Shown here: positions 1 to 64,000 of the stretch, piece by piece
How positions within the stretch are numbered: position 1 is the stretch's first letter
Layout of the letters: each line of letters begins with the position of its first letter
DNA from: Adhaeribacter radiodurans
Lineage (GTDB): Bacteria; Bacteroidota; Bacteroidia; Cytophagales; Hymenobacteraceae
Length of the DNA: 64,000 nucleotides
NCBI RefSeq assembly: GCF_014075995.1
Contig: NZ_CP055153.1
Coordinates: forward strand, 2,914,001-2,978,000
Direction of reading: 5' to 3'
Made by a program: the position numbers and the translations under genes
The notes under the pieces: model-generated
What the model saw: only the letters and a program-made list of their open reading frames with translations
Databases searched by the model: none
What the model was told of the DNA's origin: nothing

Positions 1-1
1 A

Positions 2-334
2 GCCGAAAGCGAATTAATTGCTGGGTTTCACTCCGAATACTCCGGTATGAAGTTCGGTTTGTTTTTCGTGGGCGAGTACCTGGGCATTACTCTTATCTCG
101 TGCATGGTAGTAGCCTTATATTTTGGCGGTTGGCTGGGACCCGCTTTTTTGCCACCGGTAGTCTGGTTTGCTTTAAAAACATTTGTTTTTATCAGCATAT
201 TTATTTTGCTGCGAGCCTCCTTACCCCGCCCCCGCTACGACCAGTTAATGGAATACGGCTGGAAAATTCTGCTGCCTTTAACATTACTAAACCTATTGGT
301 TACTGCGGGTATAGTGCTGTGGATGAATGACTAG
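2..334 (+). CDS. nuoH: NADH-quinone oxidoreductase subunit H, C-terminal part
   Basis: This is the end of NuoH, the membrane subunit of respiratory complex I that forms part of the quinone chamber and links the peripheral arm to the proton pumps. The open frame runs in from the left window edge and begins with the family signature [18 protein letters not shown], which precedes the last transmembrane helices. About 110 residues are visible, with hydrophobic helices around the [22 protein letters not shown] and [14 protein letters not shown] stretches. The stop codon TAG overlaps a short heptanucleotide repeat. nuoI follows 151 bases downstream on the same strand. The 5' end lies outside the window. 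Confidence 0.96.
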
Positions 335-358
335 CCTCTAGACACTAGATGCTAGATA
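331..358. repeat. Heptanucleotide repeat, ctagNNN x4
   Basis: Four head-to-tail 7-base units of the form ctagNNN (ctagcct, ctagaca, ctagatg, ctagata) start on the nuoH stop codon. The period of seven and the fixed ctag core are seen directly. Bases 339-349 (tagacactaga) are the exact reverse complement of 446-456 in the second array, so the two could pair across the nuoH-nuoI gap. The function is unknown. Confidence 0.7.
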
Positions 359-445
359 CAAGAAGTAGGATTAAGAAAGACCATAAGATTATAAAATATA
401 ACAGGTGCTGGTTAAAAGTAAAAATTATAAATACTGTATTAGAAG

Positions 446-473
446 TCTAGTGTCTAAAATCTAATATCTAAAA
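446..473. repeat. Heptanucleotide repeat, tctaNNN x4
   Basis: Four 7-base units (tctagtg, tctaaaa, tctaata, tctaaaa) stand directly before the ribosome binding site of nuoI. They are in inverted orientation relative to the array at 331-358. An 11-base perfect inverted match joins the two arrays. Confidence 0.7.
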
Positions 474-475
474 AA

Positions 476-481
476 AGGAGG
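476..481 (+). promoter_or_regulatory. Strong Shine-Dalgarno site of nuoI
   Basis: AGGAGG lies 4 bases before the ATG of nuoI. A full consensus site is noteworthy because many Bacteroidota genes, including most in this window, have no recognisable Shine-Dalgarno sequence. It fixes the nuoI start. Confidence 0.75.
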
Positions 482-485
482 TAAC

Positions 486-1001
486 ATGTTGAGTATTCTG
501 CGCAGTATGTGGCTTACATTTCTGCATGCCTTTCACAAACGGGATACCATTCAATACCCGGAACATAAGGCGAAACTTTCTACGCGCTGGCGGGGCCGAA
601 TTGTTTTAACCCGCGACCCGGATATGGGCGAACGTTGCGTAGGCTGTTACCTCTGTGCGGCTGCCTGCCCCGTAGATTGTATTTCGTTGCAAAGTACCGA
701 AGATGAAACCGGCCGCCGGTACCCGGAATTTTTCCGCATTAATTTTTCGCGATGTATTTTCTGTGGTTTTTGTGAGGAGGCCTGTCCCACCTTCGCCATT
801 CAACTAATTCCGGATTTTGAAATGGCCGAATACAACCGTCAGAACCTGGTGTACGAGAAAAAAGACTTGCTTATAGATGGCGAAGGAAAATATCCTGGCT
901 ATAACTATTACAAAGTTGCGGGTTTAGCCATCGGCGGCAAAGGAAAAGGTGAGGCAATAAATGAAAGCGAACCAGTTGATGTAAAAAGCTTAATGCCTTA
1001 A
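486..1001 (+). CDS. nuoI: NADH-quinone oxidoreductase subunit I (2x[4Fe-4S] ferredoxin)
   Basis: NuoI carries the two tetranuclear iron-sulfur clusters (N6a, N6b) that pass electrons towards the last cluster and quinone in complex I. The 171-aa protein has two ferredoxin-type cysteine motifs at about residues 52-63 and 92-103: [15 protein letters not shown] and [12 protein letters not shown]. Both have the CxxCxxC...CP pattern expected of the family. The length is normal for NuoI. The start is set by a strong ribosome binding site. nuoJ follows 4 bases after the stop, which indicates cotranscription. Confidence 0.97.
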
Positions 1002-1005
1002 CACT

Positions 1006-1533
1006 ATGGAAATTACTTTTTATTTAGCAGCAGCAGTGGCTATAGTTTCTACCATACTGGTAATTACCCGCTATAATCTAATTCATGCCTTGCTTTACCT
1101 GGTGGTTTCTTTTCTGGCTATATCGGTCATCTTTTTTGTGCTAGGCGCTCCTTTTATGGCTGCGCTCGAAATAATTATTTACGCGGGAGCTATTGTGGTG
1201 CTCATCATTTTCGTGATTATGATGCTAAACCTGACCCACGAAGACGTGCAACACGAAAAAGAATGGCTAAAGCCCGGCATCTGGATTGGCCCGGCTATTC
1301 TTTCATTCGTACTCTTGGGTGAGTTGTTCTATATTTTTACGGCTGCCGATTCACCTAGTTACCAGGGCCAACCGGTTGAGGCCAAGGCCGTGGGTTTGTC
1401 TCTTTTTGGACCCTACATCCTGGGAGTAGAATTAAGCGGTATGCTGCTGATGGCCGGTATTGTTGGAGCTTACCACCTCGGCCGACAAAAAAGAAAAGTT
1501 ATTCACCGTTTTTTAGAAGGAGCAGAAGGATGA
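1006..1533 (+). CDS. nuoJ: NADH-quinone oxidoreductase subunit J
   Basis: NuoJ is a small membrane subunit of complex I lying between NuoH and the antiporter-like subunits. The 175-aa product has five hydrophobic segments. The third includes [20 protein letters not shown], the conserved NuoJ helix where a pi-bulge is known in complex I structures. A polar insertion near residues 77-92 and a basic C-terminus ([11 protein letters not shown]) are also typical. The last 4 bases overlap the start of nuoK (ATGA), suggesting translational coupling. Confidence 0.96.
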
Positions 1534-1838
1534 ACCCCATACCCATGGACCATGGCCTGATGTTGGCCGGCATTCTTTTCATGCTGGGATTAATTAGCGT
1601 CTTGATCCGGCGCAATATTATTTTCATGCTGATTTCCGTGGAAATCATGTTGAATGCAGCTGGTTTAGCCTTTATTGTAGCCGGTGCCCGCTGGGCGCAG
1701 CCCGAAGGACAAGTCATGTTCATTTTTATTATAACCATGGCTGCGGCGGAGGTTTCGGTAGGATTGGCTTTAATTCTACAATTATACCATCAGTTAAAAA
1801 CCCTGGACAGTGACGCTGCCAATCAAATGCACGGATAA
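1530..1838 (+). CDS. nuoK: NADH-quinone oxidoreductase subunit K
   Basis: NuoK is the MrpC-like three-helix subunit of complex I that takes part in proton translocation. The 102-aa product has three membrane segments and carries conserved membrane glutamates in the second and third: the motif [13 protein letters not shown] near residue 36 and [17 protein letters not shown] near residue 72. Length and layout match the family. The start overlaps the nuoJ stop by 4 bases and nuoL begins 2 bases after its stop. Confidence 0.97.
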
Positions 1839-1840
1839 TT

Positions 1841-3733
1841 ATGGAAGCTTTACTTTGGACGATACCTGCATTGCCCTTTGCCGGGGCGCTAGTACTTATC
1901 TTGATGGGCACTAGGCTATCCCGCTCGGCCGTAGCTTTAATTGGGGTGGGAAGTGTGGGTTTAGCAGCCCTGATAACCATAATTTTAGGAATTAACTTTA
2001 TTTCAGGGAAACCTACTCCGCCCTACTACCACCAGGAAGTTTGGCAATGGTTTGAGGTGGCGGGCTTTAATCCATCTGTCGCGTTTCACTTGGATGCCTT
2101 GTCGCTGGTATTTATTTTTGTTATTACCTTCGTGGGTTTCCTTATTCATTTGTATTCAACGGCCTATATGGCGCCCGATGAAGGTTTTGCCCGGTTCTTT
2201 GCTTACCTCAATTTATTCGTGGGCTCGATGTTGGTACTGGTATTGGCCGATAATTTATTGCTTTTGTACCTGGGTTGGGAAGGAGTGGGCCTCTGTAGTT
2301 ATTTACTAATTGGTTTCTGGTACACCGAACCGGCTAACGGTTATGCGGCTCGGAAAGCTTTTATCACTACTCGCGTGGGTGATACAGCCTTGGCCATCGG
2401 CCTTTTTATGTTATTTCAGAACTTCGGCACCTTACACATACAAACAATTGCCACCGAGGCACCGCAGCTGTGGTCAGTAGGAACCCAAAATGCGGTAATT
2501 ATTGCTTTTCTGTTGTTAGGTGGCGCCGTTGGTAAATCAGGACAGTTACCCTTGCAAACCTGGTTGCCGGATGCGATGGCTGGTCCTACTCCAGTTTCGG
2601 CTCTTATCCATGCGGCTACCATGGTGACGGCCGGAGTATATTTAATCGCCCGCATGCACGTCATTTTTGATTTAGCCCCGGCAGCGCAATTAACAGTAGC
2701 TATTATTGGTGCCGTAACCCTATTGCTGGCTGGTTGTTCGGCCTTAACCCAATCCGATTTAAAGCGGGTGCTGGCTTATTCTACCATTAGCCAGATTGGG
2801 TATATGTTTCTGGCGCTGGGGGTGGGTGCCTGGTCGGCGGGTATTTTTCATTTTATGATCCATGCTTTTTTCAAAGCCTTACTTTTTTTAAGCGCCGGAG
2901 CTATTATTATATCGTTGCACCACGAACAAAATATGTTTAAAATGGGAGGTCTCCGGAAATTAATGCCTGTAGTTTTCTGGACGTTTCTGATTGGTTCGGC
3001 TTCTCTAGCGGCTTTACCTTTAATTACTGCCGGTTTCTACAGCAAAGATCAAATTTTATGGTATTCTCTCGCCAGTGAGCGAGGTAACTTCTGGCTTTAT
3101 CTGGCCGGGTTAACTGGAGCCTTTATTACGGGTAATTATACGTTCCGGATGGTATTTTTTACTTTTTATGGGGAGGCAAAAACGCAGGTATCCCATCCGC
3201 CTGGTAAATTAATTACTATTCCTCTAATCATACTTGCCATTCTTTCTTTGGTAGGTGGTTTTATTGAGTTGCCCCATAATTTTGGACATTTTACTGTTTT
3301 TTCTGATTTTCTGACCTCGGCCTTACCAGCTACATCCATTAACGAAACTCTCGGAAGCTTAGAATGGCTGTTTCAAGTATTAGCGGCTCTCGTTTCACTG
3401 GCGGGAGTTTACCTGGCTTATTTATTTTACCTTAAAAATCCGACTTTACAAAATAGTTTGGAGCATTCAGGCTGGGCTATGTCTCTGCACCGGTTCTGGT
3501 ATTCGGGCTGGGGCTTTGATAAACTATATGATTTGATATTAGTAAAGCCTTTTGTTTTTCTGGCTACTATTAATAAAAACGATTTCATTGATAAAATATA
3601 CACCGCTATAGCGGCCCTGACGCGTGCTTTTAACCACGGTTTGGCACGCACCCAAAGTGGTATTTTGCGCTGGTATATGATGGGGATAGTAGTGGGAGCC
3701 TTATTAATTATTACCTTAAGCTTACTGCCATGA
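1841..3733 (+). CDS. nuoL: NADH-quinone oxidoreductase subunit L (proton pump)
   Basis: NuoL is the distal antiporter-like proton pump of complex I, with a long lateral helix at its C-terminus. The 630-aa protein shows the Proton_antipo_N and Proton_antipo_M domains. Seen motifs are LGWEGVGLCSYLLIGFWY (about residues 144-161, with the pump glutamate), GKSGQLPLQTWLPDAMAGPT (about 232-251, with the pump lysine), and SDLKRVLAYSTISQIGYM. The C-terminal part from about residue 520 fits the traverse helix and final membrane anchor. The stop overlaps nuoM by 4 bases (ATGA). Confidence 0.97.
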   Translation: MEALLWTIPALPFAGALVLILMGTRLSRSAVALIGVGSVGLAALITIILGINFISGKPTPPYYHQEVWQWFEVAGFNPSVAFHLDALSLVFIFVITFVGFLIHLYSTAYMAPDEGFARFFAYLNLFVGSMLVLVLADNLLLLYLGWEGVGLCSYLLIGFWYTEPANGYAARKAFITTRVGDTALAIGLFMLFQNFGTLHIQTIATEAPQLWSVGTQNAVIIAFLLLGGAVGKSGQLPLQTWLPDAMAGPTPVSALIHAATMVTAGVYLIARMHVIFDLAPAAQLTVAIIGAVTLLLAGCSALTQSDLKRVLAYSTISQIGYMFLALGVGAWSAGIFHFMIHAFFKALLFLSAGAIIISLHHEQNMFKMGGLRKLMPVVFWTFLIGSASLAALPLITAGFYSKDQILWYSLASERGNFWLYLAGLTGAFITGNYTFRMVFFTFYGEAKTQVSHPPGKLITIPLIILAILSLVGGFIELPHNFGHFTVFSDFLTSALPATSINETLGSLEWLFQVLAALVSLAGVYLAYLFYLKNPTLQNSLEHSGWAMSLHRFWYSGWGFDKLYDLILVKPFVFLATINKNDFIDKIYTAIAALTRAFNHGLARTQSGILRWYMMGIVVGALLIITLSLLP

Positions 3734-5307
3734 TTCTAACCTGGTTAATTAGTTTTCTTCTGATTGGTGGTATTATTGCCTGGTTATCTAGCAAATTAAA
3801 CCCGGCATTTCCGCGTTGGATTGCCCTCGGAGTAGTACTGGCCAGTTTCCTGACAACTCTGCTTTTCTGGACCAGCAGTGCCGCTCTTATTCAACCAAAC
3901 AGTAGCTGGATAGTCCGGTTAGACATTCCCTGGGTGCCGCAATGGGGCGTTTCGTTTTCGCTGGCTATGGACGGTTTAAGTTTACTTTTGCTACTCTTAA
4001 CTTTCTTTCTGGGTATACTAGCTATTCTGGCTTCCTGGACGGAAATTAAAACCAGAGTCGGATTCTTTTATTTTAACATTTTGTGGGTACTGGCGGGCAT
4101 TACCGGAGTTTTTCTGACTATGGATTTATTCTTGTTTTACTTTTTCTGGGAAGTAATGCTGATTCCGATGTACTTTTTAATTGGGATCTGGGGGCACGAA
4201 AACCGGATGTATGCCGCTTATAAGTTTTTTATTTTTACGCAGGCCAGCGGATTATTGATGCTTTTGTCTATTCTGGGAATTTACTTTATTCATGGAAATA
4301 ACACAGGTACTTATACCTTTAATTACTTTCAATTACTTAATACTTCTTTCCCACCAGCAGTTGGTGGCTGGCTAATGGCCGGATTTCTGGCTGCCTTCTT
4401 GGTAAAATTGCCCGTAGTACCTTTCCATTCGTGGTTACCGGATGCACACTCCGAGGCACCCACGGCCGGTAGTGTTATTCTGGCCGGACTGTTGCTCAAA
4501 ACCGGCGCTTATGGGTTATTGCGTTTTGTGGTACCCTTGTTTCCGGAGGCAGCACAGGCTTTTGCGCCCTGGATCATGTTGCTGGGTGTAATTGGTATTT
4601 TGTACGGGGCTATACTGGCTTTTTCGCAAACGGATTTAAAAAGATTAGTGGCTTATACCAGCGTGAGCCACATGGGCTTTGTGGCACTTGGCGTATTTGC
4701 TTTTAACGAGTGGGCATTTCAGGGCGTGGTTATGCAGATGATTACGCATGGCTTAAGTACCGGAGCTTTGTTTATTTTGGCCGGTTTTCTGTACCAACGC
4801 CTGCACACCCGCGATATCCGGCAAATGGGTGGTTTCTGGTCTACCATACCCAAAATGGGCGTAGTTACCTTAGTGTTTGTGATGGCTTCGCTAGGCTTAC
4901 CTGGTTTAGGAAATTTTATTGCGGAGTTTCTAACGCTGGTAGGTAGTTGGCAGGCCAACCGAACCCTCACCATTTTTGCCACCATTGGGTTAGTGGCCGC
5001 TACTGCTTATTCGCTGCGGATTATGCAAAAGGTATTTCTGGGTAAAAACCATTCTGACCATTTAATGCCAGACCTTAATTTTAGGGAAATGGGTATGGCT
5101 GCATCGTTGGTAATTACAATTTTATGGCTGGGGTTAAATCCGCAACCTGTTTTAGACCGGGCACGATTATCCTTGCAAGAACAACTGCAGGCTTATCAAA
5201 AACAAAATGTAAAAACAGCAAAACCCGTCGAGGTAGCCCAGCAAAGTATTTCTCCGGATTCTGTATTATCCATTCCAACAAAAGGAGGTTCGCATGCGCT
5301 TAAATGA
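3730..5307 (+). CDS. nuoM: NADH-quinone oxidoreductase subunit M (proton pump)
   Basis: NuoM is the middle antiporter-like proton pump of complex I. The 525-aa protein has the chain-4 motif FYFFWEVMLIPMYFLIGIWG (about residues 137-156, with the key glutamate), the lysine motif VKLPVVPFHSWLPDAHSEAP (about 222-241) and QTDLKRLVAYTSVSHMGF. About fourteen membrane segments are expected and the hydrophobicity fits. The last ~40 residues are polar and rich in Lys and Gln, a loose tail beyond the last helix. The gene overlaps nuoL by 4 bases and nuoN by 14 bases. Confidence 0.97.
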   Translation: MILTWLISFLLIGGIIAWLSSKLNPAFPRWIALGVVLASFLTTLLFWTSSAALIQPNSSWIVRLDIPWVPQWGVSFSLAMDGLSLLLLLLTFFLGILAILASWTEIKTRVGFFYFNILWVLAGITGVFLTMDLFLFYFFWEVMLIPMYFLIGIWGHENRMYAAYKFFIFTQASGLLMLLSILGIYFIHGNNTGTYTFNYFQLLNTSFPPAVGGWLMAGFLAAFLVKLPVVPFHSWLPDAHSEAPTAGSVILAGLLLKTGAYGLLRFVVPLFPEAAQAFAPWIMLLGVIGILYGAILAFSQTDLKRLVAYTSVSHMGFVALGVFAFNEWAFQGVVMQMITHGLSTGALFILAGFLYQRLHTRDIRQMGGFWSTIPKMGVVTLVFVMASLGLPGLGNFIAEFLTLVGSWQANRTLTIFATIGLVAATAYSLRIMQKVFLGKNHSDHLMPDLNFREMGMAASLVITILWLGLNPQPVLDRARLSLQEQLQAYQKQNVKTAKPVEVAQQSISPDSVLSIPTKGGSHALK

Positions 5308-6748
5308 TCTCAATTATCTGATGCCGCTGCTGGTATTAGTAGGAGCCGCTACCTTAAATATGCTGGTAATAGCGGTAAAACGAAATCATAAAGTTATATA
5401 CGGCATAACCTTAGTAGCGCATATAATAGCCCTAACCACTCTTTTATTCCTTGGTAATCATCCCTACACGATAGATCCTTTTTTTATAATTGATGGTTGG
5501 GGTATCTTTAATTTAGGGCTGATTTTGGTAACGTCTCTTTTTGTTACCATGTTATCGTATGCCTACTTTGAACAACGGGAAGAACGCCGCGAAGAATATT
5601 ATATCTTGCTTATTCTTGCCACTCTTGGTTCGTGCGTTTTAGTAATTAGCCAGCATTTTATGGCCCTATTTCTGGGGCTGGAAGTTTTAAGTGTGGCCTT
5701 ATACAGTTTAATTGCTTATTTGCGTACCCGCGAACATTCCGATGAAGCCGGCATAAAATATTTAATTTTGGCGGCAATGTCGTCGGCTTTTTTACTATTT
5801 GGTATGGCATTAATTTATGCCGACAGTGGTACAATGGCTTTTGCGAGTATTGCCGCCCATTTAAAAGCTTTACCGGAATTGCCTCCTTTACTCTTAACCG
5901 GTTTCGGGCTAATGGTAGTGGGTATTGGATTTAAATTAGGAGTAGTGCCTTTTCATATGTGGGCGCCCGATGTGTACGAAGGGGCTCCGGCTCCGGTAAC
6001 GGCCTTTATTGCCACGGTATCCAAAGGCGGCATGATAGCTTTGTTAATCCGCTTTTTTGCCCAGGTTGATGGATATCGTTACCCGAACCTGATGCTTGTT
6101 TTTACTATTATTGCCATTGCCTCTATGTTGGCGGGTAACTTGCTGGCTTTGCGGCAAAGAAACGTTAAACGATTACTGGCTTATTCTTCTATTGCGCATT
6201 TAGGATATATTCTGGTGGCTTTTTTAGCCGGTAATCAATTGGGAGTAGAAGCAGTTAGCTTTTATTTGGTAGCTTATTTTATTACCAGCCTCGGTGCGTT
6301 TGGAGTTGTAGCCTTGTTATCAGATACCCGGCGCGATGCCGATCGGCTCCGCGATTACCGCGGATTATTCTGGCGACGCCCCGCCACTGCCGCTATTTTT
6401 ACAGCTATGCTGCTTTCTCTGGCGGGTATTCCGCTTACGGCAGGGTTTGTAGGTAAATTTTATATATTGGCTTCCGGAGTAAATGCCCAACGCTGGTTAT
6501 TGGTTATTATGCTCATTCTTAATAGTGTAATTGGCTTATATTACTACATTAAAGTAATTGCCGCCATGTTTGCCCAAACACAATCCAGTCAGAAAAAAAC
6601 TCGTAAAGTACTTCATCCGGCTATCTCGTTTGCTACAGGGGCTACAATGGCTATTTTAGCCCTATTATTGGTGTATATCGGAATTTACCCTACTACCCTG
6701 GTACAATTATTAAAAGGTTTACTAACCACAATTGTGACTACCCAATGA
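5294..6748 (+). CDS. nuoN: NADH-quinone oxidoreductase subunit N (proton pump)
   Basis: NuoN is the third antiporter-like pump and the last gene of this complex I operon. The 484-aa product carries FLGLEVLSVALYSLIAYLR (about residues 119-137), GFKLGVVPFHMWAPDVYEGA (about 216-235) and RNVKRLLAYSSIAHLGYILV, the expected glutamate, lysine and loop motifs. The ATG sits 5 bases after AAAGGAGG, within the 3' end of nuoM, so its translation may be initiated independently of nuoM termination. No simple terminator follows. A large inverted-repeat element begins 56 bases downstream. Confidence 0.97.
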   Translation: MRLNDLNYLMPLLVLVGAATLNMLVIAVKRNHKVIYGITLVAHIIALTTLLFLGNHPYTIDPFFIIDGWGIFNLGLILVTSLFVTMLSYAYFEQREERREEYYILLILATLGSCVLVISQHFMALFLGLEVLSVALYSLIAYLRTREHSDEAGIKYLILAAMSSAFLLFGMALIYADSGTMAFASIAAHLKALPELPPLLLTGFGLMVVGIGFKLGVVPFHMWAPDVYEGAPAPVTAFIATVSKGGMIALLIRFFAQVDGYRYPNLMLVFTIIAIASMLAGNLLALRQRNVKRLLAYSSIAHLGYILVAFLAGNQLGVEAVSFYLVAYFITSLGAFGVVALLSDTRRDADRLRDYRGLFWRRPATAAIFTAMLLSLAGIPLTAGFVGKFYILASGVNAQRWLLVIMLILNSVIGLYYYIKVIAAMFAQTQSSQKKTRKVLHPAISFATGATMAILALLLVYIGIYPTTLVQLLKGLLTTIVTTQ

Positions 6749-7250
6749 TATTTAATAATACCCAATGGTAAGAAGTAGTTGCTTTGGTAAACTTTGATTT
6801 TGTTCTTTGGATCCTTTTCAAGTCACCAGGCAGCGGTGCTAACTAGTCTGATATTTCAAGTGTGCCTCGTGGCCGGCGGGCCTCGTTTGGCTGTTTCGGG
6901 CGGTTTATCGAACCTTGGTTCACTCCGTTGCGCCATGCTGCTTTGCAGCACCTGAACGCTAAAATGCACTCAACAGCCAAACTGGTGTCTTTTGCTAGTA
7001 GCTACCGTTAATCTTACATTTACCGAAGATGACGAAGATTAATTAACCTGTTTTCTTTTACTGTCTTTGTTACCCTTGCCCGCACTAGTCTTGGCGGAGT
7101 AGGGTTGGTGATACTCACTATGGCGCGGAAGTTACTTCCGTGCCTTTCTCTACTAGATACTTTCTAGGTTCTTTTCTAGCACATTTTTCTTGTACAACTT
7201 GCTGACGCCAGTCTCAGCGGAGCGGGACTTGTGCTTTACAGACAAAAGCT

Positions 7251-7299
7251 AGTCTCCCGACTGGCAGAAACTCAGCCATTATACGTCATTCGGGAGACT
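7251..7299. other. Hairpin in the interior of E1
   Basis: agtctcccga (7251-7260) is the exact reverse complement of tcgggagact (7290-7299), giving a 10-bp stem with a 29-nt loop. The second full element has the matching stem with one mismatch (56633-56642 with 56672-56681), so the structure is partly conserved. Confidence 0.6.
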
Positions 7300-7307
7300 G
7301 ACTCTTG

Positions 7308-7348
7308 TTCTTACGCTCAAGTGACGCTTGGCTTAATACTTGCGTGAG
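7308..7348. other. Conserved 41-nt block in the interior of E1
   Basis: gttcttacgc followed by a 30-nt block (7319-7348) matches 56690-56730 of E2 with 26 of the 30 positions identical. It can form a small stem (aagtg with tactt here, aagtg with cactt in E2). This means a G-U pair in one copy is a G-C pair in the other, which is compatible with an RNA hairpin. Confidence 0.5.
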
Positions 7349-7750
7349 GAGGCGGACTTAGTAAATTCTTTACCTCTGAAAGCTAGAGTTAGGTAACTAC
7401 TGGAGAAAGACATCCGTTTGGCTATTGAGGGCCTTTTAGCGTTCCGGTGCTGAGAGCAGCATGGCGCAACGGAGTGAACCAAGGTTCGCTAAACTGCCCG
7501 AAACAGCCAAGCGAGGCCCGCCGGCCACGAGGCAAACTCTAAATCTCAAGCTAGATAGCACCGCTGCCTGGAGACTCGAAAAGGCTCCAAAGTACAAGCT
7601 TACTATCCAGCAAAATCTATAATAGCTTTTTGTTACAATTAGGTATAAAATATTAATTCAAAATGACTTAGAAAGCATTGTCTTTTAGTTATACATTTCC
7701 TAATTAATATAACTAAATTTCCCCGATGCTCGATTTAAATTTACTTGATT

Positions 7751-8290
7751 CTACAACAAGGGCAAAATATTTTCCATGGGAGTTTCCCCTTTAAAGGCTT
7801 TTACCAGTTTACCCTGCTCCGTGTAAATATAAACAGAAGGAGCCGGAATGGCGCCTAATTCTTGTAAGATGATATTGAATGGGGTTTGAGCGTAAAAAAT
7901 ATTAGGACCAGATAAATTATATTTCATAAAAAATTGCTGCATCTGATCAAAAGGTGCCGGCGAAAAAAAGTAGACCGTGTACTTGGCAAAAGCTGGTAAA
8001 TGTTTTTGCATTTCGTTCGCCTCGCGCTGACAATGCTCACAATCCGGTTCAAAAAATATGAGAACCGTTTTTCCTTTTAAATCTTTAGCGTTAATTTTTG
8101 TTTGATCCGGTTTGGTAAGGGGCAAATTAGGTAAATCGTTAGCCGGGGTGGGCGGAGTTCTCGCCACAGAAGTGGTAGGCTGCGCATTAGAATTATCCTG
8201 TTCTATTTGTGGCTCTTCTGAACGCATAATAAACCAAGCCCCTAAAACAATAACTGCTAATATTACCGAAATCAATAATCCTTTATTCAT
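7751..8290 (-). CDS. Membrane-anchored thioredoxin-like (TlpA/AhpC-TSA type) protein
   Basis: This is a 179-aa thiol-redox protein facing the periplasm. An N-terminal hydrophobic segment (LISVILAVIVLGAWFIM, residues 5-21) acts as an uncleaved anchor or signal. It is followed by a Gln/Pro/Thr-rich linker to about residue 65 and a thioredoxin fold. The active-site motif is FFEPDCEHCQREANEM (about residues 80-95), a CxxC with Glu-His between the cysteines. PAPSVYIY (about 149-156) supplies the cis-proline. The substrate is unknown. It converges on nuoN across element E1. A terminal-oxidase or cytochrome-maturation role would be guesswork. Confidence 0.75.
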   Translation of the reverse strand: MNKGLLISVILAVIVLGAWFIMRSEEPQIEQDNSNAQPTTSVARTPPTPANDLPNLPLTKPDQTKINAKDLKGKTVLIFFEPDCEHCQREANEMQKHLPAFAKYTVYFFSPAPFDQMQQFFMKYNLSGPNIFYAQTPFNIILQELGAIPAPSVYIYTEQGKLVKAFKGETPMENILPLL

Positions 8291-8484
8291 TTTATATATT
8301 CTGTAAACTATTATAGGATATTCTACTTAAAAGCAAATAGTAGAGATACCTTTAACTTTATTAAACTGTAAAGAAAAACTAAAATCAGATGAGTTGAAAT
8401 CTACGTTAATTTTAATTTATTCGATTCATCTAAAATTAATAATCAAATTTTTAATAGTTCAAATACTTAAAAGGCTTATCTAAA

Positions 8485-9249
8485 CTAAGCTGGAATTTTA
8501 TCCAAACTCTTGATTTCAGCTTTGTAAGAAGCCGGCAAGATACTGTTTTTTAATAATCCATCTAACTTTAACTTTCTACTGAGTTTATAGGCAATTACAA
8601 TTGGTTTCATGTAAGCTGTTTTACCTAAACCCAGCAGCTTATTTACTTTTTCCGAAACCAATAATTGTTGTGCCTGCTTTAGCAAAATAAACCGGAAAAG
8701 CCCCAAATGTTTTTTGTATTGCTGATATAAATCCTTTGTATAGTGGCTGTATTGTAAATCTTGCTCTAAATGTTGCTCTCGCATTACTAGCCAATCCTGG
8801 TAAGTGGTGGGAAGTCCTACTAATCCCATCCGCTGCCCCACCTGCAAAAACACCTGGCACACTTCTATTTTCTCTGACAGGGTTAATTTTCTTTCCAGTA
8901 ATTCATAAGCCCTTATGGAATAATCAATCAGCATGAACAATACGTCGCGGTAGGCCCAGTCCGGAATAGCGGCACCCCGGTTACTTTCTACCTTAGCATG
9001 AATAGTTGCCATATTATCGATCGCCCGGTAAGCTCCTACTCTATCCGAAAAAACTATTAACCGCGCATAAGCCACCGTCGAAAATAATCGTCCTAACGGA
9101 TCGGCGGGTAATCGGCCAGTAAAGTACAACCAATCCACCGCTTTATTTAAGGCAAATTCCGCCGCAGATCCGGCAAAAATAAATAAGATTGTATCGCTGT
9201 TGCCCCAGATTCTTCTTACCACCGAGCTTTTATCCACAAAATAATCCAT
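8485..9249 (-). CDS. MpaB-family oxygenase (DUF2236), 254 aa
   Basis: The sequence resembles the DUF2236/MpaB group of haem-dependent oxygenases, related to the rubber oxygenase Lcp. Family-like stretches are RIWGNSDTILFIFAGSAAEF (residues 13-32) and the GRLPADPLGRLFSTVAYAR region (about 46-64), which contains the conserved first-helix pattern. His and Arg residues that could serve the haem are present, but I could not identify a ligand with certainty. No signal peptide is seen, so it is likely cytoplasmic. The gene stands alone on the minus strand, divergent from the FAD dehydrogenase. The substrate is unknown. Confidence 0.7.
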   Translation of the reverse strand: MDYFVDKSSVVRRIWGNSDTILFIFAGSAAEFALNKAVDWLYFTGRLPADPLGRLFSTVAYARLIVFSDRVGAYRAIDNMATIHAKVESNRGAAIPDWAYRDVLFMLIDYSIRAYELLERKLTLSEKIEVCQVFLQVGQRMGLVGLPTTYQDWLVMREQHLEQDLQYSHYTKDLYQQYKKHLGLFRFILLKQAQQLLVSEKVNKLLGLGKTAYMKPIVIAYKLSRKLKLDGLLKNSILPASYKAEIKSLDKIPA

Positions 9250-9534
9250 ACTGGTTTAACGAAAAATTTAGTAAATTTTAGTCATCCAACAGCAATCTTT
9301 TTTGGTTTCTGGACAAACCAAATTTTTAAAATGTTTCGAATGGCTCACCTCACTGCCAAAGTATTGTACAAGAATTCTCTTTCGCTGTTTTCAAAAATTA
9401 CTTGATCTTAATTTTATTCAACATTCTTTAAAATATAGATTGATTAAAAGAAAATCCGAACTTTGCTGGGCTAAAACATTGTTTTAGTAGTATTCAAAAT
9501 TTAAATGTCTGGGATAACTACCCGGCTTGTTTTC

Positions 9535-11103
9535 ATGAAAAAAGAATTAGAACTGGTTCTTCCTCCAGAAGTAGCTTACGATGAAGCGCTTCTGCAAAAT
9601 GCTATCTTAAAAAACGTGGGTGCCCAACCAGAAGAGATAGCCTACATTCATAAATTAAAACGCTCGATAGATGCCCGTGGAAAAAATGTATTGTTACGGG
9701 TACGGGCCGACGTATATTTTAGCACTCCCCCAAACGATATTCTGCAACCTAAATTCCACTACCCTACCGTTGATAAAGCGCCACATGTTATTATTGTAGG
9801 AGCTGGTCCGGCAGGTTTGTTTGCGGCTTTGCGCTGTATTGAATTAAATTTAAAGCCAATAATCTTAGAACGGGGCAAGGATGTACGCACCCGCCGGCGG
9901 GATTTGGCAGCTATTAACAAAGAACACGTTGTAAATCCGGATTCTAATTATTGTTTCGGCGAAGGCGGTGCTGGTACCTACTCCGATGGTAAATTGTATA
10001 CCCGTTCTAAGAAACGGGGCGATGTTTACCGGGCTTTGCAAATTTTAGTGCAGCACGGTGCTACTCCCGATATTTTGTTTGATGCGCACCCGCATATTGG
10101 CACAAATAAGCTGCCGGTTTTAATTTCTAATATTCGGGAAAGTATTTTAAACGCCGGTGGAGAAATTCATTTTGATACCCGCGTTACAGATTTTATAATT
10201 GAGCAAAACACTATAAAAGGAGTAGTTACCCAAGCGGGTAATCTGTTCGAAGGCGAAGGCGTAATTTTAGCAACCGGACACTCGGCCCGTGATATTTACG
10301 AGCTTTTGGCTTCCAAAAATATTTACATTGAAGCCAAGCCTTTTGCCATGGGAGTGCGGGTAGAACATCAGCAATCTTTTATTGATTCCATTCAATACCA
10401 TTGCGATAACCGCGGACCGTATTTACCGGCATCATCGTATGCTTTGGTGCACCAAACTACTTACGCTAAAAAACAGCGGGGCATATTTTCGTTCTGTATG
10501 TGTCCGGGTGGTTTTATGGTGCCTTCTGCTACTGCTCCGGGCGAAGTGGTGGTAAACGGCATGTCGCCGAGCCGGCGCGATTCTAAGTTTGCTAATTCTG
10601 GTATTGTAGTAGCTATTGAAACAGAAGATATGGACGTAAAAACCCATGGACCATTAGCGGGTTTACGCTTGCAACAAGCCCTGGAACAACAAGCTTGCGC
10701 TATTGCGGGAGGTACACAAAAAGCCCCGTCCCAACTTTTGCAGGACTTTACCCGATCCAAGCTCTCCAGCCATTTACTCGAAACGTCGTACCAGCCCGGT
10801 TTAACTTCCGTGGATATGAATGAATTATTTCCGGCCAGCATTGCATACCGATTGCGCGAAGGATTTACTTATTTTAACAGTAAAATGAAAAATTATGTAA
10901 GTAACGAAGCCCAGATTATAGGGGTAGAAAGCCGCACTTCGTCCCCCGTACGAATTCCGCGCGACCGGGAAACGCTCGAACACGTACAAATTAACAACTT
11001 GTATCCGTGCGGCGAAGGTGCGGGTTATGCCGGTGGAATTGTTTCTGCCGCTATGGATGGAGAACGGTGCGCGGAAAAAATTGCCGCCAAAGTGAACCGT
11101 TAA
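9535..11103 (+). CDS. FAD-dependent dehydrogenase (COG2509 type)
   Basis: A flavoprotein of about 522 aa with an unusual N-terminal ~95-residue domain followed by an FAD Rossmann motif, VIIVGAGPAGLFAALRCIEL. YCFGEGGAGTYSDGKLYTRS follows about 60 residues later and is diagnostic of the COG2509 family. Near the end, PCGEGAGYAGGIVSAAMDGE forms the second FAD contact. The family is widespread and of undefined substrate. I placed the start at MKKELELVLPPE; an in-frame ATG 30 bases upstream (9505) is possible, and neither has a clear ribosome binding site. It is monocistronic, with the CoA-binding protein 190 bases downstream. Confidence 0.85.
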   Translation: MKKELELVLPPEVAYDEALLQNAILKNVGAQPEEIAYIHKLKRSIDARGKNVLLRVRADVYFSTPPNDILQPKFHYPTVDKAPHVIIVGAGPAGLFAALRCIELNLKPIILERGKDVRTRRRDLAAINKEHVVNPDSNYCFGEGGAGTYSDGKLYTRSKKRGDVYRALQILVQHGATPDILFDAHPHIGTNKLPVLISNIRESILNAGGEIHFDTRVTDFIIEQNTIKGVVTQAGNLFEGEGVILATGHSARDIYELLASKNIYIEAKPFAMGVRVEHQQSFIDSIQYHCDNRGPYLPASSYALVHQTTYAKKQRGIFSFCMCPGGFMVPSATAPGEVVVNGMSPSRRDSKFANSGIVVAIETEDMDVKTHGPLAGLRLQQALEQQACAIAGGTQKAPSQLLQDFTRSKLSSHLLETSYQPGLTSVDMNELFPASIAYRLREGFTYFNSKMKNYVSNEAQIIGVESRTSSPVRIPRDRETLEHVQINNLYPCGEGAGYAGGIVSAAMDGERCAEKIAAKVNR

Positions 11104-11292
11104 ATAATAGTAGAAGTAAATTATATAACTTTTAAAATAGAAAGTCTGTTAAATCAACGTTTAAAGCATTTTTATTTACTTTAATCGTTAAGTTGGCAGT
11201 ATTAAATGCAAATTTTTTATTAAATCGCATCCGGATTTATCTTGGGTAAACAAATATTTATCCCGCATAAACGGAATTAATTCTTTACCATT

Positions 11293-11652
11293 ATGAAAAA
11301 AACAGTTGTATTAGGCGCTACGGATAATCCGTCGCGGTTTGCTTACCGGGCTGTACACAAATTAAAACAGTATGGTCATGAGGTAGTGCCCGTCGGAATC
11401 CGGAATGGCGATGTAGCCGGAATTAAGATTGACACTGAAAAAAATCCGGTAGAAAATGTAGATACAGTTACTTTATACGTGGGACCTCAAAATCAGCCTT
11501 CTTGGTACGATTATATTTTAAGTTTAAAGCCAAATCGTATTATATTTAACCCCGGCACTGAAAACCCGGAACTGGAAAGAAAAGCCGCCGAACAAAATAT
11601 TAAAACTTTACATCACTGCACCTTGGTTATGTTGGCCGTAGGCGAATATTAA
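11293..11652 (+). CDS. CoA-binding domain protein (YccU-like)
   Basis: A 119-aa single-domain Rossmann protein of the CoA_binding_2 family. The N-terminal strand and turn KKTVVLGATDNPSRFAYRAV (residues 2-21) is the nucleotide-binding loop. The VPVGIRNGDVAGIKI, YVGPQNQ and IIFNPGTENPELE stretches follow in the family order. Members bind CoA in the cytoplasm but their role is not established. The length is normal for the family. A terminator-like hairpin follows at 11684. Confidence 0.85.
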   Translation: MKKTVVLGATDNPSRFAYRAVHKLKQYGHEVVPVGIRNGDVAGIKIDTEKNPVENVDTVTLYVGPQNQPSWYDYILSLKPNRIIFNPGTENPELERKAAEQNIKTLHHCTLVMLAVGEY

Positions 11653-11683
11653 TTTAAATATTCGAACTCTGATCCGCTATTAG

Positions 11684-11719
11684 AGCCTGGCATCGCAAGA
11701 TGATCCAGGCTTTACTTTT
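11684..11719 (+). terminator. Rho-independent terminator after the CoA-binding gene
   Basis: agcctgg (11684-11690) pairs with ccaggct (11705-11711). An inner catc/gatg pair closes a gcaa tetraloop and a 2-nt bulge separates the two stems. A T-rich run (tttactttttt) follows. Confidence 0.65.
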
Positions 11720-12400
11720 TTGCTGTTTTTTGATTATAAAGGGTTAGTTATTCCAGGCAATATTTACTAAATTACTATATGCGGCTGGGTATTAGTAGGA
11801 GGTTAGAAATAGAATAAAGGAGAGAAATCTTATTTATCGGGTCATTCAGGAAGAAACTCTTTTTCTACGTAGCTACCTAGTTTCTTTCTGGATGATCCAA
11901 ATATTATAACTTATCCTATATCGCATAAACCGTCTTTCATATAATACTTATTTCAAGCATGTGCTCGAACTTACTTTAAGTACCTATAAAATCAAGAAAT
12001 TAGTATTTGATATTCAATTCTACTTAATCGCATTAAAAAAATTAATAAATCTGTTCTTTAAGTAGCTCCCTTTTTTCCTCAGTTACTTTAACAATTCCGC
12101 TTTCCTTTCTCCAGCATCAAAATCCAACCAAACTGCCGAATGAATAATCGTTGAATGTTAAAAGTTATTCAGGCTTTAGGCGAATAAGGTTTAAATCTGG
12201 TTTTAATAGTTACTATACAGCTGAATTTAACAAAAATTAGCTTGCTCCTTATTTATAATTTACTAAAATTCAGTATTTTATAATAACAATTAAATAATTT
12301 TACTTCTTTTTTAGATTATCAGGCAACCGATATAAATCGGCTTGCATCTACTAAACAAACAGTCTTAATTTAGTAATCTGAAACAATTTTAATCATCCAC
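11720..12400. other. AT-rich intergenic region
   Basis: About 680 bases without a credible gene, upstream of the sigma factor. Nothing here has codon structure. It probably holds the promoter of the ECF sigma operon, but I see no clear consensus element. Confidence 0.5.
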
Positions 12401-12934
12401 GTGACCGAAGCGGAACTTATACGAGGCTTAGTTAAAGGTGAAGCCAAAGCCCATAAAACCCTGTATGAAAAGTACGCCGGGGTAATGTTAGGTATTTGTT
12501 TACGCTATTTAAAAAACCAGATGGATGCCGAAGAAGTAATGTTAACAGGGTTTGTGAAAGTGTTTCAACATGTTACTCAGTTCGAAAACAAAGGAAGTTT
12601 TGAAGGTTGGATGAAACGTATTATGGTAAACGAAGCACTCGGGTTTTTACGCAAGAAAGAACCAATGCATTTGGCCATAGAAAAAGATATTTTGCAGGTA
12701 GCCACCGAAGCCAACGCGGAACAGGATTTAGCCACCGAAGATTTATTACGCATGCTGCACGAACTACCCGCCGGCTACCGGGCCGTGTTTAACTTGTACG
12801 CCATTGAAGGATATTCGCACAAAGAAATTGGAGAGTTGCTGGATATATCGGAAGGAACCTCTAAATCTCAGTTAAGTAAGGCGCGGGCCATGTTGCAGCG
12901 GCGTTTACAAAACCAGGAATCGATTACGCTTTAA
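12401..12934 (+). CDS. ECF-type RNA polymerase sigma factor
   Basis: A 177-aa sigma-70 family factor of extracytoplasmic function type. Region 2 is seen at about residues 25-90 (KNQMDAEEVMLTGFVKVFQH and GSFEGWMKRIMVNEALGFL). Region 4, a helix-turn-helix, is at about 125-170 (ELPAGYRAVFNLYAIEGYSH, LLDISEGTSKSQLSKARAML). The start is GTG; no better ATG is in frame upstream. It is followed 14 bases after its stop by a membrane-anchored protein and then an outer-membrane barrel. In Bacteroidota this triad is common, and the middle gene probably controls the sigma factor. Confidence 0.93.
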   Translation: MTEAELIRGLVKGEAKAHKTLYEKYAGVMLGICLRYLKNQMDAEEVMLTGFVKVFQHVTQFENKGSFEGWMKRIMVNEALGFLRKKEPMHLAIEKDILQVATEANAEQDLATEDLLRMLHELPAGYRAVFNLYAIEGYSHKEIGELLDISEGTSKSQLSKARAMLQRRLQNQESITL

Positions 12935-12948
12935 AAGCAAAAAATATC

Positions 12949-13794
12949 ATGAAGGAAGAAGAAGTAGATCAATATTTTAAAAACAAATTCGGGCAGTTTG
13001 CTCCTGAGCCATCGGCTGACGCCTGGGCTCGTTTGCAGAGCAAAATGGAACCCGTACAGCAAAAACGCCCTACAATGTGGGTGTATTACGCGGCGGCATC
13101 GGTAAGCTTAATTTTACTATCAGGAGCATTGTTATTTTGGTTCAGAACTAATAGTTCGTTACCAGTAAATGGAGATTTAGCCAATTTAAAACCTGCTACC
13201 ACTCAACCAACTCCTTTAATAATGAAGGAGCCTATTTTAGCCGATATAAACACCCAGGCACCGGCACTGCCCGAAACAGTAGAGCCGGTAACGCAGGAAA
13301 AAGTTAAAGAAACCACTAATAACGCTAGTACTAGTACTACTACCAGCAAACCAATTAAAAAAGGTAAAAAAATACGGCCTGGCATTTTAGTAGCTACCCA
13401 CCATTTAAAAAATCAAGAGAAAACTTATTCAAAGGATGACTGGAAAACGGTGCCGGAAAATTCACCAGTTACTACAGTAGTAGCGCAAAACGTACCCAAT
13501 TTACCAACAGTGGCCGAAGAACGGATTATGGAGGTAATTATTAAGAAAGCCCCGGAAGCGGAAGTTGCTTATACCGATAATTCCAATGCAAAAGAATACT
13601 CCCATACGCAGGAAATTATCAAGGAAAACATATCGAAGAAAGGGCGGCTGGTTAAAAATATCTTTAAACAAGCGCGCAATTTAAAGAATGGCGAAAAAGT
13701 AGAATTATCGGCTTTAGGTTTAAATGCCAATTACCGAATTGATGTAGAAAGTAAATTATTAAAACAAAAATATTCCAAAGTTATTAACCTCTAA
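12949..13794 (+). CDS. Single-pass membrane protein, probable sigma regulator
   Basis: A 281-aa protein with a short cytoplasmic N-terminus (about 45 residues containing FAPEPSADAWARLQSKME), one transmembrane helix (VYYAAASVSLILLSGALLFW, about residues 46-65) and a long Thr/Lys-rich periplasmic part without a recognised domain. This is the layout of Bacteroidota anti-sigma-like proteins encoded directly after an ECF sigma factor, but the classical zinc anti-sigma HxxxCxxC motif is absent. Operon position between the sigma factor and the barrel supports a regulatory or signalling link. The function is inferred from context. Confidence 0.6.
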   Translation: MKEEEVDQYFKNKFGQFAPEPSADAWARLQSKMEPVQQKRPTMWVYYAAASVSLILLSGALLFWFRTNSSLPVNGDLANLKPATTQPTPLIMKEPILADINTQAPALPETVEPVTQEKVKETTNNASTSTTTSKPIKKGKKIRPGILVATHHLKNQEKTYSKDDWKTVPENSPVTTVVAQNVPNLPTVAEERIMEVIIKKAPEAEVAYTDNSNAKEYSHTQEIIKENISKKGRLVKNIFKQARNLKNGEKVELSALGLNANYRIDVESKLLKQKYSKVINL

Positions 13795-13806
13795 TCTAAA
13801 ATTTTT

Positions 13807-14946
13807 ATGAAACGCATACTTATCATTACAGCCCTTTTTTGGGTTGCCGCTACCGCTGTGTCTTTGGCGAACGGATTAGCTGCGAAACCTAAATATGTAG
13901 CCTCGCTCCTGGATACTATTCAGATTAATTTAGCCGATGGTGCCAGCCTAACCTTACAAGTTAAAAACACCAGCCAGCTAAAAAATTTCCAAAAATATAG
14001 CCTGGATTCCTTAATGGTTTTGTTAAATAAATACGTGCAGCAGGTGGAGAGCATGAGTAAGTCGAGCCCCAATGGTTCAGCCGAAATAAGCATGACCTTT
14101 TATCCGGCCAAAGACCTGAATAACCCTAATGCGCCCGAGCAAATTAAAATTAAAATGGCAAGCGGTAATAGTGGAAGCAAACAAACCTGGTCGGCTAATG
14201 CAGGAGACCTGGTTAAAGTAGAAGTAGACTACGAAGATGATGAGGACGATGATGACCACAATGGCTCGGTGTACGTGAATGTTAAAACCCGCAACGATAG
14301 CCTCCGGAAAGAAAAGATGGAACGTAAAATGAACCGCCGGCACCGCTTTTTCAGCACCATTGATTTAGGTTTGAACACCTTCGTAAATGTTCCTGAATTG
14401 AACAATAGCTTGTACGATTTAAAACCTATTGGTTCTCGTTACATTAGCTTAAACCAATACATTTCTACCCGCATTGGTGGAGTTAAAAGCCCGTTAAAAT
14501 TCCGGACTGGTTTAGAACTTGCTTTTAATAATTACATGCTGGACAAAAACCGCCGCATTACCGATGAAAATAACACCACGGTTTTTTACAACGAGTCTAC
14601 CTTATCTTTAGAAAAAAGTAAGCTTACCACTTCTTCGTTAAACTTACCGGTAATTATTGAATTAAACTTTAAAGACAAAAACGGCAAAGAATCCTTTAAG
14701 ATTGGCGGCGGCGGCTTTGTGGGGTACCGTTTAGGCTCGCACACTAAAATTAAATACCAAAGCGAGGGCAATACCTACAAAGATAAAGAGCGCGGTAATT
14801 ACAACCTGGAAGATATGCAGTACGGCGTTAATTTCTTAATTGGTTACAAATGGATTAATCTGTTTGCTAAATACAACCTGAATGACTTGTTCAAAGATAA
14901 TCGCGGTCCTAAAATGAACGTTGTAAGTTTCGGCTTCCGGATTTAA
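13807..14946 (+). CDS. Outer-membrane beta-barrel protein (PorT-like)
   Basis: A 379-aa secreted protein with a signal peptide (MKRILIITALFWVAATAVSLANG). An N-terminal domain up to about residue 130 is followed by an acidic hinge (EVDYEDDEDDDDHNGSV, about residues 139-155). The C-terminal half has alternating strands ending in MNVVSFGFRI, a typical barrel terminus with an aromatic residue. The family resembles the outer-membrane beta-barrel (OMP_b-brl_2) group found behind ECF sigma genes. It is the last gene of the three-gene unit. The acidic run may bind calcium, but that is a guess. Confidence 0.7.
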   Translation: MKRILIITALFWVAATAVSLANGLAAKPKYVASLLDTIQINLADGASLTLQVKNTSQLKNFQKYSLDSLMVLLNKYVQQVESMSKSSPNGSAEISMTFYPAKDLNNPNAPEQIKIKMASGNSGSKQTWSANAGDLVKVEVDYEDDEDDDDHNGSVYVNVKTRNDSLRKEKMERKMNRRHRFFSTIDLGLNTFVNVPELNNSLYDLKPIGSRYISLNQYISTRIGGVKSPLKFRTGLELAFNNYMLDKNRRITDENNTTVFYNESTLSLEKSKLTTSSLNLPVIIELNFKDKNGKESFKIGGGGFVGYRLGSHTKIKYQSEGNTYKDKERGNYNLEDMQYGVNFLIGYKWINLFAKYNLNDLFKDNRGPKMNVVSFGFRI

Positions 14947-14970
14947 AAAAATTCTTTCAGGACTATTCAC

Positions 14971-15007
14971 ACAAAGAGGAGATTCTTAAACGGAATCTCC
15001 TCTTTGT
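14971..15007. terminator. Bidirectional terminator
   Basis: A 15-bp perfect stem (acaaagaggagattc, 14971-14985, with 14993-15007) and a 7-nt loop, followed by tttt. It lies between two convergent genes and would serve both. Confidence 0.85.
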
Positions 15008-15034
15008 TTTCTCGTAAGTCTATAAAATTTACCT

Positions 15035-15781
15035 CTACCCATTTCGAAAAAAATTATCCAGGATTATACCCGTAGCATTCGCTACGTTCAAGGACTCGGC
15101 CTTTCCGAAACGGGGAATTTTAATTAATTGGGTTAAGCAGCTTTCTACTTCGGGCCGGATGCCGTGGGCTTCGTTGCCCATAATAAGTACTCCGGTAGGT
15201 TGTAACGTTAAGCGATGAATGTTCTGGCCATGGAGCGAAGCGCCATATAGAGGAAGGTCGGCGGGTAATTTTTTCAGGAATTCTGGCAAAGTAACGTATA
15301 CTACATTCACACGGGTAAAAGAGCCCATGGTAGCTGCAATTACTTTCGGATTGTAAAAATCAGCGCAGGTTTCCGAACAAATAATATGCTGCAGACCGTA
15401 CCAATCAGCAATCCGGATAATAGTACCCAAATTTCCCGGATCGCGGATATCATCTAAAGCCAACGTTAAGGTTGATAAATCTGGTGCAAAAAAAGCAGGC
15501 GCTTTCATCTTAGCAATGGCCAAGGCGGCGTTATTCGTAGAAAAGGTGCCGGCCCTGGTAAGGTCTTTTTCGTCTATTAGCTCGTAAGTCAAACTTTTCG
15601 CCTTTATTTCGGTACTTTTACCTAGAAATTCTTCTGTTACGAACAGCTTTTCAATGGTGTAATCAGATAAAAGCAACTCTTTCACGCTTTTAGCTCCTTC
15701 TACCAAAAAGGCTTGGTGGAGATGACGGTATTTTTTTACTTGCAAAGAATTGATATATTTTAAAGCTGCTTTCGATAACAT
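15035..15781 (-). CDS. SpoU/TrmH-family RNA 2'-O-methyltransferase
   Basis: A 248-aa RNA ribose methyltransferase of the knotted SPOUT class, acting on rRNA or tRNA with S-adenosylmethionine. It has an N-terminal substrate-binding domain (to about residue 95) and the three SpoU motifs. Motif 1 is LALDDIRDPGNLGTIIRIAD (about 106-125), motif 2 is GVLIMGNEAHGIRPEV (about 197-212), and motif 3 is IPRFGKAESLNVANATGIIL (about 221-240). The exact target cannot be told from sequence alone. Its start codon lies 9 bases from the divergent outer-membrane gene, so the two share a very short promoter region. Confidence 0.92.
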   Translation of the reverse strand: MLSKAALKYINSLQVKKYRHLHQAFLVEGAKSVKELLLSDYTIEKLFVTEEFLGKSTEIKAKSLTYELIDEKDLTRAGTFSTNNAALAIAKMKAPAFFAPDLSTLTLALDDIRDPGNLGTIIRIADWYGLQHIICSETCADFYNPKVIAATMGSFTRVNVVYVTLPEFLKKLPADLPLYGASLHGQNIHRLTLQPTGVLIMGNEAHGIRPEVESCLTQLIKIPRFGKAESLNVANATGIILDNFFRNG

Positions 15782-15790
15782 AGAGCAAAG

Positions 15791-18250
15791 GTGATTTTGA
15801 AGTTAACGGGTTATATACTTTTTTTTCTCAGTACTAGTTGGTTAGCTGCTTCGTGCGTACCCACGCACCGGTTAGAGAAAAACCAAAATTTATTGTATTC
15901 CATTAAGCTGAAAGGGGTAGCGGTAAATGACCCTGCTCAAATTAGCACCTTATACAAACAAAAACCAAATCGTAAGTTTTTAGGTAGTACCCCCTACTTG
16001 TCGCTTTATTACTTTGGTAAAAAGTTTTATAATCCAAATAAAATTCAAAGATGGATAGACGAATACCGGGTTCAAACGGATGCTAAAATTGCGGCGGCTG
16101 GTACGGATTCTGTCAGGATTTCGAATATATTGGCTAAACGGGAACAACGATTAGCGGTAATGACCCGGAAAAGAGAAGAAGGCAATTGGCTAATGACCGT
16201 GGGAGAACCGCCTGCCATTTACGATACTACAAAAACGCAGGCTACCCTGCGTCAGATAAAAACCTACCTGAACACCAAAGGCTTTTTTCATTCTAAAGTA
16301 ACGTACACCGAAGAAATCAAAGAAAAGAAAGTTTACCTTAATTTATTAGTAGATGAGGATAAACCCACTAAAATTACTCAAATTACCCATGCTATTGCCG
16401 ATTCGGTTATCGCCCACATTGTAGACTCTGCGCAAACTGCGGCTTTGTTAAAAGTTGGTCAGAATTATGACGAAGAAATTATTGATCAGGAACGAAACCG
16501 GCTGGAAATTTTACTACGCAATTTAGGCTATTACGAATTCCGAAAACCATTTATTACGGCCAAAGTAGATACCAATTATGCACCTTATACCGCCCATTTT
16601 ACCTATTTAATTGCCAATAACAAAGATAATCAGCCCCATAAACAATACCGGATTCGCGAAGTAAGTTTTATCGGTGATGCCGGTTTAAAACGCTTTGGAT
16701 TTAAGCGAGATACCATTTGGTACAATAATGTTAAATACCTGGCTTACCGGCACAGAATAAATCCTAAGGTACTTGATTCTAAATTAACCATTTACCCGCG
16801 CCAACGCTACAGCCTTGATTTAACTCAGCTTACCCAACAGCAATTAAATAACCTGGACATGTTTCGGTTTAATTCCGTAAATTATACCATTTTACCTGAC
16901 TCCCTAGGTTCTCCGCAGCTAGATGTTTTTGTAAACGTATCGCCTACCAAAAAGTACCAGGAAACCAGCGAAGCTGGCGGAAGTTATACTGCTCGTTTAC
17001 CCGGCCCGTTTGTGAACCTGCGTTTAAAAGTGCGGAATATATTAGGAGGCGCCGAAATCTTGGATATTGGTTTAAGAGGAGGTTTGCAGGGCCAATATAG
17101 TAGCTTAGATTTTAGCGAATCTATCTACATGAAAGACTTTGGGGGGAATATCGGACTTACCTTTCCGCAGTTTTTGGTGCCGTTCCGGGTAAATAAACAA
17201 TTTAGTAGGTTTAACCCGCGCAGCCGCTTAAATGTATCTTATACCTACGTTGACAGAAGGGAATATGTGCGAACCAACCTGGAAACTACTTTTGATTACA
17301 TTTGGCAACCCTCTACAAAGGTGCAGTACGTTTTTACCCCAGTAGATATTAGTTTAATAAAAACACCGCGGCTTTCCCCGGACTTCGAAGCTTTATTGAA
17401 TAAAAATACGACTTACGGCCAAAGTTTTACTAATGCAGTAGTGCCTAGTATTAATTTTACCCGGTTTTATAACGATTTCCGCAATAATAACTCGGGGCAA
17501 TTCTGGCGTTTATTCATTGAAGTAGGCGGGTTAACTGCTCTGGCGGCCGAACAATTTAGATCTAAGGAGCAGCTGAATTATTTAGGCGACTTACGCTTAT
17601 ATAAGTTTTACCGGGTAAACAGCGATTACCGCAAATATTTAAAACTATCCAACAAATCTTTTTTGGTGTATCGTTTGAATATTGGCTTAGTGCAGCCTTT
17701 TAAATCGGTGGGTTTGCCTTACGATAAATATTTTTTTGGCGGGGGTGGTTCCAGCATCCGGGCCTGGCGTCCCCGGCGGTTAGGACCGGGAGCATATTAC
17801 GCCCAAAGGCCCATGCGCGACCCGGATACGAACCAGATTATGCGGGATAGTTTCGGAAACGAAATAATGGAACGCGATTACGATACCGAACAACCCGGTG
17901 AAATGCTCATTGAAACCAACCTGGAACACCGGTTTAACATAGTGGGTTATTTGAATGGCGCATTTTTTATTGATGCGGGTAATACCTGGATGATTTCCGA
18001 AGATAAAAACCGACCTGATTCCCAATTTGAATGGAGCGATTTTTTAAGTGAATTTGCGGTGGGAGTTGGTACCGGTTTACGTCTGGATTTTAACTTTTTA
18101 ATTGCCCGTTTCGACTTTTCGACGAAAGTATTCGATCCTGCTTTTACTTATGGTAACCGCTACGTTTTAAACCAATTCACTTTAAAAGATATCTTTAACA
18201 GAAATAATAAGCACACAACCTTTAACTTAGGGATTGGTTATCCTTTTTAA
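15791..18250 (+). CDS. tamL: TamL-type outer-membrane lipoprotein of the Omp85 (BamA/TamA) family
   Basis: An 819-aa Omp85 protein. The N-terminus is a lipoprotein signal with lipobox (SWLAAS followed by Cys22), then POTRA-like modules to about residue 400 and a C-terminal 16-strand barrel. The barrel has the lid-loop region FFGGGGSSIRAWRPRRLGPG (about residues 650-669) and ends in HTTFNLGIGYPF. Lipidated TamA homologues, named TamL, are known in Bacteroidota and work with TamB in the outer membrane. The start is GTG, 9 bases after the divergent methyltransferase start. I judge TamL more likely than BamA because of the lipobox. Confidence 0.8.
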   Translation: MILKLTGYILFFLSTSWLAASCVPTHRLEKNQNLLYSIKLKGVAVNDPAQISTLYKQKPNRKFLGSTPYLSLYYFGKKFYNPNKIQRWIDEYRVQTDAKIAAAGTDSVRISNILAKREQRLAVMTRKREEGNWLMTVGEPPAIYDTTKTQATLRQIKTYLNTKGFFHSKVTYTEEIKEKKVYLNLLVDEDKPTKITQITHAIADSVIAHIVDSAQTAALLKVGQNYDEEIIDQERNRLEILLRNLGYYEFRKPFITAKVDTNYAPYTAHFTYLIANNKDNQPHKQYRIREVSFIGDAGLKRFGFKRDTIWYNNVKYLAYRHRINPKVLDSKLTIYPRQRYSLDLTQLTQQQLNNLDMFRFNSVNYTILPDSLGSPQLDVFVNVSPTKKYQETSEAGGSYTARLPGPFVNLRLKVRNILGGAEILDIGLRGGLQGQYSSLDFSESIYMKDFGGNIGLTFPQFLVPFRVNKQFSRFNPRSRLNVSYTYVDRREYVRTNLETTFDYIWQPSTKVQYVFTPVDISLIKTPRLSPDFEALLNKNTTYGQSFTNAVVPSINFTRFYNDFRNNNSGQFWRLFIEVGGLTALAAEQFRSKEQLNYLGDLRLYKFYRVNSDYRKYLKLSNKSFLVYRLNIGLVQPFKSVGLPYDKYFFGGGGSSIRAWRPRRLGPGAYYAQRPMRDPDTNQIMRDSFGNEIMERDYDTEQPGEMLIETNLEHRFNIVGYLNGAFFIDAGNTWMISEDKNRPDSQFEWSDFLSEFAVGVGTGLRLDFNFLIARFDFSTKVFDPAFTYGNRYVLNQFTLKDIFNRNNKHTTFNLGIGYPF

Positions 18251-18262
18251 GTTAAATGAAAG

Positions 18263-18320
18263 CCACTTGACCAATTAAATCCGAATGGAAGAGGAAATCG
18301 TAATTTAATTGGAGAAGTGG
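18263..18320 (+). terminator. Long hairpin after the TamL gene
   Basis: ccactt-ga-ccaattaaat (18263-18280) pairs with atttaattgg-ag-aagtgg (18303-18320), giving 16 bp with a 2x2 internal loop and a 22-nt apical loop. It is followed by the T-rich aattttaggttttatttg. It is the only structured feature in the 320-base gap downstream of the gene. Confidence 0.55.
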
Positions 18321-18577
18321 AATTTTAGGTTTTATTTGATGAATTATATTTTAAATAACCGGATAATAAAAATAATTCTTTGAATTTATTCGCGTTACTA
18401 ATCAGTAAGTTAATTTGTTAAAATTTCGTTTAATTCATTTTGCCAATTAAATTTTCTAAGTTCATCTGTTAAATCATGCGGTTTATCAAAACACTATATT
18501 TAGTATTTTATGTTGTTTTAGTTTGACCGTGGTGATTTTAACATGTATAATGTTAACAACACTATATTGCAAGTTCC

Positions 18578-18769
18578 ATGAAAAGTTATTTTGATTACAA
18601 GTATGCCTCTAATTCACTAACTTATAAAACTAAACCGGCGATTACCCGATTAAAACCTGGCCCAGGTAAAAGTTCTTCTAAATCTCGGCTTTTTAATCGC
18701 TCTTTTTGGATCTTGTTGTTATCTAATATATTCTTTCTATACATTCTACTATATAAGTTTTTTAGTTAA
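18578..18769 (+). CDS. Possible small membrane protein (63 aa)
   Basis: A short reading frame with a Lys/Ser-rich basic N-terminal half (KPAITRLKPGPGKSSSKSRL) and a C-terminal transmembrane helix (FWILLLSNIFFLYILLYKFF). This positive-then-hydrophobic layout is plausible for a small inner-membrane protein. There is no clear ribosome binding site and no recognised family. It may be chance. Confidence 0.3.
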   Translation: MKSYFDYKYASNSLTYKTKPAITRLKPGPGKSSSKSRLFNRSFWILLLSNIFFLYILLYKFFS

Positions 18770-18894
18770 CTAAAAAGAATTAGTAAGAACATAGAAAAAA
18801 CCTAATTTTCTCAAAATAATTATCTTAACGCCACCCCATCTCATTAAGCCCGTTTAAAGGGCTAAGGAGATTATATTGCATATACTGATTGGTC

Positions 18895-21054
18895 ATGAAA
18901 AAATTTCACGTCTTATTTTTTCTGTTTTTACATTTCCTTCTAAATCAAAACGCCTTATCTCAAACAGGCAAAGACGGCACCCGGACCATTATCACTTTTA
19001 ATACAGTAGTAAATACACCTCTTGTACTAAACACGAATTACCAATGGAATTTAGCCAATACCTTGCGCTTCGATCCAAACTTGGCTAATACGGCAAATGT
19101 TACTTTTAAATTTACCGTTTTAGACAACGCAGGCGCAAATGATGCTTCTTACGCTACTGTTACCATTCCTATAAACGGAGAACCCGTGGCTGAGGATCAG
19201 ACTAACAGCTTTGCTTTATCAAACTTAGCAGGCATAACTTTATTAGATGCTTTAAACGGAACCGATGATGTGTCTATTAGTACCTTTCGGTTTAGTGTTT
19301 TGCCTTCTGCTTCGCAAGGAGTATTGTACGTAAATAACATACCGGCTACTATTAATACAGCTTTTTCCTGGACTAACCGGAACCAGATTCAATTTGATCC
19401 GGCTATAGGCAATACGGCTAATGTTACTTTTAGCTATATTGTAAAAGATAATGAAAATGCCGAGGATGCTTCTGCCGCGGTATTTACTATTCCTCTAATT
19501 TCTACCGACCAGGATTTAGATAAAGTGGCTGATATAATCGATTTAGACGATGATAACGATGGCATTCCGGATTTACTGGAATCCAATGGTTTCAATCCTT
19601 CGGCCGATGATGATAATGATGGAATTGAAAACTATCGGGACCCAAGCTTCCCTAATGGTGATTACAACAGTGTAACGAAAGTAAATAATTTATTCGATAA
19701 AGACAGGGACGGTATTATTAATGCCTTTGATTTAGATTCAGATGGCGATGGCATTACCGATGTGGTAGAGCAAACTCCCTTTGGAAGGGTTCCCAGTTCT
19801 AACTATAGCGCCAATACCGGTCGCTTAACAAGTCCGGTAGGTGCTAATGGTATCCCGAAGAGTTCCACTACTATTACGGAAGGGAGCCTTAACGATTTTG
19901 ACGGAGATGGCCTATACAACTTCCTCGATTTGGATTCCGATAATGATGGTTTGCGGGATTACCTGGAAGCCCAGGCCTCACCTGGTAATCCTGTAATTAC
20001 GCCTAAAGGCACTGACGCCGATAAAGATGGGATTGATGATAACTATGATGTGACTTGCGGTTGTTCAGCCCCTTCCGGATTAGCCCTGTACCCGGTAAAC
20101 ACCGACGTAGATTCTTTCCCCGATTATCTGGATCAGAACAGTGACGAGGATGCCTACGGCGATGCCATTGAAGCCTACGATAATTCAAACCCGGCGCAGG
20201 TTTCGGGTTATTCCCTTACGGAATTAAAAGATTTAGCTGATCAGTTTAGAGCAAATGCTCTGGCGGCTGGTAACGGCCCGGCAACTGCTTATTACAGCAA
20301 TACAAATGATTCAGATAACGATAGTATTCCGGATTGGTTAGAAGACGATGATGAAGACGGACGTTTGAATTACCTGGAATATGGTTTAAGTTATTACCAC
20401 GATTCGGATAATGATGGCTGGTTAGATTTATTTGACTCTACTACTTTCGGCACGGAACCAATTCCAAATTATGCTTTCCGGCAAAGCGATATACTCATAC
20501 CCTTACCAGTAGGATTAATTAAATTTATTGCCCGGCCGGAGATGCATGGAGTTCAATTGCACTGGGAAACGGCTTCGGAAGAAAAAAATAATTATTTTGT
20601 TGTTGAAAGAAGTAGCGATGGAATTTCTTTTGAAACCATTGGCCAGGTAAAAGGCGTCGGTACGACGCAGCAGCAAACTGCCTATTCTTTCCCCGATAAA
20701 AATCCGCTAAACGGAACCAGCTATTACCGTTTAAAAATAGTAGCCACTGATGGAAATAGCCGATTTAGTAAAATTATTGCCGTTAAACGCGAGAGTAGTA
20801 TTAGCTCCCTTCTTAGGACTTTCCAGAACCCAACAACTGGCGAGTTCACCTTGGAGTTTAGCGCCAAGTCATCCGAAGAAGTGCACATAATTATTACCAA
20901 TGTTTCAGGTCAAGTAATTTATACTCAAAAAAGAACTGCAACGGTTGGTCTTAATGCTTTCCGTTTAGATATAACCGGAGTTCGCAGTGGTACCTACCAG
21001 GTTCAAGTAAGAGGACGGCTACTTAATCTGGTGCAGCGCCTTGTAAAAAATTAA
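18895..21054 (+). CDS. T9SS-secreted protein with Ca-type repeats
   Basis: A 719-aa extracellular protein. It has a signal peptide (MKKFHVLFFLFLHFLLNQ, cleavage near ALSQ), then two related ~90-residue beta modules with repeated GNTANVTF/NTANVTFKF motifs (about residues 30-210). A long run of thrombospondin type 3-like calcium loops follows (DLDDDNDGIPD, DLDSDGDGITD, DLDSDNDGLRD, TDADKDGIDDNYD; about 215-510). Next is a fibronectin-like domain (VQLHWETASEEKNNYFVVER), and the end is a type A T9SS sorting domain. I start at the ATG at 18895; an in-frame TTG lies 6 bases upstream. It is likely a calcium-stiffened surface adhesin. Confidence 0.8.
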   Translation: MKKFHVLFFLFLHFLLNQNALSQTGKDGTRTIITFNTVVNTPLVLNTNYQWNLANTLRFDPNLANTANVTFKFTVLDNAGANDASYATVTIPINGEPVAEDQTNSFALSNLAGITLLDALNGTDDVSISTFRFSVLPSASQGVLYVNNIPATINTAFSWTNRNQIQFDPAIGNTANVTFSYIVKDNENAEDASAAVFTIPLISTDQDLDKVADIIDLDDDNDGIPDLLESNGFNPSADDDNDGIENYRDPSFPNGDYNSVTKVNNLFDKDRDGIINAFDLDSDGDGITDVVEQTPFGRVPSSNYSANTGRLTSPVGANGIPKSSTTITEGSLNDFDGDGLYNFLDLDSDNDGLRDYLEAQASPGNPVITPKGTDADKDGIDDNYDVTCGCSAPSGLALYPVNTDVDSFPDYLDQNSDEDAYGDAIEAYDNSNPAQVSGYSLTELKDLADQFRANALAAGNGPATAYYSNTNDSDNDSIPDWLEDDDEDGRLNYLEYGLSYYHDSDNDGWLDLFDSTTFGTEPIPNYAFRQSDILIPLPVGLIKFIARPEMHGVQLHWETASEEKNNYFVVERSSDGISFETIGQVKGVGTTQQQTAYSFPDKNPLNGTSYYRLKIVATDGNSRFSKIIAVKRESSISSLLRTFQNPTTGEFTLEFSAKSSEEVHIIITNVSGQVIYTQKRTATVGLNAFRLDITGVRSGTYQVQVRGRLLNLVQRLVKN

Positions 21055-21272
21055 AATTTTTACCACCGGAAACTAGCATTTGGTACATAAGTTCTCCGGG
21101 GTAAACAAATATTCAATTTTCTTAATTCTCTTTTAGTAATTTATTTCTTTAAGGTAATAGCAAATCACATAAACATTCTTCCATAAGCTGAAATAAAAAG
21201 TTGTACTCCTACTCTAATTTGTTTTTTGGACTAAAATAATTAACAAACAAATATCAGGTAGCTATAAAAACT

Positions 21273-21447
21273 GACACCAGTTTGGCTGCGGAGGTCCTTC
21301 TAAGATTCTGGTGCGCAGCATTTCGACGAAGGAGGAAAGGAAGCTTAGACCCGCCGGGAAGAGCCAAACGAGGCCCGCCGGCCATGAAGCAATGCTTGAA
21401 GTTAGCAAACTAGATAGCACCAGAGCCTGTAGACTTGAACAGTCTAC
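21273..21447. repeat. Solo arm of the inverted-repeat element, copy E3
   Basis: About 175 nt resembling one arm of E1 and E2 in the orientation of their right arms. It shares the core gccaaacgaggcccgccggcc and the outer part agatagcaccagagcctg. It begins with gacaccagtttggct, the reverse complement of the inner end of the left arms (agccaaactggtgtc), so it is best read as a left arm lying inverted. It is more diverged than the arms of E1 and E2, and no partner arm is seen nearby. It again lies between convergent genes. Confidence 0.8.
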
Positions 21448-21602
21448 ATACATAAAAGACATTTATCTAACTAAAATGTTCTTTCCCTTTTAGCCTGTTT
21501 GACAATTACTTTATACTAATTAGTATACATCCTGCTCCTAAACTACAATAAGAATCAACCTAAGTTTAATTTTAAGCTTCATTCGCTAACAAATTTACTT
21601 TT

Positions 21603-23681
21603 TTAATAATGCAGGAGGTGATTAATGGCCTTAGCAACTTTATCGGCATTTGGCAACATTTTACTTTCCAGGCAAATGTTTAATGGTACTGCTGGTACAT
21701 TTTCTGACCCTAAAGTTAAAATAGGCGCGTCTAAATACCGGAAGCATTTCTGCGATAATCGACCAGCTAAAGATTCAATAAAAGAGTTGAGCAAGGGTTC
21801 TTCCGTGAGCAGTAAAGCTTTACCATGCCGCTGAATGGCTTCTTCTAAAAATGCTTCGTTTAAGGGATACAAAGTGCGTAAATCTATAATTTCAATTTGA
21901 CCTTTAAAACCTTTGGCTGCTTCCCGCGCCCAGTAAATACCCATTCCGTAAGTAATAACTACCAGACTTTCTCCTTGCATTTTTTTATCGAGGTCAGCGT
22001 TTACTACCTGGCAGGGTTGCCCTAACGGTACTATATAATCGGCAGCTGGCTCATATGATTTAGCTTCTTCGGTGCCCGGCAACTTCGACCAATATAATCC
22101 TTTGTGTTCCAAAAAAACGACCGGGTTTGGATCTAAAAAAGCAGCTTTCATTAAACCTTTCATATCCGCCGCGTTTGATGGATACACTACTTTTATACCC
22201 CGGATGGTGAGTAATGCTGATTCAATGCTACCCGAGTGGTAAGGTCCGCCGCCACCGTAAGCGCCAATGGGTACCCGAATAAGGCATTGTACCGGAAATT
22301 TACCTTGGGTGAGATAACAAGATTTAGAAAGCTCTTCTACCAGTTGATTTAACCCCGGCCACATATAATCGGCAAACTGAATTTCAACAATGGGCTTGGC
22401 TCCTACTGCCGCCATACCCGCCGTAGAACCAATTATGTAGGCTTCCTGAATAGGGGTATTAAAAACCCGTTCATCGCCGTACTTGGCGGCTAACAGAGCA
22501 GCTTCGCGAAAAACGCCGCCTAGTTGTTTACCTACATCCTGGCCGTAAAATAAAGCTTCGGGGTAATCTTTTAAAATTTCTTCAATGGCGTGTAAGGCCG
22601 CATCTACCATGGTCACTTTTGCCGCTCCAATTGGATGCCGGGTGCCCGATTCCTGAACAATAGGAGTTGGTGCAAAATCATGCTGGTAAATGGTAGTTGG
22701 GTCCGGTTCTGGTGCTATTACTGCCCGGGAAAAAGCTTCTGCTACCAGTTGCAATATTTCTTGTTCTATTTCTTCTAATTGAGCTATTGTTTCGCCAGCT
22801 TCTACTAATTGGGCCTGTAATTTAGGAATAGGATCGTTTTTAAGAGCAAGTTCGATACTCTCGCCCCTGTACCATTCTTTACGTACGCCCGAGGTATGAT
22901 GACCCAGTAAAGGACACTTGGCATGTACCAAAATTGGTTTTCTTTCCTGCCGCGCATAATTAAAAGCCCGTTTCATCCCGGTAAAAGAATGAACAAAGTC
23001 AGACCCATCAATGCGCATGCGTTCTAAACCTTTAAAGCCTTGGGCAAATTCATAGGCATCCATTGCCCGCATTTCCGACCCTTTAGCCGATATTCCCCAG
23101 TCGTTATCCTGCACCAGGTAAATAATAGGCAACTGTTTAAGCACGGCCATTTGCAGGGCTTCAGATACTTCTCCTTCGGTAACGGCGCCATCTCCTAACG
23201 AACATAATACCACACTTTGGCGCTCCAGCGGAATTATACCTTGCGCTTCCAGAAAACGAATGGCGTGGGACATGCCCGTAGCCGGAATGGCCTGCATACC
23301 TGTAGCCGAACTTTGGTGCGGAATAATGGGCAAACCTTCTCGCCTTACCGATGGATGACCATAGTAAATACGTCCACCAGAAAAAGGATCATCGGCTTTA
23401 GCTAGTAACTGGAGCATGAGTTCATACGGCGTAAAGCCTAAGCCCAACAGCATGGCTTCGTCGCGGTAATACAAGCAAGCATAATCGTGGCCACTTAATT
23501 GAAAAGCCGTAGCTAGCTGAATAGCTTCGTGTCCCCGGGAAGTGCTGTGCACGTAGCGGCAAATCTGCCGGTTTTGTTCGTACGTATTGGCCATGGCGCG
23601 GGCCGTTAGCATTCGGGAATAAGCTTGGAGCAGAATTTTCAGATAAAGTTCCAAAGATTTGGGTTGCGTTATATTTGCCAT
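21603..23681 (-). CDS. 2-oxoacid dehydrogenase E1, alpha-beta fusion (branched-chain type)
   Basis: A thiamine-diphosphate enzyme that decarboxylates a 2-oxoacid and passes the acyl group to E2 lipoyl. The alpha part (about residues 1-330) has the ThDP/Mg motif CSLGDGAVTEGEVSEALQMA ... VQDNDW and the phosphorylation-loop-like GHHTSGVRKEWYRG. The beta part (about 350-690) has FYGQDVGKQLGGVF, EIQFADYMWPGLNQLVEELS and RVPIGAYGGGGPYHS. Both halves in one chain is the usual Bacteroidota arrangement for the branched-chain (2-oxoisovalerate) enzyme. I start at MANITQPKSLEL; an in-frame ATG 36 bases upstream is less likely. Confidence 0.9.
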   Translation of the reverse strand: MANITQPKSLELYLKILLQAYSRMLTARAMANTYEQNRQICRYVHSTSRGHEAIQLATAFQLSGHDYACLYYRDEAMLLGLGFTPYELMLQLLAKADDPFSGGRIYYGHPSVRREGLPIIPHQSSATGMQAIPATGMSHAIRFLEAQGIIPLERQSVVLCSLGDGAVTEGEVSEALQMAVLKQLPIIYLVQDNDWGISAKGSEMRAMDAYEFAQGFKGLERMRIDGSDFVHSFTGMKRAFNYARQERKPILVHAKCPLLGHHTSGVRKEWYRGESIELALKNDPIPKLQAQLVEAGETIAQLEEIEQEILQLVAEAFSRAVIAPEPDPTTIYQHDFAPTPIVQESGTRHPIGAAKVTMVDAALHAIEEILKDYPEALFYGQDVGKQLGGVFREAALLAAKYGDERVFNTPIQEAYIIGSTAGMAAVGAKPIVEIQFADYMWPGLNQLVEELSKSCYLTQGKFPVQCLIRVPIGAYGGGGPYHSGSIESALLTIRGIKVVYPSNAADMKGLMKAAFLDPNPVVFLEHKGLYWSKLPGTEEAKSYEPAADYIVPLGQPCQVVNADLDKKMQGESLVVITYGMGIYWAREAAKGFKGQIEIIDLRTLYPLNEAFLEEAIQRHGKALLLTEEPLLNSFIESLAGRLSQKCFRYLDAPILTLGSENVPAVPLNICLESKMLPNADKVAKAINHLLHY

Positions 23682-24188
23682 TAGGTTTACGTAAAAACAT
23701 ACCCTATGGCTATACACTCGCTTCAGGAAAAACAGATTGCCGTTCCAATAATTATTTACTTATATAGTTAATAAATACTAATCTAAAGTTTTAATCTTAA
23801 GCATTATATAAATAGAACTAACCCTAATTATTCTATATTCCCACGTTTTATCTTTAAAAAGTAAATATTTATATCGGAGCTATTTCGCATTTAGTAAAAA
23901 AAGTAATAACATTCACTCAAGGTGGTGCCCCAACCACCTTAAAGGAGCTGCCAACAAACTAATAGTTGCGGAAATTACCCGATAATGGCTAAACTTCTAA
24001 AATGCAAAGCAGCTTCATCGTTAAAAAAGTAAATAGTTTTATGGATTAGGGAAGCGCGTTTTAAAGTAGTTTTGTACGGTTTCCATCTTACTTTTATTCC
24101 GTTACCTTACCAGCCCATTAGAACTAAATTTAGTAAACGAGATAAAAATTATTTTAATTAGTCCACCCGATTTGCTTTAGAACAAAAT
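23682..24188. other. Divergent promoter region with a hairpin
   Basis: This is the ~500-base gap between the E1 fusion (minus) and hemF (plus). It contains an 8-bp hairpin aaggtggt/accacctt (23919-23926 with 23933-23940). A TAGTTTTG at 24067-24074 matches the Bacteroidota -7 element TAnnTTTG and could drive hemF, but no clear -33 element is found. No gene is seen. Confidence 0.4.
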
Positions 24189-25085
24189 ATGAAGAAAGAA
24201 ATAGAAGCTTGGTTTCGTGATTTTCAGGATCGATTATGTAAAAGTTTGGAAGAATGTGATGGGAAGGTCACGTTTCAGGAAGATAATTGGCAACACGAAA
24301 GTGGCGGGGGCGGCCGCTCCCGGGTTATTCAGAATGGGGCTATTTTCGAAAAAGGGGGCGTTAATTTCTCCGCCGTTTCGGGAGATATGCCTACGGCTGC
24401 AGCAACTAAATTATTAATGCCTGATACCCGATATTTTGCCACCGGTGTTTCCGTTGTGCTGCATCCTGAAAATCCTCTAATTCCGATAACGCACATGAAC
24501 GTACGTTACCTGGAAGCGGGCAACGGCGAAGCCTGGTTCGGGGGTGGAATAGACCTCACTCCTATTTATCTGGATTTACAGCAGGCGCGTTATTTTCACG
24601 AACAACTCAAAACCGTGTGCGATCGTCACCACCCTAATTATTACAGCCGGTTTAAACAATGGGCCGACGATTATTTTTATTTACCGCATCGGCACGAAAC
24701 CCGCGGCATTGGTGGTATTTTCTTTGATCGGCTAACGCCTTTAGAAGAAGATTTAACTTTAGAACAACTCTTTTCTTTTGTGCAGGAAGTTGCCGATATT
24801 TTTGCCCCTACTTATACTACTATTGTTAACCAGAACCGAAATTTAGCTTACACCGAACAGCAAAAAGAATGGCAGTTACTTCGCCGTGGCCGTTACGTAG
24901 AATTTAACCTGGTACACGATCGGGGAACTAAATTTGGTTTGGAAACCGGTGGCCGGGTTGAATCCATCCTGATGAGTTTACCCACTTACGCTTCCTGGAA
25001 ATACAACTTTAAACCCGAACCCGGTAGCGCCGAAGAACAAACCCAGCAATACTTAAAAAAGAACGTGGATTGGCTACACGTTTAA
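24189..25085 (+). CDS. hemF: Oxygen-dependent coproporphyrinogen III oxidase
   Basis: HemF carries out the oxygen-dependent decarboxylation of coproporphyrinogen III to protoporphyrinogen IX in haem synthesis, in the cytoplasm. The 298-aa length is standard. Conserved stretches are QHESGGGGRSRVIQNGAIFE (about residues 36-55), the GVSVVLHPENPLIPITHMNV metal-site region with GGGIDLTPIYL, and YVEFNLVHDRGTKFGLETGG (about residues 237-256), the family signature. The gene is monocistronic with a hairpin terminator ten bases after its stop. Confidence 0.97.
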   Translation: MKKEIEAWFRDFQDRLCKSLEECDGKVTFQEDNWQHESGGGGRSRVIQNGAIFEKGGVNFSAVSGDMPTAAATKLLMPDTRYFATGVSVVLHPENPLIPITHMNVRYLEAGNGEAWFGGGIDLTPIYLDLQQARYFHEQLKTVCDRHHPNYYSRFKQWADDYFYLPHRHETRGIGGIFFDRLTPLEEDLTLEQLFSFVQEVADIFAPTYTTIVNQNRNLAYTEQQKEWQLLRRGRYVEFNLVHDRGTKFGLETGGRVESILMSLPTYASWKYNFKPEPGSAEEQTQQYLKKNVDWLHV

Positions 25086-25094
25086 TTCATTCTG

Positions 25095-25132
25095 CCTGAA
25101 TATTGCTATTTAAGTTGATAGCAATATTCAGG
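25095..25132 (+). terminator. Hairpin terminator after hemF
   Basis: A perfect 15-bp stem, cctgaatattgctat (25095-25109) with its reverse complement (25118-25132), around an 8-nt loop. The T-run downstream is weak. Confidence 0.7.
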
Positions 25133-26386
25133 TGATTTAGTAAATTTATAATTGTTCAGGTAGTTTCAATTCTTAATTCTTCCTAGGTTTCTCATTTACA
25201 AACCAGGTTTATTTACTTATACAACTTACAATATTTTTTAATAAGTAACTGGGCACAATTAGTTTACTGTACAGGATGATTGAATCGATGTTAATAAATA
25301 ATTGAAATTCAATTATTTATTAACAAAATATCTAACATGGGATATTTGGATACTTATGTCTATTTACTTGTTATAGTAAGTAGTACAAGCTTTAAGTTTA
25401 CTTCTATTCCCTTGCATTTCTTCCTTTTAATTTTTATATTTACTTAAGGTAAAATTAATTTTTTGAGTTCACCTTCTCCCACTGTCTACCATTCTGACAG
25501 TCTGTAATAAATTATTGTTTTTTAGCTCTCTTCCTTATTTATTGATTTTATAAGTAGCAGGAACCAAAAATTAAAGTTAAAGAATTTTGATTTCTGCTTA
25601 CTGTCGGCCATTTCTGATCTTAGACTTACTTATTGGGATTATAGTTCCTGCTTTTACACCAGCATTTACTACAGCATAGCTTAACTCATTACCCTGGTTG
25701 CAGCAATATTTTACTTTTACGCACACCCGTCTGCACCTCGTTTTAAAAAGGGTGGTACTATTCGCATTTCAGAACAAGCAGGAGCTATTTTTAAAATTTA
25801 ATCAATATCCGTTTAAGGATGCCTTAAGTAAGTGAGTTAAAAATTTTAATAAAACTTGGCGGCATTAATGTACAGCGGTACAAGTAGGCTTCCCACCTTC
25901 CATAGATACTTTCTAGCGGAATTATTGAATCTTAAAAAGCTTCTTTCACGCAAATGAGTTTTTATTATAGATTTTTAAAACTGTTTTTTATTGCTTAAAA
26001 CGAAAAATGTAGATCGGTATTCCTTTAAGTTATTTTTAAAACCAAACCCTTTAAACAGCTTTTGATCTCGTTCTATATCTCTATTTTGAAAATTTTTCAT
26101 AAACCTAAAAACGTGTTTTATGCTATGAAACTTACTTTACTAATTACTTGAATTGATAGCCTGGTAGATAATTTTATTATTTCTAGAATTTGTTTTCAGT
26201 TAAGCCAACTCTTTTTATAGTCCATTTTCTAAAATATTCCTTAATAATTTCCTTTCCGTCACTAGGGCTGTACTGAATTACGAATAGCTGCTCTCTTCCT
26301 ATTCTTTGGAGAAAACCTGTTTTCTCCTTTAGATAAATGATTCCAGAATTGCTTTCCGAAAAGTTACTAAACAAACCCTGTTTCTC
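25133..26386. other. Gene-free AT-rich region upstream of the first giant secreted protein
   Basis: About 1.25 kb of AT-rich sequence with no convincing reading frame. A 63-codon minus-strand frame at 26183-26374 lacks family features and I do not accept it. The region may hold a long 5' leader or degenerate DNA. A similar ~1 kb empty stretch lies before the second paralogue. Confidence 0.5.
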
Positions 26387-29300
26387 ATGGAATTATTTCA
26401 TACTCCAATAAATAATGGTACTCGGAAAATACTTTTAGAAAGAACCATATTCTATTTTAAAAACTTATTTTCCCGCACTCTTCTACCTTCTTACTTAATT
26501 AGAATTCTTATTCTGATTATAAGCTTTTATACCTATACCCAAGAAGCATTCGCGGGTGATGGGCGAATAGCAGTTGCTCCAACTAATAGTTTTGGTATTA
26601 GGGGGGTGATGGATTTCTCTGTAAATTTTCGTTACATACCCGCTCCGGCGGATATTACCCGGGTTAGAACGGCCATCGAAAATGCCAGTGATATTATTTG
26701 CGATGCCACTGATGGGCAAATAGTTTTTGGTACGGTTACCATTACGGCTGGTGGAACCAACGATGACCGCGCCGATGTATGGATTTTACCCCAAGGTGGA
26801 CGTTCGGGGGTAAGCTTCTTTTTTAATGGGAGCGGTTTTGGTAATCTGGGTTCTCATATTGATTTGTACCAAGGAGGAATAGATGGAGGAGTTCTGGCCC
26901 ATGAACTAGGCCATTTGGCTTTTGGATTGGGAGATGAATACGATGAACAATGCCGTTTTGGTGGCCCATGCGGTATAGGTCAGGCTTTCGATCCGGGTAC
27001 AATAGATGCCCGGAATAATACTTTAATGCAGCAAAGCGGTATTGACCAAACAGAATTTACGGTAGCGGCAAATCATGATCTTCTTCGGGGCGATGGTACT
27101 AATTGCGTTACCAATAATTGTGGCGGTACTGCCATGGATTGCAGTACCTGTCAGGGATTCAATGGGAACACCAATCGTTTTGAATCTTCACAACATACGC
27201 TTATTCATGGCGGTAATTCAGAATGGCAGATTATTGCCAACAATTACCCTGCTTTGGGAATTGTAATTCCAGCTCTACCCGTAGCAGCTCGACCCGTTAA
27301 TTGCCGGGCTTTTCTCAATATAGTAAATACGGTAAATGCCAGTGATCTGGTTTGTCTGGTAATAGATCGCTCCGGCAGCATGACGGCAAATGATGCCGGG
27401 GGAGCTACCCGCATGGAATTTGCCAAAGCTGCTGCCCGGGCCTTTGTTGATGTTTCACTTGGCTTAGGAAATAATTACCAGCTAGGTTTAGTTTCTTTTA
27501 GTGATGCCGCCACTGTTCATCAACCCGTTCAATTACTAACAACTGCTTATGCCGCCACGTTAAAAAGTTCTATTGATGGAATAAGTGCTGGTGGAAATAC
27601 GGCTATTGGCGACGGATTGCTTGCCGGTGCTTTTGAGATGGTTGGAAAAAAAGGTGCTAATCCTACCCTATTCCTGCTTTCGGATGGGCAAAATAACCGG
27701 GGTACCAATCCTGAATCCGTAATTCCGGTTCTGCGCAGCCGGGGAATCCGCACCTTTACCATTCCGGTGGGCAATGGAGCAGACCGGCCGTTGCTATCTA
27801 ATATTGCCGGTACTACCGGCGGAAGAATGTTAGACGCTCCCACGGCAGATGAACTCCCGCCTATTTACATGGAATTGGCGGCTATTCACAGCGGCAACAG
27901 TTTAGTATTACCCCGTAAGGAATTTTCTTTATTTGGTCAAATTATAATTGGTGCCCCTAAAGGAGCCGATACCCCGAAAGGTGCTTTAGTAGAATTCGAA
28001 AATTATCCAATAAACGTGGAAGCCGATGCGCAGGGATTAGTTGTTTTTATTTCCAACCGTAATCCGGATATTCAGAACTGGTTTCCTACTTTTACCATTA
28101 CTGGTCCGGATGGTAGTGTTATCACCCCTCAAAATCAACCTTTTATCGGTACCGATACCTATTATCAAATCATCCGGATACCCAAACCAGCTCCCGGTTC
28201 CTGGAATATTAAATTAGAATCTGCCAGTGGTAGAGCCACCTTCGGGCATGTGTTAGCTTTTGTTGAAAATCCTTCCCCCGATTTACACGTAGATGCTTTC
28301 CCGAAAGTGGCTTCAGAATCCGATACTATTACTTTATCGGCCATGGCTTCTTACGTAGCTGAAATTGACGAAGGCGTAGAATACAGTGGTTTTATAATGA
28401 GGCCCGATAGTTCCACCGCTCCATTACACTTCACCCGGGACCCATATACCCGCAAAGTTTCGGCTTCCTTCGCCGATTATAATGGCCGGGGAATCTATCA
28501 GGCTACCATCCAGGCCGTTGTTTCGGGCGGGGCTAAATTATTCCAGGGCGAAAGAATTTTTGCTGGTAAAGCTGATCCGGGAATTAATGTACCTTATTTT
28601 ACGCGGACAGCTACGGCTTCGTTTTTCCTGAACACTCCTTCTTTCCCGCCCAGTGGCTCTAATGATCCGGACAAAGATGGCATTCCCACCGATGTAGAAG
28701 ATAAATTCCCCGATGTAGATAATGATGACATCCCTTGTTACCTGGACGAAGACTCCGATAACGACGATATCCCTGATTCGGTGGAAGCGGATAAAGATCT
28801 CAACCAAAATGGCATACTCGACTTTGTCGAACCCAAAGATCCTTCTACTTGTCCCGGGGGCCAGTCTAGTCTTAAACTAGGCAAGATCTCGGTTCAGCGG
28901 CCTACTTGCGGCAACGCCAACGGTAAAATACAAGTTACCGTTTCCGGCGGCGCGGGCCCTTATACCTACAAGTGGAGCCACCTGACTGATTTAGATGCTG
29001 CCTCAGCCAGTAAGCTGCCCGATGGTATTTACAGCGTTATTATTACCGATGCTAAAGGCTGCAGTGTATCTTCTGTTTTTAATTTGCTTCAGGACTGCTC
29101 TAAAAATGTGGTGGTGCAAAACAACTGCCCGGATAAAGTGGTGCAAGGTTGTAAATGGAATTTCCGCTTGAAAGTAGATATGCGCAAATCGGCCGCTCCA
29201 CATAATCTGTTGGGTAGCTTCACCGGTAAACTCACCTGGGATCCGGCTCAGTTAGAAGCTCTCGGAACAGCTCAATTACTAAATAAGTACAAAGGTTTTG

Positions 29301-30484
29301 TTCGGTTAGATAAAGCCGCTGGTACTTTAAGCTTTAATGGCGCTAATTCTACCGGAATGGCCGGGGTGGTAGACATTCTGAATTCCAACTTTATTACCAA
29401 AGCCAAAGCCGGCGAAAAAATCAGCCTGAAAGCAGAATTCTCCGTTATGGCGGCTGCTAAAACCTACGCCAACTTGACTTCTAAATTACTAATCCAGATT
29501 TGTGAGCCAACGGTGAGTAAAGGAGGCGGTATATTAGGCGATGTAAATACAGATGACGCCGTTAATTCGACGGATGGTTTAATTGTTCTGTCTTATGATG
29601 CCGGCAAATCCGTGCCGAAAGGGGCAAAAACCCGGATCGATCAAGGCTTTGGGGATGTGAACTTAGACAAGAAAACCAATTCTGCCGATGGTTTAATAAT
29701 TCTGGATTATGAACTCCGGGGTACCAGTAAATTCCCGGTAGGTACACCTTTCTGTCCGGCTGATGCCAAGGCAGATTCCCGCCTGGCCCAAACCAACAAT
29801 AAAGGTAAAGTTATGATTACGGCTAATGGATCGGTGAATAAGCAAGATGCCTCCTGGATTGAAGTACCCGTAATAGTAAACATGACTCCTACCCAGGAAG
29901 AATTAGGCAGTTTCACCACGACTATTAAGTGGAATACGGCCGCGCTGGAACTCTTAAGCTTTAACGGGGGACAATCGCAAGGTTTTGAAGATCCTATTGT
30001 GAATACCGATGAACTCAAAGCAGGAAAATTAACTATCGTAAATGCTAATCCGGCGGGGGGTAAAGGCGCGGTTCACATATTTACTTTACACTTCAAAAAA
30101 CAAAGTTTACTAAGCGAAAAAGATTTCACTTTGGATTTCTCTAGTTTAGCGAGCGCGCATAACTTCAGTGATTTAACCGCAAATATCCAAACCCAGGTTA
30201 GTTTAACCGATGAAGCATTGGATAATGATTTTGAAGTGGCCCCTAATCCATTTAATCATTCTACCATTGTTCAATATAAAGTTAAAACAGCCACTCAGGT
30301 GGATATAAGTGTGTACAATTCGGTGGGAGAAAAAGTAGCTACTTTAGTGAAAGAAAAAGTAAAAGCGGGCACCCATTCCTATAATTGGAACACTAGCACT
30401 GGTAACTTAATGCCGGGTATGTATATTATCAAAATGCAGGCCGGTAAGATTACGCAAACCCGGAAGGTAATCTATTACAAATAA
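26387..30484 (+). CDS. Secreted CLCA-like metalloprotease/vWA protein with cohesin-dockerin-cohesin and T9SS tail, copy 1
   Basis: A 1365-aa extracellular protein. It has a long basic N-region, a hydrophobic signal core and AFA cleavage near residue 56. A metalloprotease motif HELGHLAFGLGDEY (H172, E173, H176, D183, E184) matches the HExxHxxxGxxDEY pattern of CLCA proteins. It is followed by paired cysteines, then a vWA domain (about 319-500) with full MIDAS (D327, S329, S331, T405, D433). A beta region (500-745), thrombospondin-type calcium loops (about 755-820) and a SprB-like repeat (about 829-905) follow. Next come a cohesin-like domain (about 924-1043), dockerin-like calcium loops (GDVNTDDAVNSTDG and GDVNLDKKTNSADG, about 1049-1111), a second cohesin-like domain (about 1158-1271) and a T9SS sorting domain. 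Domain names are by motif only. Confidence 0.85.
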   Translation: MELFHTPINNGTRKILLERTIFYFKNLFSRTLLPSYLIRILILIISFYTYTQEAFAGDGRIAVAPTNSFGIRGVMDFSVNFRYIPAPADITRVRTAIENASDIICDATDGQIVFGTVTITAGGTNDDRADVWILPQGGRSGVSFFFNGSGFGNLGSHIDLYQGGIDGGVLAHELGHLAFGLGDEYDEQCRFGGPCGIGQAFDPGTIDARNNTLMQQSGIDQTEFTVAANHDLLRGDGTNCVTNNCGGTAMDCSTCQGFNGNTNRFESSQHTLIHGGNSEWQIIANNYPALGIVIPALPVAARPVNCRAFLNIVNTVNASDLVCLVIDRSGSMTANDAGGATRMEFAKAAARAFVDVSLGLGNNYQLGLVSFSDAATVHQPVQLLTTAYAATLKSSIDGISAGGNTAIGDGLLAGAFEMVGKKGANPTLFLLSDGQNNRGTNPESVIPVLRSRGIRTFTIPVGNGADRPLLSNIAGTTGGRMLDAPTADELPPIYMELAAIHSGNSLVLPRKEFSLFGQIIIGAPKGADTPKGALVEFENYPINVEADAQGLVVFISNRNPDIQNWFPTFTITGPDGSVITPQNQPFIGTDTYYQIIRIPKPAPGSWNIKLESASGRATFGHVLAFVENPSPDLHVDAFPKVASESDTITLSAMASYVAEIDEGVEYSGFIMRPDSSTAPLHFTRDPYTRKVSASFADYNGRGIYQATIQAVVSGGAKLFQGERIFAGKADPGINVPYFTRTATASFFLNTPSFPPSGSNDPDKDGIPTDVEDKFPDVDNDDIPCYLDEDSDNDDIPDSVEADKDLNQNGILDFVEPKDPSTCPGGQSSLKLGKISVQRPTCGNANGKIQVTVSGGAGPYTYKWSHLTDLDAASASKLPDGIYSVIITDAKGCSVSSVFNLLQDCSKNVVVQNNCPDKVVQGCKWNFRLKVDMRKSAAPHNLLGSFTGKLTWDPAQLEALGTAQLLNKYKGFVRLDKAAGTLSFNGANSTGMAGVVDILNSNFITKAKAGEKISLKAEFSVMAAAKTYANLTSKLLIQICEPTVSKGGGILGDVNTDDAVNSTDGLIVLSYDAGKSVPKGAKTRIDQGFGDVNLDKKTNSADGLIILDYELRGTSKFPVGTPFCPADAKADSRLAQTNNKGKVMITANGSVNKQDASWIEVPVIVNMTPTQEELGSFTTTIKWNTAALELLSFNGGQSQGFEDPIVNTDELKAGKLTIVNANPAGGKGAVHIFTLHFKKQSLLSEKDFTLDFSSLASAHNFSDLTANIQTQVSLTDEALDNDFEVAPNPFNHSTIVQYKVKTATQVDISVYNSVGEKVATLVKEKVKAGTHSYNWNTSTGNLMPGMYIIKMQAGKITQTRKVIYYK

Positions 30485-30541
30485 TAAAGTTTAGTTATGT
30501 AATACAAAGCCTGCTCCAAAGCAGGCTTTGTATTTATATTA
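28611..30541. repeat. 1931-nt direct repeat, copy 1 of 2
   Basis: This segment matches 34459-36389 at a constant offset of 5848 bases. It covers codons ~742 to the stop and the terminator. It ends one base past the shared tatttatatt. No difference was found in the lines compared, and the translations are identical. Upstream of 28611 the two genes diverge at once. Confidence 0.92.
30501..30534 (+). terminator. Terminator of the first giant gene
   Basis: A 14-bp perfect stem aatacaaagcctgc (30501-30514) with 30521-30534 and loop tccaaa. It is identical to the terminator at 36349-36382 because it is part of the repeat. Confidence 0.85.
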
Positions 30542-30695
30542 AAAGCAACGGCTAATCCGTTTCATAATAAAAAGTATTTGTCTTAAATTAGGTTTAGTGC
30601 ATAAATAAGATTATGGCTTATTCAGAGATAATTTAAGGTGTACCGGGAGATCAAATGGTAGGTTTTAAGCGTGTCTTTTATTAAATTCTGACTTT

Positions 30696-31241
30696 ATGAA
30701 AAGTATAATTATAATATTACTTGTGTTGGCACCGGTACTTACTTGGGCAGATCAACCACCCTGTTGGTGCGATTTCAGCATTCAATCGGCTAATAAACAT
30801 TTTGTTGCCCACATTAAAGGAGTAAAGAACTCAACTAAAACCAACCCGCCTTATGGACAATGGGAAATATTTGTATATAAAAAAGAAAATAAAGATAGTA
30901 CCCTGCTTTGGAAAAGCCACTACCTGTACGATGGTTACACCGATGGCATATTATCGAACGATGGACAAACTTTTGCCTACGTAAATTATTGGTACCAAAA
31001 TCAGGCTCCGGTCATTCAGCTATACCAAAATGGTAAACATACCGGTAGCATTGCGGGTACTGCTTTTAACATTCCTTCTCCTAAACTAACCACTACCGTA
31101 TCGCATAAATTGTGGCTGAGCCGGGATGGTCAATCTTATGAGTTTACCGAGGATGACCAGAAGAAATATCTTTTAAAAATAAATACTATTGATGGTAAAA
31201 CTCATCTGATTGATTGTTTCAAAGGAGAAATTAAAAATTAA
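30696..31241 (+). CDS. Secreted protein of unknown function, 181 aa
   Basis: An exported protein with a signal peptide (MKSIIIILLVLAPVLTWA, cleavage before DQPPCWCD). The mature part is beta-rich. Two early cysteines (CWC) and a late one (LIDCFKG) could form disulfides. Repeated motifs like SNDGQTFAYVNYW and LSRDGQSYEF suggest a WD/TolB-like two-blade fold, but I do not recognise a family. It lies between the two giant paralogues on the same strand, after the first one's terminator, and has its own start region. Confidence 0.65.
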   Translation: MKSIIIILLVLAPVLTWADQPPCWCDFSIQSANKHFVAHIKGVKNSTKTNPPYGQWEIFVYKKENKDSTLLWKSHYLYDGYTDGILSNDGQTFAYVNYWYQNQAPVIQLYQNGKHTGSIAGTAFNIPSPKLTTTVSHKLWLSRDGQSYEFTEDDQKKYLLKINTIDGKTHLIDCFKGEIKN

Positions 31242-32240
31242 GTATTAGTACCTCAAGTTATATCATGAGTATGGGAGGTTCCATTAATTTTTTTTATAAT
31301 TAGAGAAAAAGAAGGATAATGAATAATAAACTTGAATAATCAATTTGTATTAATATATTTGTTTTACTCAGATTTTTATTAAAATCTAACTAATGATTTA
31401 TTAAAGTGTAATTCCTCCAATTCATATTATCTATTTTTTAATTAATTTTTATCAAATTATTACTTATTTTAATTTAAGACGTAGCTTATCATTTTAAAAA
31501 GCAATATTTAGAAAAATATAACACGTTGCTTAAATGCGAATAATCCAGTAGTCAGGTGTAAGTTTGGAATTTACTTCAAAGAAGTAAATTCTCAATTCTA
31601 CCATCCGATTCAAGTACATGTTGGATCCTTCCTTTTCTATCCCTTGCCTTCGCAAATAAGATGTAGTCTATTGATGATAGTTCCTTGCTACTTTCCATTA
31701 ACCAAATAGTTGTTTGGGGTGTTATTATTGTTAAAATTTGCCGAAATATTTAATCTGGATTTACTAAGCATTCAAATCACTTCTTTAATAATTCATTGAT
31801 TAAAATTTGAATTAATGAGTTATTTAGTATAATTTATTTCATCGATGCTTTGTAATTGATACTACTACTACTTGGCTTCCTCAAGTACAACATCCTACCA
31901 AAGATGAAATTATATTTCCTGACACCTTTTATTGAGGAAATAGCTTTAACTTAGAAACTATTAAAAAATCAAACAACTTTAATAAGGCCATATTGATCCT
32001 TATTTTTTGTCCTGCAGACACAAATTCAGTTCATTTTTTTAATCAAGCCTGAATTGTGTAGCGTTATGACGCTCTTCATCTTCCATATTAATGGAAAAGA
32101 AATAACTCAATCTTCCTGAGTAGAATTGTAATTACTTGAAGTCTTCCTTTCTCTTCCGAGAAGTTAAACATGCTTTCTCCAAGAACTATCCTGTTATTGT
32201 TAAACCAACTTTATTTTATGTAAGCTAAACTATTACACTT
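31242..32240. other. Gene-free AT-rich region upstream of the second giant protein
   Basis: About 1 kb without a credible ORF. It is very AT-rich, with long stretches such as 31400-31480. Near the 3' end cttccgagaagtta (about 32153-32166) resembles tttccgaaaagtta (about 26353-26366) upstream of copy 1. This could be a shared control site or chance. Confidence 0.45.
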
Positions 32241-35200
32241 ATGAAATTTTCTTTATTAAATTATTTGTGTTACGCTTGGCATTTCCTTTTGGAAAAAAAA
32301 AGAATTCCAGTACAAAAGACTTTATCCTACCCAGCTTTCTATATTCTAAATTTTAGAATAGTCTGTATTTTCTTGGGTTCTTTTTCGATAAGTCAACAGG
32401 CACTTGCCGGAGACGGGCAAGTTGTAGCAGCTCCAGCTAATAGCTTTGGTATTCGCGGGGTAATGAACTTCTCCATTAACTATCGTTATATACCTGCTCC
32501 AGCGGATATAACACGGCTGCGACAAGCCATTGACAATGCGAGCGACATTCTCTGCGATGCCACAGATGGACAAATAGTTTTTGGTACGGTTACTATTACG
32601 GCCGGCGGAACTAATGAAGATCGCGCTGACGTATGGATTTTACCGCAAATCGGGCGTTCTAATTCTCCTTTAAGTGGATTTAACAACTTAGGGTCACACA
32701 TTAATCTGTTTCAGAATGCAGTAAATATAAATGGGGCAATACTGGCACATGAACTCGGGCACATGGCTTTTGGCTTAGGAGACGAATACGCGGAACAATG
32801 CCGGGGGGAAGGCCCTTGTGGCATTGGTCCGGCTTTTGACCCAGGTACCATTGATGCACGAAACAATACTTTAATGCAACAAAGCGGTATTGACCAAACA
32901 GAATTCACAGTTGCCGCCAACCATGATCTTCTTCGGGGCGATGGTACCAGTTGCGTTACTAATACTTGCGGCGGTACGGCAATGAATTGTAGTACGTGTC
33001 CAGGTTTTAATGGTACTACCAATCGTTTTGAGTCTTCTAGTCATACACTCAGATTTGGGGGGCTATCGGAATGGCAGGTACTGTCTAACAATTTTCCAGC
33101 CCTGGGGCTCGCAATTCCAGCTCTGCCCGTAGCAGCTCAACCGGCTAACTGCAGGGCATTTCTCAACGTTGTAGAAACGGTAAATGCCAGTGACTTGGTT
33201 TGTCTGGTTATGGATCGCTCCGGCAGTATGCTGGAAGAAGATGCAGGAGATACTACCCGGCTAGAATTTGCCAAAGCCGCGGCTCGGGCCTTTGTGGATG
33301 TATCAGTGGGTTTAGGAAACAATTATCAATTAGGTTTAGTATCGTTTAATGATGCCGCCACCGTTGATCAACCCGTTCAATTACTTACCTCTACTTATGT
33401 ACCCACTATAAAAAACTCAATAAATGCATTAAATGCCGGTGATAATACGGCCATTGGTGATGGCCTTTTAGCTGGCGCTTTTGAAATGATTGGTAAAAGC
33501 GGTGCCAATCCTACCCTTTTTCTGCTTTCTGATGGGCAAAACAACCGGGGGACCAACCCCCAAGATGTTATTCGAGTGTTAAAAGATAGACATATCCGCA
33601 CTTTTACGATACCCGTCGGAAACGGTGCTGACCGGCCGTTGTTATCCGATATTGCCTCAACTACCGGCGGAAGAATGTTAGATGCGCCTTCTGGAGATGA
33701 ACTCCCCCCTATTTACATGGAATTAGCGGCTATTCACAATGGCAGTAGTTTAGTATTACCGCGCAATGAATTTTCTTTATTCGGGCAAATCATCATTGGT
33801 GCTCCCAAACCAACCGGAAAACCCCAGGGTGCTTTAGTAGAATCTCAGAATTATTCGGTAAACGTGGAAACGGATGCGTTAGGATTGGTCGTTTTTCTAT
33901 CCAACCGTAATCCCGATGTCAAAACCTGGTTTCCTACTTTCACTATTACCGGTCCGGATGGCAGCCTAATCACTCCGCAGGATAAACCTTTCATAGGGTT
34001 TGATACTTATTATCAAATTCTTCGCGTACCTAGACCCGCTGCCGGCGTCTGGAATATTAAAGTGGAATCTGCTACTGGGTGGGCTACCTACGGGCATATT
34101 TTAGCTTTTGTCGAGAACCCTTCTCCGGACCTCTACGCGGATGCTGTTCCTAGAATAGCTACTCCCGAGGACACCGTTACCATATCGGCCATGGCTTCAT
34201 ACCTAGCTGATTTAGAGGAAGGAGTTGATTATAGTGGTTTTGTTCTCCGGCCAGACAGTTCCTATGCGCCTTTACAATTTACGAAGGATCCATTTACCCG
34301 AAAAGTAACTGCTTCTTTTTTCGATTATAATTACCGGGGAATCTATCAGGCTACCATCCAGGCCATTGTTTCTGATCAAGCCAAAGTACTTCCGGGTGAA
34401 ATTATTTTTCCGGGTCCTGCTAATCCGGGAATTAATGTAAAACCATTTACCCGCATCACTACGGCTTCGTTTTTCCTGAACACTCCTTCTTTCCCGCCCA
34501 GTGGCTCTAATGATCCGGACAAAGATGGCATTCCCACCGATGTAGAAGATAAATTCCCCGATGTAGATAATGATGACATCCCTTGTTACCTGGACGAAGA
34601 CTCCGATAACGACGATATCCCTGATTCGGTGGAAGCGGATAAAGATCTCAACCAAAATGGCATACTCGACTTTGTCGAACCCAAAGATCCTTCTACTTGT
34701 CCCGGGGGCCAGTCTAGTCTTAAACTAGGCAAGATCTCGGTTCAGCGGCCTACTTGCGGCAACGCCAACGGTAAAATACAAGTTACCGTTTCCGGCGGCG
34801 CGGGCCCTTATACCTACAAGTGGAGCCACCTGACTGATTTAGATGCTGCCTCAGCCAGTAAGCTGCCCGATGGTATTTACAGCGTTATTATTACCGATGC
34901 TAAAGGCTGCAGTGTATCTTCTGTTTTTAATTTGCTTCAGGACTGCTCTAAAAATGTGGTGGTGCAAAACAACTGCCCGGATAAAGTGGTGCAAGGTTGT
35001 AAATGGAATTTCCGCTTGAAAGTAGATATGCGCAAATCGGCCGCTCCACATAATCTGTTGGGTAGCTTCACCGGTAAACTCACCTGGGATCCGGCTCAGT
35101 TAGAAGCTCTCGGAACAGCTCAATTACTAAATAAGTACAAAGGTTTTGTTCGGTTAGATAAAGCCGCTGGTACTTTAAGCTTTAATGGCGCTAATTCTAC

Positions 35201-36332
35201 CGGAATGGCCGGGGTGGTAGACATTCTGAATTCCAACTTTATTACCAAAGCCAAAGCCGGCGAAAAAATCAGCCTGAAAGCAGAATTCTCCGTTATGGCG
35301 GCTGCTAAAACCTACGCCAACTTGACTTCTAAATTACTAATCCAGATTTGTGAGCCAACGGTGAGTAAAGGAGGCGGTATATTAGGCGATGTAAATACAG
35401 ATGACGCCGTTAATTCGACGGATGGTTTAATTGTTCTGTCTTATGATGCCGGCAAATCCGTGCCGAAAGGGGCAAAAACCCGGATCGATCAAGGCTTTGG
35501 GGATGTGAACTTAGACAAGAAAACCAATTCTGCCGATGGTTTAATAATTCTGGATTATGAACTCCGGGGTACCAGTAAATTCCCGGTAGGTACACCTTTC
35601 TGTCCGGCTGATGCCAAGGCAGATTCCCGCCTGGCCCAAACCAACAATAAAGGTAAAGTTATGATTACGGCTAATGGATCGGTGAATAAGCAAGATGCCT
35701 CCTGGATTGAAGTACCCGTAATAGTAAACATGACTCCTACCCAGGAAGAATTAGGCAGTTTCACCACGACTATTAAGTGGAATACGGCCGCGCTGGAACT
35801 CTTAAGCTTTAACGGGGGACAATCGCAAGGTTTTGAAGATCCTATTGTGAATACCGATGAACTCAAAGCAGGAAAATTAACTATCGTAAATGCTAATCCG
35901 GCGGGGGGTAAAGGCGCGGTTCACATATTTACTTTACACTTCAAAAAACAAAGTTTACTAAGCGAAAAAGATTTCACTTTGGATTTCTCTAGTTTAGCGA
36001 GCGCGCATAACTTCAGTGATTTAACCGCAAATATCCAAACCCAGGTTAGTTTAACCGATGAAGCATTGGATAATGATTTTGAAGTGGCCCCTAATCCATT
36101 TAATCATTCTACCATTGTTCAATATAAAGTTAAAACAGCCACTCAGGTGGATATAAGTGTGTACAATTCGGTGGGAGAAAAAGTAGCTACTTTAGTGAAA
36201 GAAAAAGTAAAAGCGGGCACCCATTCCTATAATTGGAACACTAGCACTGGTAACTTAATGCCGGGTATGTATATTATCAAAATGCAGGCCGGTAAGATTA
36301 CGCAAACCCGGAAGGTAATCTATTACAAATAA
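32241..36332 (+). CDS. Secreted CLCA-like metalloprotease/vWA protein with cohesin-dockerin-cohesin and T9SS tail, copy 2
   Basis: This 1363-aa paralogue of the protein at 26387 has the same domain order. It has a long signal sequence with ALA cleavage before GDGQ. The metalloprotease motif is HELGHMAFGLGDEY (H170, E171, H174, D181, E182, Y183). The vWA MIDAS begins at D325 (DRSGSM) with NTAIGDGL and LLSDGQNN. Residues from about 740 to the end are identical to copy 1, including the calcium loops, SprB-like repeat, cohesin-like, dockerin-like and sorting domains. The N-terminal half differs at roughly one residue in five. All catalytic and MIDAS positions are kept in both, so both are probably functional. 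Confidence 0.85.
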   Translation: MKFSLLNYLCYAWHFLLEKKRIPVQKTLSYPAFYILNFRIVCIFLGSFSISQQALAGDGQVVAAPANSFGIRGVMNFSINYRYIPAPADITRLRQAIDNASDILCDATDGQIVFGTVTITAGGTNEDRADVWILPQIGRSNSPLSGFNNLGSHINLFQNAVNINGAILAHELGHMAFGLGDEYAEQCRGEGPCGIGPAFDPGTIDARNNTLMQQSGIDQTEFTVAANHDLLRGDGTSCVTNTCGGTAMNCSTCPGFNGTTNRFESSSHTLRFGGLSEWQVLSNNFPALGLAIPALPVAAQPANCRAFLNVVETVNASDLVCLVMDRSGSMLEEDAGDTTRLEFAKAAARAFVDVSVGLGNNYQLGLVSFNDAATVDQPVQLLTSTYVPTIKNSINALNAGDNTAIGDGLLAGAFEMIGKSGANPTLFLLSDGQNNRGTNPQDVIRVLKDRHIRTFTIPVGNGADRPLLSDIASTTGGRMLDAPSGDELPPIYMELAAIHNGSSLVLPRNEFSLFGQIIIGAPKPTGKPQGALVESQNYSVNVETDALGLVVFLSNRNPDVKTWFPTFTITGPDGSLITPQDKPFIGFDTYYQILRVPRPAAGVWNIKVESATGWATYGHILAFVENPSPDLYADAVPRIATPEDTVTISAMASYLADLEEGVDYSGFVLRPDSSYAPLQFTKDPFTRKVTASFFDYNYRGIYQATIQAIVSDQAKVLPGEIIFPGPANPGINVKPFTRITTASFFLNTPSFPPSGSNDPDKDGIPTDVEDKFPDVDNDDIPCYLDEDSDNDDIPDSVEADKDLNQNGILDFVEPKDPSTCPGGQSSLKLGKISVQRPTCGNANGKIQVTVSGGAGPYTYKWSHLTDLDAASASKLPDGIYSVIITDAKGCSVSSVFNLLQDCSKNVVVQNNCPDKVVQGCKWNFRLKVDMRKSAAPHNLLGSFTGKLTWDPAQLEALGTAQLLNKYKGFVRLDKAAGTLSFNGANSTGMAGVVDILNSNFITKAKAGEKISLKAEFSVMAAAKTYANLTSKLLIQICEPTVSKGGGILGDVNTDDAVNSTDGLIVLSYDAGKSVPKGAKTRIDQGFGDVNLDKKTNSADGLIILDYELRGTSKFPVGTPFCPADAKADSRLAQTNNKGKVMITANGSVNKQDASWIEVPVIVNMTPTQEELGSFTTTIKWNTAALELLSFNGGQSQGFEDPIVNTDELKAGKLTIVNANPAGGKGAVHIFTLHFKKQSLLSEKDFTLDFSSLASAHNFSDLTANIQTQVSLTDEALDNDFEVAPNPFNHSTIVQYKVKTATQVDISVYNSVGEKVATLVKEKVKAGTHSYNWNTSTGNLMPGMYIIKMQAGKITQTRKVIYYK

Positions 36333-36389
36333 TAAAGTTTAGTTATGTAATACAAAGCCTGCTCCAAAGCAGGCTTTGTATTTATATTA
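34459..36389. repeat. 1931-nt direct repeat, copy 2 of 2
   Basis: This is the partner of 28611-30541 and includes the 3' half of the gene, the stop codon and the terminator. The abrupt start of identity inside the coding region and its end just past the terminator fit gene conversion or a recent partial duplication. Confidence 0.92.
36349..36382 (+). terminator. Terminator of the second giant gene
   Basis: aatacaaagcctgc (36349-36362) pairs perfectly with 36369-36382; loop tccaaa. It is the same as the hairpin after copy 1. Confidence 0.85.
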
Positions 36390-36533
36390 TGAAATTCCTT
36401 AAGTCTTTATAGTTATAAATGCAATAATCAATAAGGGCTGGGGTTAAATAGCAGATATCATCAATGTATGGAGATCTGTTTTTAATTATTTACTTTGCAG
36501 GTATTATTCAAAACCGCTTTCGACTAATACATA

Positions 36534-37109
36534 GTGCTGGAAAATTTAAAAAGACTGGATCAGGAATGGTTTTTAGCAATTAATGGGTATCATTCCTCTT
36601 TTTGGGATCCTATCATGATCGCGGTGTCCGACCGTAAATTCTGGATTCCTTTTTACGCTATATTAATAGCTTTTTTGATTTATCGTTTTCGCCGGCAAAG
36701 TATTTTAATGTTTTTAATTATTGCTTTGTCTTTAGCAGCTGCCGATGGTATTTCTTCCAGGTTTATTAAACCATTTTTTGCCCGGCTGCGGCCTTGTCAC
36801 GATTCTTCCTTATCCGAATCCATTAATATTGTAGCAGGTTGCGGCGGTAAATTTGGCTTCTTATCGTCGCACGCGGCTAACAGCTTTGGCATAGCCATGC
36901 TCTTTGCGCTAATCTTACCGGAACGCTACCGGTATTTTAAAATTTTTGTTTTTATCTGGGCCGCCGTTATCTCGTACAGCCGAATTTACCTAGGGGTACA
37001 TTTTCCGGGCGATGTTCTTGGCGGCGCAATTTTGGGGATTTTCCTGGGCTGGATTTTTGGTTTAATTTTCCGAAAGCTGGTGGTGCGGTATTCTTATTTT
37101 TCGGTTTAA
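36534..37109 (+). CDS. PAP2-family phosphatase (undecaprenyl-diphosphatase-like)
   Basis: A 191-aa integral membrane phosphatase with the three motifs of the acid phosphatase/PAP2 superfamily: KPFFARLRP (about residues 81-89), SSHAANSF (about 111-118) and SRIYLGVHFPGDVLGG (about 149-164). The catalytic histidines are in motifs 2 and 3. The second motif has Ser-Ser-His-Ala instead of Pro-Ser-Gly-His, a common variant. Likely substrates are lipid diphosphates such as undecaprenyl diphosphate on the periplasmic side. The start is GTG. The gene stands alone downstream of the giant paralogue. Confidence 0.9.
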   Translation: MLENLKRLDQEWFLAINGYHSSFWDPIMIAVSDRKFWIPFYAILIAFLIYRFRRQSILMFLIIALSLAAADGISSRFIKPFFARLRPCHDSSLSESINIVAGCGGKFGFLSSHAANSFGIAMLFALILPERYRYFKIFVFIWAAVISYSRIYLGVHFPGDVLGGAILGIFLGWIFGLIFRKLVVRYSYFSV

Positions 37110-37245
37110 TTTTTTACTTAATTGATCTGATTTTTTTCTCAAGCTAAATTCTTGCTTATTCATTTGCGTTCTTTATATGAATAAACCAGCCTTTGCCTCT
37201 CCAGTTAAAACAAAAATGCCTCTTTAACCGGTAACTTTCTGCCCT

Positions 37246-37253
37246 TAACTTTG
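37246..37253 (+). promoter_or_regulatory. Probable -7 promoter element of the TonB receptor gene
   Basis: TAACTTTG matches the Bacteroidota -7 consensus TAnnTTTG and lies 34 bases before the TTG start. A good -33 TTTG was not found at the expected distance. Confidence 0.4.
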
Positions 37254-37287
37254 TTTATCATAAAAGTAAGTACGGCATAAATTCCCT

Positions 37288-39648
37288 TTGGATAAACTTC
37301 TTTCTCTTTTCATTTTTTTGCTCATACCGGTAGTGGGTTGGGGGCAGCAAAAACTAACTTTAAGCGGCTATATCCGCGATGCTGTTTCCGGCGAAAGCTT
37401 ACTGGGCGCTACTATTCGGGTTAAGGACAAAGTAAACCAAGGCAGCACTGCTAACAATTACGGTTTTTATTCTTTAACCTTAACGCAAGGTAGCTATACC
37501 TTAATTGCTCAATATCTAGGTTACCAATCGCAGGAAATTAGTTTAAATCTCACCCAAAATCAGCAACAAAACATTTTACTTACCCCGGCTTCGGTGCAAG
37601 TACAGGAAGTTGTTATTTCAGATAAACGGCCCGATGAGCAAGTAAAAAGTACGCAAATGAGCCAGATTATTTTACCTATGGAACAGGTAAAAACTTTACC
37701 GGTATTATTTGGCGAAACCGATATTCTAAAAACCATTCAGTTATTGCCCGGCATTAAATCGGGTGGCGAAGGAAATACCGGTTTTTACGTACGTGGCGGC
37801 GGGGCCGATCAGAATTTAGTTTTGTTGGATGAAGCAGTGGTGTATAACCCGGGGCATTTATTTAATTTTTTCTCGGTTTTTAACAGCGATGCCATCCGCA
37901 ATACTACCGTTATAAAAGGCAATATGCCCGCCCGATACGGTGGCCGTTTAGCATCTGTATTAGACATCAGCATGAAAGAAGGAAATAAAGAGAAATTTCA
38001 GGGTACCGGTGGAGTAGGTTTAATTGCTTCCCGGTTTTTAGTGGAAGGCCCTTTAGCTCAGCAAAAAGCTTCTTTTATGATTTCCGGCCGCCGTACTTAT
38101 CTGGACGTTATCGCGAATCCTTTTCTGAAAAACACTTCTCAGGGCGGAGTACCTTATTCTTTTTTCGACCTTAACGCCAAAGTAAATTATACGCTTTCGC
38201 GGAAGGACCGGCTTTATTTGAGCGGTTACCTGGGCCAGGATGTGGGTGCTTTCGATTTATCTGATGGCCGATTTCAGGCTGATTTTAACTGGGGCAATAA
38301 AATAGCTGTAGCGCGTTGGAACCATTTATTTTCTGAGAAAATGTTTTTGAACGTTTCGGGAATATATAACCGCTACCGCTTTATTTTTGATTCGCATTTT
38401 GATAATTACGATTCCAAGCTGGATACTGGGGTGGAAGATGTGGGCGTAAAAGTAGATTTTGATTATTACCCTAGTTTGCGGCATACGTTGCAATACGGTT
38501 TACAATACACCAAACACCTGGTTACCCCTCGTACCGGCACCGCCCAAACGGACGAAGGAGTAGATTTTGCTACCGACCGGGTTCGGCGAAAACAAGCGCA
38601 CGAAGCAGCATTCTACTTATCTGACGACTGGGTACTTTCTGATAAGCTCACAATAAACCTGGGAATTCGGGCCAGCGGTTTGCGGCAAACCGGTCCTTTT
38701 ACTCAATTTAATTTTGATAATACAGGTAAGTTAATAGACTCCATTAGCTACCAAGCGGGCCAAAAAGTAAAAGAATACCTGGCCTTAGAACCTCGCCTGT
38801 CATTCCGGTACATTGTTTCACCTACGGCCTCCATCAAAGCGGGAATTTCGCGTAATGCCCAGTACTTACATTTGGTATCGAACGCCTATACCGCTTTACC
38901 GGTAGATATTTGGGTACCCAGTTCGGCTTTGGTAAAACCGCAGTACTCGTGGCAGTACACGGCCGGGTACTTCCGCAATTTTAAAGAAAATACTTATGAA
39001 GCATCGGTAGAGGTATATTACAAAACCCTGGAAAATCAACTGGAATATCGCGAAGGCTACGTGCCCGGCCCTTTAAACAAAGATTTAGAATATGAATTTG
39101 TGGCGGGGCAAGGACGCTCTTACGGTGCAGAAATTTTTATACGTAAAAACCAGGGCCGGATGCAAGGCTGGCTGGGTTATGCGCTGGCGCGTACTACCCG
39201 CACTTTTCCGGATTTAAACGGTGGACGTACTTTCCCGGCCCGCTCCGATCGCCGCCACGATGTATCTTTGGTGTCGTCTTATAAATACAATGAAAAATGG
39301 ACTTTGGGCGGCACTTTTACACTGGGAACCGGCCAGGCCGTAACTTTGCCCGAACGTCGCTACGTGGTAGAAGATGCTGTTATTTACCAATATGGTGCTC
39401 GCAATGGATTCCGGATGCAATCCAATCACCGCTTAGATTTATCGGCCACGTACCAGAAAAATCAAAAGAAACGGCTTAACTCCAGCTGGACATTTGCCGT
39501 GTACAACGCGTATGGCCGGCACAATCCGTTTTTTTATTACATCGATAACGAAGGAAGCGCGTACGATGCCACTTTATTGGTGAAGGCTAAGAAAGTAAGT
39601 GTTTTTCCTTTTCCTATTCCTTCGGTTACCTGGAATTTTAGTTTTTAA
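37288..39648 (+). CDS. TonB-dependent receptor with carboxypeptidase-like N-domain
   Basis: A 786-aa outer-membrane active transporter. After the signal peptide (MDKLLSLFIFLLIPVVGWGQ) there is a CarboxypepD_reg-like domain (about residues 24-105: LSGYIRDAVSGESLLGATIR), then the plug (about 110-240: LPGIKSGGEGNTGFYVRGGG) and a 22-strand barrel ending in PIPSVTWNFSF. The start is TTG; no upstream ATG is in frame. The DUF4249 gene begins 2 bases after its stop, and such pairs are common in Bacteroidota. The substrate is unknown. Confidence 0.92.
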   Translation: MDKLLSLFIFLLIPVVGWGQQKLTLSGYIRDAVSGESLLGATIRVKDKVNQGSTANNYGFYSLTLTQGSYTLIAQYLGYQSQEISLNLTQNQQQNILLTPASVQVQEVVISDKRPDEQVKSTQMSQIILPMEQVKTLPVLFGETDILKTIQLLPGIKSGGEGNTGFYVRGGGADQNLVLLDEAVVYNPGHLFNFFSVFNSDAIRNTTVIKGNMPARYGGRLASVLDISMKEGNKEKFQGTGGVGLIASRFLVEGPLAQQKASFMISGRRTYLDVIANPFLKNTSQGGVPYSFFDLNAKVNYTLSRKDRLYLSGYLGQDVGAFDLSDGRFQADFNWGNKIAVARWNHLFSEKMFLNVSGIYNRYRFIFDSHFDNYDSKLDTGVEDVGVKVDFDYYPSLRHTLQYGLQYTKHLVTPRTGTAQTDEGVDFATDRVRRKQAHEAAFYLSDDWVLSDKLTINLGIRASGLRQTGPFTQFNFDNTGKLIDSISYQAGQKVKEYLALEPRLSFRYIVSPTASIKAGISRNAQYLHLVSNAYTALPVDIWVPSSALVKPQYSWQYTAGYFRNFKENTYEASVEVYYKTLENQLEYREGYVPGPLNKDLEYEFVAGQGRSYGAEIFIRKNQGRMQGWLGYALARTTRTFPDLNGGRTFPARSDRRHDVSLVSSYKYNEKWTLGGTFTLGTGQAVTLPERRYVVEDAVIYQYGARNGFRMQSNHRLDLSATYQKNQKKRLNSSWTFAVYNAYGRHNPFFYYIDNEGSAYDATLLVKAKKVSVFPFPIPSVTWNFSF

Positions 39649-39650
39649 TA

Positions 39651-40577
39651 ATGAAACATTGTTTGTTTATTCTTTGGCTGTTTAGTTTTTTGGGACTATT
39701 AACCAGTTGCGAAGAAACTATTAACTTAGATATTGCAGCCGGCGAAGAAAAACTGGTAGTGCAAGGGCATATTGAGCAAGACAACCCACCTTTTGTACTA
39801 TTAACCCGCAGCGTTCCGGTTTTGTCCGGTACTCCAAGCAATATTTTTACTAATTCTTTTGTGCATGGCGCTACGGTAATAGTAAGTACCAAAGATCAAT
39901 CTACTATCCTAACTGAACAAAATTTAGAAGATCTTTCTCCTGAACAAAAACAAATGGTTAGTGAATTATTCGGGATAAACCTTCCTTTTTCCTCCGCAAC
40001 AGATTTCTACGTGTATACCACAACGGAGTTAAAAGGAAAATTAGGGCAGCAATACCAACTACAGATCACTGCTAACGGTCAGGTATTAACCGCCAGTACC
40101 AGCATACCTAACCTCACCCCTATTGATTCTTTGTGGTTTGTGCCGCACCCAAATCCTAAAAATGACAGTTTAGTAACCTTATGGTATCGCTACCAGGATC
40201 CTGATACCTTAGGAAATAATGTACGTTTTTTTACTAGTCGAAATAAAGAGCCGTTTTACCCTGGCTACCAGGCTTCTGTTCTAACCGATGAATTTGTAAA
40301 CGGCCGGATTATTGATTTTCCCCTGGAGCGCGGTTACCCAAAATCGGCCAAATTAGACCTGGAATCTTACAGTTACTTTAAGCGGGGCGATACGGTAAGG
40401 TTAAGATGGGCGGCTATAGATTATCACCATTACCAGTTTTGGTTTACGATGGAGGCTGACCGGGCCAGCAATGGCAATCCCTTTGGTTTTCCTACTTCCG
40501 TTCGTTCTAATATAAAGGGTGGTTTAGGAATTTGGGGTGGCTACGGCGTAAGTCGCCACACTGTAATTAGCCGCTAG
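39651..40577 (+). CDS. DUF4249 lipoprotein
   Basis: A 308-aa lipoprotein with a signal peptide and lipobox (LGLLTS followed by Cys). The opening CEETINLDIAAGEEKLVVQG and the internal LLTRSVPVLS fit DUF4249. Members are found beside TonB-dependent receptors and are thought to be surface or periplasmic partners of the receptor. The operon position (2 bases after the receptor) supports this. The end GGLGIWGGYGVSRHTV is typical of the family. The function is not established. Confidence 0.85.
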   Translation: MKHCLFILWLFSFLGLLTSCEETINLDIAAGEEKLVVQGHIEQDNPPFVLLTRSVPVLSGTPSNIFTNSFVHGATVIVSTKDQSTILTEQNLEDLSPEQKQMVSELFGINLPFSSATDFYVYTTTELKGKLGQQYQLQITANGQVLTASTSIPNLTPIDSLWFVPHPNPKNDSLVTLWYRYQDPDTLGNNVRFFTSRNKEPFYPGYQASVLTDEFVNGRIIDFPLERGYPKSAKLDLESYSYFKRGDTVRLRWAAIDYHHYQFWFTMEADRASNGNPFGFPTSVRSNIKGGLGIWGGYGVSRHTVISR

Positions 40578-40714
40578 TTTTGCATTCGAAAAGTTTTAAG
40601 TTTAGTTCTCTCACTTGTTCATTCACCCTTATAATACAAGTAAACTCTTTTTTGAAATGAAAAATCTTAAGCGGTGTCGGGTGCGTATAGGAGTTATTAC
40701 TAAAAAATAAAACT

Positions 40715-40981
40715 ATGAGCGAAGCAAAAAAAACCACCGACCGCAAAGAAATTGAAAAATGGGCCAAGCAGCACGGCGGCGTTCCGTCTATCATTAAAGG
40801 AACCGAAGACGATGGCAAAGGCGAAGGAGTACTACGGATTCATTTCCCTAAGAAAAGCAAAGACAACGAAAGTTTTGAAGAAGTAAGCTGGGATGAATTT
40901 TTTAAAGAATTTGAAGCAAAGAAACTAGCTATACTTCTAAGTCCGGACAGCAATTTTAGTAAACTGGTTAAACGCGATTAG
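40715..40981 (+). CDS. Small conserved cytoplasmic protein (88 aa)
   Basis: A highly charged 88-aa protein with TTDRKEIEKWAKQHGGVPS at the start, GVLRIHFP in the middle and EEVSWDEFFKEFEAKKLAIL at the end. Small proteins with this layout are known in many bacteria and are sometimes mislabelled as glucan-branching enzymes; they have no known function. There is no signal peptide or membrane segment. It is followed by a terminator shared with ribE. Confidence 0.7.
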   Translation: MSEAKKTTDRKEIEKWAKQHGGVPSIIKGTEDDGKGEGVLRIHFPKKSKDNESFEEVSWDEFFKEFEAKKLAILLSPDSNFSKLVKRD

Positions 40982-41004
40982 GCGCTACTTAAAGGTAAAC
41001 CAAA

Positions 41005-41039
41005 AAACCGGGTGAGTTCCACAGAGCTCAACCGGTTTT
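41005..41039. terminator. Bidirectional terminator
   Basis: aaaaccgggtgag (41005-41017) pairs with ctcaaccggtttt (41027-41039) with one mismatch, followed by a T-rich run. It lies between the convergent 88-aa gene and ribE. Confidence 0.75.
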
Positions 41040-41143
41040 ATTTAGACTATATTAAGTTTATAATGCCACAACAAAATCAGTTTATAATATAATTTAAGGT
41101 AATTATTGATATTCAGTTTTTTTAACTATCGAACAACCAACAA

Positions 41144-41728
41144 CTACTTACCCAGCAACTTCGCAACGTATTTACCTATAATATCAAATTCCAGGTTAAC
41201 TGTGTTACCGGGTTGTACATTTTTTAAATTTGTGTGCTCGTAAGTGTATGGAATTATGGCCACCGAAAACTGATTATCCTGCGAATGAACTACCGTTAAA
41301 CTAATTCCATTTACGCAAATAGATCCTTTTTCTACGGTAATGTTGCCTAAACTAGAATCGTACGTAAAAGTATATAACCAACTGCCATTCTGGTCGGTAA
41401 CGCTCACGCAAGTTCCCACCTGATCCACGTGCCCTTGCACCACGTGGCCATCAAAGCGACCATTAGCAGACATGCAACGTTCCAGATTTACTAAATCGCC
41501 GGATTTTAAACTGTTTAAATTAGTTTTCTGCAATGTTTCGGCAATAGCCGTTACCGTGTATTCCTGTTGATCAATATCTACCACCGTTAAGCAAACACCA
41601 TTGTGCGACACGCTTTGATCAATCTTTAACTCGGGCGTAATATCCGCTTCTAAGATAAAATGTTTGTTGGTTTTTTCCTCCCGAATGCTTTTTACTCTGC
41701 CAAGTGTTTCTATAATGCCCGTAAACAT
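41144..41728 (-). CDS. ribE: Riboflavin synthase, alpha chain
   Basis: Riboflavin synthase dismutates two molecules of 6,7-dimethyl-8-ribityllumazine to riboflavin. The 194-aa protein has the two homologous lumazine-binding barrels. The N-terminal one starts MFTGIIETLGRVKSI and contains VSHNGVCLTVV. The C-terminal one contains GHVVQGHVDQVGTCV and GSICVNGISLTVV. The C-terminal helix needed for the trimer is present (VNLEFDIIGKYVAKLL). No FMN riboswitch was recognised upstream. Confidence 0.97.
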   Translation of the reverse strand: MFTGIIETLGRVKSIREEKTNKHFILEADITPELKIDQSVSHNGVCLTVVDIDQQEYTVTAIAETLQKTNLNSLKSGDLVNLERCMSANGRFDGHVVQGHVDQVGTCVSVTDQNGSWLYTFTYDSSLGNITVEKGSICVNGISLTVVHSQDNQFSVAIIPYTYEHTNLKNVQPGNTVNLEFDIIGKYVAKLLGK

Positions 41729-41914
41729 GCTTATTTTTTACTTTAAAACTTCTGAGAAGTAGGTTTTGTTTTTTTATGAAGATAAGAGTTTAGAAAACAA
41801 TTGGTTAAACTCCGGAATATTAATTAAAGCTCTTTGTTTATATATTTCAGTTATAGCTTACACCCAATAACCTTAAATTTTTAAAACTTAAAACTTTTTA
41901 ACCTTCCAACTAAA

Positions 41915-43312
41915 TTACTTTCCCCGGCCTTCTACAATTACTTTTATCGTATACAAAAGCACCCGGAAATCCATGGCCAGCGACATGTTTTCGATGTAAA
42001 GAATATCGTATTTTAACCGTTTAATCATCTCGTCAACGTTTTGAGCGTAACCAAATTTTACTAGGCCCAAGGAAGTAACACCCGGGCGCACGCGTAGTAA
42101 ATGCTTGTACTGAGGTGCAACTTTCACAATTTGATCAATAAAATATTGCCGCTCCGGCCGTGGCCCTACCAACGACATTTCGCCGAGCAGAACATTGTAA
42201 AACTGGGGTAATTCATCCAGGCGAACTTTACGCATAAATCTTCCCCATGGAGTAACCCGCGGGTCGGCATCGGAGGATAAGGCTGGCCCATTGGATTCGG
42301 CATTGGCAAACATACTCCGGAATTTATAAATGTAAAACGGCCGGCCACTCTTACCAATGCGCTCTTGCCGGTAAATAATTGGTCCCGGCGAAGATAATTT
42401 AACCAGAATTGCAATTGCAGCGTAAACCCAAAAAAAGAACAACATAAAAACAAATGCCACCCCAATATCTACTACCCGTTTCGAGATTTCCTGCCAAACG
42501 GGCATTAAATCTTGTTTTACTTCAATGAGCGGAGTACCGAATAAATGGTTTACCTTAACTGAACCGAGTAAAATCTGATATACGTCCGGTAAGATACTGA
42601 TGTGCACATTTTCGCCTTCCAGTAAGCTTAAAATTTCGGTAGTTTTTTCGTGCTCCGATGGCTCAATAGCAATAATTACTTCTTCTATTTGATGCTGTTT
42701 AATTAAGTCTGAGATTTCGCCGTAGGGTCCTAAATTGCATAATTCGTCTTCGTAAAAATGACCAAAAGAATCGAAAACGTGCACAAAGCCTTTTATCTGT
42801 AAACCTAAATGGCGGTTATTTTTTTCTAATTCTCTGTACACTTCGCGCGCGTTGGTATTCGAACCAATGATTAAGGTATTAAAGAATATTTTTCTTTTTT
42901 TAACCAGGTTCTGGGTATGCATAATGGCCAGCGTTTTGGCCAGCGCCGAAATAAAAAAATGCACAAACAGGTAGGTAGAAATAATCTTGTAATAGGCCTT
43001 GTAATTATAAATTCCTTCGTCGTCGAGCAATAAAACAAAGAAAATAATGATACCGCCAAAAAAGGAAACCTGAGCCAGGTTTAAGATTTCTTTTACCCGC
43101 GATTTCCGGAAAATATCCCGGTAACAGCCCGTTAAAGCGTAAAGTAAAGTCCAGAAAGATGCTACAATGGCTGCATTACCTACTAGATTTAAGGTCAGAT
43201 CAATCGTACCTTCATCCAGAATAATTTTGCGGAGAATGTAAAAAGTAACCCAAGCCAGGAAGGAGGCTAGAAAATCGATAAGAACAAAAGTTATCTTTTT
43301 TATTTTACGCAC
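41915..43312 (-). CDS. Polyprenyl glycosylphosphotransferase (EPS initiation)
   Basis: A 465-aa membrane enzyme that transfers a sugar phosphate to undecaprenyl phosphate, starting exopolysaccharide synthesis. It has four N-terminal helices (to about residue 135), a CoA_binding_3/Rossmann domain (about 145-250) and a C-terminal bacterial sugar transferase domain. The latter has SPGPIIYRQERIGKSGRPFY (about residues 310-329), YKFRSMFANAE, and GRFMRKVRLDELPQFYNVLL (about 352-371) with SLVGPRPER. The motifs are intact. No other polysaccharide gene is near, so it may act as a stand-alone initiator. Confidence 0.92.
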   Translation of the reverse strand: MRKIKKITFVLIDFLASFLAWVTFYILRKIILDEGTIDLTLNLVGNAAIVASFWTLLYALTGCYRDIFRKSRVKEILNLAQVSFFGGIIIFFVLLLDDEGIYNYKAYYKIISTYLFVHFFISALAKTLAIMHTQNLVKKRKIFFNTLIIGSNTNAREVYRELEKNNRHLGLQIKGFVHVFDSFGHFYEDELCNLGPYGEISDLIKQHQIEEVIIAIEPSEHEKTTEILSLLEGENVHISILPDVYQILLGSVKVNHLFGTPLIEVKQDLMPVWQEISKRVVDIGVAFVFMLFFFWVYAAIAILVKLSSPGPIIYRQERIGKSGRPFYIYKFRSMFANAESNGPALSSDADPRVTPWGRFMRKVRLDELPQFYNVLLGEMSLVGPRPERQYFIDQIVKVAPQYKHLLRVRPGVTSLGLVKFGYAQNVDEMIKRLKYDILYIENMSLAMDFRVLLYTIKVIVEGRGK

Positions 43313-43558
43313 AAAAAGCGCTCTTTTAATAATAGAAAAGTCTAAATTAATTGAAGGATAGGGTTAAAAACACTTTAAGAATAATCCAGAGCACTTGTAT
43401 TCATTTTGTATATCCTGTGAGATTACTAATTTCGCGGTTTCGCAATTTTGGTTAAAGAAATGCCTGCCCCAAAAAAACGAAATATCTAATATTAGATTCA
43501 AAAATAACGGTATTTCTGAACCGGGAAAAGAATTATTTTACTAACTATTTTTTAACGC

Positions 43559-44212
43559 ATGCACACAGATTCGTACCGGCAAAAAGGAATGCGCAAAGTC
43601 TTGGTTAAACTTTTAAAAGAAAAAGGTATAAAAGACGAGCGGGTTTTACGGGCCATTGCTACGGTACCCCGGCATTTATTCTTCGAGAAAATGTTTCTGG
43701 AACATGCTTACCAGGACAAAGCTTTCCCGATTGGCGAAGGCCAAACCATTTCGCAACCGTATACCGTTGCTTACCAAACCGAGCTATTACAGTTAAATTC
43801 CAATGATAAAGTTTTAGAAATTGGAACCGGCTCGGGTTACCAGTGCTGCGTTTTACTTGAAATTACGCCCCATGTATACACCATAGAATACAACGAGGTA
43901 TTATTCCGGAAGGCACTGCAATTTTTTGAGAAAACAGGATTACGCCCCCATACGTACCTGGGCGATGGTTCTGAAGGTTTACCCGTAGAAGCTCCCTTTG
44001 ATAAAATTTTAGTAACAGCCGGGGCTCCGGTTATTCCAAAAAGTTTGCTGGCTCAATTAAAGATAGGCGGTGCCCTAGTTATTCCGGTGGGCGATGAACA
44101 ATCTCAAAAAATGGTGCGCGTGGTGCGCGAAACGCCCGATGAATTTACCCGCGAAGTGTTCGATAGCTTTAAATTTGTGCCATTATTAGGTAAATCTGGC
44201 TGGAATAAATAG
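43559..44212 (+). CDS. pcm: Protein-L-isoaspartate O-methyltransferase
   Basis: A 217-aa repair enzyme that methylates isoaspartyl residues in damaged proteins using S-adenosylmethionine. It has AFPIGEGQTISQPYTVAYQ (about residues 57-75), the substrate loop, and VLEIGTGSGYQCCVLLEI (about 87-104), the SAM motif I. DKILVTAGAPVIP (about 147-159) is motif II. The length matches the family. Monocistronic, in the cytoplasm. Confidence 0.95.
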   Translation: MHTDSYRQKGMRKVLVKLLKEKGIKDERVLRAIATVPRHLFFEKMFLEHAYQDKAFPIGEGQTISQPYTVAYQTELLQLNSNDKVLEIGTGSGYQCCVLLEITPHVYTIEYNEVLFRKALQFFEKTGLRPHTYLGDGSEGLPVEAPFDKILVTAGAPVIPKSLLAQLKIGGALVIPVGDEQSQKMVRVVRETPDEFTREVFDSFKFVPLLGKSGWNK

Positions 44213-44270
44213 GTTGAACATTTTAGGTTGTACGAAACAGGTTCTTGGGTTCATACTTCTAACCAATAAT

Positions 44271-44305
44271 TGGTACTTGGTAGATGGTACCTGGTTAATG
44301 GTATA
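44271..44305. repeat. Heptanucleotide repeat, tggtNNN x5
   Basis: Five 7-base units (tggtact, tggtaga, tggtacc, tggttaa, tggtata) lie between pcm and the thioesterase, just before the thioesterase promoter. The period matches the arrays around nuoI but the core is different (tggt against ctag/tcta). Confidence 0.7.
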
Positions 44306-44318
44306 TGTTAATTTTCGG

Positions 44319-44326
44319 TATCTTTG
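44319..44326 (+). promoter_or_regulatory. -7 promoter element of the thioesterase gene
   Basis: TATCTTTG matches TAnnTTTG and lies 17 bases before the ATG, giving a very short 5' leader, as is common in Bacteroidota. Confidence 0.5.
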
Positions 44327-44343
44327 CGGAATAAAATTGATGT

Positions 44344-44883
44344 ATGACCGTCCGGAAACTGAAAAGCGTTAAAGAATCATTTACCACCATGACCGAATTG
44401 GTATTGCCTAATGATACCAATACCTTAAACAATTTAATGGGCGGCCGGCTGATGCACTGGCTCGATATTGTTTCGGCTATTACGGCGCAGAAACACTCTA
44501 ACCGCATTGTAGTAACGGCTTCGGTAGATAATATTTCGTTTAAACAAGGCATTAAACTGGGCAATGTTATCACCATGGAAGCCCAGGTAACCCGGGCTTT
44601 TAACACTTCTATGGAAGTGCATGTAAATGTGTGGGCCGAAGATATTCCTTCGGGAACTAAAATGAAAAGCAACGAAGCTTTTTTAACTTTTGTGGCTTTA
44701 GATCAAAATGGAACCCCAGTAGATGTGCCGGAAGCAATACCCGAAAACGACGAAGAAAAAAGTTTATACGAAGGCGCTTTGCGGCGCCGGCAACTACGCC
44801 TCGTCCTTGCGGGCCGCATGAAACCCCACGAAGCAAAAGAATTAAAATCTATTTTTAACTTAGACCAAAACGTGACGGAGTAG
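44344..44883 (+). CDS. Hotdog-fold acyl-CoA thioesterase (YciA/ACOT type)
   Basis: A 179-aa hotdog protein that hydrolyses acyl-CoA. The N-terminal part has NTLNNLMGGRLMHWLDIVSA (about residues 25-44), the conserved helix with catalytic-site Asp, then VVTASVDNISFKQGIKLGNV (about 56-75) and VHVNVWAEDIPSG. The C-terminal ~30 residues (RRRQLRLVLAGRMKPHEAKE) are a charged tail seen in this subgroup. The substrate range is unknown. Confidence 0.9.
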   Translation: MTVRKLKSVKESFTTMTELVLPNDTNTLNNLMGGRLMHWLDIVSAITAQKHSNRIVVTASVDNISFKQGIKLGNVITMEAQVTRAFNTSMEVHVNVWAEDIPSGTKMKSNEAFLTFVALDQNGTPVDVPEAIPENDEEKSLYEGALRRRQLRLVLAGRMKPHEAKELKSIFNLDQNVTE

Positions 44884-44942
44884 TTGCAGGTTGATTATTT
44901 TAAGTGGTAGGTTTTAGGTATTTATTATTAAATCTATATTAT

Positions 44943-45503
44943 ATGGCGGAACAGGCAGCAGAACTCAGTTTTTATCAACAGCTTTTTACCGAGCCTTTGT
45001 TTATTCTACCCGAAACGCAAGCCGAGCCAGTTGTTTTTTCAATGCCGGTTATAGAACCCGAACCAATTAGTAAGGCAGAAATAGAAAAATTAGGCAACAC
45101 GGCTCCGGTAAAGAAATATCCTGTTCTGGGAGATAATAAAAAAGGCTTGTTAATATTAGTATCTCAACCTGAGAATGCATTTCAGGAGCTACCCAAAAAT
45201 GAGTTTTTAGTAAAAATTTTAGGAGCAATTAAGTACACGCCCAGCGATGTAGCTTACGTGAATACTTTAAATATAAAACCAATAAATATTTACGAGTTAA
45301 GCAAAGCAGAAAACCTGAAACACTTGATTGTATTCGGGAAAAATATTCTGGACATGACTGCTGATTCACGAGTAGGCTATTACAAACCAGCCAGTATTGG
45401 CCATACTCCTTTGCTAATTGTGGAAGAACTTGAAATTATTGAACGGGATGTAAACAAGAAAAAACAATTGTGGGCCGCTCTGCAAGCTATGTTTTTGAAG
45501 TAA
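44943..45503 (+). CDS. Conserved protein of unknown function, possible HolD-like (psi) subunit
   Basis: A cytoplasmic protein of about 186 aa. I start at ATG 44943 (MAEQAAELSFYQQLF) rather than the earlier in-frame GTG at 44904. A Pro/Glu-rich N-terminal part is followed by an alpha/beta domain with strand GLLILVSQPE, helix LPKNEFLVKILGAIKYTPSD, strands VAYVNT and LKHLIVFGK, and a last helix VNKKKQLWAALQAMFL. This order recalls the psi subunit (HolD) of DNA polymerase III, but the sequence evidence is weak. It could equally be a uracil-glycosylase-like relative or something unrelated. Confidence 0.6.
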   Translation: MAEQAAELSFYQQLFTEPLFILPETQAEPVVFSMPVIEPEPISKAEIEKLGNTAPVKKYPVLGDNKKGLLILVSQPENAFQELPKNEFLVKILGAIKYTPSDVAYVNTLNIKPINIYELSKAENLKHLIVFGKNILDMTADSRVGYYKPASIGHTPLLIVEELEIIERDVNKKKQLWAALQAMFLK

Positions 45504-45832
45504 TTTTAAATCCACTAGCTGAAGCTAGTAGCTATTCAGAAGCTAGTAATTATTTATTATTATTTACTTGCCAAACAATAGATGGCTTGCCTCCAGCTTT
45601 AGAGGATGGATGGTAAAACCATAATAGGTGCTACCTGGATAAATTTTCCTTACTAAACAGCTTCTTTAAAACCAATAGCTTAAAAGTTAAATATCTATTG
45701 TTTTTAAACAACAAAGGCCTACTTGAATAGAAGGCCTTTGTTGTTTAATTTAGGTTTGAAAAAGCTTAAATTTTAATTTATAATTTACTAGTTTAATTAA
45801 ACAACCTTTTACTATTTTTTAAAATATTTAGG
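45504..45832. other. Convergent gap with short repeats and a terminator
   Basis: About 330 bases between convergent genes. It holds repeated gaagctagta motifs at about 45521-45550 and the strong hairpin at 45704. No gene is seen. Confidence 0.5.
45704..45748. terminator. Bidirectional terminator
   Basis: A perfect 17-bp stem (45704-45720 with 45732-45748; ttaaacaacaaaggcct) and an 11-nt loop, with T-rich flanks on each side for both strands. Confidence 0.9.
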
Positions 45833-46957
45833 TTAATTTAATAACTCCGCAACTTTAGCCTCCAGTTCCGGGCCGCGTAAATTGCGGGCAATAATTTTAC
45901 CTTCCCGGTCGAGTAACACGGTTTGCGGAATAGCTTGAATGTTATATAACTGAGCGGCGGCACTTTCCCAACCTTTTAAGTCCGACACATGCGGCCAAAC
46001 CAACTGATCTTTTTGGATCGCTCCCAACCATTTATCCCTGGAATTATCCAGCGACACTCCAAAAATTTCAAAACCTTTATCTTTGTACTTATGGTACATG
46101 CGCACTACGTTCGGATTTTCTTGTCGGCAAGGTCCGCACCACGAAGCCCAAAAATCTACTAACACGTATTTTCCTTTGAGCGACGAAAGCGACATGGTTT
46201 TGCCATCGGGCGTAGGAAGCGTAATATCCGGGGCAGCTTTACCAATAGCTAAGGTTTTCAGTGGCTCCAGGCGCTTTATTAATGCTTTCGTATATTGCGA
46301 TTCAGGCTTGCTTTTATTCAACAAAGTAGCCATACTATCAGCAAAGGCAAGGTCCGTTTCAGGGTTAATTAAGTTTAAAGTAGCAAAAGCGGCAACGGCA
46401 GTTTTATCGTGTTGTTTAATAAAGCCTTTAATTACTTTTACGTTGCCTTCCTGTATTTTTTGGTAAGCTTCCTGAATTACTTTCACCGAATCTTCATTAG
46501 CCGATTCAGTTGCTTTCGTAAAACGTTTTTGTAATTGCATACCGGAAGCCTGCATTTTTTCCAGCTTATCGGTTAGTTCTTTAAACAACTGGGCTTCTTC
46601 CGAACCTTTAATGGCGTAGGTTTTATTCAGGTCTTTGGCATCGGCCTCAACCTGAATTTCCTTATTTTCCAGCATAAATAAGATCATGTTCTCGTCGGTA
46701 AGGGAAATCCGGTAAACACTTGGCTCCGTTACTTTGCCTTCGAAAGTAAAAGATCCATCGTTTAAGACGGTTGCTGTGTCGCGGGTAACAAACTGCTTCT
46801 CTCCTAACTCACTCAAGTAAACTTTACCCGAACTCTGGTTATTTAATTTACCGTAAATTTTATAGCTGCCGCTATCTACGCCGTTTTTAGAACCTATTTT
46901 ATTACAGGCTCCTAGCAGCGCAAGCGGTATAAACCCAATTAATATTACTTTTTTCAT
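45833..46957 (-). CDS. TlpA-type thiol-disulfide lipoprotein with DUF4369 domain
   Basis: A 374-aa lipoprotein with lipobox (IPLALLGA followed by Cys17). It has a DUF4369 domain (about residues 30-125: YKIYGKLNNQSSGKVYLSEL), a helical linker (about 125-235) and a thioredoxin fold. The thioredoxin part has the active site VDFWASWCGPCRQENPN (about 267-283) and the cis-proline region AIPQTVLLDREGKI. The CGPC motif suggests a disulfide reductant in the periplasm. Such proteins are abundant in Bacteroidota and the target is unknown. Confidence 0.92.
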   Translation of the reverse strand: MKKVILIGFIPLALLGACNKIGSKNGVDSGSYKIYGKLNNQSSGKVYLSELGEKQFVTRDTATVLNDGSFTFEGKVTEPSVYRISLTDENMILFMLENKEIQVEADAKDLNKTYAIKGSEEAQLFKELTDKLEKMQASGMQLQKRFTKATESANEDSVKVIQEAYQKIQEGNVKVIKGFIKQHDKTAVAAFATLNLINPETDLAFADSMATLLNKSKPESQYTKALIKRLEPLKTLAIGKAAPDITLPTPDGKTMSLSSLKGKYVLVDFWASWCGPCRQENPNVVRMYHKYKDKGFEIFGVSLDNSRDKWLGAIQKDQLVWPHVSDLKGWESAAAQLYNIQAIPQTVLLDREGKIIARNLRGPELEAKVAELLN

Positions 46958-47197
46958 TTCTATAAAAGTTTTTGCACTCCTGCTTCTTGGTAATTTTACT
47001 CAGGTAAGAAAGATAAATCAACATCTGAAATAAAAAGCCAACCCGTTTAAATAACTAAACCAGGTATAATTCTTTATCTCAATTTCGTCAGATCCATAGC
47101 TTAACTTCTAATAAGTTACGTTAGCTGTTAATCAAGTTAATAGTTAAATATCTTTAAATTAGATGTCTAAAAACCGGTTTACTTAGAATGTATTACT

Positions 47198-48655
47198 TTA
47201 TACTTTCTTCAGGCTTTCCTGTAACAATTTGTTTACCGTTTTCGGGTCGGCTTTACCTTTGGTAAGCTTCATGATTTCACCCATAAACATGCCTACCAAG
47301 GCAGTTTTACCCGCTTTGTATTCAACTACTTTTTTAGGATTGCCCGCTAATACCTGATCAATAAACCCTTGTAATTGAGTATCATCTGATTCTTGTATCA
47401 GGTTAAGTTCCTCTGCTACTTGTAACGCCGTTTTCGTCGGATTTTGTATTAATTGCGGGAAAATATTCCGGCTGGCCGCCGTATGATTTACTTTACCGGC
47501 ATCTACCAACCCAATTAAATCAGCTAATTGCTGCGGCTGCAATGGAAATTCGCTCACGGGCAAAGCCAGTTCATTAATGAATGATTTAACGGGTCCCATT
47601 ATCCAGTTCGAAGCAGCTTTGTAATTGGTGGTATATTGGCAAAGATCGTCAAAGTACAAAGCAATTTCTTTTTGGTCGGTTAAAACGCCGGCATCGTAAT
47701 CGGGTAACTGATAATTTTTAGTAAAACGTTCGTAGAGTTCATGCGGTAAAGGCGGCATTTCGGCTTTAATCGTGGTAAGCATTTCTTCCGAAACAAATAC
47801 CGGAGTTAAGTCCGGTTCCGGAAAATACCGGTAATCGTTCATGGTTTCTTTTGAACGCTGGCCGCTGGTTGTTCCGGTTACGGCATCAAAGCCCCGTGTT
47901 TCCGATTCAATAGTTTCGCCGCGTTCCAACATTTCAATTTGGCGCTCAATTTCGTAATCAATGGCACGCTGCACATTCCGGAAAGAGTTCATGTTCTTTA
48001 CCTCTACCTTGGTACCAAATTTTTCGGCTCCTTTCAGCATAACAGACACGTTGGCATCACAACGCAGCGAGCCTTCTTCCATGTTACCATCGCAGATATC
48101 CAGGTAACGAACCAGTTTTTTAATCTCCGTCAGGTAATTATAAGCTTCTTCGGAAGTATGAATATCCGGCTCCGATACAATCTCGATCAGCGGCACCCCC
48201 GCCCGGTTCAGGTCAATGAGCGATTCGGTTTCGCCGGCTAAGTGCATGGATTTACCCGCATCTTCTTCCATGTGAATACGGGTAATGCCAATGCGTTTTT
48301 CGCCCTGGCTGGTTTGTATGTACACGTAACCTTCCCGGCAAATGGGTGTTTTATCCTGGGTAATCTGGTAGCCTTTTGGCAAATCCGGGTAGAAATAGTT
48401 TTTGCGGGCAAATATATTCTGACGGGTGATTTGGCAGTTAGTAGCTAAGCCCATTTTAATGGCATAGTCAACGGCTTTTAGATTAGCTTTTGGCAAAGTA
48501 CCCGGGTGGCCCAGAGTAATAACGCTGATGTTGGTATTCGGCAAAGTGCCGTACTCCGTAGAGTCGGAAGCAAACATTTTGCTTTCGGTCAGTAATTGAG
48601 CGTGTACTTCTAAACCAATAATCGGCTGATATTTTTCTCGCAAATTTTCTTCCAT
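47198..48655 (-). CDS. gatB: Asp-tRNA(Asn)/Glu-tRNA(Gln) amidotransferase subunit B
   Basis: GatB is the kinase/transamidation subunit that, with GatA and GatC, turns Glu-tRNA(Gln) into Gln-tRNA(Gln). The ~485-aa protein has QPIIGLEVHAQLLTESKMFA near the start, RKNYFYPDLPKGYQITQDKT (about residues 79-98), DLNRAGVPLIEIVSEPDI, and the C-terminal tRNA-binding tail domain ending in VNKLLQESLKKV. I start at MEENLREKYQ; an in-frame ATG 27 bases upstream exists. gatA and gatC are not in this window. Confidence 0.96.
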   Translation of the reverse strand: MEENLREKYQPIIGLEVHAQLLTESKMFASDSTEYGTLPNTNISVITLGHPGTLPKANLKAVDYAIKMGLATNCQITRQNIFARKNYFYPDLPKGYQITQDKTPICREGYVYIQTSQGEKRIGITRIHMEEDAGKSMHLAGETESLIDLNRAGVPLIEIVSEPDIHTSEEAYNYLTEIKKLVRYLDICDGNMEEGSLRCDANVSVMLKGAEKFGTKVEVKNMNSFRNVQRAIDYEIERQIEMLERGETIESETRGFDAVTGTTSGQRSKETMNDYRYFPEPDLTPVFVSEEMLTTIKAEMPPLPHELYERFTKNYQLPDYDAGVLTDQKEIALYFDDLCQYTTNYKAASNWIMGPVKSFINELALPVSEFPLQPQQLADLIGLVDAGKVNHTAASRNIFPQLIQNPTKTALQVAEELNLIQESDDTQLQGFIDQVLAGNPKKVVEYKAGKTALVGMFMGEIMKLTKGKADPKTVNKLLQESLKKV

Positions 48656-48779
48656 CGTGTCATTAATAGCCAGCATCTGCACTACCTAATACTGGATTAT
48701 TTTATATTAAAATAGATAAATTTAATTAAATTAAAAGCTTTAAGCAAACAATTATAACCTCCTGATAAAGAAGATCTAA

Positions 48780-51422
48780 TTATTTTGCCAGTAAACTTTT
48801 TACTAGCTCTGCCGCTTTGCCGGGGATAGCAGCTAAACCACTTGTTTCTTTACCACCGGCGGTAGCATAAAACGGCTGACCACCTCCACCACCTTTTATT
48901 TCTTTGGCTAATTCTTTAACCAGATTTACGGCATTCAAATTTCGTTCTGCTATCAGATTATCCGAGAGCATTACCGCTAGTTGGGGCTTATTATCAATTT
49001 TAGCAGCTAATATTAAACATAAATTATCACCGGCCGCATTGCGGGTATCAAAGGCTAATTTTTTAAGGTAATTCGAAGAGCTAACCTCCACTTTTTCCGC
49101 AATTAACTTCACGCCAGCTATTTCCTGGCTTTTACTTAATAAGGTATCTTTAAGGGTAGTGAGTTGCTTTAACTCAAATTGCTCTAATTGCTTTCTTAAA
49201 GAATTATTTTCAGAAAGTAATTTTTCTATGGCCGCTGTAAGGTTTGTTTGGGCACCCAAAGCCTCCTTTACAGACTCTAATTGTTCCAATTGGTTATTTA
49301 TATAATCTTGAGCCTGATCAGCGGTATACGCCTCAATGCGCCGAACGCCGGCAGCTACCGAACTCTCCGAAACTATTTTTAGTAAACCAATCTCGCCGGT
49401 ATTGGGTACGTGGGTTCCCCCGCACAATTCTACGGAGTAATTTTTATCAAAAGTTATTACCCGAACAAATTCCCCGTACTTTTCGCCAAATAAGGCCATT
49501 GCTCCAAGTTGTTTGGCTTCGGCAATAGGTACGTTACGTTTTTCGTCTAGAGGAATGCTCTGCCGGATATGCTGGTTCGCAATGGCTTCAATATCCCGCA
49601 ATTGACTTTCGGTTACTTTAGTAAAATGCGAAAAGTCGAAACGTAATAATTTATCATTTACCAAAGAACCTTTCTGGGCCACGTGCGTGCCGAGTACTTC
49701 GCGTAAAGCCGCGTGCAGTAAATGCGTAGCTGAATGGTTTTTCTGAATCAGGCGGCGACGCTCTTCATCTACCCGGGCCAATACGGGCACTTCCATATCC
49801 AAAGGCAAGTCGGCGGTAATATGAATAATAAGGTCGTTTTCTTTTTTAGTATCGAGAACTTTTACCTTACTTAAGTCTGATTCTAAAAATCCAGTGTCTC
49901 CCACCTGACCGCCACTTTCGGCGTAAAAAGGTGTCCGGTCGAGCACAATCTGGTACTCGGTTTTATTTTTGGTTTTTACCTGCCGGTATTTTACAATGCG
50001 GGCTTCGGTGGAAATTGCATCATAACCCATAAATTCCGTCGGTACATCATCGCCCACCAGTATCCAATCGCCCTGTTCTGTTTGCGCTGCGTTTCGCGAA
50101 CGATTTTTCTGAGCCTGCATTTCTATCTCAAACCCTTCCTCATCCACTGAAAAACCATTTTCTTTGGCAATTAGAGCAGTTAAATCGGCCGGAAAACCAA
50201 AAGTGTCATATAATTCAAAAGCTGTTTTCCCATCAATTCGGTTTTGGTTTCCTTTAAAGGTCTCATTTAAAGAATCCAAGCGCTTCAACCCATTTTCCAG
50301 CGTCCGCAAGAAAGCCAGTTCTTCTTCTTCAATTACCCGTTGCACAAAAGCCTGTTGCGCTTTTAGCTCGGGGAAAATATGCGCTAGCTGATCAGCTAAA
50401 ACCGGTACCATTTGGTACAGGAAAGGCTTTTTAAAATTTAAGAAAGTAAAAGCATAACGCACCGCTCTACGTAAAATCCGGCGGATTACGTAACCGGCTT
50501 TGTTATTGGACGGTAGCTGACCATCGGCAATGGCAAAGGCAATGGCCCGAATATGATCAGATAATACCCGGATCGCAATGTCGGTTTTCTCATTATCCTC
50601 GTATTTCACACCGGCTTGTTCGGCCACAAACTGAATCATGGGCTGGAAAACATCGGTGTCGTAATTGGATTGTTTGCCCTGAACAGCCATGCACAAACGC
50701 TCGAAGCCCATGCCCGTATCTACGTGTTGCGCAGGGAGTTTCACCAAAGATCCATCGGCCAAACGGTTAAATTCCATGAACACGTTATTCCAGATTTCCA
50801 CTACCTGCGGATGATCATTATTTACGAGTTCTTTACCGGGTGTTTTAGCTACTTCTTCTTCAGAACGCAGGTCAATGTGAATTTCGGAACAAGGACCACA
50901 AGGGCCGGTGTCGCCCATTTCCCAGAAGTTGTCTTTTTTAGAACCGAACAATATGCGGTCTTCCCCACCCAGAATTTTCTTCCAAATTTTAAATGCATCT
51001 TCATCGGCCGGTAAACCGTCTTTCTCGTCGCCACCAAAAACGCTAACGTACATGCGTTCTTTGGGTAGGTTGTATACGTCGGTGAGCAGTTCCCAGGCCC
51101 AGGGCAAAGCTTCTTTTTTAAAGTAATCGCCGAACGACCAATTGCCCAGCATTTCGAACATGGTGTGGTGGTAGGTGTCGTAACCCACTTCTTCCAGGTC
51201 GTTGTGCTTACCAGAGACCCGCAAACATTTTTGGGTATTGGCTACCCGTGGCCAAGGTGCGGGCTTGTTGCCTAAAAAGTAATCTTTAAACTGGTTCATA
51301 CCCGCATTCGTGAACATGAGGGTAGGATCGTCTTTTACTACAATAGGCGCCGACGGTACAATATGGTGTTTTTTGGAAGCAAAAAAATCAAGAAACTTTT
51401 GTCTGATCTCCGAAGAATTCAT
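48780..51422 (-). CDS. alaS: Alanyl-tRNA synthetase
   Basis: An 880-aa AlaRS that charges tRNA(Ala). The catalytic class II core (residues 1-250) has LMFTNAGMNQFKDYFLG and HTMFEMLGNWSFGDYFKKE. The tRNA-binding domain follows to about 460. The editing domain has the zinc motif HSATHLLHAALR (about 562-573) and ELCGGTHVPNTGEIG (about 660-674). The C-Ala domain carries GGGGGQPFYATAGG near residue 846. The length and all motifs are normal. Confidence 0.98.
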   Translation of the reverse strand: MNSSEIRQKFLDFFASKKHHIVPSAPIVVKDDPTLMFTNAGMNQFKDYFLGNKPAPWPRVANTQKCLRVSGKHNDLEEVGYDTYHHTMFEMLGNWSFGDYFKKEALPWAWELLTDVYNLPKERMYVSVFGGDEKDGLPADEDAFKIWKKILGGEDRILFGSKKDNFWEMGDTGPCGPCSEIHIDLRSEEEVAKTPGKELVNNDHPQVVEIWNNVFMEFNRLADGSLVKLPAQHVDTGMGFERLCMAVQGKQSNYDTDVFQPMIQFVAEQAGVKYEDNEKTDIAIRVLSDHIRAIAFAIADGQLPSNNKAGYVIRRILRRAVRYAFTFLNFKKPFLYQMVPVLADQLAHIFPELKAQQAFVQRVIEEEELAFLRTLENGLKRLDSLNETFKGNQNRIDGKTAFELYDTFGFPADLTALIAKENGFSVDEEGFEIEMQAQKNRSRNAAQTEQGDWILVGDDVPTEFMGYDAISTEARIVKYRQVKTKNKTEYQIVLDRTPFYAESGGQVGDTGFLESDLSKVKVLDTKKENDLIIHITADLPLDMEVPVLARVDEERRRLIQKNHSATHLLHAALREVLGTHVAQKGSLVNDKLLRFDFSHFTKVTESQLRDIEAIANQHIRQSIPLDEKRNVPIAEAKQLGAMALFGEKYGEFVRVITFDKNYSVELCGGTHVPNTGEIGLLKIVSESSVAAGVRRIEAYTADQAQDYINNQLEQLESVKEALGAQTNLTAAIEKLLSENNSLRKQLEQFELKQLTTLKDTLLSKSQEIAGVKLIAEKVEVSSSNYLKKLAFDTRNAAGDNLCLILAAKIDNKPQLAVMLSDNLIAERNLNAVNLVKELAKEIKGGGGGQPFYATAGGKETSGLAAIPGKAAELVKSLLAK

Positions 51423-51756
51423 TTATACTCTTTAAGTCTTTATTCAAGTTTGTAGACGAATCGTATTGTTTATCAGCAAAAAATAATTCAATTTCGCTTA
51501 GAACAATGCTTTTCACCCAAGCGTATCGTTATGGGTGTCGGCAAAAGTAGTATTTTTTAAAATTAATCGGTAACCTTATTCTGATTTTTACCCGCAGTGG
51601 TTTTGCTTTTAAATCATTTACATTCAGAAGGTAAAATCTTATGGGTTGTTTTAAGAAGGATGGCGGCAAAGTGAATTAACGTTGAAACTGGTACAACCTA
51701 ACTTTTGCTCAGAATAAATTGCTGAATAATTTCTAACGAAATAATTAAACTGGATT
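51423..51756. other. Divergent region between alaS and the MerR gene
   Basis: A 334-base divergent gap. It contains a probable alaS -7 element on the minus strand (51542-51549). cacccaagcgtatcgttatgggtg (about 51516-51539) can form a short hairpin in the alaS leader (caccc/gggtg). No gene is seen. Confidence 0.4.
51542..51549 (-). promoter_or_regulatory. Probable -7 promoter element of alaS
   Basis: On the minus strand the sequence reads TACTTTTG, matching TAnnTTTG, and would give a leader of about 115 nt. Confidence 0.4.
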
Positions 51757-52095
51757 ATGCCCTTTAAAGAAAAAGATATCGAAAAACAATATTATAGCAT
51801 TGGAGAGGTAGCGGCCATGTTTCAAGTGGCGCCTTCGCTTATTCGTTTCTGGGAATCGGAATTTGAGGTACTAAAACCTAAAAAAAGTAAAAAAGGGAAC
51901 CGGCTGTTTACCAAAACGGATATTGAAAACTTACGTTTGGTGTATCATTTAGTAAAAGAACGCGGCTTTACGATACAGGGAGCACGGGAAGTATTAAAGA
52001 ACCGGTCCGTACAAACCAAAGACAAAGTAGAAATTATTAAATCTTTGGAAAAAATTCGTGAATTTTTGGTTAGTGTAAAAAGTGAGTTGAGTTAG
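51757..52095 (+). CDS. MerR-family transcriptional regulator
   Basis: A 112-aa DNA-binding protein with an N-terminal MerR winged helix-turn-helix (YYSIGEVAAMFQVAPSLIRF, about residues 11-30), the wing (SKKGNRLFTKTDIENLRL), and a C-terminal helix (KDKVEIIKSLEKIREFLVSV) for dimerisation. There is no effector-binding domain or cysteine set, so it is not a typical metal sensor. Short MerR proteins of this kind are conserved in Bacteroidota. Confidence 0.92.
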   Translation: MPFKEKDIEKQYYSIGEVAAMFQVAPSLIRFWESEFEVLKPKKSKKGNRLFTKTDIENLRLVYHLVKERGFTIQGAREVLKNRSVQTKDKVEIIKSLEKIREFLVSVKSELS

Positions 52096-52134
52096 TATTA
52101 TTGGCTGAATATTTACTAAAACAATTAAAAAAAG

Positions 52135-52159
52135 AATGGCTCCCTAAAAAGGAGCCATT
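52135..52159. terminator. Bidirectional terminator
   Basis: A 9-bp perfect stem (aatggctcc with ggagccatt), loop ctaaaaa, A-rich before and T-rich after. It lies between convergent genes. Confidence 0.75.
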
Positions 52160-52167
52160 TAAATAAA

Positions 52168-52374
52168 TTAAGAAATTTTATTTTGGCGACCGAGTATAAT
52201 GCCGTAAATGAGTAGCCCAGCGGCCCCGGCAAATACCAAATATTGTTTGTTGCGGTTCGAAAGCGAATTATAATAATCTAAACCAAACTTACCCGGATTT
52301 TTTACGGCGTCCATTATGGCGGTCGGGTTTTTAATTAAATCGGCTAATTTATTCTGCACTTGTGAAGTTTCCAT
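52168..52374 (-). CDS. Small membrane protein (68 aa)
   Basis: A 68-aa protein with an amphipathic N-terminal part (NKLADLIKNPTAIMDAVKNP) and one C-terminal transmembrane helix (QYLVFAGAAGLLIYGIILG) followed by a basic end. It sits behind a shared terminator, opposite the MerR gene. I recognise no family and the function is unknown. The strong helix and good spacing support a real gene. Confidence 0.65.
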   Translation of the reverse strand: METSQVQNKLADLIKNPTAIMDAVKNPGKFGLDYYNSLSNRNKQYLVFAGAAGLLIYGIILGRQNKIS

Positions 52375-52615
52375 AGTTTCTATTTTTTAATGCGGTAATG
52401 CTTACGTGAAACCGATGCTTACGTTAATCTAATACCTATAATATTTAATTTTTTATCCTTAATAGCTTAAAAGCAGACTAAATACCGACATCACCGCTTT
52501 ATTTTAGGTATAATCCTCACCCCACTGCTCCTCTTCATTTACTAAATATTACTACTCTTTCTTTTAAGAATTAAAAGCGATTTTAAAATTAAAATTTACC
52601 GTTTTCCTGTTTTGT

Positions 52616-52623
52616 TACTTTTG
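52616..52623 (+). promoter_or_regulatory. -7 promoter element of dprA
   Basis: TACTTTTG matches TAnnTTTG. It lies 53 bases before the TTG start. Confidence 0.4.
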
Positions 52624-52676
52624 CAATTTTCCTGCGTAAACGGGTTTTAATCTAAAGTATTTAAACAGACACTCAA

Positions 52677-53792
52677 TTGGCATCAGATTCTTTGTTATAT
52701 GAAGTGGCCCTGGGATTGCTGCCGGGTGTAGGAGATATGCTCACCCGGCAACTTATTAGCTACTGCGGTTCGGCTAAAGCGGTTTTTACTTCCCATAAAG
52801 GCCAATTATTAAAAATACCGGGCATTGGGCAAACCTTGGTGCAAAATATGAACCCAAACCAAGCCCTGCAGCTAGCCGAAAGTATTTTAAAGCAAGCCGA
52901 ACAACAACAAGTACAACTTCTGTTTTATACCAATCCCCAATACCCAGCCCGTTTAAAACAGATTGCCGATGCACCTTGCCTGCTGTATTACAAAGGCAAC
53001 GCTGATCTTAACCATGCGAAAATAGTAAGTATTGTAGGTACCCGACAGGCTACTGATTACGGCAAACGCATCACCGAGAAAATTGTATCCGATTTAAAAA
53101 AGCACAACCCAGTTATAGTAAGTGGTCTGGCTTACGGCATTGATATTTTCGCGCATCGAGCCGCCGTAGCAGCCGGATTGCCTACTGTTGGTGTAATGGC
53201 TAGCGGACCAGATATTATTTACCCATCGGTACACCGCAAAACCGTAGAGAAAATGCTCGAAAGTGGCGGCATACTTACCGAGAATACTTTTGGCACCAAA
53301 CCCGATGCTCCCCGCTTTCCGGCCCGCAACCGGATAATTGCCGGTTTAGGAGATTGTACCATAATTGTGGAGGCCGCCATAAAAGGTGGAGCGCTTATTA
53401 CCGCTGATATTGCTAATAGTTATAACAAAGATGTAATGGCTGTGCCTGGGAATCTGGATGTAAAGGTTTCGGAAGGTTGCAACTACCTAATTAAAACCAA
53501 CCAGGCAGCCATTTATACCAAGTTGTCAGACTTAGAAGAATTGTTAAACTGGGACGAAGCTTTAGCCCCGGCGGCGGTTAAACATAGTAAAGGTTTGCAC
53601 CTAAATGCCGCCGAGTTTGAACCCGAAGAATGGCAGATAATTGAGCTGCTGCATGCCCATAAAGAAGAACTTATGGATAATATATCCTGGAAAGTTCAGA
53701 TTCCGGTAAGCCGATTGGCTTCGGTGCTTTTGGGCCTGGAGTTTAAAGGAGTGGTTAAGTCCTTACCGGGTAAAAAGTTTGCTTTGGTATAG
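52677..53792 (+). CDS. dprA: DNA-processing protein DprA
   Basis: DprA loads RecA on incoming single-stranded DNA during natural transformation. The 371-aa protein has an N-terminal HhH/SAM-like region (ALGLLPGVGDMLTRQLISYC), a Rossmann-like core (about residues 75-290) and a C-terminal winged helix (about 310-371). The core has VGTRQATDYGKRITEKIV, VSGLAYGIDIFAHRAAVAAG and RFPARNRIIAGLGDCTIIVE. The start is TTG; no in-frame ATG upstream fits better. Confidence 0.95.
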   Translation: MASDSLLYEVALGLLPGVGDMLTRQLISYCGSAKAVFTSHKGQLLKIPGIGQTLVQNMNPNQALQLAESILKQAEQQQVQLLFYTNPQYPARLKQIADAPCLLYYKGNADLNHAKIVSIVGTRQATDYGKRITEKIVSDLKKHNPVIVSGLAYGIDIFAHRAAVAAGLPTVGVMASGPDIIYPSVHRKTVEKMLESGGILTENTFGTKPDAPRFPARNRIIAGLGDCTIIVEAAIKGGALITADIANSYNKDVMAVPGNLDVKVSEGCNYLIKTNQAAIYTKLSDLEELLNWDEALAPAAVKHSKGLHLNAAEFEPEEWQIIELLHAHKEELMDNISWKVQIPVSRLASVLLGLEFKGVVKSLPGKKFALV

Positions 53793-54073
53793 TTATATAA
53801 TTACCTCTAGATTCAGATTAAACCTGATATGGGTTTTTATCAGTCTTAAGGATTTATCATTTTTGAAACGTAATCACAGCTTCAGTAATCTTAATCCTAG
53901 TGTTCCTCCAAAGAAGATTTGAGAATAAAGTAGATTTAGGAATGAAGAAATTAAAAGATTTAAGAATCCTGGACTCCTTTCTAATTCATAAATTCTAATT
54001 CATAATTTGGCGAAGCACTAATTTTATGCCCATTATCAGGAGTTTTTGAACCAGGCTTACCAGGAATAATCAG

Positions 54074-54898
54074 ATGTACCTTTTGCATAATTTTAAATTA
54101 ATCTCAGAAGAGAATTTTTCGCTTTCTTACACCAACCGGGCTTTTCAGTACAACGATGGGTTATTTGAAACCATTATTCTGGATAATGGCCGAATTCGAT
54201 TTTTAGCCGACCATCTGGAACGAACCCGAAAGGCACTACAAGTTTTACAAATTCAGGTACCGGCAGAACTACAAAATCAAGCCTTATTAGAGTCTTATAT
54301 ACAGGAACTTGCCAAACAAAATCAATTGCAGCAGCGTGCCCGGATAAAATTGCACGTTTGGCGTACGCCCGATGGTTTGTTCACCCCGGAACAAAATACC
54401 GCCGAAACCCTGATTACCTTGCAACCGCAAGCTTCTTTTCCTTCCGTCATCGCAAGTGCTGATTTTGCCACTACCGTCCAAAATGCGTATTCGCCGTTAT
54501 CTTTTTTTAAAGGCCCTTACGCAGTAAATTATGTATTAGCCAGTCTGGAGAAAAAACAAAAGCAACTCGACGAACTTATTCTTTTGAATAATCAAGGATT
54601 TATTTCAGAGACTTTAGTGGCCAATATTTTTTGGGTAAAAGAAGCAGTTTTGTACACTCCATCTTTGCCATCGGGCTGTATAGCCGGCATTATCCGGAAA
54701 AATATACTCCGGCTCGCAGCAATTGAAAACTTAAAAGTAGAGGAAGGCATTTTTTCAAAGTTAGATTTAATGAGTGCGGAGACTGTTTTTACCTCTAATG
54801 TAACGGGTTTGCGACTCATACAATTCATCGGGCAGAAAGAATTTTCTATTCATCAACCTGTCCTGGATCAACTCAATGCTTTACTTTTTACTAAATAA
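54074..54898 (+). CDS. Class IV PLP-dependent aminotransferase/lyase
   Basis: A 274-aa fold-type IV PLP enzyme, related to branched-chain aminotransferase IlvE and aminodeoxychorismate lyase PabC. It has NRAFQYNDGLFETIILDNGR (about residues 17-36), RIRFLADHLERTRKAL, the likely catalytic lysine in FFKGPYAVNYVLAS (about 147-160), and LNNQGFISETLVANIFWVKE (about 174-193). The short length and start point to the PabC/D-amino-acid subgroup, but the substrate cannot be told. Monocistronic. Confidence 0.88.
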   Translation: MYLLHNFKLISEENFSLSYTNRAFQYNDGLFETIILDNGRIRFLADHLERTRKALQVLQIQVPAELQNQALLESYIQELAKQNQLQQRARIKLHVWRTPDGLFTPEQNTAETLITLQPQASFPSVIASADFATTVQNAYSPLSFFKGPYAVNYVLASLEKKQKQLDELILLNNQGFISETLVANIFWVKEAVLYTPSLPSGCIAGIIRKNILRLAAIENLKVEEGIFSKLDLMSAETVFTSNVTGLRLIQFIGQKEFSIHQPVLDQLNALLFTK

Positions 54899-55039
54899 AA
54901 TTTTTTTTTTAAATTGGATAGTTTACAAAATCGCAGCTTACCTCCTTCTTAAAACAGGTAAGAGAATTATTCTTTGTAGTAAAAACTACTTGCCAACATT
55001 CCATCTTTAACAATTAGAGCATTTAACCAGCTAAACCCC

Positions 55040-55047
55040 TACCTTTG
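55040..55047 (+). promoter_or_regulatory. -7 promoter element of the RlmI-type gene
   Basis: TACCTTTG matches TAnnTTTG, with transcription expected about 13 bases before the ATG. It is the clearest such element in the window. Confidence 0.55.
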
Positions 55048-55066
55048 CGGCTCAATTTACAGGTTT

Positions 55067-56257
55067 ATGTCAACGGAACGGATTCGCATTATTTTACACG
55101 CTGGTAAAGAACAATCGCTTAAACGGTTTCACCCTTGGGTATTTTCAGGAGCAATTAAAAAAGTTATGGGAGAGCCGCAGGATGGCGATACTGTGGACGT
55201 GTATTCGAGCCGGAACGAGTTTTTGGGTGCAGGCCATTACCAGAAAGGCTCCATTACGGTACGGATTTTTTCTTTTGAACCTACCGCGGCGGATGCTGCT
55301 TTCTGGCGCTCTAAATTGCAGCAAGCCTATAACTACCGACAAGTTTTGGGATTTATTGATAATCCGAAAACTAATGTGTACCGTCTGGTTTTTGCCGAAG
55401 GAGATGGTTTGCCCGGATTAATTATTGATGTATACGGCGAAACGGCCGTGCTGCAGGCGCATAGTGTAGGAATGTACCGGGCCAAAGAACAAATTGCCCA
55501 AGCTTTACAGGAAGTTTACGGCCATCAATTAAAGGCAGTATACGATAAAAGTGCTGAAACCCTGCACTTACAGGAAACCGATACCCCCTTAAACAGTTAT
55601 TTAATTGGGAGCGGCAACGAGGCTCAGATTGTGCAGGAAAATAATAACCCTTTTTACGTAGATTGGATAACCGGTCAGAAAACCGGCTTTTTTATTGACC
55701 AGCGCGAAAACCGGCAACTACTGGCTAATTATGCTCCGGGTAAATCGGTGCTGAATACTTTTTGTTATACGGGCGGCTTTTCGGTGTATGCCTTAAATGC
55801 CGGAGCTACGCTGGTACATTCGGTAGACAGTTCTAAAAAAGCCATTGAACTCACCGACAAGAATTGCGCCTTAAACCAGGCCGGTGATCGCCATGCCTCT
55901 TTTGCGGTAGATACCTTTAGCTTTTTCAAAAATCAACCGCAACCCTACGATATTATTATCCTGGACCCACCTGCTTTTGCGAAGCACCATAATGTACGGC
56001 ACAACGCCGTAATGGGCTACAAACGCCTGAACGCAGAAGCTTTAAAGCAAATTAAACCGGGCGGCATATTATTTACTTTTTCCTGTTCGCAAGCCGTAGA
56101 TCGTAGTTTATTTAACAACACCATTATGGCGGCCGCCATTGAAGCTGGCCGGAATATTAAAATTATGCACCACCTCTCTCAACCAGCCGATCACCCGGTT
56201 TCTATCTTTCATCCGGAAGGAGAATACCTGAAAGGGCTGGTTTTGTTTGTAGAGTAA
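55067..56257 (+). CDS. Class I rRNA (cytosine-C5)-methyltransferase, RlmI family
   Basis: A 396-aa SAM-dependent methyltransferase. The N-terminal PUA domain (about residues 1-75, with HPWVFSGAIKKVMGEPQDGD) binds RNA, a central EEHEA-like domain follows, and the catalytic Rossmann domain (about 195-396) has LNTFCYTGGFSVYALNAGAT (motif I), IILDPPAFAKHH (motif IV) and FTFSCSQAVDR (motif VI with cysteine). E. coli RlmI makes m5C1962 in 23S rRNA; the family is clear, the exact base is inferred. Element E2 follows 46 bases after the stop. Confidence 0.9.
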   Translation: MSTERIRIILHAGKEQSLKRFHPWVFSGAIKKVMGEPQDGDTVDVYSSRNEFLGAGHYQKGSITVRIFSFEPTAADAAFWRSKLQQAYNYRQVLGFIDNPKTNVYRLVFAEGDGLPGLIIDVYGETAVLQAHSVGMYRAKEQIAQALQEVYGHQLKAVYDKSAETLHLQETDTPLNSYLIGSGNEAQIVQENNNPFYVDWITGQKTGFFIDQRENRQLLANYAPGKSVLNTFCYTGGFSVYALNAGATLVHSVDSSKKAIELTDKNCALNQAGDRHASFAVDTFSFFKNQPQPYDIIILDPPAFAKHHNVRHNAVMGYKRLNAEALKQIKPGGILFTFSCSQAVDRSLFNNTIMAAAIEAGRNIKIMHHLSQPADHPVSIFHPEGEYLKGLVLFVE

Positions 56258-56303
56258 AGAAAGAGTTAACTCTAAGATTATCTTAAGAGAGCTTGTATTC
56301 CGT

Positions 56304-56974
56304 GGAGCCTGTTCCAGTCTCCATGCACAAGTTCCATCTTTTTTGACAGGTAACCTAACCAGTTTGCCTCGTGGCCGGCGGGCCTCGTTTGGCTCTCTCG
56401 GGCGGTTTAGCGAACCTTGGCTCACTCCGTTGCGCCATGCCTCCTACGTCGGCACCGGAACGTTAAAAGGCCCTCCATAGCCAAACTGGTGTCTTTTGCT
56501 CTTAGCTACCGTTTATCTTACTTTATCTGAAAATCCAGAAGGTTTACCAACTTGTCTTCTCTACACTGACTTTGCTAACCTAACTAGCGCATGCTTTACC
56601 GGTGCGGGGCTAGTGACTTCCATACAAAAGCCAGTCTCCTGACAGGCAAATTCTAAACCATTTTACGTCAGTCAGTAGACTGACGTAAGTTCTTACGCAT
56701 AAGTGGCGCTTCGCTTAACACTTGCGCGAGGTTGAGTATTTACTAATTCTAGTACCACAATAACCTGGAACAAGGTAGTTACAAGCAACCAACACTAGTT
56801 TGGCTGTTGAGGGCCTTTTAGCGTTCCGGTGCCGAAGAGGGAGGCATGTCGCAACGGAGTGAGCCAAGGTTCGCTAAACTGCCCGAGAGAGCCAAACGAG
56901 GCCCGCCGGCCACGAGGCAAAACTTGAAATATCAAATAAGTTAGCATCGCCATCTGGAGACTTGAAAAGGATCC
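56304..56974. repeat. Long inverted-repeat element, copy E2
   Basis: A 671-nt non-coding element between convergent genes. Left arm 56304-56487 and right arm 56797-56974 are about 93% complementary over the central ~119 nt by eye. The left arm's outer ~55 nt is degraded. The interior is 309 nt, shorter than in E1, but shares several blocks with it. At sites where E1 and E2 differ, both arms of E2 carry the E2 form (ctctcggg in both arms, against gtttcggg in both arms of E1). No gene is present. Confidence 0.9.
56664..56688. other. Hairpin in the interior of E2
   Basis: A 10-bp perfect stem, ttacgtcagt (56664-56673) with actgacgtaa (56679-56688) and loop cagta. It overlaps the stem conserved with E1 (56633-56642 with 56672-56681), so the two folds are alternatives. 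Confidence 0.6.
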
Positions 56975-57004
56975 AAGTAATAACCCTTGCTTCACACCAA
57001 AAGA

Positions 57005-57697
57005 TTACGAAACCACAGCATCACTCCACTCCTTCTCGCCACAAACAGAACAAGCATTTTGTGCTTGATGCTTATGCGTAACAATATTGCCGCAATTGCA
57101 ACAGGCGAAAGTATCCGAGGCTGCTTGCTGAGTATTCCGAAACTCTTTATCCCAATTAGGTAAGATAGAAAGCCCGGCTTTTTTTTCTTCGTCTTTTAAA
57201 ATAGTAAAAGCTCCATTGGCTTCCAGGTAGGCACGTTTTACTTTTCCTAAATTACTTATTTGTTCAAAACGACACTGAGCAAAAACCTGCTCCTGACTCA
57301 TGCGGGTATGCTGCAAGCATTCCAGTTGCAGTACCCCATCTTTAATTAGTACATCCACATCGCCCATTGTAATTTGTTCCAGATGGGGGTTATCCCGGGT
57401 ACGGAGGGCAATGAATTTTTGAAAACAAATAATAACCAGGGCAATAATAAACACCGGTAATAATCCCCGGTCAGGAGCCAGAATAGCAACCCCGTTAGAA
57501 GCAGCTAAGGCTACTAAAGCCGCCATTTCGGACCGACTTAAACGGGCCGCCATGCGTTTACCCATTAGGCGCATGGCAAGCGTTAGAACCAGGTAAATAA
57601 AAAATACGCGGATAACAACTTCTATTAAAAAGCTCCAGGGAACCTCGCCCAGGAGAATACGCAAATAATCTGTAATATGAATATCTTCGGGTTTCAT
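57005..57697 (-). CDS. DUF421 (YetF-type) membrane protein with zinc ribbon, copy B
   Basis: A 230-aa membrane protein with two to three N-terminal helices (about residues 20-105), a YetF/DUF421 cytoplasmic domain (about 110-190) and a C-terminal zinc-ribbon-like tail with CCNCGNIV and CSVCGEKEW (two CxxC pairs). I start at MKPEDIHITDYLRILLGEVP, aligned with the neighbour's start; a longer frame reaches 57787. The gene begins 10 bases after the stop of copy A, its upstream neighbour on the minus strand. Roles in spore and stress physiology are known for some DUF421 proteins; none is established here. Confidence 0.82.
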   Translation of the reverse strand: MKPEDIHITDYLRILLGEVPWSFLIEVVIRVFFIYLVLTLAMRLMGKRMAARLSRSEMAALVALAASNGVAILAPDRGLLPVFIIALVIICFQKFIALRTRDNPHLEQITMGDVDVLIKDGVLQLECLQHTRMSQEQVFAQCRFEQISNLGKVKRAYLEANGAFTILKDEEKKAGLSILPNWDKEFRNTQQAASDTFACCNCGNIVTHKHQAQNACSVCGEKEWSDAVVS

Positions 57698-57707
57698 AAA
57701 ATGTATA

Positions 57708-58400
57708 TTAAGCGGCCACTGCGTAAGTCCAGGTATGTTCCTGGCAATTAGGGCAAGCTTGTTTATTAAATTTTGTTTGTTTAACAATATTACCGCAATG
57801 CAGACAGGCGGCGTAGGTATTATCCTGCGGTTCGGACTGGTGCAATTGTTCGTCTTTTTCCGGTAAAACCGATAATCCGGGTTTCGGATCTTCTTCTTTA
57901 AAAATGCTAAATAAACCCGACGATTCCAGGTAAGCGCGTTTTACTTCGCCTAAGTGAAGAATCTTCTGAGAGCGCAAACCGGCAAATACCTGCTCTTTAG
58001 AAATATTGTATTCCCTCATTTGATCTAATTGCAAAACGCCATCTTTCACCAACAGGCCAACGTCACCGTAAGCTAAAACTTCGGCTTTCCGCGATTTAAA
58101 GGTTAAATAATTATAACCTCGCTGAAAGATTACAGCACAGGCTAGACCTAAAATACCCAGTAAAATACCTTTATCTGGTAATTGCATTGGAACCGAAGCA
58201 ATTCCCCCCAAAGTAATCATTACGGCAAGTTCGGTAATAGTTAACTGGGCGTTCATGCGTTTTCCTAACAAGCGCCAGGTAATAAGTAGAGCCACATAAA
58301 TAATTATTGTCCGGATAAAAACCTCCAGCATAAATTCCCACGGAGAATTACCCAACAATAATCGTTGCCAATCCCCCAAATAAATCTCCTCTTTTTTCAT
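57708..58400 (-). CDS. DUF421 (YetF-type) membrane protein with zinc ribbon, copy A
   Basis: A 230-aa paralogue of the protein at 57005, with the same layout. It has helices at about residues 20-105 (FIRTIIIYVALLITWRLLGK), the conserved VLAYGDVGLLVKDGVLQLDQ region (about 113-132), and a C-terminal tail with CLHCGNIV and CPNCQEHTW. The pair form a two-gene operon. Their equal length and shared tail point to tandem duplication. It may work as a homo- or heteromer. Confidence 0.82.
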   Translation of the reverse strand: MKKEEIYLGDWQRLLLGNSPWEFMLEVFIRTIIIYVALLITWRLLGKRMNAQLTITELAVMITLGGIASVPMQLPDKGILLGILGLACAVIFQRGYNYLTFKSRKAEVLAYGDVGLLVKDGVLQLDQMREYNISKEQVFAGLRSQKILHLGEVKRAYLESSGLFSIFKEEDPKPGLSVLPEKDEQLHQSEPQDNTYAACLHCGNIVKQTKFNKQACPNCQEHTWTYAVAA

Positions 58401-58833
58401 AAGCTTACAATTACGAATTGGAAATGAAGAGGTTATGCAGAATTTTTACTGATTTAGGCAAACCACTTGTATTTATAACAAGAAAATACCGAACTAACAC
58501 GTAGTCGTTTAAAAAATTTAGTATTTTGTTCAAATTACTGAAGTTGCAAAAAGAAGTATAAACGTAAAGAATCAAAAGGCACTACTTAGTTAAATTATAT
58601 TCTATATACAAATAACCTGAAGGCTTAAATAGAAAGAATTTAATAAAAAGAATGTAGTTATTGAGATTACCCGTACTGTTTAGCACTAATTGCCCTTTGA
58701 TTTTTATTCAGGTTTACAAACTTCTACTAATCGGGTTAAATGAGATATTTGCCATTCCCGAAAACTTATTGTACTTCTTTCGGTTAGGTAAGCAGAAAGT
58801 AAAATTTACTAAATACTTAACTGTAATGCAGGC
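58401..58833. other. Divergent intergenic region
   Basis: About 430 AT-rich bases between the DUF421 operon and the SRPBCC gene. No gene or clear motif is seen. Confidence 0.4.
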
Positions 58834-59307
58834 ATGAGCCACTATGTTTTAAAGCGAACCCATAAGTTACCCATTACTTTAGACCAAGCTTGGGATTTTT
58901 TTTCTTCACCGGACAACCTGGCTGAAATTACTCCCTCTTACATGGGTTTTGAAGTTCTAAGCAATTCGGATTCAACTAAAATGTACCCGGGCCAGATTAT
59001 TACTTACTATGTGAAACCTTTGTTTGGCATTAAAATTTTCTGGATGACGGAAATCACCCACGTGGCAGATAAACAATACTTTGTTGATGAGCAGCGGTTT
59101 GGGCCGTACGCTTTATGGCACCATTCCCATTTTTTTAAAGAGATACCTGGTGGTGTGGAAATGCGGGACCAGGTGCATTACAAACTACCTTTTGGCCCGT
59201 TGGGAGCCTTAGTGCATGCCTTGTTCGTAAAAAAACAGTTAGAAGGGATTTTCGTCTATCGCCAGCAGGTACTAGAAAAACGCTTCGGAAAATTTATTAA
59301 CAGGTAA
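58834..59307 (+). CDS. SRPBCC-family ligand-binding protein
   Basis: A 157-aa START/Bet v 1-like protein. It begins HYVLKRTHKLPITLDQAWDF (about residues 3-22), followed by FSSPDNLAEITPSYMGFEVL, the helix-grip fold signature. EQRFGPYALWHHSHFFKEIP (about 90-109) and the C-terminal helix complete the domain. Members bind lipids or other hydrophobic ligands in the cytoplasm, and the ligand here is unknown. Confidence 0.85.
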   Translation: MSHYVLKRTHKLPITLDQAWDFFSSPDNLAEITPSYMGFEVLSNSDSTKMYPGQIITYYVKPLFGIKIFWMTEITHVADKQYFVDEQRFGPYALWHHSHFFKEIPGGVEMRDQVHYKLPFGPLGALVHALFVKKQLEGIFVYRQQVLEKRFGKFINR

Positions 59308-59348
59308 CCATTTGTACTTCTTCACTGAGGGTATTTTACTAACAAGGG

Positions 59349-59933
59349 TTATTCTTCAAATACAATGTCAGTTATAAGTCCGTTGGTGGTGAAAACACCA
59401 ATGCCGGGTTCTAGCCTGGTTTTTGTCAATTTTTTAGTGCTCTTATTAGTTGCCTGAGAATACAACCAAAAAAACAAAACGCCATCGCTGTTTAAATTTT
59501 TATACGATTTTGGAAATACAGGCTTTAATCCGCTAATTGGCTTTCCTACCTGAATGGAGAATTTGTTAGTTCCCGTAGTGGGTGCCAGTACTTTAAATTC
59601 AGGGCCTTTAATCCGGAAGTAAATTACTTTATCTTGATAAAAAGAAATTTCGGCACCAGGATAACGGTAAACGGTAAAATCAACCTGGTCCATTTCGGCA
59701 AACTCAATGGTTTTACTCGTAGGTGGCCCGAAAGCTTTCACCAGACTAGCCGAATTGCTGGTCATGTTAAACTTTTGGTTCGAGGCTTTCCCGTTGCTTT
59801 TAGCAATTATTACTTTGTCAACCTGTAATTCGTCAAATTCGTGTAATTCTTCGGTTTCCTGGGCATAAACCGGATTTATTTTGGGTATTAATAATAGTAA
59901 AAAGTAAAAAAGAATAAAATATTTTTTTTTCAT
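59349..59933 (-). CDS. Secreted protein of unknown function (194 aa)
   Basis: An exported protein with a signal peptide (MKKKYFILFYFLLLLIPKIN, cleavage near VYAQ). The mature part is beta-rich with FGPPTSKTIEFAEMDQVDFT and YRYPGAEISFYQDKVIYFRI. It shows no known domain. It converges on the SRPBCC gene with only 41 bases between the stops and no strong terminator. Confidence 0.7.
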   Translation of the reverse strand: MKKKYFILFYFLLLLIPKINPVYAQETEELHEFDELQVDKVIIAKSNGKASNQKFNMTSNSASLVKAFGPPTSKTIEFAEMDQVDFTVYRYPGAEISFYQDKVIYFRIKGPEFKVLAPTTGTNKFSIQVGKPISGLKPVFPKSYKNLNSDGVLFFWLYSQATNKSTKKLTKTRLEPGIGVFTTNGLITDIVFEE

Positions 59934-60316
59934 GACTTACTCGTATAAATCTTTCATGTTTGTACCCTTTCCTATTGTTCTACTTTAGTCACTCATCCGG
60001 ATACAAAAACCTAGAAGGGAACAAGATAAAAAATCAATTTTTATTATAAAATATTTATATCCATTTATAAAAAACGACCATAGAAATTCAACTTTTAGTT
60101 ACGTGCATTTTTAATTTTACAAATGATGCCGCTCCAACCATAAATTATTAATAGTAAAATTATTTAATTTAGCGTAAAGCCGTTCATTCTTACTGCAACG
60201 ATTCCTTCAATAATATAATAATTTGCAAAAATTAGCAATTTGAATCCGGCTTATGGTTGCTACTTTTAAGAAGCTAATCAGAAATTCAAATGTAATTTCG
60301 GTGCTTTAATATACTA
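59934..60316. other. AT-rich intergenic region
   Basis: A 383-base gap between two minus-strand genes. It is very AT-rich and nothing gene-like is seen. Confidence 0.4.
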
Positions 60317-61291
60317 TTAACCTTGCTGAGCAGGCACTTGGTAAAATTGCTTCATCTCTTTCAAACGGCTGCGCACCAGCTTTGATTTCAACGGCTCATA
60401 CACCAACACTTCTTTGCCATTATCCCGCAGAATAATCCGGAAAGGCTGCTTCAATTTTTGGGTAAAATGGTAAACCGACAAATATTCCGCCAGGTCTTCG
60501 TTCCAACTGCTGGTACTGTATAAGGAGACGAAGGGCGTAGTGGATAAAGATTGGTATAATGAAGGTGCCTGCCTGATGGGTAAGGGCTTGCCGCCCCGGT
60601 AGCGGGTACTGTCGAACAAGGCCGGGCTATATTCTGCTGTTATACGGGTTCGGTCGCTCCAAATTCCTTTACTGAACCCAGAGGTTTGGGCCAGATGCAA
60701 TGTACCGTCTACCATGTGGGTTGTTTCATGCAACAGCACGTAGAGTAAAGCACTCAGCGAACCAATATCGCAGGATACTTCCAGCGAAGAACCCTCGGCT
60801 TTAAAGCAAGTTCGTTCTTTCTCGGTCATCCATTCCGAAGCGGTTTGATGGAAGATTGCCGCCCGCACCGTAATATCGAAAACAGGAAAACTGCTGCTGT
60901 TTAGAGTAGTGGTAAGGGCGGTATTGGGCATATTATCTAAGAAATTAATACTTCGTAAATGTTCCTTTAAGACCTTTTGGTGCAGAGGTGGTAAGGCGGC
61001 TAATACTTGTTTTAGCTGGCTACGTTCATCGGTTGTTAACTCGTGCTCCCGGGGTGACATTCCTGCTTCACGGAACATTTGAAGGGTTTCCGGGGAGGTT
61101 ACCCGCACCCGGTCAGTAAGTGGTTGCTGCGGATCCAAGTTAAACTGGCGCTGCGTTTCCTGGCGCATAATAGTAACGGAATCGGCCTTAATTTGCTTTT
61201 GCGCGAATGAATAACTACTAAACAAGAATGAACCAATAAAATACCATACAGCTAAAAGTAATTGTAGAGAATTTTGACTGATTTTTATCAT
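60317..61291 (-). CDS. Secreted putative metallopeptidase with HETTH motif
   Basis: A 324-aa exported protein with a signal region (LLLAVWYFIGSFLFSSYSFA). The motif LYVLLHETTHMVDGTLH (about residues 184-200) contains HExxH, a zinc metallopeptidase signature. WNEDLAEYLSVYHF (about 263-276) could give the third ligand (Glu) downstream, as in gluzincins. The rest has no recognised domain. Activity is inferred from the motif and not shown. It is the first of three minus-strand genes leftward of the multicopper oxidase. Confidence 0.6.
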   Translation of the reverse strand: MIKISQNSLQLLLAVWYFIGSFLFSSYSFAQKQIKADSVTIMRQETQRQFNLDPQQPLTDRVRVTSPETLQMFREAGMSPREHELTTDERSQLKQVLAALPPLHQKVLKEHLRSINFLDNMPNTALTTTLNSSSFPVFDITVRAAIFHQTASEWMTEKERTCFKAEGSSLEVSCDIGSLSALLYVLLHETTHMVDGTLHLAQTSGFSKGIWSDRTRITAEYSPALFDSTRYRGGKPLPIRQAPSLYQSLSTTPFVSLYSTSSWNEDLAEYLSVYHFTQKLKQPFRIILRDNGKEVLVYEPLKSKLVRSRLKEMKQFYQVPAQQG

Positions 61292-61405
61292 AACAAATGG
61301 TCGTAAACAGGCGAATATCGTTTAAATTTACGAATAAGCCACAACCATGTTCTTCCGCACTTTTAAAGGTAATATTACTTTCATCCAGAATGTACACGTA
61401 TTAAA

Positions 61406-62110
61406 TTAAGCGTAATTATAAATATTTTGAGTGCACTCTGTTTCTTCGGTTGGGCAGCAGCAATGGGGCGTGCGATTTTTTAAATAAGGACTACTGCAAT
61501 TCCAACAGGAGGCAGGATCCTCTTCCGATTTTAAGAAACTAAAGGTATCCAGGATATCTGCCAGAGGAAGCACTTGGTTTTCATGGGTAAAAATTACTTC
61601 GTGGCTGTTTATTACGGAAACTTTGCCAATGAAATTAAAACCTGCTTTTCGGATTCCTTTCTCCGAAGCTTTATTTTCCGGGGCATGCATAATCCAGAAG
61701 CAATCCAGGTTGGTTTTACCCCAATTTAAAATATAATGCAGCAAATGCGGGTAAATACCTAAGCCCCGGAATTCAACTAAAGTTCTAAAGTTCCAGAGGT
61801 AACCGTGCTGAAAAGGAAGTTTAAATCCATGGTTTAATTCTCCAATACGAGCTTTGTTTAAAGCTACCCAGCCAAATGCGGCCGGCTTATGGTGTAAATA
61901 AGCTACAAAGGCTTTATTTCCATCTAAAAACCGTTGGTTTGCTTCATCCAGGGTAATTTGTCCCAGTTGTGCCATAAAGGCCGAATCAAAATTCTCCTGA
62001 ATAGTTAAGCCTTGAATTCCAGGAAGCACTGGAAGTTGATTTTTAAAATTATAGGAATATAACATGGCCGGAAGTATCGGATAGTGAAAGTTTGGGATAT
62101 TAATGAACAT
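61406..62110 (-). CDS. GNAT-like acetyltransferase with cysteine-rich tail
   Basis: A 234-aa protein whose central part (about residues 40-180) resembles a GNAT acetyltransferase: HKPAAFGWVALNK, then NFRTLVEFRGLGIYPHLLHY, the acetyl-CoA loop, and APENKASEKGIRKAGFNFIG. The last ~40 residues are Cys/His-rich (CWNCSSPYLKN, HCCCPTEETECTQ) and look metal-binding. The start overlaps the 3' end of the multicopper oxidase by 11 bases, so the two are translationally coupled. The substrate is unknown. Confidence 0.7.
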   Translation of the reverse strand: MFINIPNFHYPILPAMLYSYNFKNQLPVLPGIQGLTIQENFDSAFMAQLGQITLDEANQRFLDGNKAFVAYLHHKPAAFGWVALNKARIGELNHGFKLPFQHGYLWNFRTLVEFRGLGIYPHLLHYILNWGKTNLDCFWIMHAPENKASEKGIRKAGFNFIGKVSVINSHEVIFTHENQVLPLADILDTFSFLKSEEDPASCWNCSSPYLKNRTPHCCCPTEETECTQNIYNYA

Positions 62111-63428
62111 GACAGGAATGTTCCGAAGAAACTGGGTTTAGATCGGGGTTTGCCGGATCTACCACGTCGAAGTTAGCCATCATACCGGCGGCATGGTGTT
62201 CCAGAATATGACAATGATACATCCAGCGGCCCGGCCGGTTATCGGGTACCCAGGCAATTTTAATTTTTGTTCGGGGGGGTAAATTGTAGGTATCTTTCCA
62301 GGCCAAATATTCGAGTGCTTTTCCGTTTTCTTCCAGTACCTGAAAAAAGAACCCGTGTAAGTGAAAAGGATGGTCCATGAGACTCGCGTTATTTACTTCC
62401 CAGATTTGCAATTCTCCAACATTAACCGGTTTATCGTTTACGTGCACATCGTTATTTACCAGAAAATCCATTCCATTTTTTAAACTGGGCCCAACCGAAA
62501 GTTTTACTTTTCTGGTGATAGAGGCATCTCGAGGTGCGAGTAATTCAATTTTTCTTAAATTTTCCGGGATTACAGCTATGGTAGGCTTCTGTTCTCCTAC
62601 CCGAATAGTGGCAAATTGTTGTTGTTTGGGTTTTAAGAAAGTTACCCGGTTGTAAGGCAAAGATTCCAGCGGAATAGTTTCGCCTTCGGCAAATGGTCCG
62701 GCAATTATATCGTACCGTTCACCGGGGGTTATTAGCAATTGGGTTACTTTGCGGGATTGTTCCAATAAGCCGCCATCGGTGCTAATAACTTTAAATGCTT
62801 TTCCGTTAAGGTGCAAAACAAAATAACGCGCGCTGGCTGCATTAATAAATCTCCATCTTTCCTGCTGCCCAGCCGCCATATCTATAATAGGGTTTTCCTT
62901 ACCATTAATCAGGAGGGTGTCGCCTTGGCGGCCATCATGTCTTTCGATAATGCGGGGAATAAACCAACCGGGTTTAGTAAATTCATTTTCTGCCGTAAGT
63001 TTCATGTCATCAATCATAAAAACCTTATCGGCATCCGCCTGTATAATGTCGGTTTCCTCTTCTACTATTAAAGCCCCGTACATGCCCCGCTCCATTTGTT
63101 CGGTTTCGTTGGCATGCGAATGATACCAGAACGTGCCGGCATCGGGTACTATAAACCGGTATTCAAAATCTTCGCCGGGTAAGATAGGTTTCTGCACTTC
63201 GCCGGTACCATCCATAGAAGCGGGCAAACGGATGCCGTGCCAATGAATAAAAGTAGGCTGCTCTAGATTATTGGTAACCTTAACAATTAGCTCCTCTCCT
63301 TTTCGGGCTTTTAAGGTTGGCCCCGGTAGTTGTTGATTAAACCCCCAGGCTTTAATTGTTTTTTCGGTTGAAACTTGCCACTCAAATTCGCTGGCAGTTA
63401 AGTGGTAATAATTCTGATTAGCTTTCAT
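62100..63428 (-). CDS. Multicopper oxidase
   Basis: A 442-aa copper oxidase with the four copper motifs: FIHWHGIR (about residues 57-64), WYHSHANETEQMERGMYGAL (about 100-119), HPFHLHGFFFQV (about 357-368), and YHCHILEHHAAGMM (about 404-417). The last gives type 1 copper with Met axial ligand. It resembles bacterial laccase/CueO-type enzymes. No signal peptide or Tat motif is seen at the start MKANQNYYHLTASEFEWQVS, which is unusual. The C-terminus is SSEHSCHVH. A possible promoter lies at 63504. Confidence 0.92.
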   Translation of the reverse strand: MKANQNYYHLTASEFEWQVSTEKTIKAWGFNQQLPGPTLKARKGEELIVKVTNNLEQPTFIHWHGIRLPASMDGTGEVQKPILPGEDFEYRFIVPDAGTFWYHSHANETEQMERGMYGALIVEEETDIIQADADKVFMIDDMKLTAENEFTKPGWFIPRIIERHDGRQGDTLLINGKENPIIDMAAGQQERWRFINAASARYFVLHLNGKAFKVISTDGGLLEQSRKVTQLLITPGERYDIIAGPFAEGETIPLESLPYNRVTFLKPKQQQFATIRVGEQKPTIAVIPENLRKIELLAPRDASITRKVKLSVGPSLKNGMDFLVNNDVHVNDKPVNVGELQIWEVNNASLMDHPFHLHGFFFQVLEENGKALEYLAWKDTYNLPPRTKIKIAWVPDNRPGRWMYHCHILEHHAAGMMANFDVVDPANPDLNPVSSEHSCHVH

Positions 63429-63503
63429 AATTGGGAAGATTTAAGTAAAAGTTAGTTGGTAGGAGGGTTAAAATTTATAGGTTATTCCCTTTGGAGAACA
63501 AGA

Positions 63504-63511
63504 CAAAGTTA
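63504..63511 (-). promoter_or_regulatory. Possible -7 promoter element of the multicopper oxidase gene
   Basis: The minus strand reads TAACTTTG, a match to TAnnTTTG, about 75 bases upstream of the start. No strong -33 element is seen. Confidence 0.35.
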
Positions 63512-63609
63512 CATTGCCAAGACGCCCTTTTTCTTATATAATTTTATCAACGTTTTATAAAATTACGTTAGAAATTTAATTATATTTAATTGATAATTAG
63601 GCTATTATC

Positions 63610-63999
63610 CTATTCAATTACTAGAGATTTAGAGGAGATAGCACTAGTTGAGAAGAAACCTACTGCGCCATTGCTGATGTTGGTGGGCAGATTGGCCGGA
63701 TTCCGCCCCATTAAACCACCCTGGTTAGCTAAATCGCTCATAGCGGCGTAAAAATCATAGGCTTCTTTGGTAAGCGATAACAGATTTACTTCTAGTTGGT
63801 CGTTCTGGGCAAAAGCAGTAAATAGCTGTAAATCGTCCAGGTAAGAGCCATCGTATAATTTATCTTCGGTTACCAGAATATCACTGGATTGCTGTTGCCG
63901 AAGCTGGCCGTTTACCACTACATATAGTTTATAATAGTTTTTTACCCCAGCTATATCCTGAAAAGCAGTGGAGATATAATACCCTTCTTCGCGGCCATA
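63610..63999 (-). CDS. DUF4249 protein, C-terminal fragment
   Basis: The open frame enters from the right window edge and ends at 63610. The visible ~130 residues include GREEGYYISTAFQDIAGVKN, YKLYVVVNGQLR and a C-terminal NLPTNISNGAVGFFSTSAIS motif, typical of DUF4249. The start lies outside the window, so neighbour and length are unknown. It is probably paired with a TonB-dependent receptor upstream, as with the copy at 39651. Confidence 0.8.
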   Translation of the reverse strand, partial: YGREEGYYISTAFQDIAGVKNYYKLYVVVNGQLRQQQSSDILVTEDKLYDGSYLDDLQLFTAFAQNDQLEVNLLSLTKEAYDFYAAMSDLANQGGLMGRNPANLPTNISNGAVGFFSTSAISSKSLVIE

Positions 64000-64000
64000 A

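Follow-up and report, generated by a model that had tools for sequence, protein, structure and literature searches.

Two genes of Adhaeribacter radiodurans may encode surface proteins that join up through connectors of the cellulosome kind

Judged by their predicted domains, two large proteins of A. radiodurans, A and B, may be surface proteins that link to one another through connectors of the cellulosome kind. Cohesin-dockerin pairs are best known as cellulosome connectors; here such a set appears to be joined in one chain to a CLCA-like protease/vWA head, and the bacteria concerned use the T9SS for export. The order in both proteins is protease, Cys-rich stretch and vWA with MIDAS, then cohesin-like domain, dockerin, cohesin-like domain and T9SS tail. 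The final 1,931 bp of the two genes are exactly the same DNA and provide a natural experiment with two heads on one identical connector.

Domain architecture of A and B

Genes A (26387..30484, 1365 aa) and B (32241..36332, 1363 aa) were called as ORFs, at the places given in the original prediction, on the + strand of a 64,000-nt window, the whole stretch of DNA analysed (GCF_014075995.1, NZ_CP055153.1 positions 2,914,001–2,978,000); all features below are on this strand. The two genes are neighbours in the genome. By eye, A opens with an N-terminal export region, likely a signal peptide (residues 1–56, 26387..26554), and from 26555 continues into a predicted zincin-like protease and Cys-rich region, placed by alignment and by Pfam matches below cut-off (residues 57–310, 26555..27316). 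The predicted HExxHxxxGxxDEY motif was located by motif scan and alignment as HELGHLAFGLGDEY in A (residues 172–185, 26900..26941, first His H172) and HELGHMAFGLGDEY in B (residues 170–183, 32748..32789, first His H170). It is present in A and B and in all four homologues compared with them (6/6), with an expected count in A, from composition, of 5e-8. Seven Cys of A (105, 189, 195, 240, 245, 252 and 255) are invariant in five aligned sequences (A, B and three homologues), and all except Cys 105 lie in the Cys-rich stretch between the protease core and the vWA.

The proposal of a CLCA-type protease joined to a vWA stood as regards motif, Cys-rich stretch, MIDAS and domain order, but the protease region did not reach the Pfam CLCA cut-off: the best match to PF08434 scored 16.3 bits (E 0.0072) against 25.6, over 29 residues around the motif. 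PF08434 ranked first among Pfam families in 4/5 isolated protease domains, each time under the cut-off. Searches with PF08434 gave 0 matches in the source genome and 0 in 395 genomes of the phylum, but 14 controls were equally silent in both and the searches are uninformative on absence. A PDB profile search with the protease region returned nothing relevant. The AF2 model of A residues 57–750, built on a 4-sequence alignment, had a mean pLDDT of 40.1, with 21–38 per ten-residue block over the protease; its best 50 Foldseek rows resemble vWA matches and were not used for the protease. Membership in Peptidase M64 was rejected, with Pfam scores of 13.2 bits (B) and 11.2 bits (Flavilitoribacter nigricans) against a cut-off of 26 and no similarity beyond the motif columns: in a profile comparison that took 18/23 M64 matches, omitting L102 (internal stop) and the fragments L115–L118, the likeness spans 22 columns and its probability falls to 0.2% when the motif is masked. 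The protease of A and B is thus predicted to be CLCA-like by motif and domain order, at scores below both the CLCA and M64 cut-offs.

The vWA domain was found as expected in A (residues 322–490, 27350..27856; Pfam, NCBIfam and alignment) and B (residues 320–488, 33198..33704; Pfam), with Pfam scores of 59.1 and 55.7 bits against a cut-off of 23.8, and the MIDAS is intact (D327/S329/S331/T405/D433). A beta-rich region follows in A (residues 506–741, 27902..28609), drawn from a low-confidence model and a sub-threshold GBD_Hemicentin match (E 0.0018 in A, 0.069 in B); fn3 gave no Pfam match in either protein. Next in A come Asp-rich, TSP3-like repeats recognised by eye (approximately residues 752–815, 28640..28831), followed by a SprB repeat from the Pfam search (residues 839–864, 28901..28978).

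A type I dockerin with two Ca-binding loops was identified by Pfam at residues 1050–1105 of A (29534..29701) and 1048–1103 of B (35382..35549). This agrees with the original prediction, although the PF00404 score of 25.1 bits is only narrowly over the cut-off of 22.9; the relatives in genome G003 and F. nigricans score 26.2 and 24.3 bits, and both loops are kept in all four proteins. On either side lie cohesin-like domain 1 (A residues 907–1041, 29105..29509, by profile comparison, AF2 and Foldseek; B 34953..35357) and cohesin-like domain 2 (A residues 1131–1284, 29777..30238, by profile comparison; B 35625..36086), the B copies being identical to those of A and assigned by sequence identity and profile comparison. 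That these flanking domains are cohesins, as had been proposed, found favour in profile-profile comparison of both and in AF2 and Foldseek for domain 1, but not in direct Pfam search, in which 0/6 cohesin-like domains from three proteins matched PF00963, nor in PDB profile searches with each cohesin-like alignment, which gave nothing relevant. Compared jointly with 27 cohesin matches from 11 genomes, domains 1 and 2 reached a probability of 91.2% (P 9.8e-7), while seven control regions gave at most 2.0% and 120 column shuffles at most 2.4%. All 27 matches were used: two come from a third protein of the source genome, three score below the cut-off, and one exceeds it only when its neighbours are counted in. 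The AF2 model of domain 1 had a pLDDT of 79.9 and a pTM of 0.74, with two of the five models at a mean pLDDT of about 53. Among its 50 best Foldseek rows, 46 are titled cohesin and three more cellulosome scaffold (49/50), and 7/7 rows with E<=0.001 are titled cohesin. Domain 2 is homologous to domain 1 (P 4.9e-14), and its comparison with the third protein's two cohesins gave only 25% probability. A cohesin-like nature is therefore supported for both domains, through a modelled fold for domain 1 and through homology to domain 1 for domain 2.

Both chains end in the predicted T9SS type A sorting domain (A residues 1286–1362, 30242..30472; B residues 1284–1360, 36090..36320), at 37.8/33.7 bits in Pfam (cut-off 27) and 41.6/40.1 bits with TIGR04183 (cut-off 23). 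SprA_N scores 507.6 bits in the source genome. A and B are thus predicted to be exported as T9SS type A cargo.

The identical 3' halves and a possible shared assembly tail

DNA comparison revealed that the identical block starts inside codon 742 of A (28611..30541) and recurs in B at 34459..36389, running through a terminator-like hairpin seen by eye (30501..30534 in A). It contains 0 differences in 623 codons, and pS between A and B is 0.55–0.65 in the protease, vWA and beta regions. By this comparison, the tail half of one gene is a recent copy of the other's, while the heads stayed diverged. The identity is absent from the original prediction.

As our tentative but preferred explanation, we propose that the T9SS exports A and B to the surface, where two protease/adhesin heads are carried on one homotypic assembly tail. 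The metal-dependent head would comprise the predicted zinc protease, with its CLCA/M64-type site, the vWA and the beta-rich region; the Asp-rich and SprB repeats would form a stalk, and the cohesin-like domains, dockerin and T9SS sorting domain the assembly tail. Cohesins of one A or B molecule would receive the dockerin of another, and those of the third protein would perhaps do so too. The result would be a mixed polymer on the surface, with heads that bind proteins and cut or process them. Having the same tail would keep both heads able to enter one polymer. Such docking among A and B may occur, its specificity not being readable from sequence.

The identity of the block may stem from a single neutral event, which counts against the homotypic-tail reading. 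That A and B are ordinary paralogues with one neutral gene conversion, the tail identity having no functional meaning, is compatible with other readings of the domains, and we regard it as rather improbable although by no means negligible. It would account for one event in one genome, and for the 3' end of the block coinciding with the end of homology; against it, the block starts on its 5' side close to where head and stalk meet, and it takes in the entire stalk-and-tail half.

Relatives and other explanations

The family is rare, being found in 2/8 genomes of the same genus and 3/199 in the Flavilitoribacter family. The homologues in G003, where the gene is present as one copy, and in F. nigricans also carry vWA, dockerin and tail over the curated cut-offs. 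The homologue in G582 has the head and a different C-terminus in which neither dockerin nor T9SS tail was found, its gene not being cut by the contig; since this head occurs without them, we rejected the idea that all homologues carry the tail, and the head does not need the tail of A and B. In the source genome, the third giant protein (3230 aa) has a cohesin, dockerin, cohesin and tail, each above cut-off; its head is of beta-helix/PKD type. In the same-genus genome G004, another giant protein has a beta-propeller head followed by two Pfam cohesins and a T9SS tail. As these two proteins carry cohesin pairs ahead of a T9SS tail and the G582 head has another C-terminus, heads and tails are exchangeable. 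Of the 95 plasmid records that matched in a search, five were examined: H2, H3 and H11 are VWA proteins with BatD-type genes next to them, H4 is a lone VWA protein, and H1 (archaeal) is a vWA frame, the protease motif not being seen by eye in its listed ORFs.

The third protein, with its above-cut-off cohesins and dockerin, would fit a small non-cellulosomal scaffold and no homopolymer. Dockerins of other T9SS proteins, this one among them, would then occupy the cohesins of A and B, and the A/B dockerin would insert into the Pfam-type cohesins of the third protein. We consider such heterotypic docking unlikely, as only four dockerin matches occur genome-wide (one each in A, B and the third protein, and a fourth, of 23 positions, within what by eye is the frame of a TonB-dependent receptor) and the G003 genome carries the gene with no Pfam-detectable cohesin. 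The G003 case carries little weight as an argument for homotypic docking, since the cohesins of A and B likewise escape Pfam.

Alternatively, the protease might cut its own chain as in CLCA proteins, the self-processing that the original prediction suggested, so that protease and vWA are freed from a tail left on the surface, with the cohesin and dockerin folds serving only as spacers. In the excerpt of PMC11231702, the mammalian CLCA motif is HEXXHXXXGXXDE, equal to that of A and B, and CLCA4 has 161 residues from H155 to MIDAS S316, compared with 155–160 from the first motif His to the MIDAS Ser in our proteins; hCaCC is also the best of the vWA-type NCBIfam models in A and B, yet far under its own cut-off. 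This reading seems doubtful, as the CLCA domain is never over cut-off, a cleavage site finds no support in the sequences of A and B, and the retention of both dockerin loops exceeds the needs of a spacer. An assembly or polishing artefact, one 3' half having been copied over the other, could produce 1.9 kb of exact identity but is very improbable given a 2-contig genome of completeness 100 and unlike flanks on either side of both copies.

Returning to the homotypic tail, a broader and speculative version, which we think improbable as a whole, is a self-processing, self-assembling, non-cellulosomal surface system: zincin/vWA heads exported by the T9SS would sit on a homotypically polymerising cohesin-dockerin-cohesin connector, varied heads (A/B, the 3230-aa protein and that of G004) would join polymers of the same kind, and gene conversion would keep the connector common as the heads diverge.

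Comparison with known systems

The original prediction took this combination to be undescribed. Our literature search found no paper combining a CLCA-type protease, vWA, cohesin/dockerin and T9SS tail, but bacterial CLCA proteins as such have been known since 2013 (Lenart et al., PMC3650047). The bacterial CLCAs of its Table 2 include none from Bacteroidetes, and cohesin and dockerin are absent from its main text. With catalytic motif and MIDAS residues intact, A and B would add a CLCA-like family from Bacteroidota that could help to trace the origin of the protease-vWA pairing. If the connector polymerises, they would represent surface assembly based on a calcium-dependent pair that is well understood, and gingipains would be a plausible analogue.

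CLCA proteins (metazoan CLCA1/CLCA4 and the bacterial ones of Lenart et al.) share with A and B the HExxHxxxGxxDE motif, a Cys-rich stretch and a vWA-MIDAS at similar spacing, and their beta-rich region after it may correspond to the one placed in A by a low-confidence model; they differ in that the A/B protease is under the Pfam CLCA cut-off and the C-terminal half is cohesin-dockerin-cohesin with a T9SS tail. Peptidase M64 (IgA peptidase) resembles them in HExxHxxxxLxDEY, present in 5/6 proteins compared, whereas the conserved Cys lie 17–83 residues past the first His here and 90–100 in the description of M64. A cellulosome was rejected, CAZyme and carbohydrate-binding modules not being among the Pfam matches of A and B. 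Non-cellulosomal cohesins such as that of Archaeoglobus fulgidus (2xdh, the top Foldseek row) are, like domain 1, a cohesin fold without a cellulosome; unlike 2xdh, A and B add a protease/vWA head, T9SS export and two cohesins around a dockerin in a single chain. The head-plus-common-tail scheme finds a loose analogy in the gingipains RgpA/Kgp and HagA of Porphyromonas gingivalis, as far as they are described in the excerpt of PMC5266723. C25 protease and cleaved-adhesin domains gave no Pfam match in A or B, which differ from the gingipains in using cohesin/dockerin and in adjoining each other.

A rare protein family of unusual domain composition

Genes A (ORF, 26387-30484, + strand; 1365 aa) and B (ORF, 32241-36332, + strand; 1363 aa) belong to a protein family that is real, rare and unusual in its set of domains. 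Each protein combines a head (protease region, vWA domain and beta-rich region), a stalk (Asp-rich repeats and a SprB repeat) and a tail (cohesin-like domain 1, dockerin, cohesin-like domain 2 and T9SS sorting domain). In both, the vWA, SprB repeat, type I dockerin and T9SS sorting domain all score above their curated cut-offs. The HExxHxxxGxxDEY motif (H172 in A, H170 in B), for which composition predicts 5e-8 chance occurrences in A, is kept in all six proteins (A, B and four homologues), and the MIDAS is intact (D327, S329, S331, T405 and D433). The original prediction of this motif, a vWA with MIDAS, a dockerin and a T9SS tail in both proteins is thus borne out.

The relatives sample comprised 197 genomes, eight of them in the genus, window genome counted. 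Among the matches listed, only G000 and the same-genus genome G003 matched over the whole head, the other listed rows covering the vWA part. In the phylum sample, one of 395 matched, the window genome itself. Four of 199 matched in the family to which the tool assigns Flavilitoribacter nigricans (Lewinellaceae, Saprospiria, at NCBI), three being members of the A/B protein family and one an M64 protein. A genome of the Flavilitoribacter family carries an M64 peptidase with FG-GAP repeats (L059 58-2160, - strand). The F. nigricans protein (1348 aa) has the whole architecture and a Lewinella copy is interrupted by a contig end; with A, B and the G003 copy, the full architecture is therefore seen in four proteins from three genomes.

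Likeness of the protease region to CLCA and M64

Bacterial CLCAs were described by Lenart et al. 2013, whose Table 2 is without Bacteroidetes entries (PMC3650047). The mammalian CLCA motif is HEXXHXXXGXXDE, and in CLCA4 (H155, E156, S316, T383; PMC11231702) the distance from H to the MIDAS Ser is 161, compared with 155-160 in the A/B family. Pfam CLCA was the top-ranked family for four of five isolated protease domains but below cut-off in all, with a best score of 16.3 bits against 25.6, over 29 residues. The predicted CLCA identity is therefore retained as a resemblance in motif and spacing, and we call the region CLCA-like without assigning it to CLCA. The M64 match to the isolated domains did not reach its Pfam cut-off either. 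When the region was compared by profile with 18 M64 domains, the result was 66.7% over 22 columns, falling to 0.2% once the motif was masked. M64 peptidases carry HExxHxxxxLxDEY, whose DEY glutamate holds a second zinc together with three cysteines located 90-100 residues further on (PMC3650047), whereas the conserved cysteines of the A/B family lie 17-83 residues past H172, so that the second zinc site, as described there, is unmatched in position. Seven cysteines of the region are invariant across the alignment of five sequences. Because AF2 with four sequences gave no reliable model of this region, a zincin fold is predicted from the motif alone.

Cohesin-like domains and related proteins

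Cohesins had been predicted on both sides of the dockerin. Direct Pfam searches detected none in domains 1 and 2, and PDB profile searches with each domain found none. By profile comparison, the two domains are homologous to one another (98%, P 4.9e-14). They were then compared with 27 cohesin matches, drawn from 11 genomes and including two from a 3230-aa third protein in the window genome. The domains jointly reached 91.2% (P 9.8e-7) and singly 79.5% (domain 1) and 68.9% (domain 2); seven control regions taken from these proteins gave no more than 2.0%, and none of 120 column shuffles exceeded 2.4%. With the third protein's two cohesins as the sole reference, the values were 83% for domain 1 and only 25% for domain 2. 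Five AF2 models of domain 1 had mean pLDDT values of 79.9, 79.4, 72.8, 53.1 and 52.6, and the best of them had a pTM of 0.74. The first 50 Foldseek rows for this best model held 46 cohesin titles, three cellulosome-scaffold entries and one unrelated entry; TM-scores by query were moderate across the 49 cohesin or scaffold rows (0.48-0.64), and the top row was an archaeal, non-cellulosomal cohesin. The cohesin assignment is thus supported by controlled profile comparison for both domains and by a fold model for domain 1 only, but not by the direct searches.

The only two Pfam cohesins in the window genome lie in the third protein (L065 4339-14031, - strand), which is exported, has beta-helix and PKD domains, and carries its cohesins around a dockerin, followed by a T9SS tail; a full-length scan at E 0.001 reported its dockerin and tail, with the cohesins absent from the list. 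This protein also contains three internal repeats of ~560 aa, spaced by 1731 nt, with 443-511 of 560 residues identical. Cohesins above cut-off occur in 10 of the 197 relatives, window genome counted. In the same-genus genome G004, a 1370-aa protein (L121 1626-5738) carries two Pfam cohesins and a T9SS tail along with beta-propeller repeats and Ig-like domains; by eye only, a dockerin-like loop lies between the cohesins. The 1000-aa homologue in G582 (L120 2448-5450, - strand) shares the protease motif, the vWA domain and Asp-rich repeats with A and B; its C-terminus shows neither dockerin nor T9SS tail, and matches an outer-membrane beta-barrel below threshold (19.0 versus 28.7 bits). Heads and tails are thus exchangeable between proteins.

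A recently copied tail and a proposed mechanism

A 28611-30541 and B 34459-36389 are identical over 1,931 bp, the window's sole direct exact repeat of at least 60 nt; beyond it, the longest exact run common to A and B is 31 nt. The block begins within codon 742 of A, close to where head and stalk meet; its other end lies 57 bp past the stop codon, beyond a terminator-like hairpin, at the point where homology stops too. Its 623 codons hold no differences, whereas pS between the heads is 0.65 (protease), 0.55 (vWA) and 0.58 (beta region), which indicates that the heads diverged long ago and that the tail, the putative assembly half, is clearly a very recent copy. All A versus G003 values are higher (0.74, 0.67 and 0.71, respectively); A is closer to G003 in the protease and beta regions and B in the vWA.

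G003 has a single copy in the same setting (hemF, the A/B homologue, a 182-aa gene and a PAP2-type gene, named by eye). A 181-aa exported-looking protein lies between A and B (30696-31241), its 182-aa relative adjoining the G003 copy (L053 13005-13553). Upstream of B is ~1 kb of AT-rich DNA with no listed ORF of at least 100 aa (31242-32240). The protein encoded at 18889-21054 also looks exported and has Asp-rich repeats, and its C-terminus resembles a T9SS tail by eye.

Export of A and B by T9SS is a well-founded prediction, given their sorting domains over cut-off and a SprA of 507.6 bits in the window genome. The head, judged by its motif, would act as a protease, and the G582 barrel, if real, would be consistent with its display on the cell surface. 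From the domain set and G003, we infer that the dockerin of one molecule may dock into the cohesins of neighbouring molecules; Pfam finds no cohesin in G003, but this is a weak argument because Pfam misses divergent cohesins.

Among the papers listed in literature searches, mainly outside subscription journals, none was seen to combine a CLCA-type protease with vWA and cohesin/dockerin. The family combines already known kinds of parts in a new way, and is not a new kind of protein system. As described in PMC5266723, the gingipains RgpA and Kgp likewise pair unlike catalytic heads with adhesin regions whose repeats are identical between genes, but are built from other domains.
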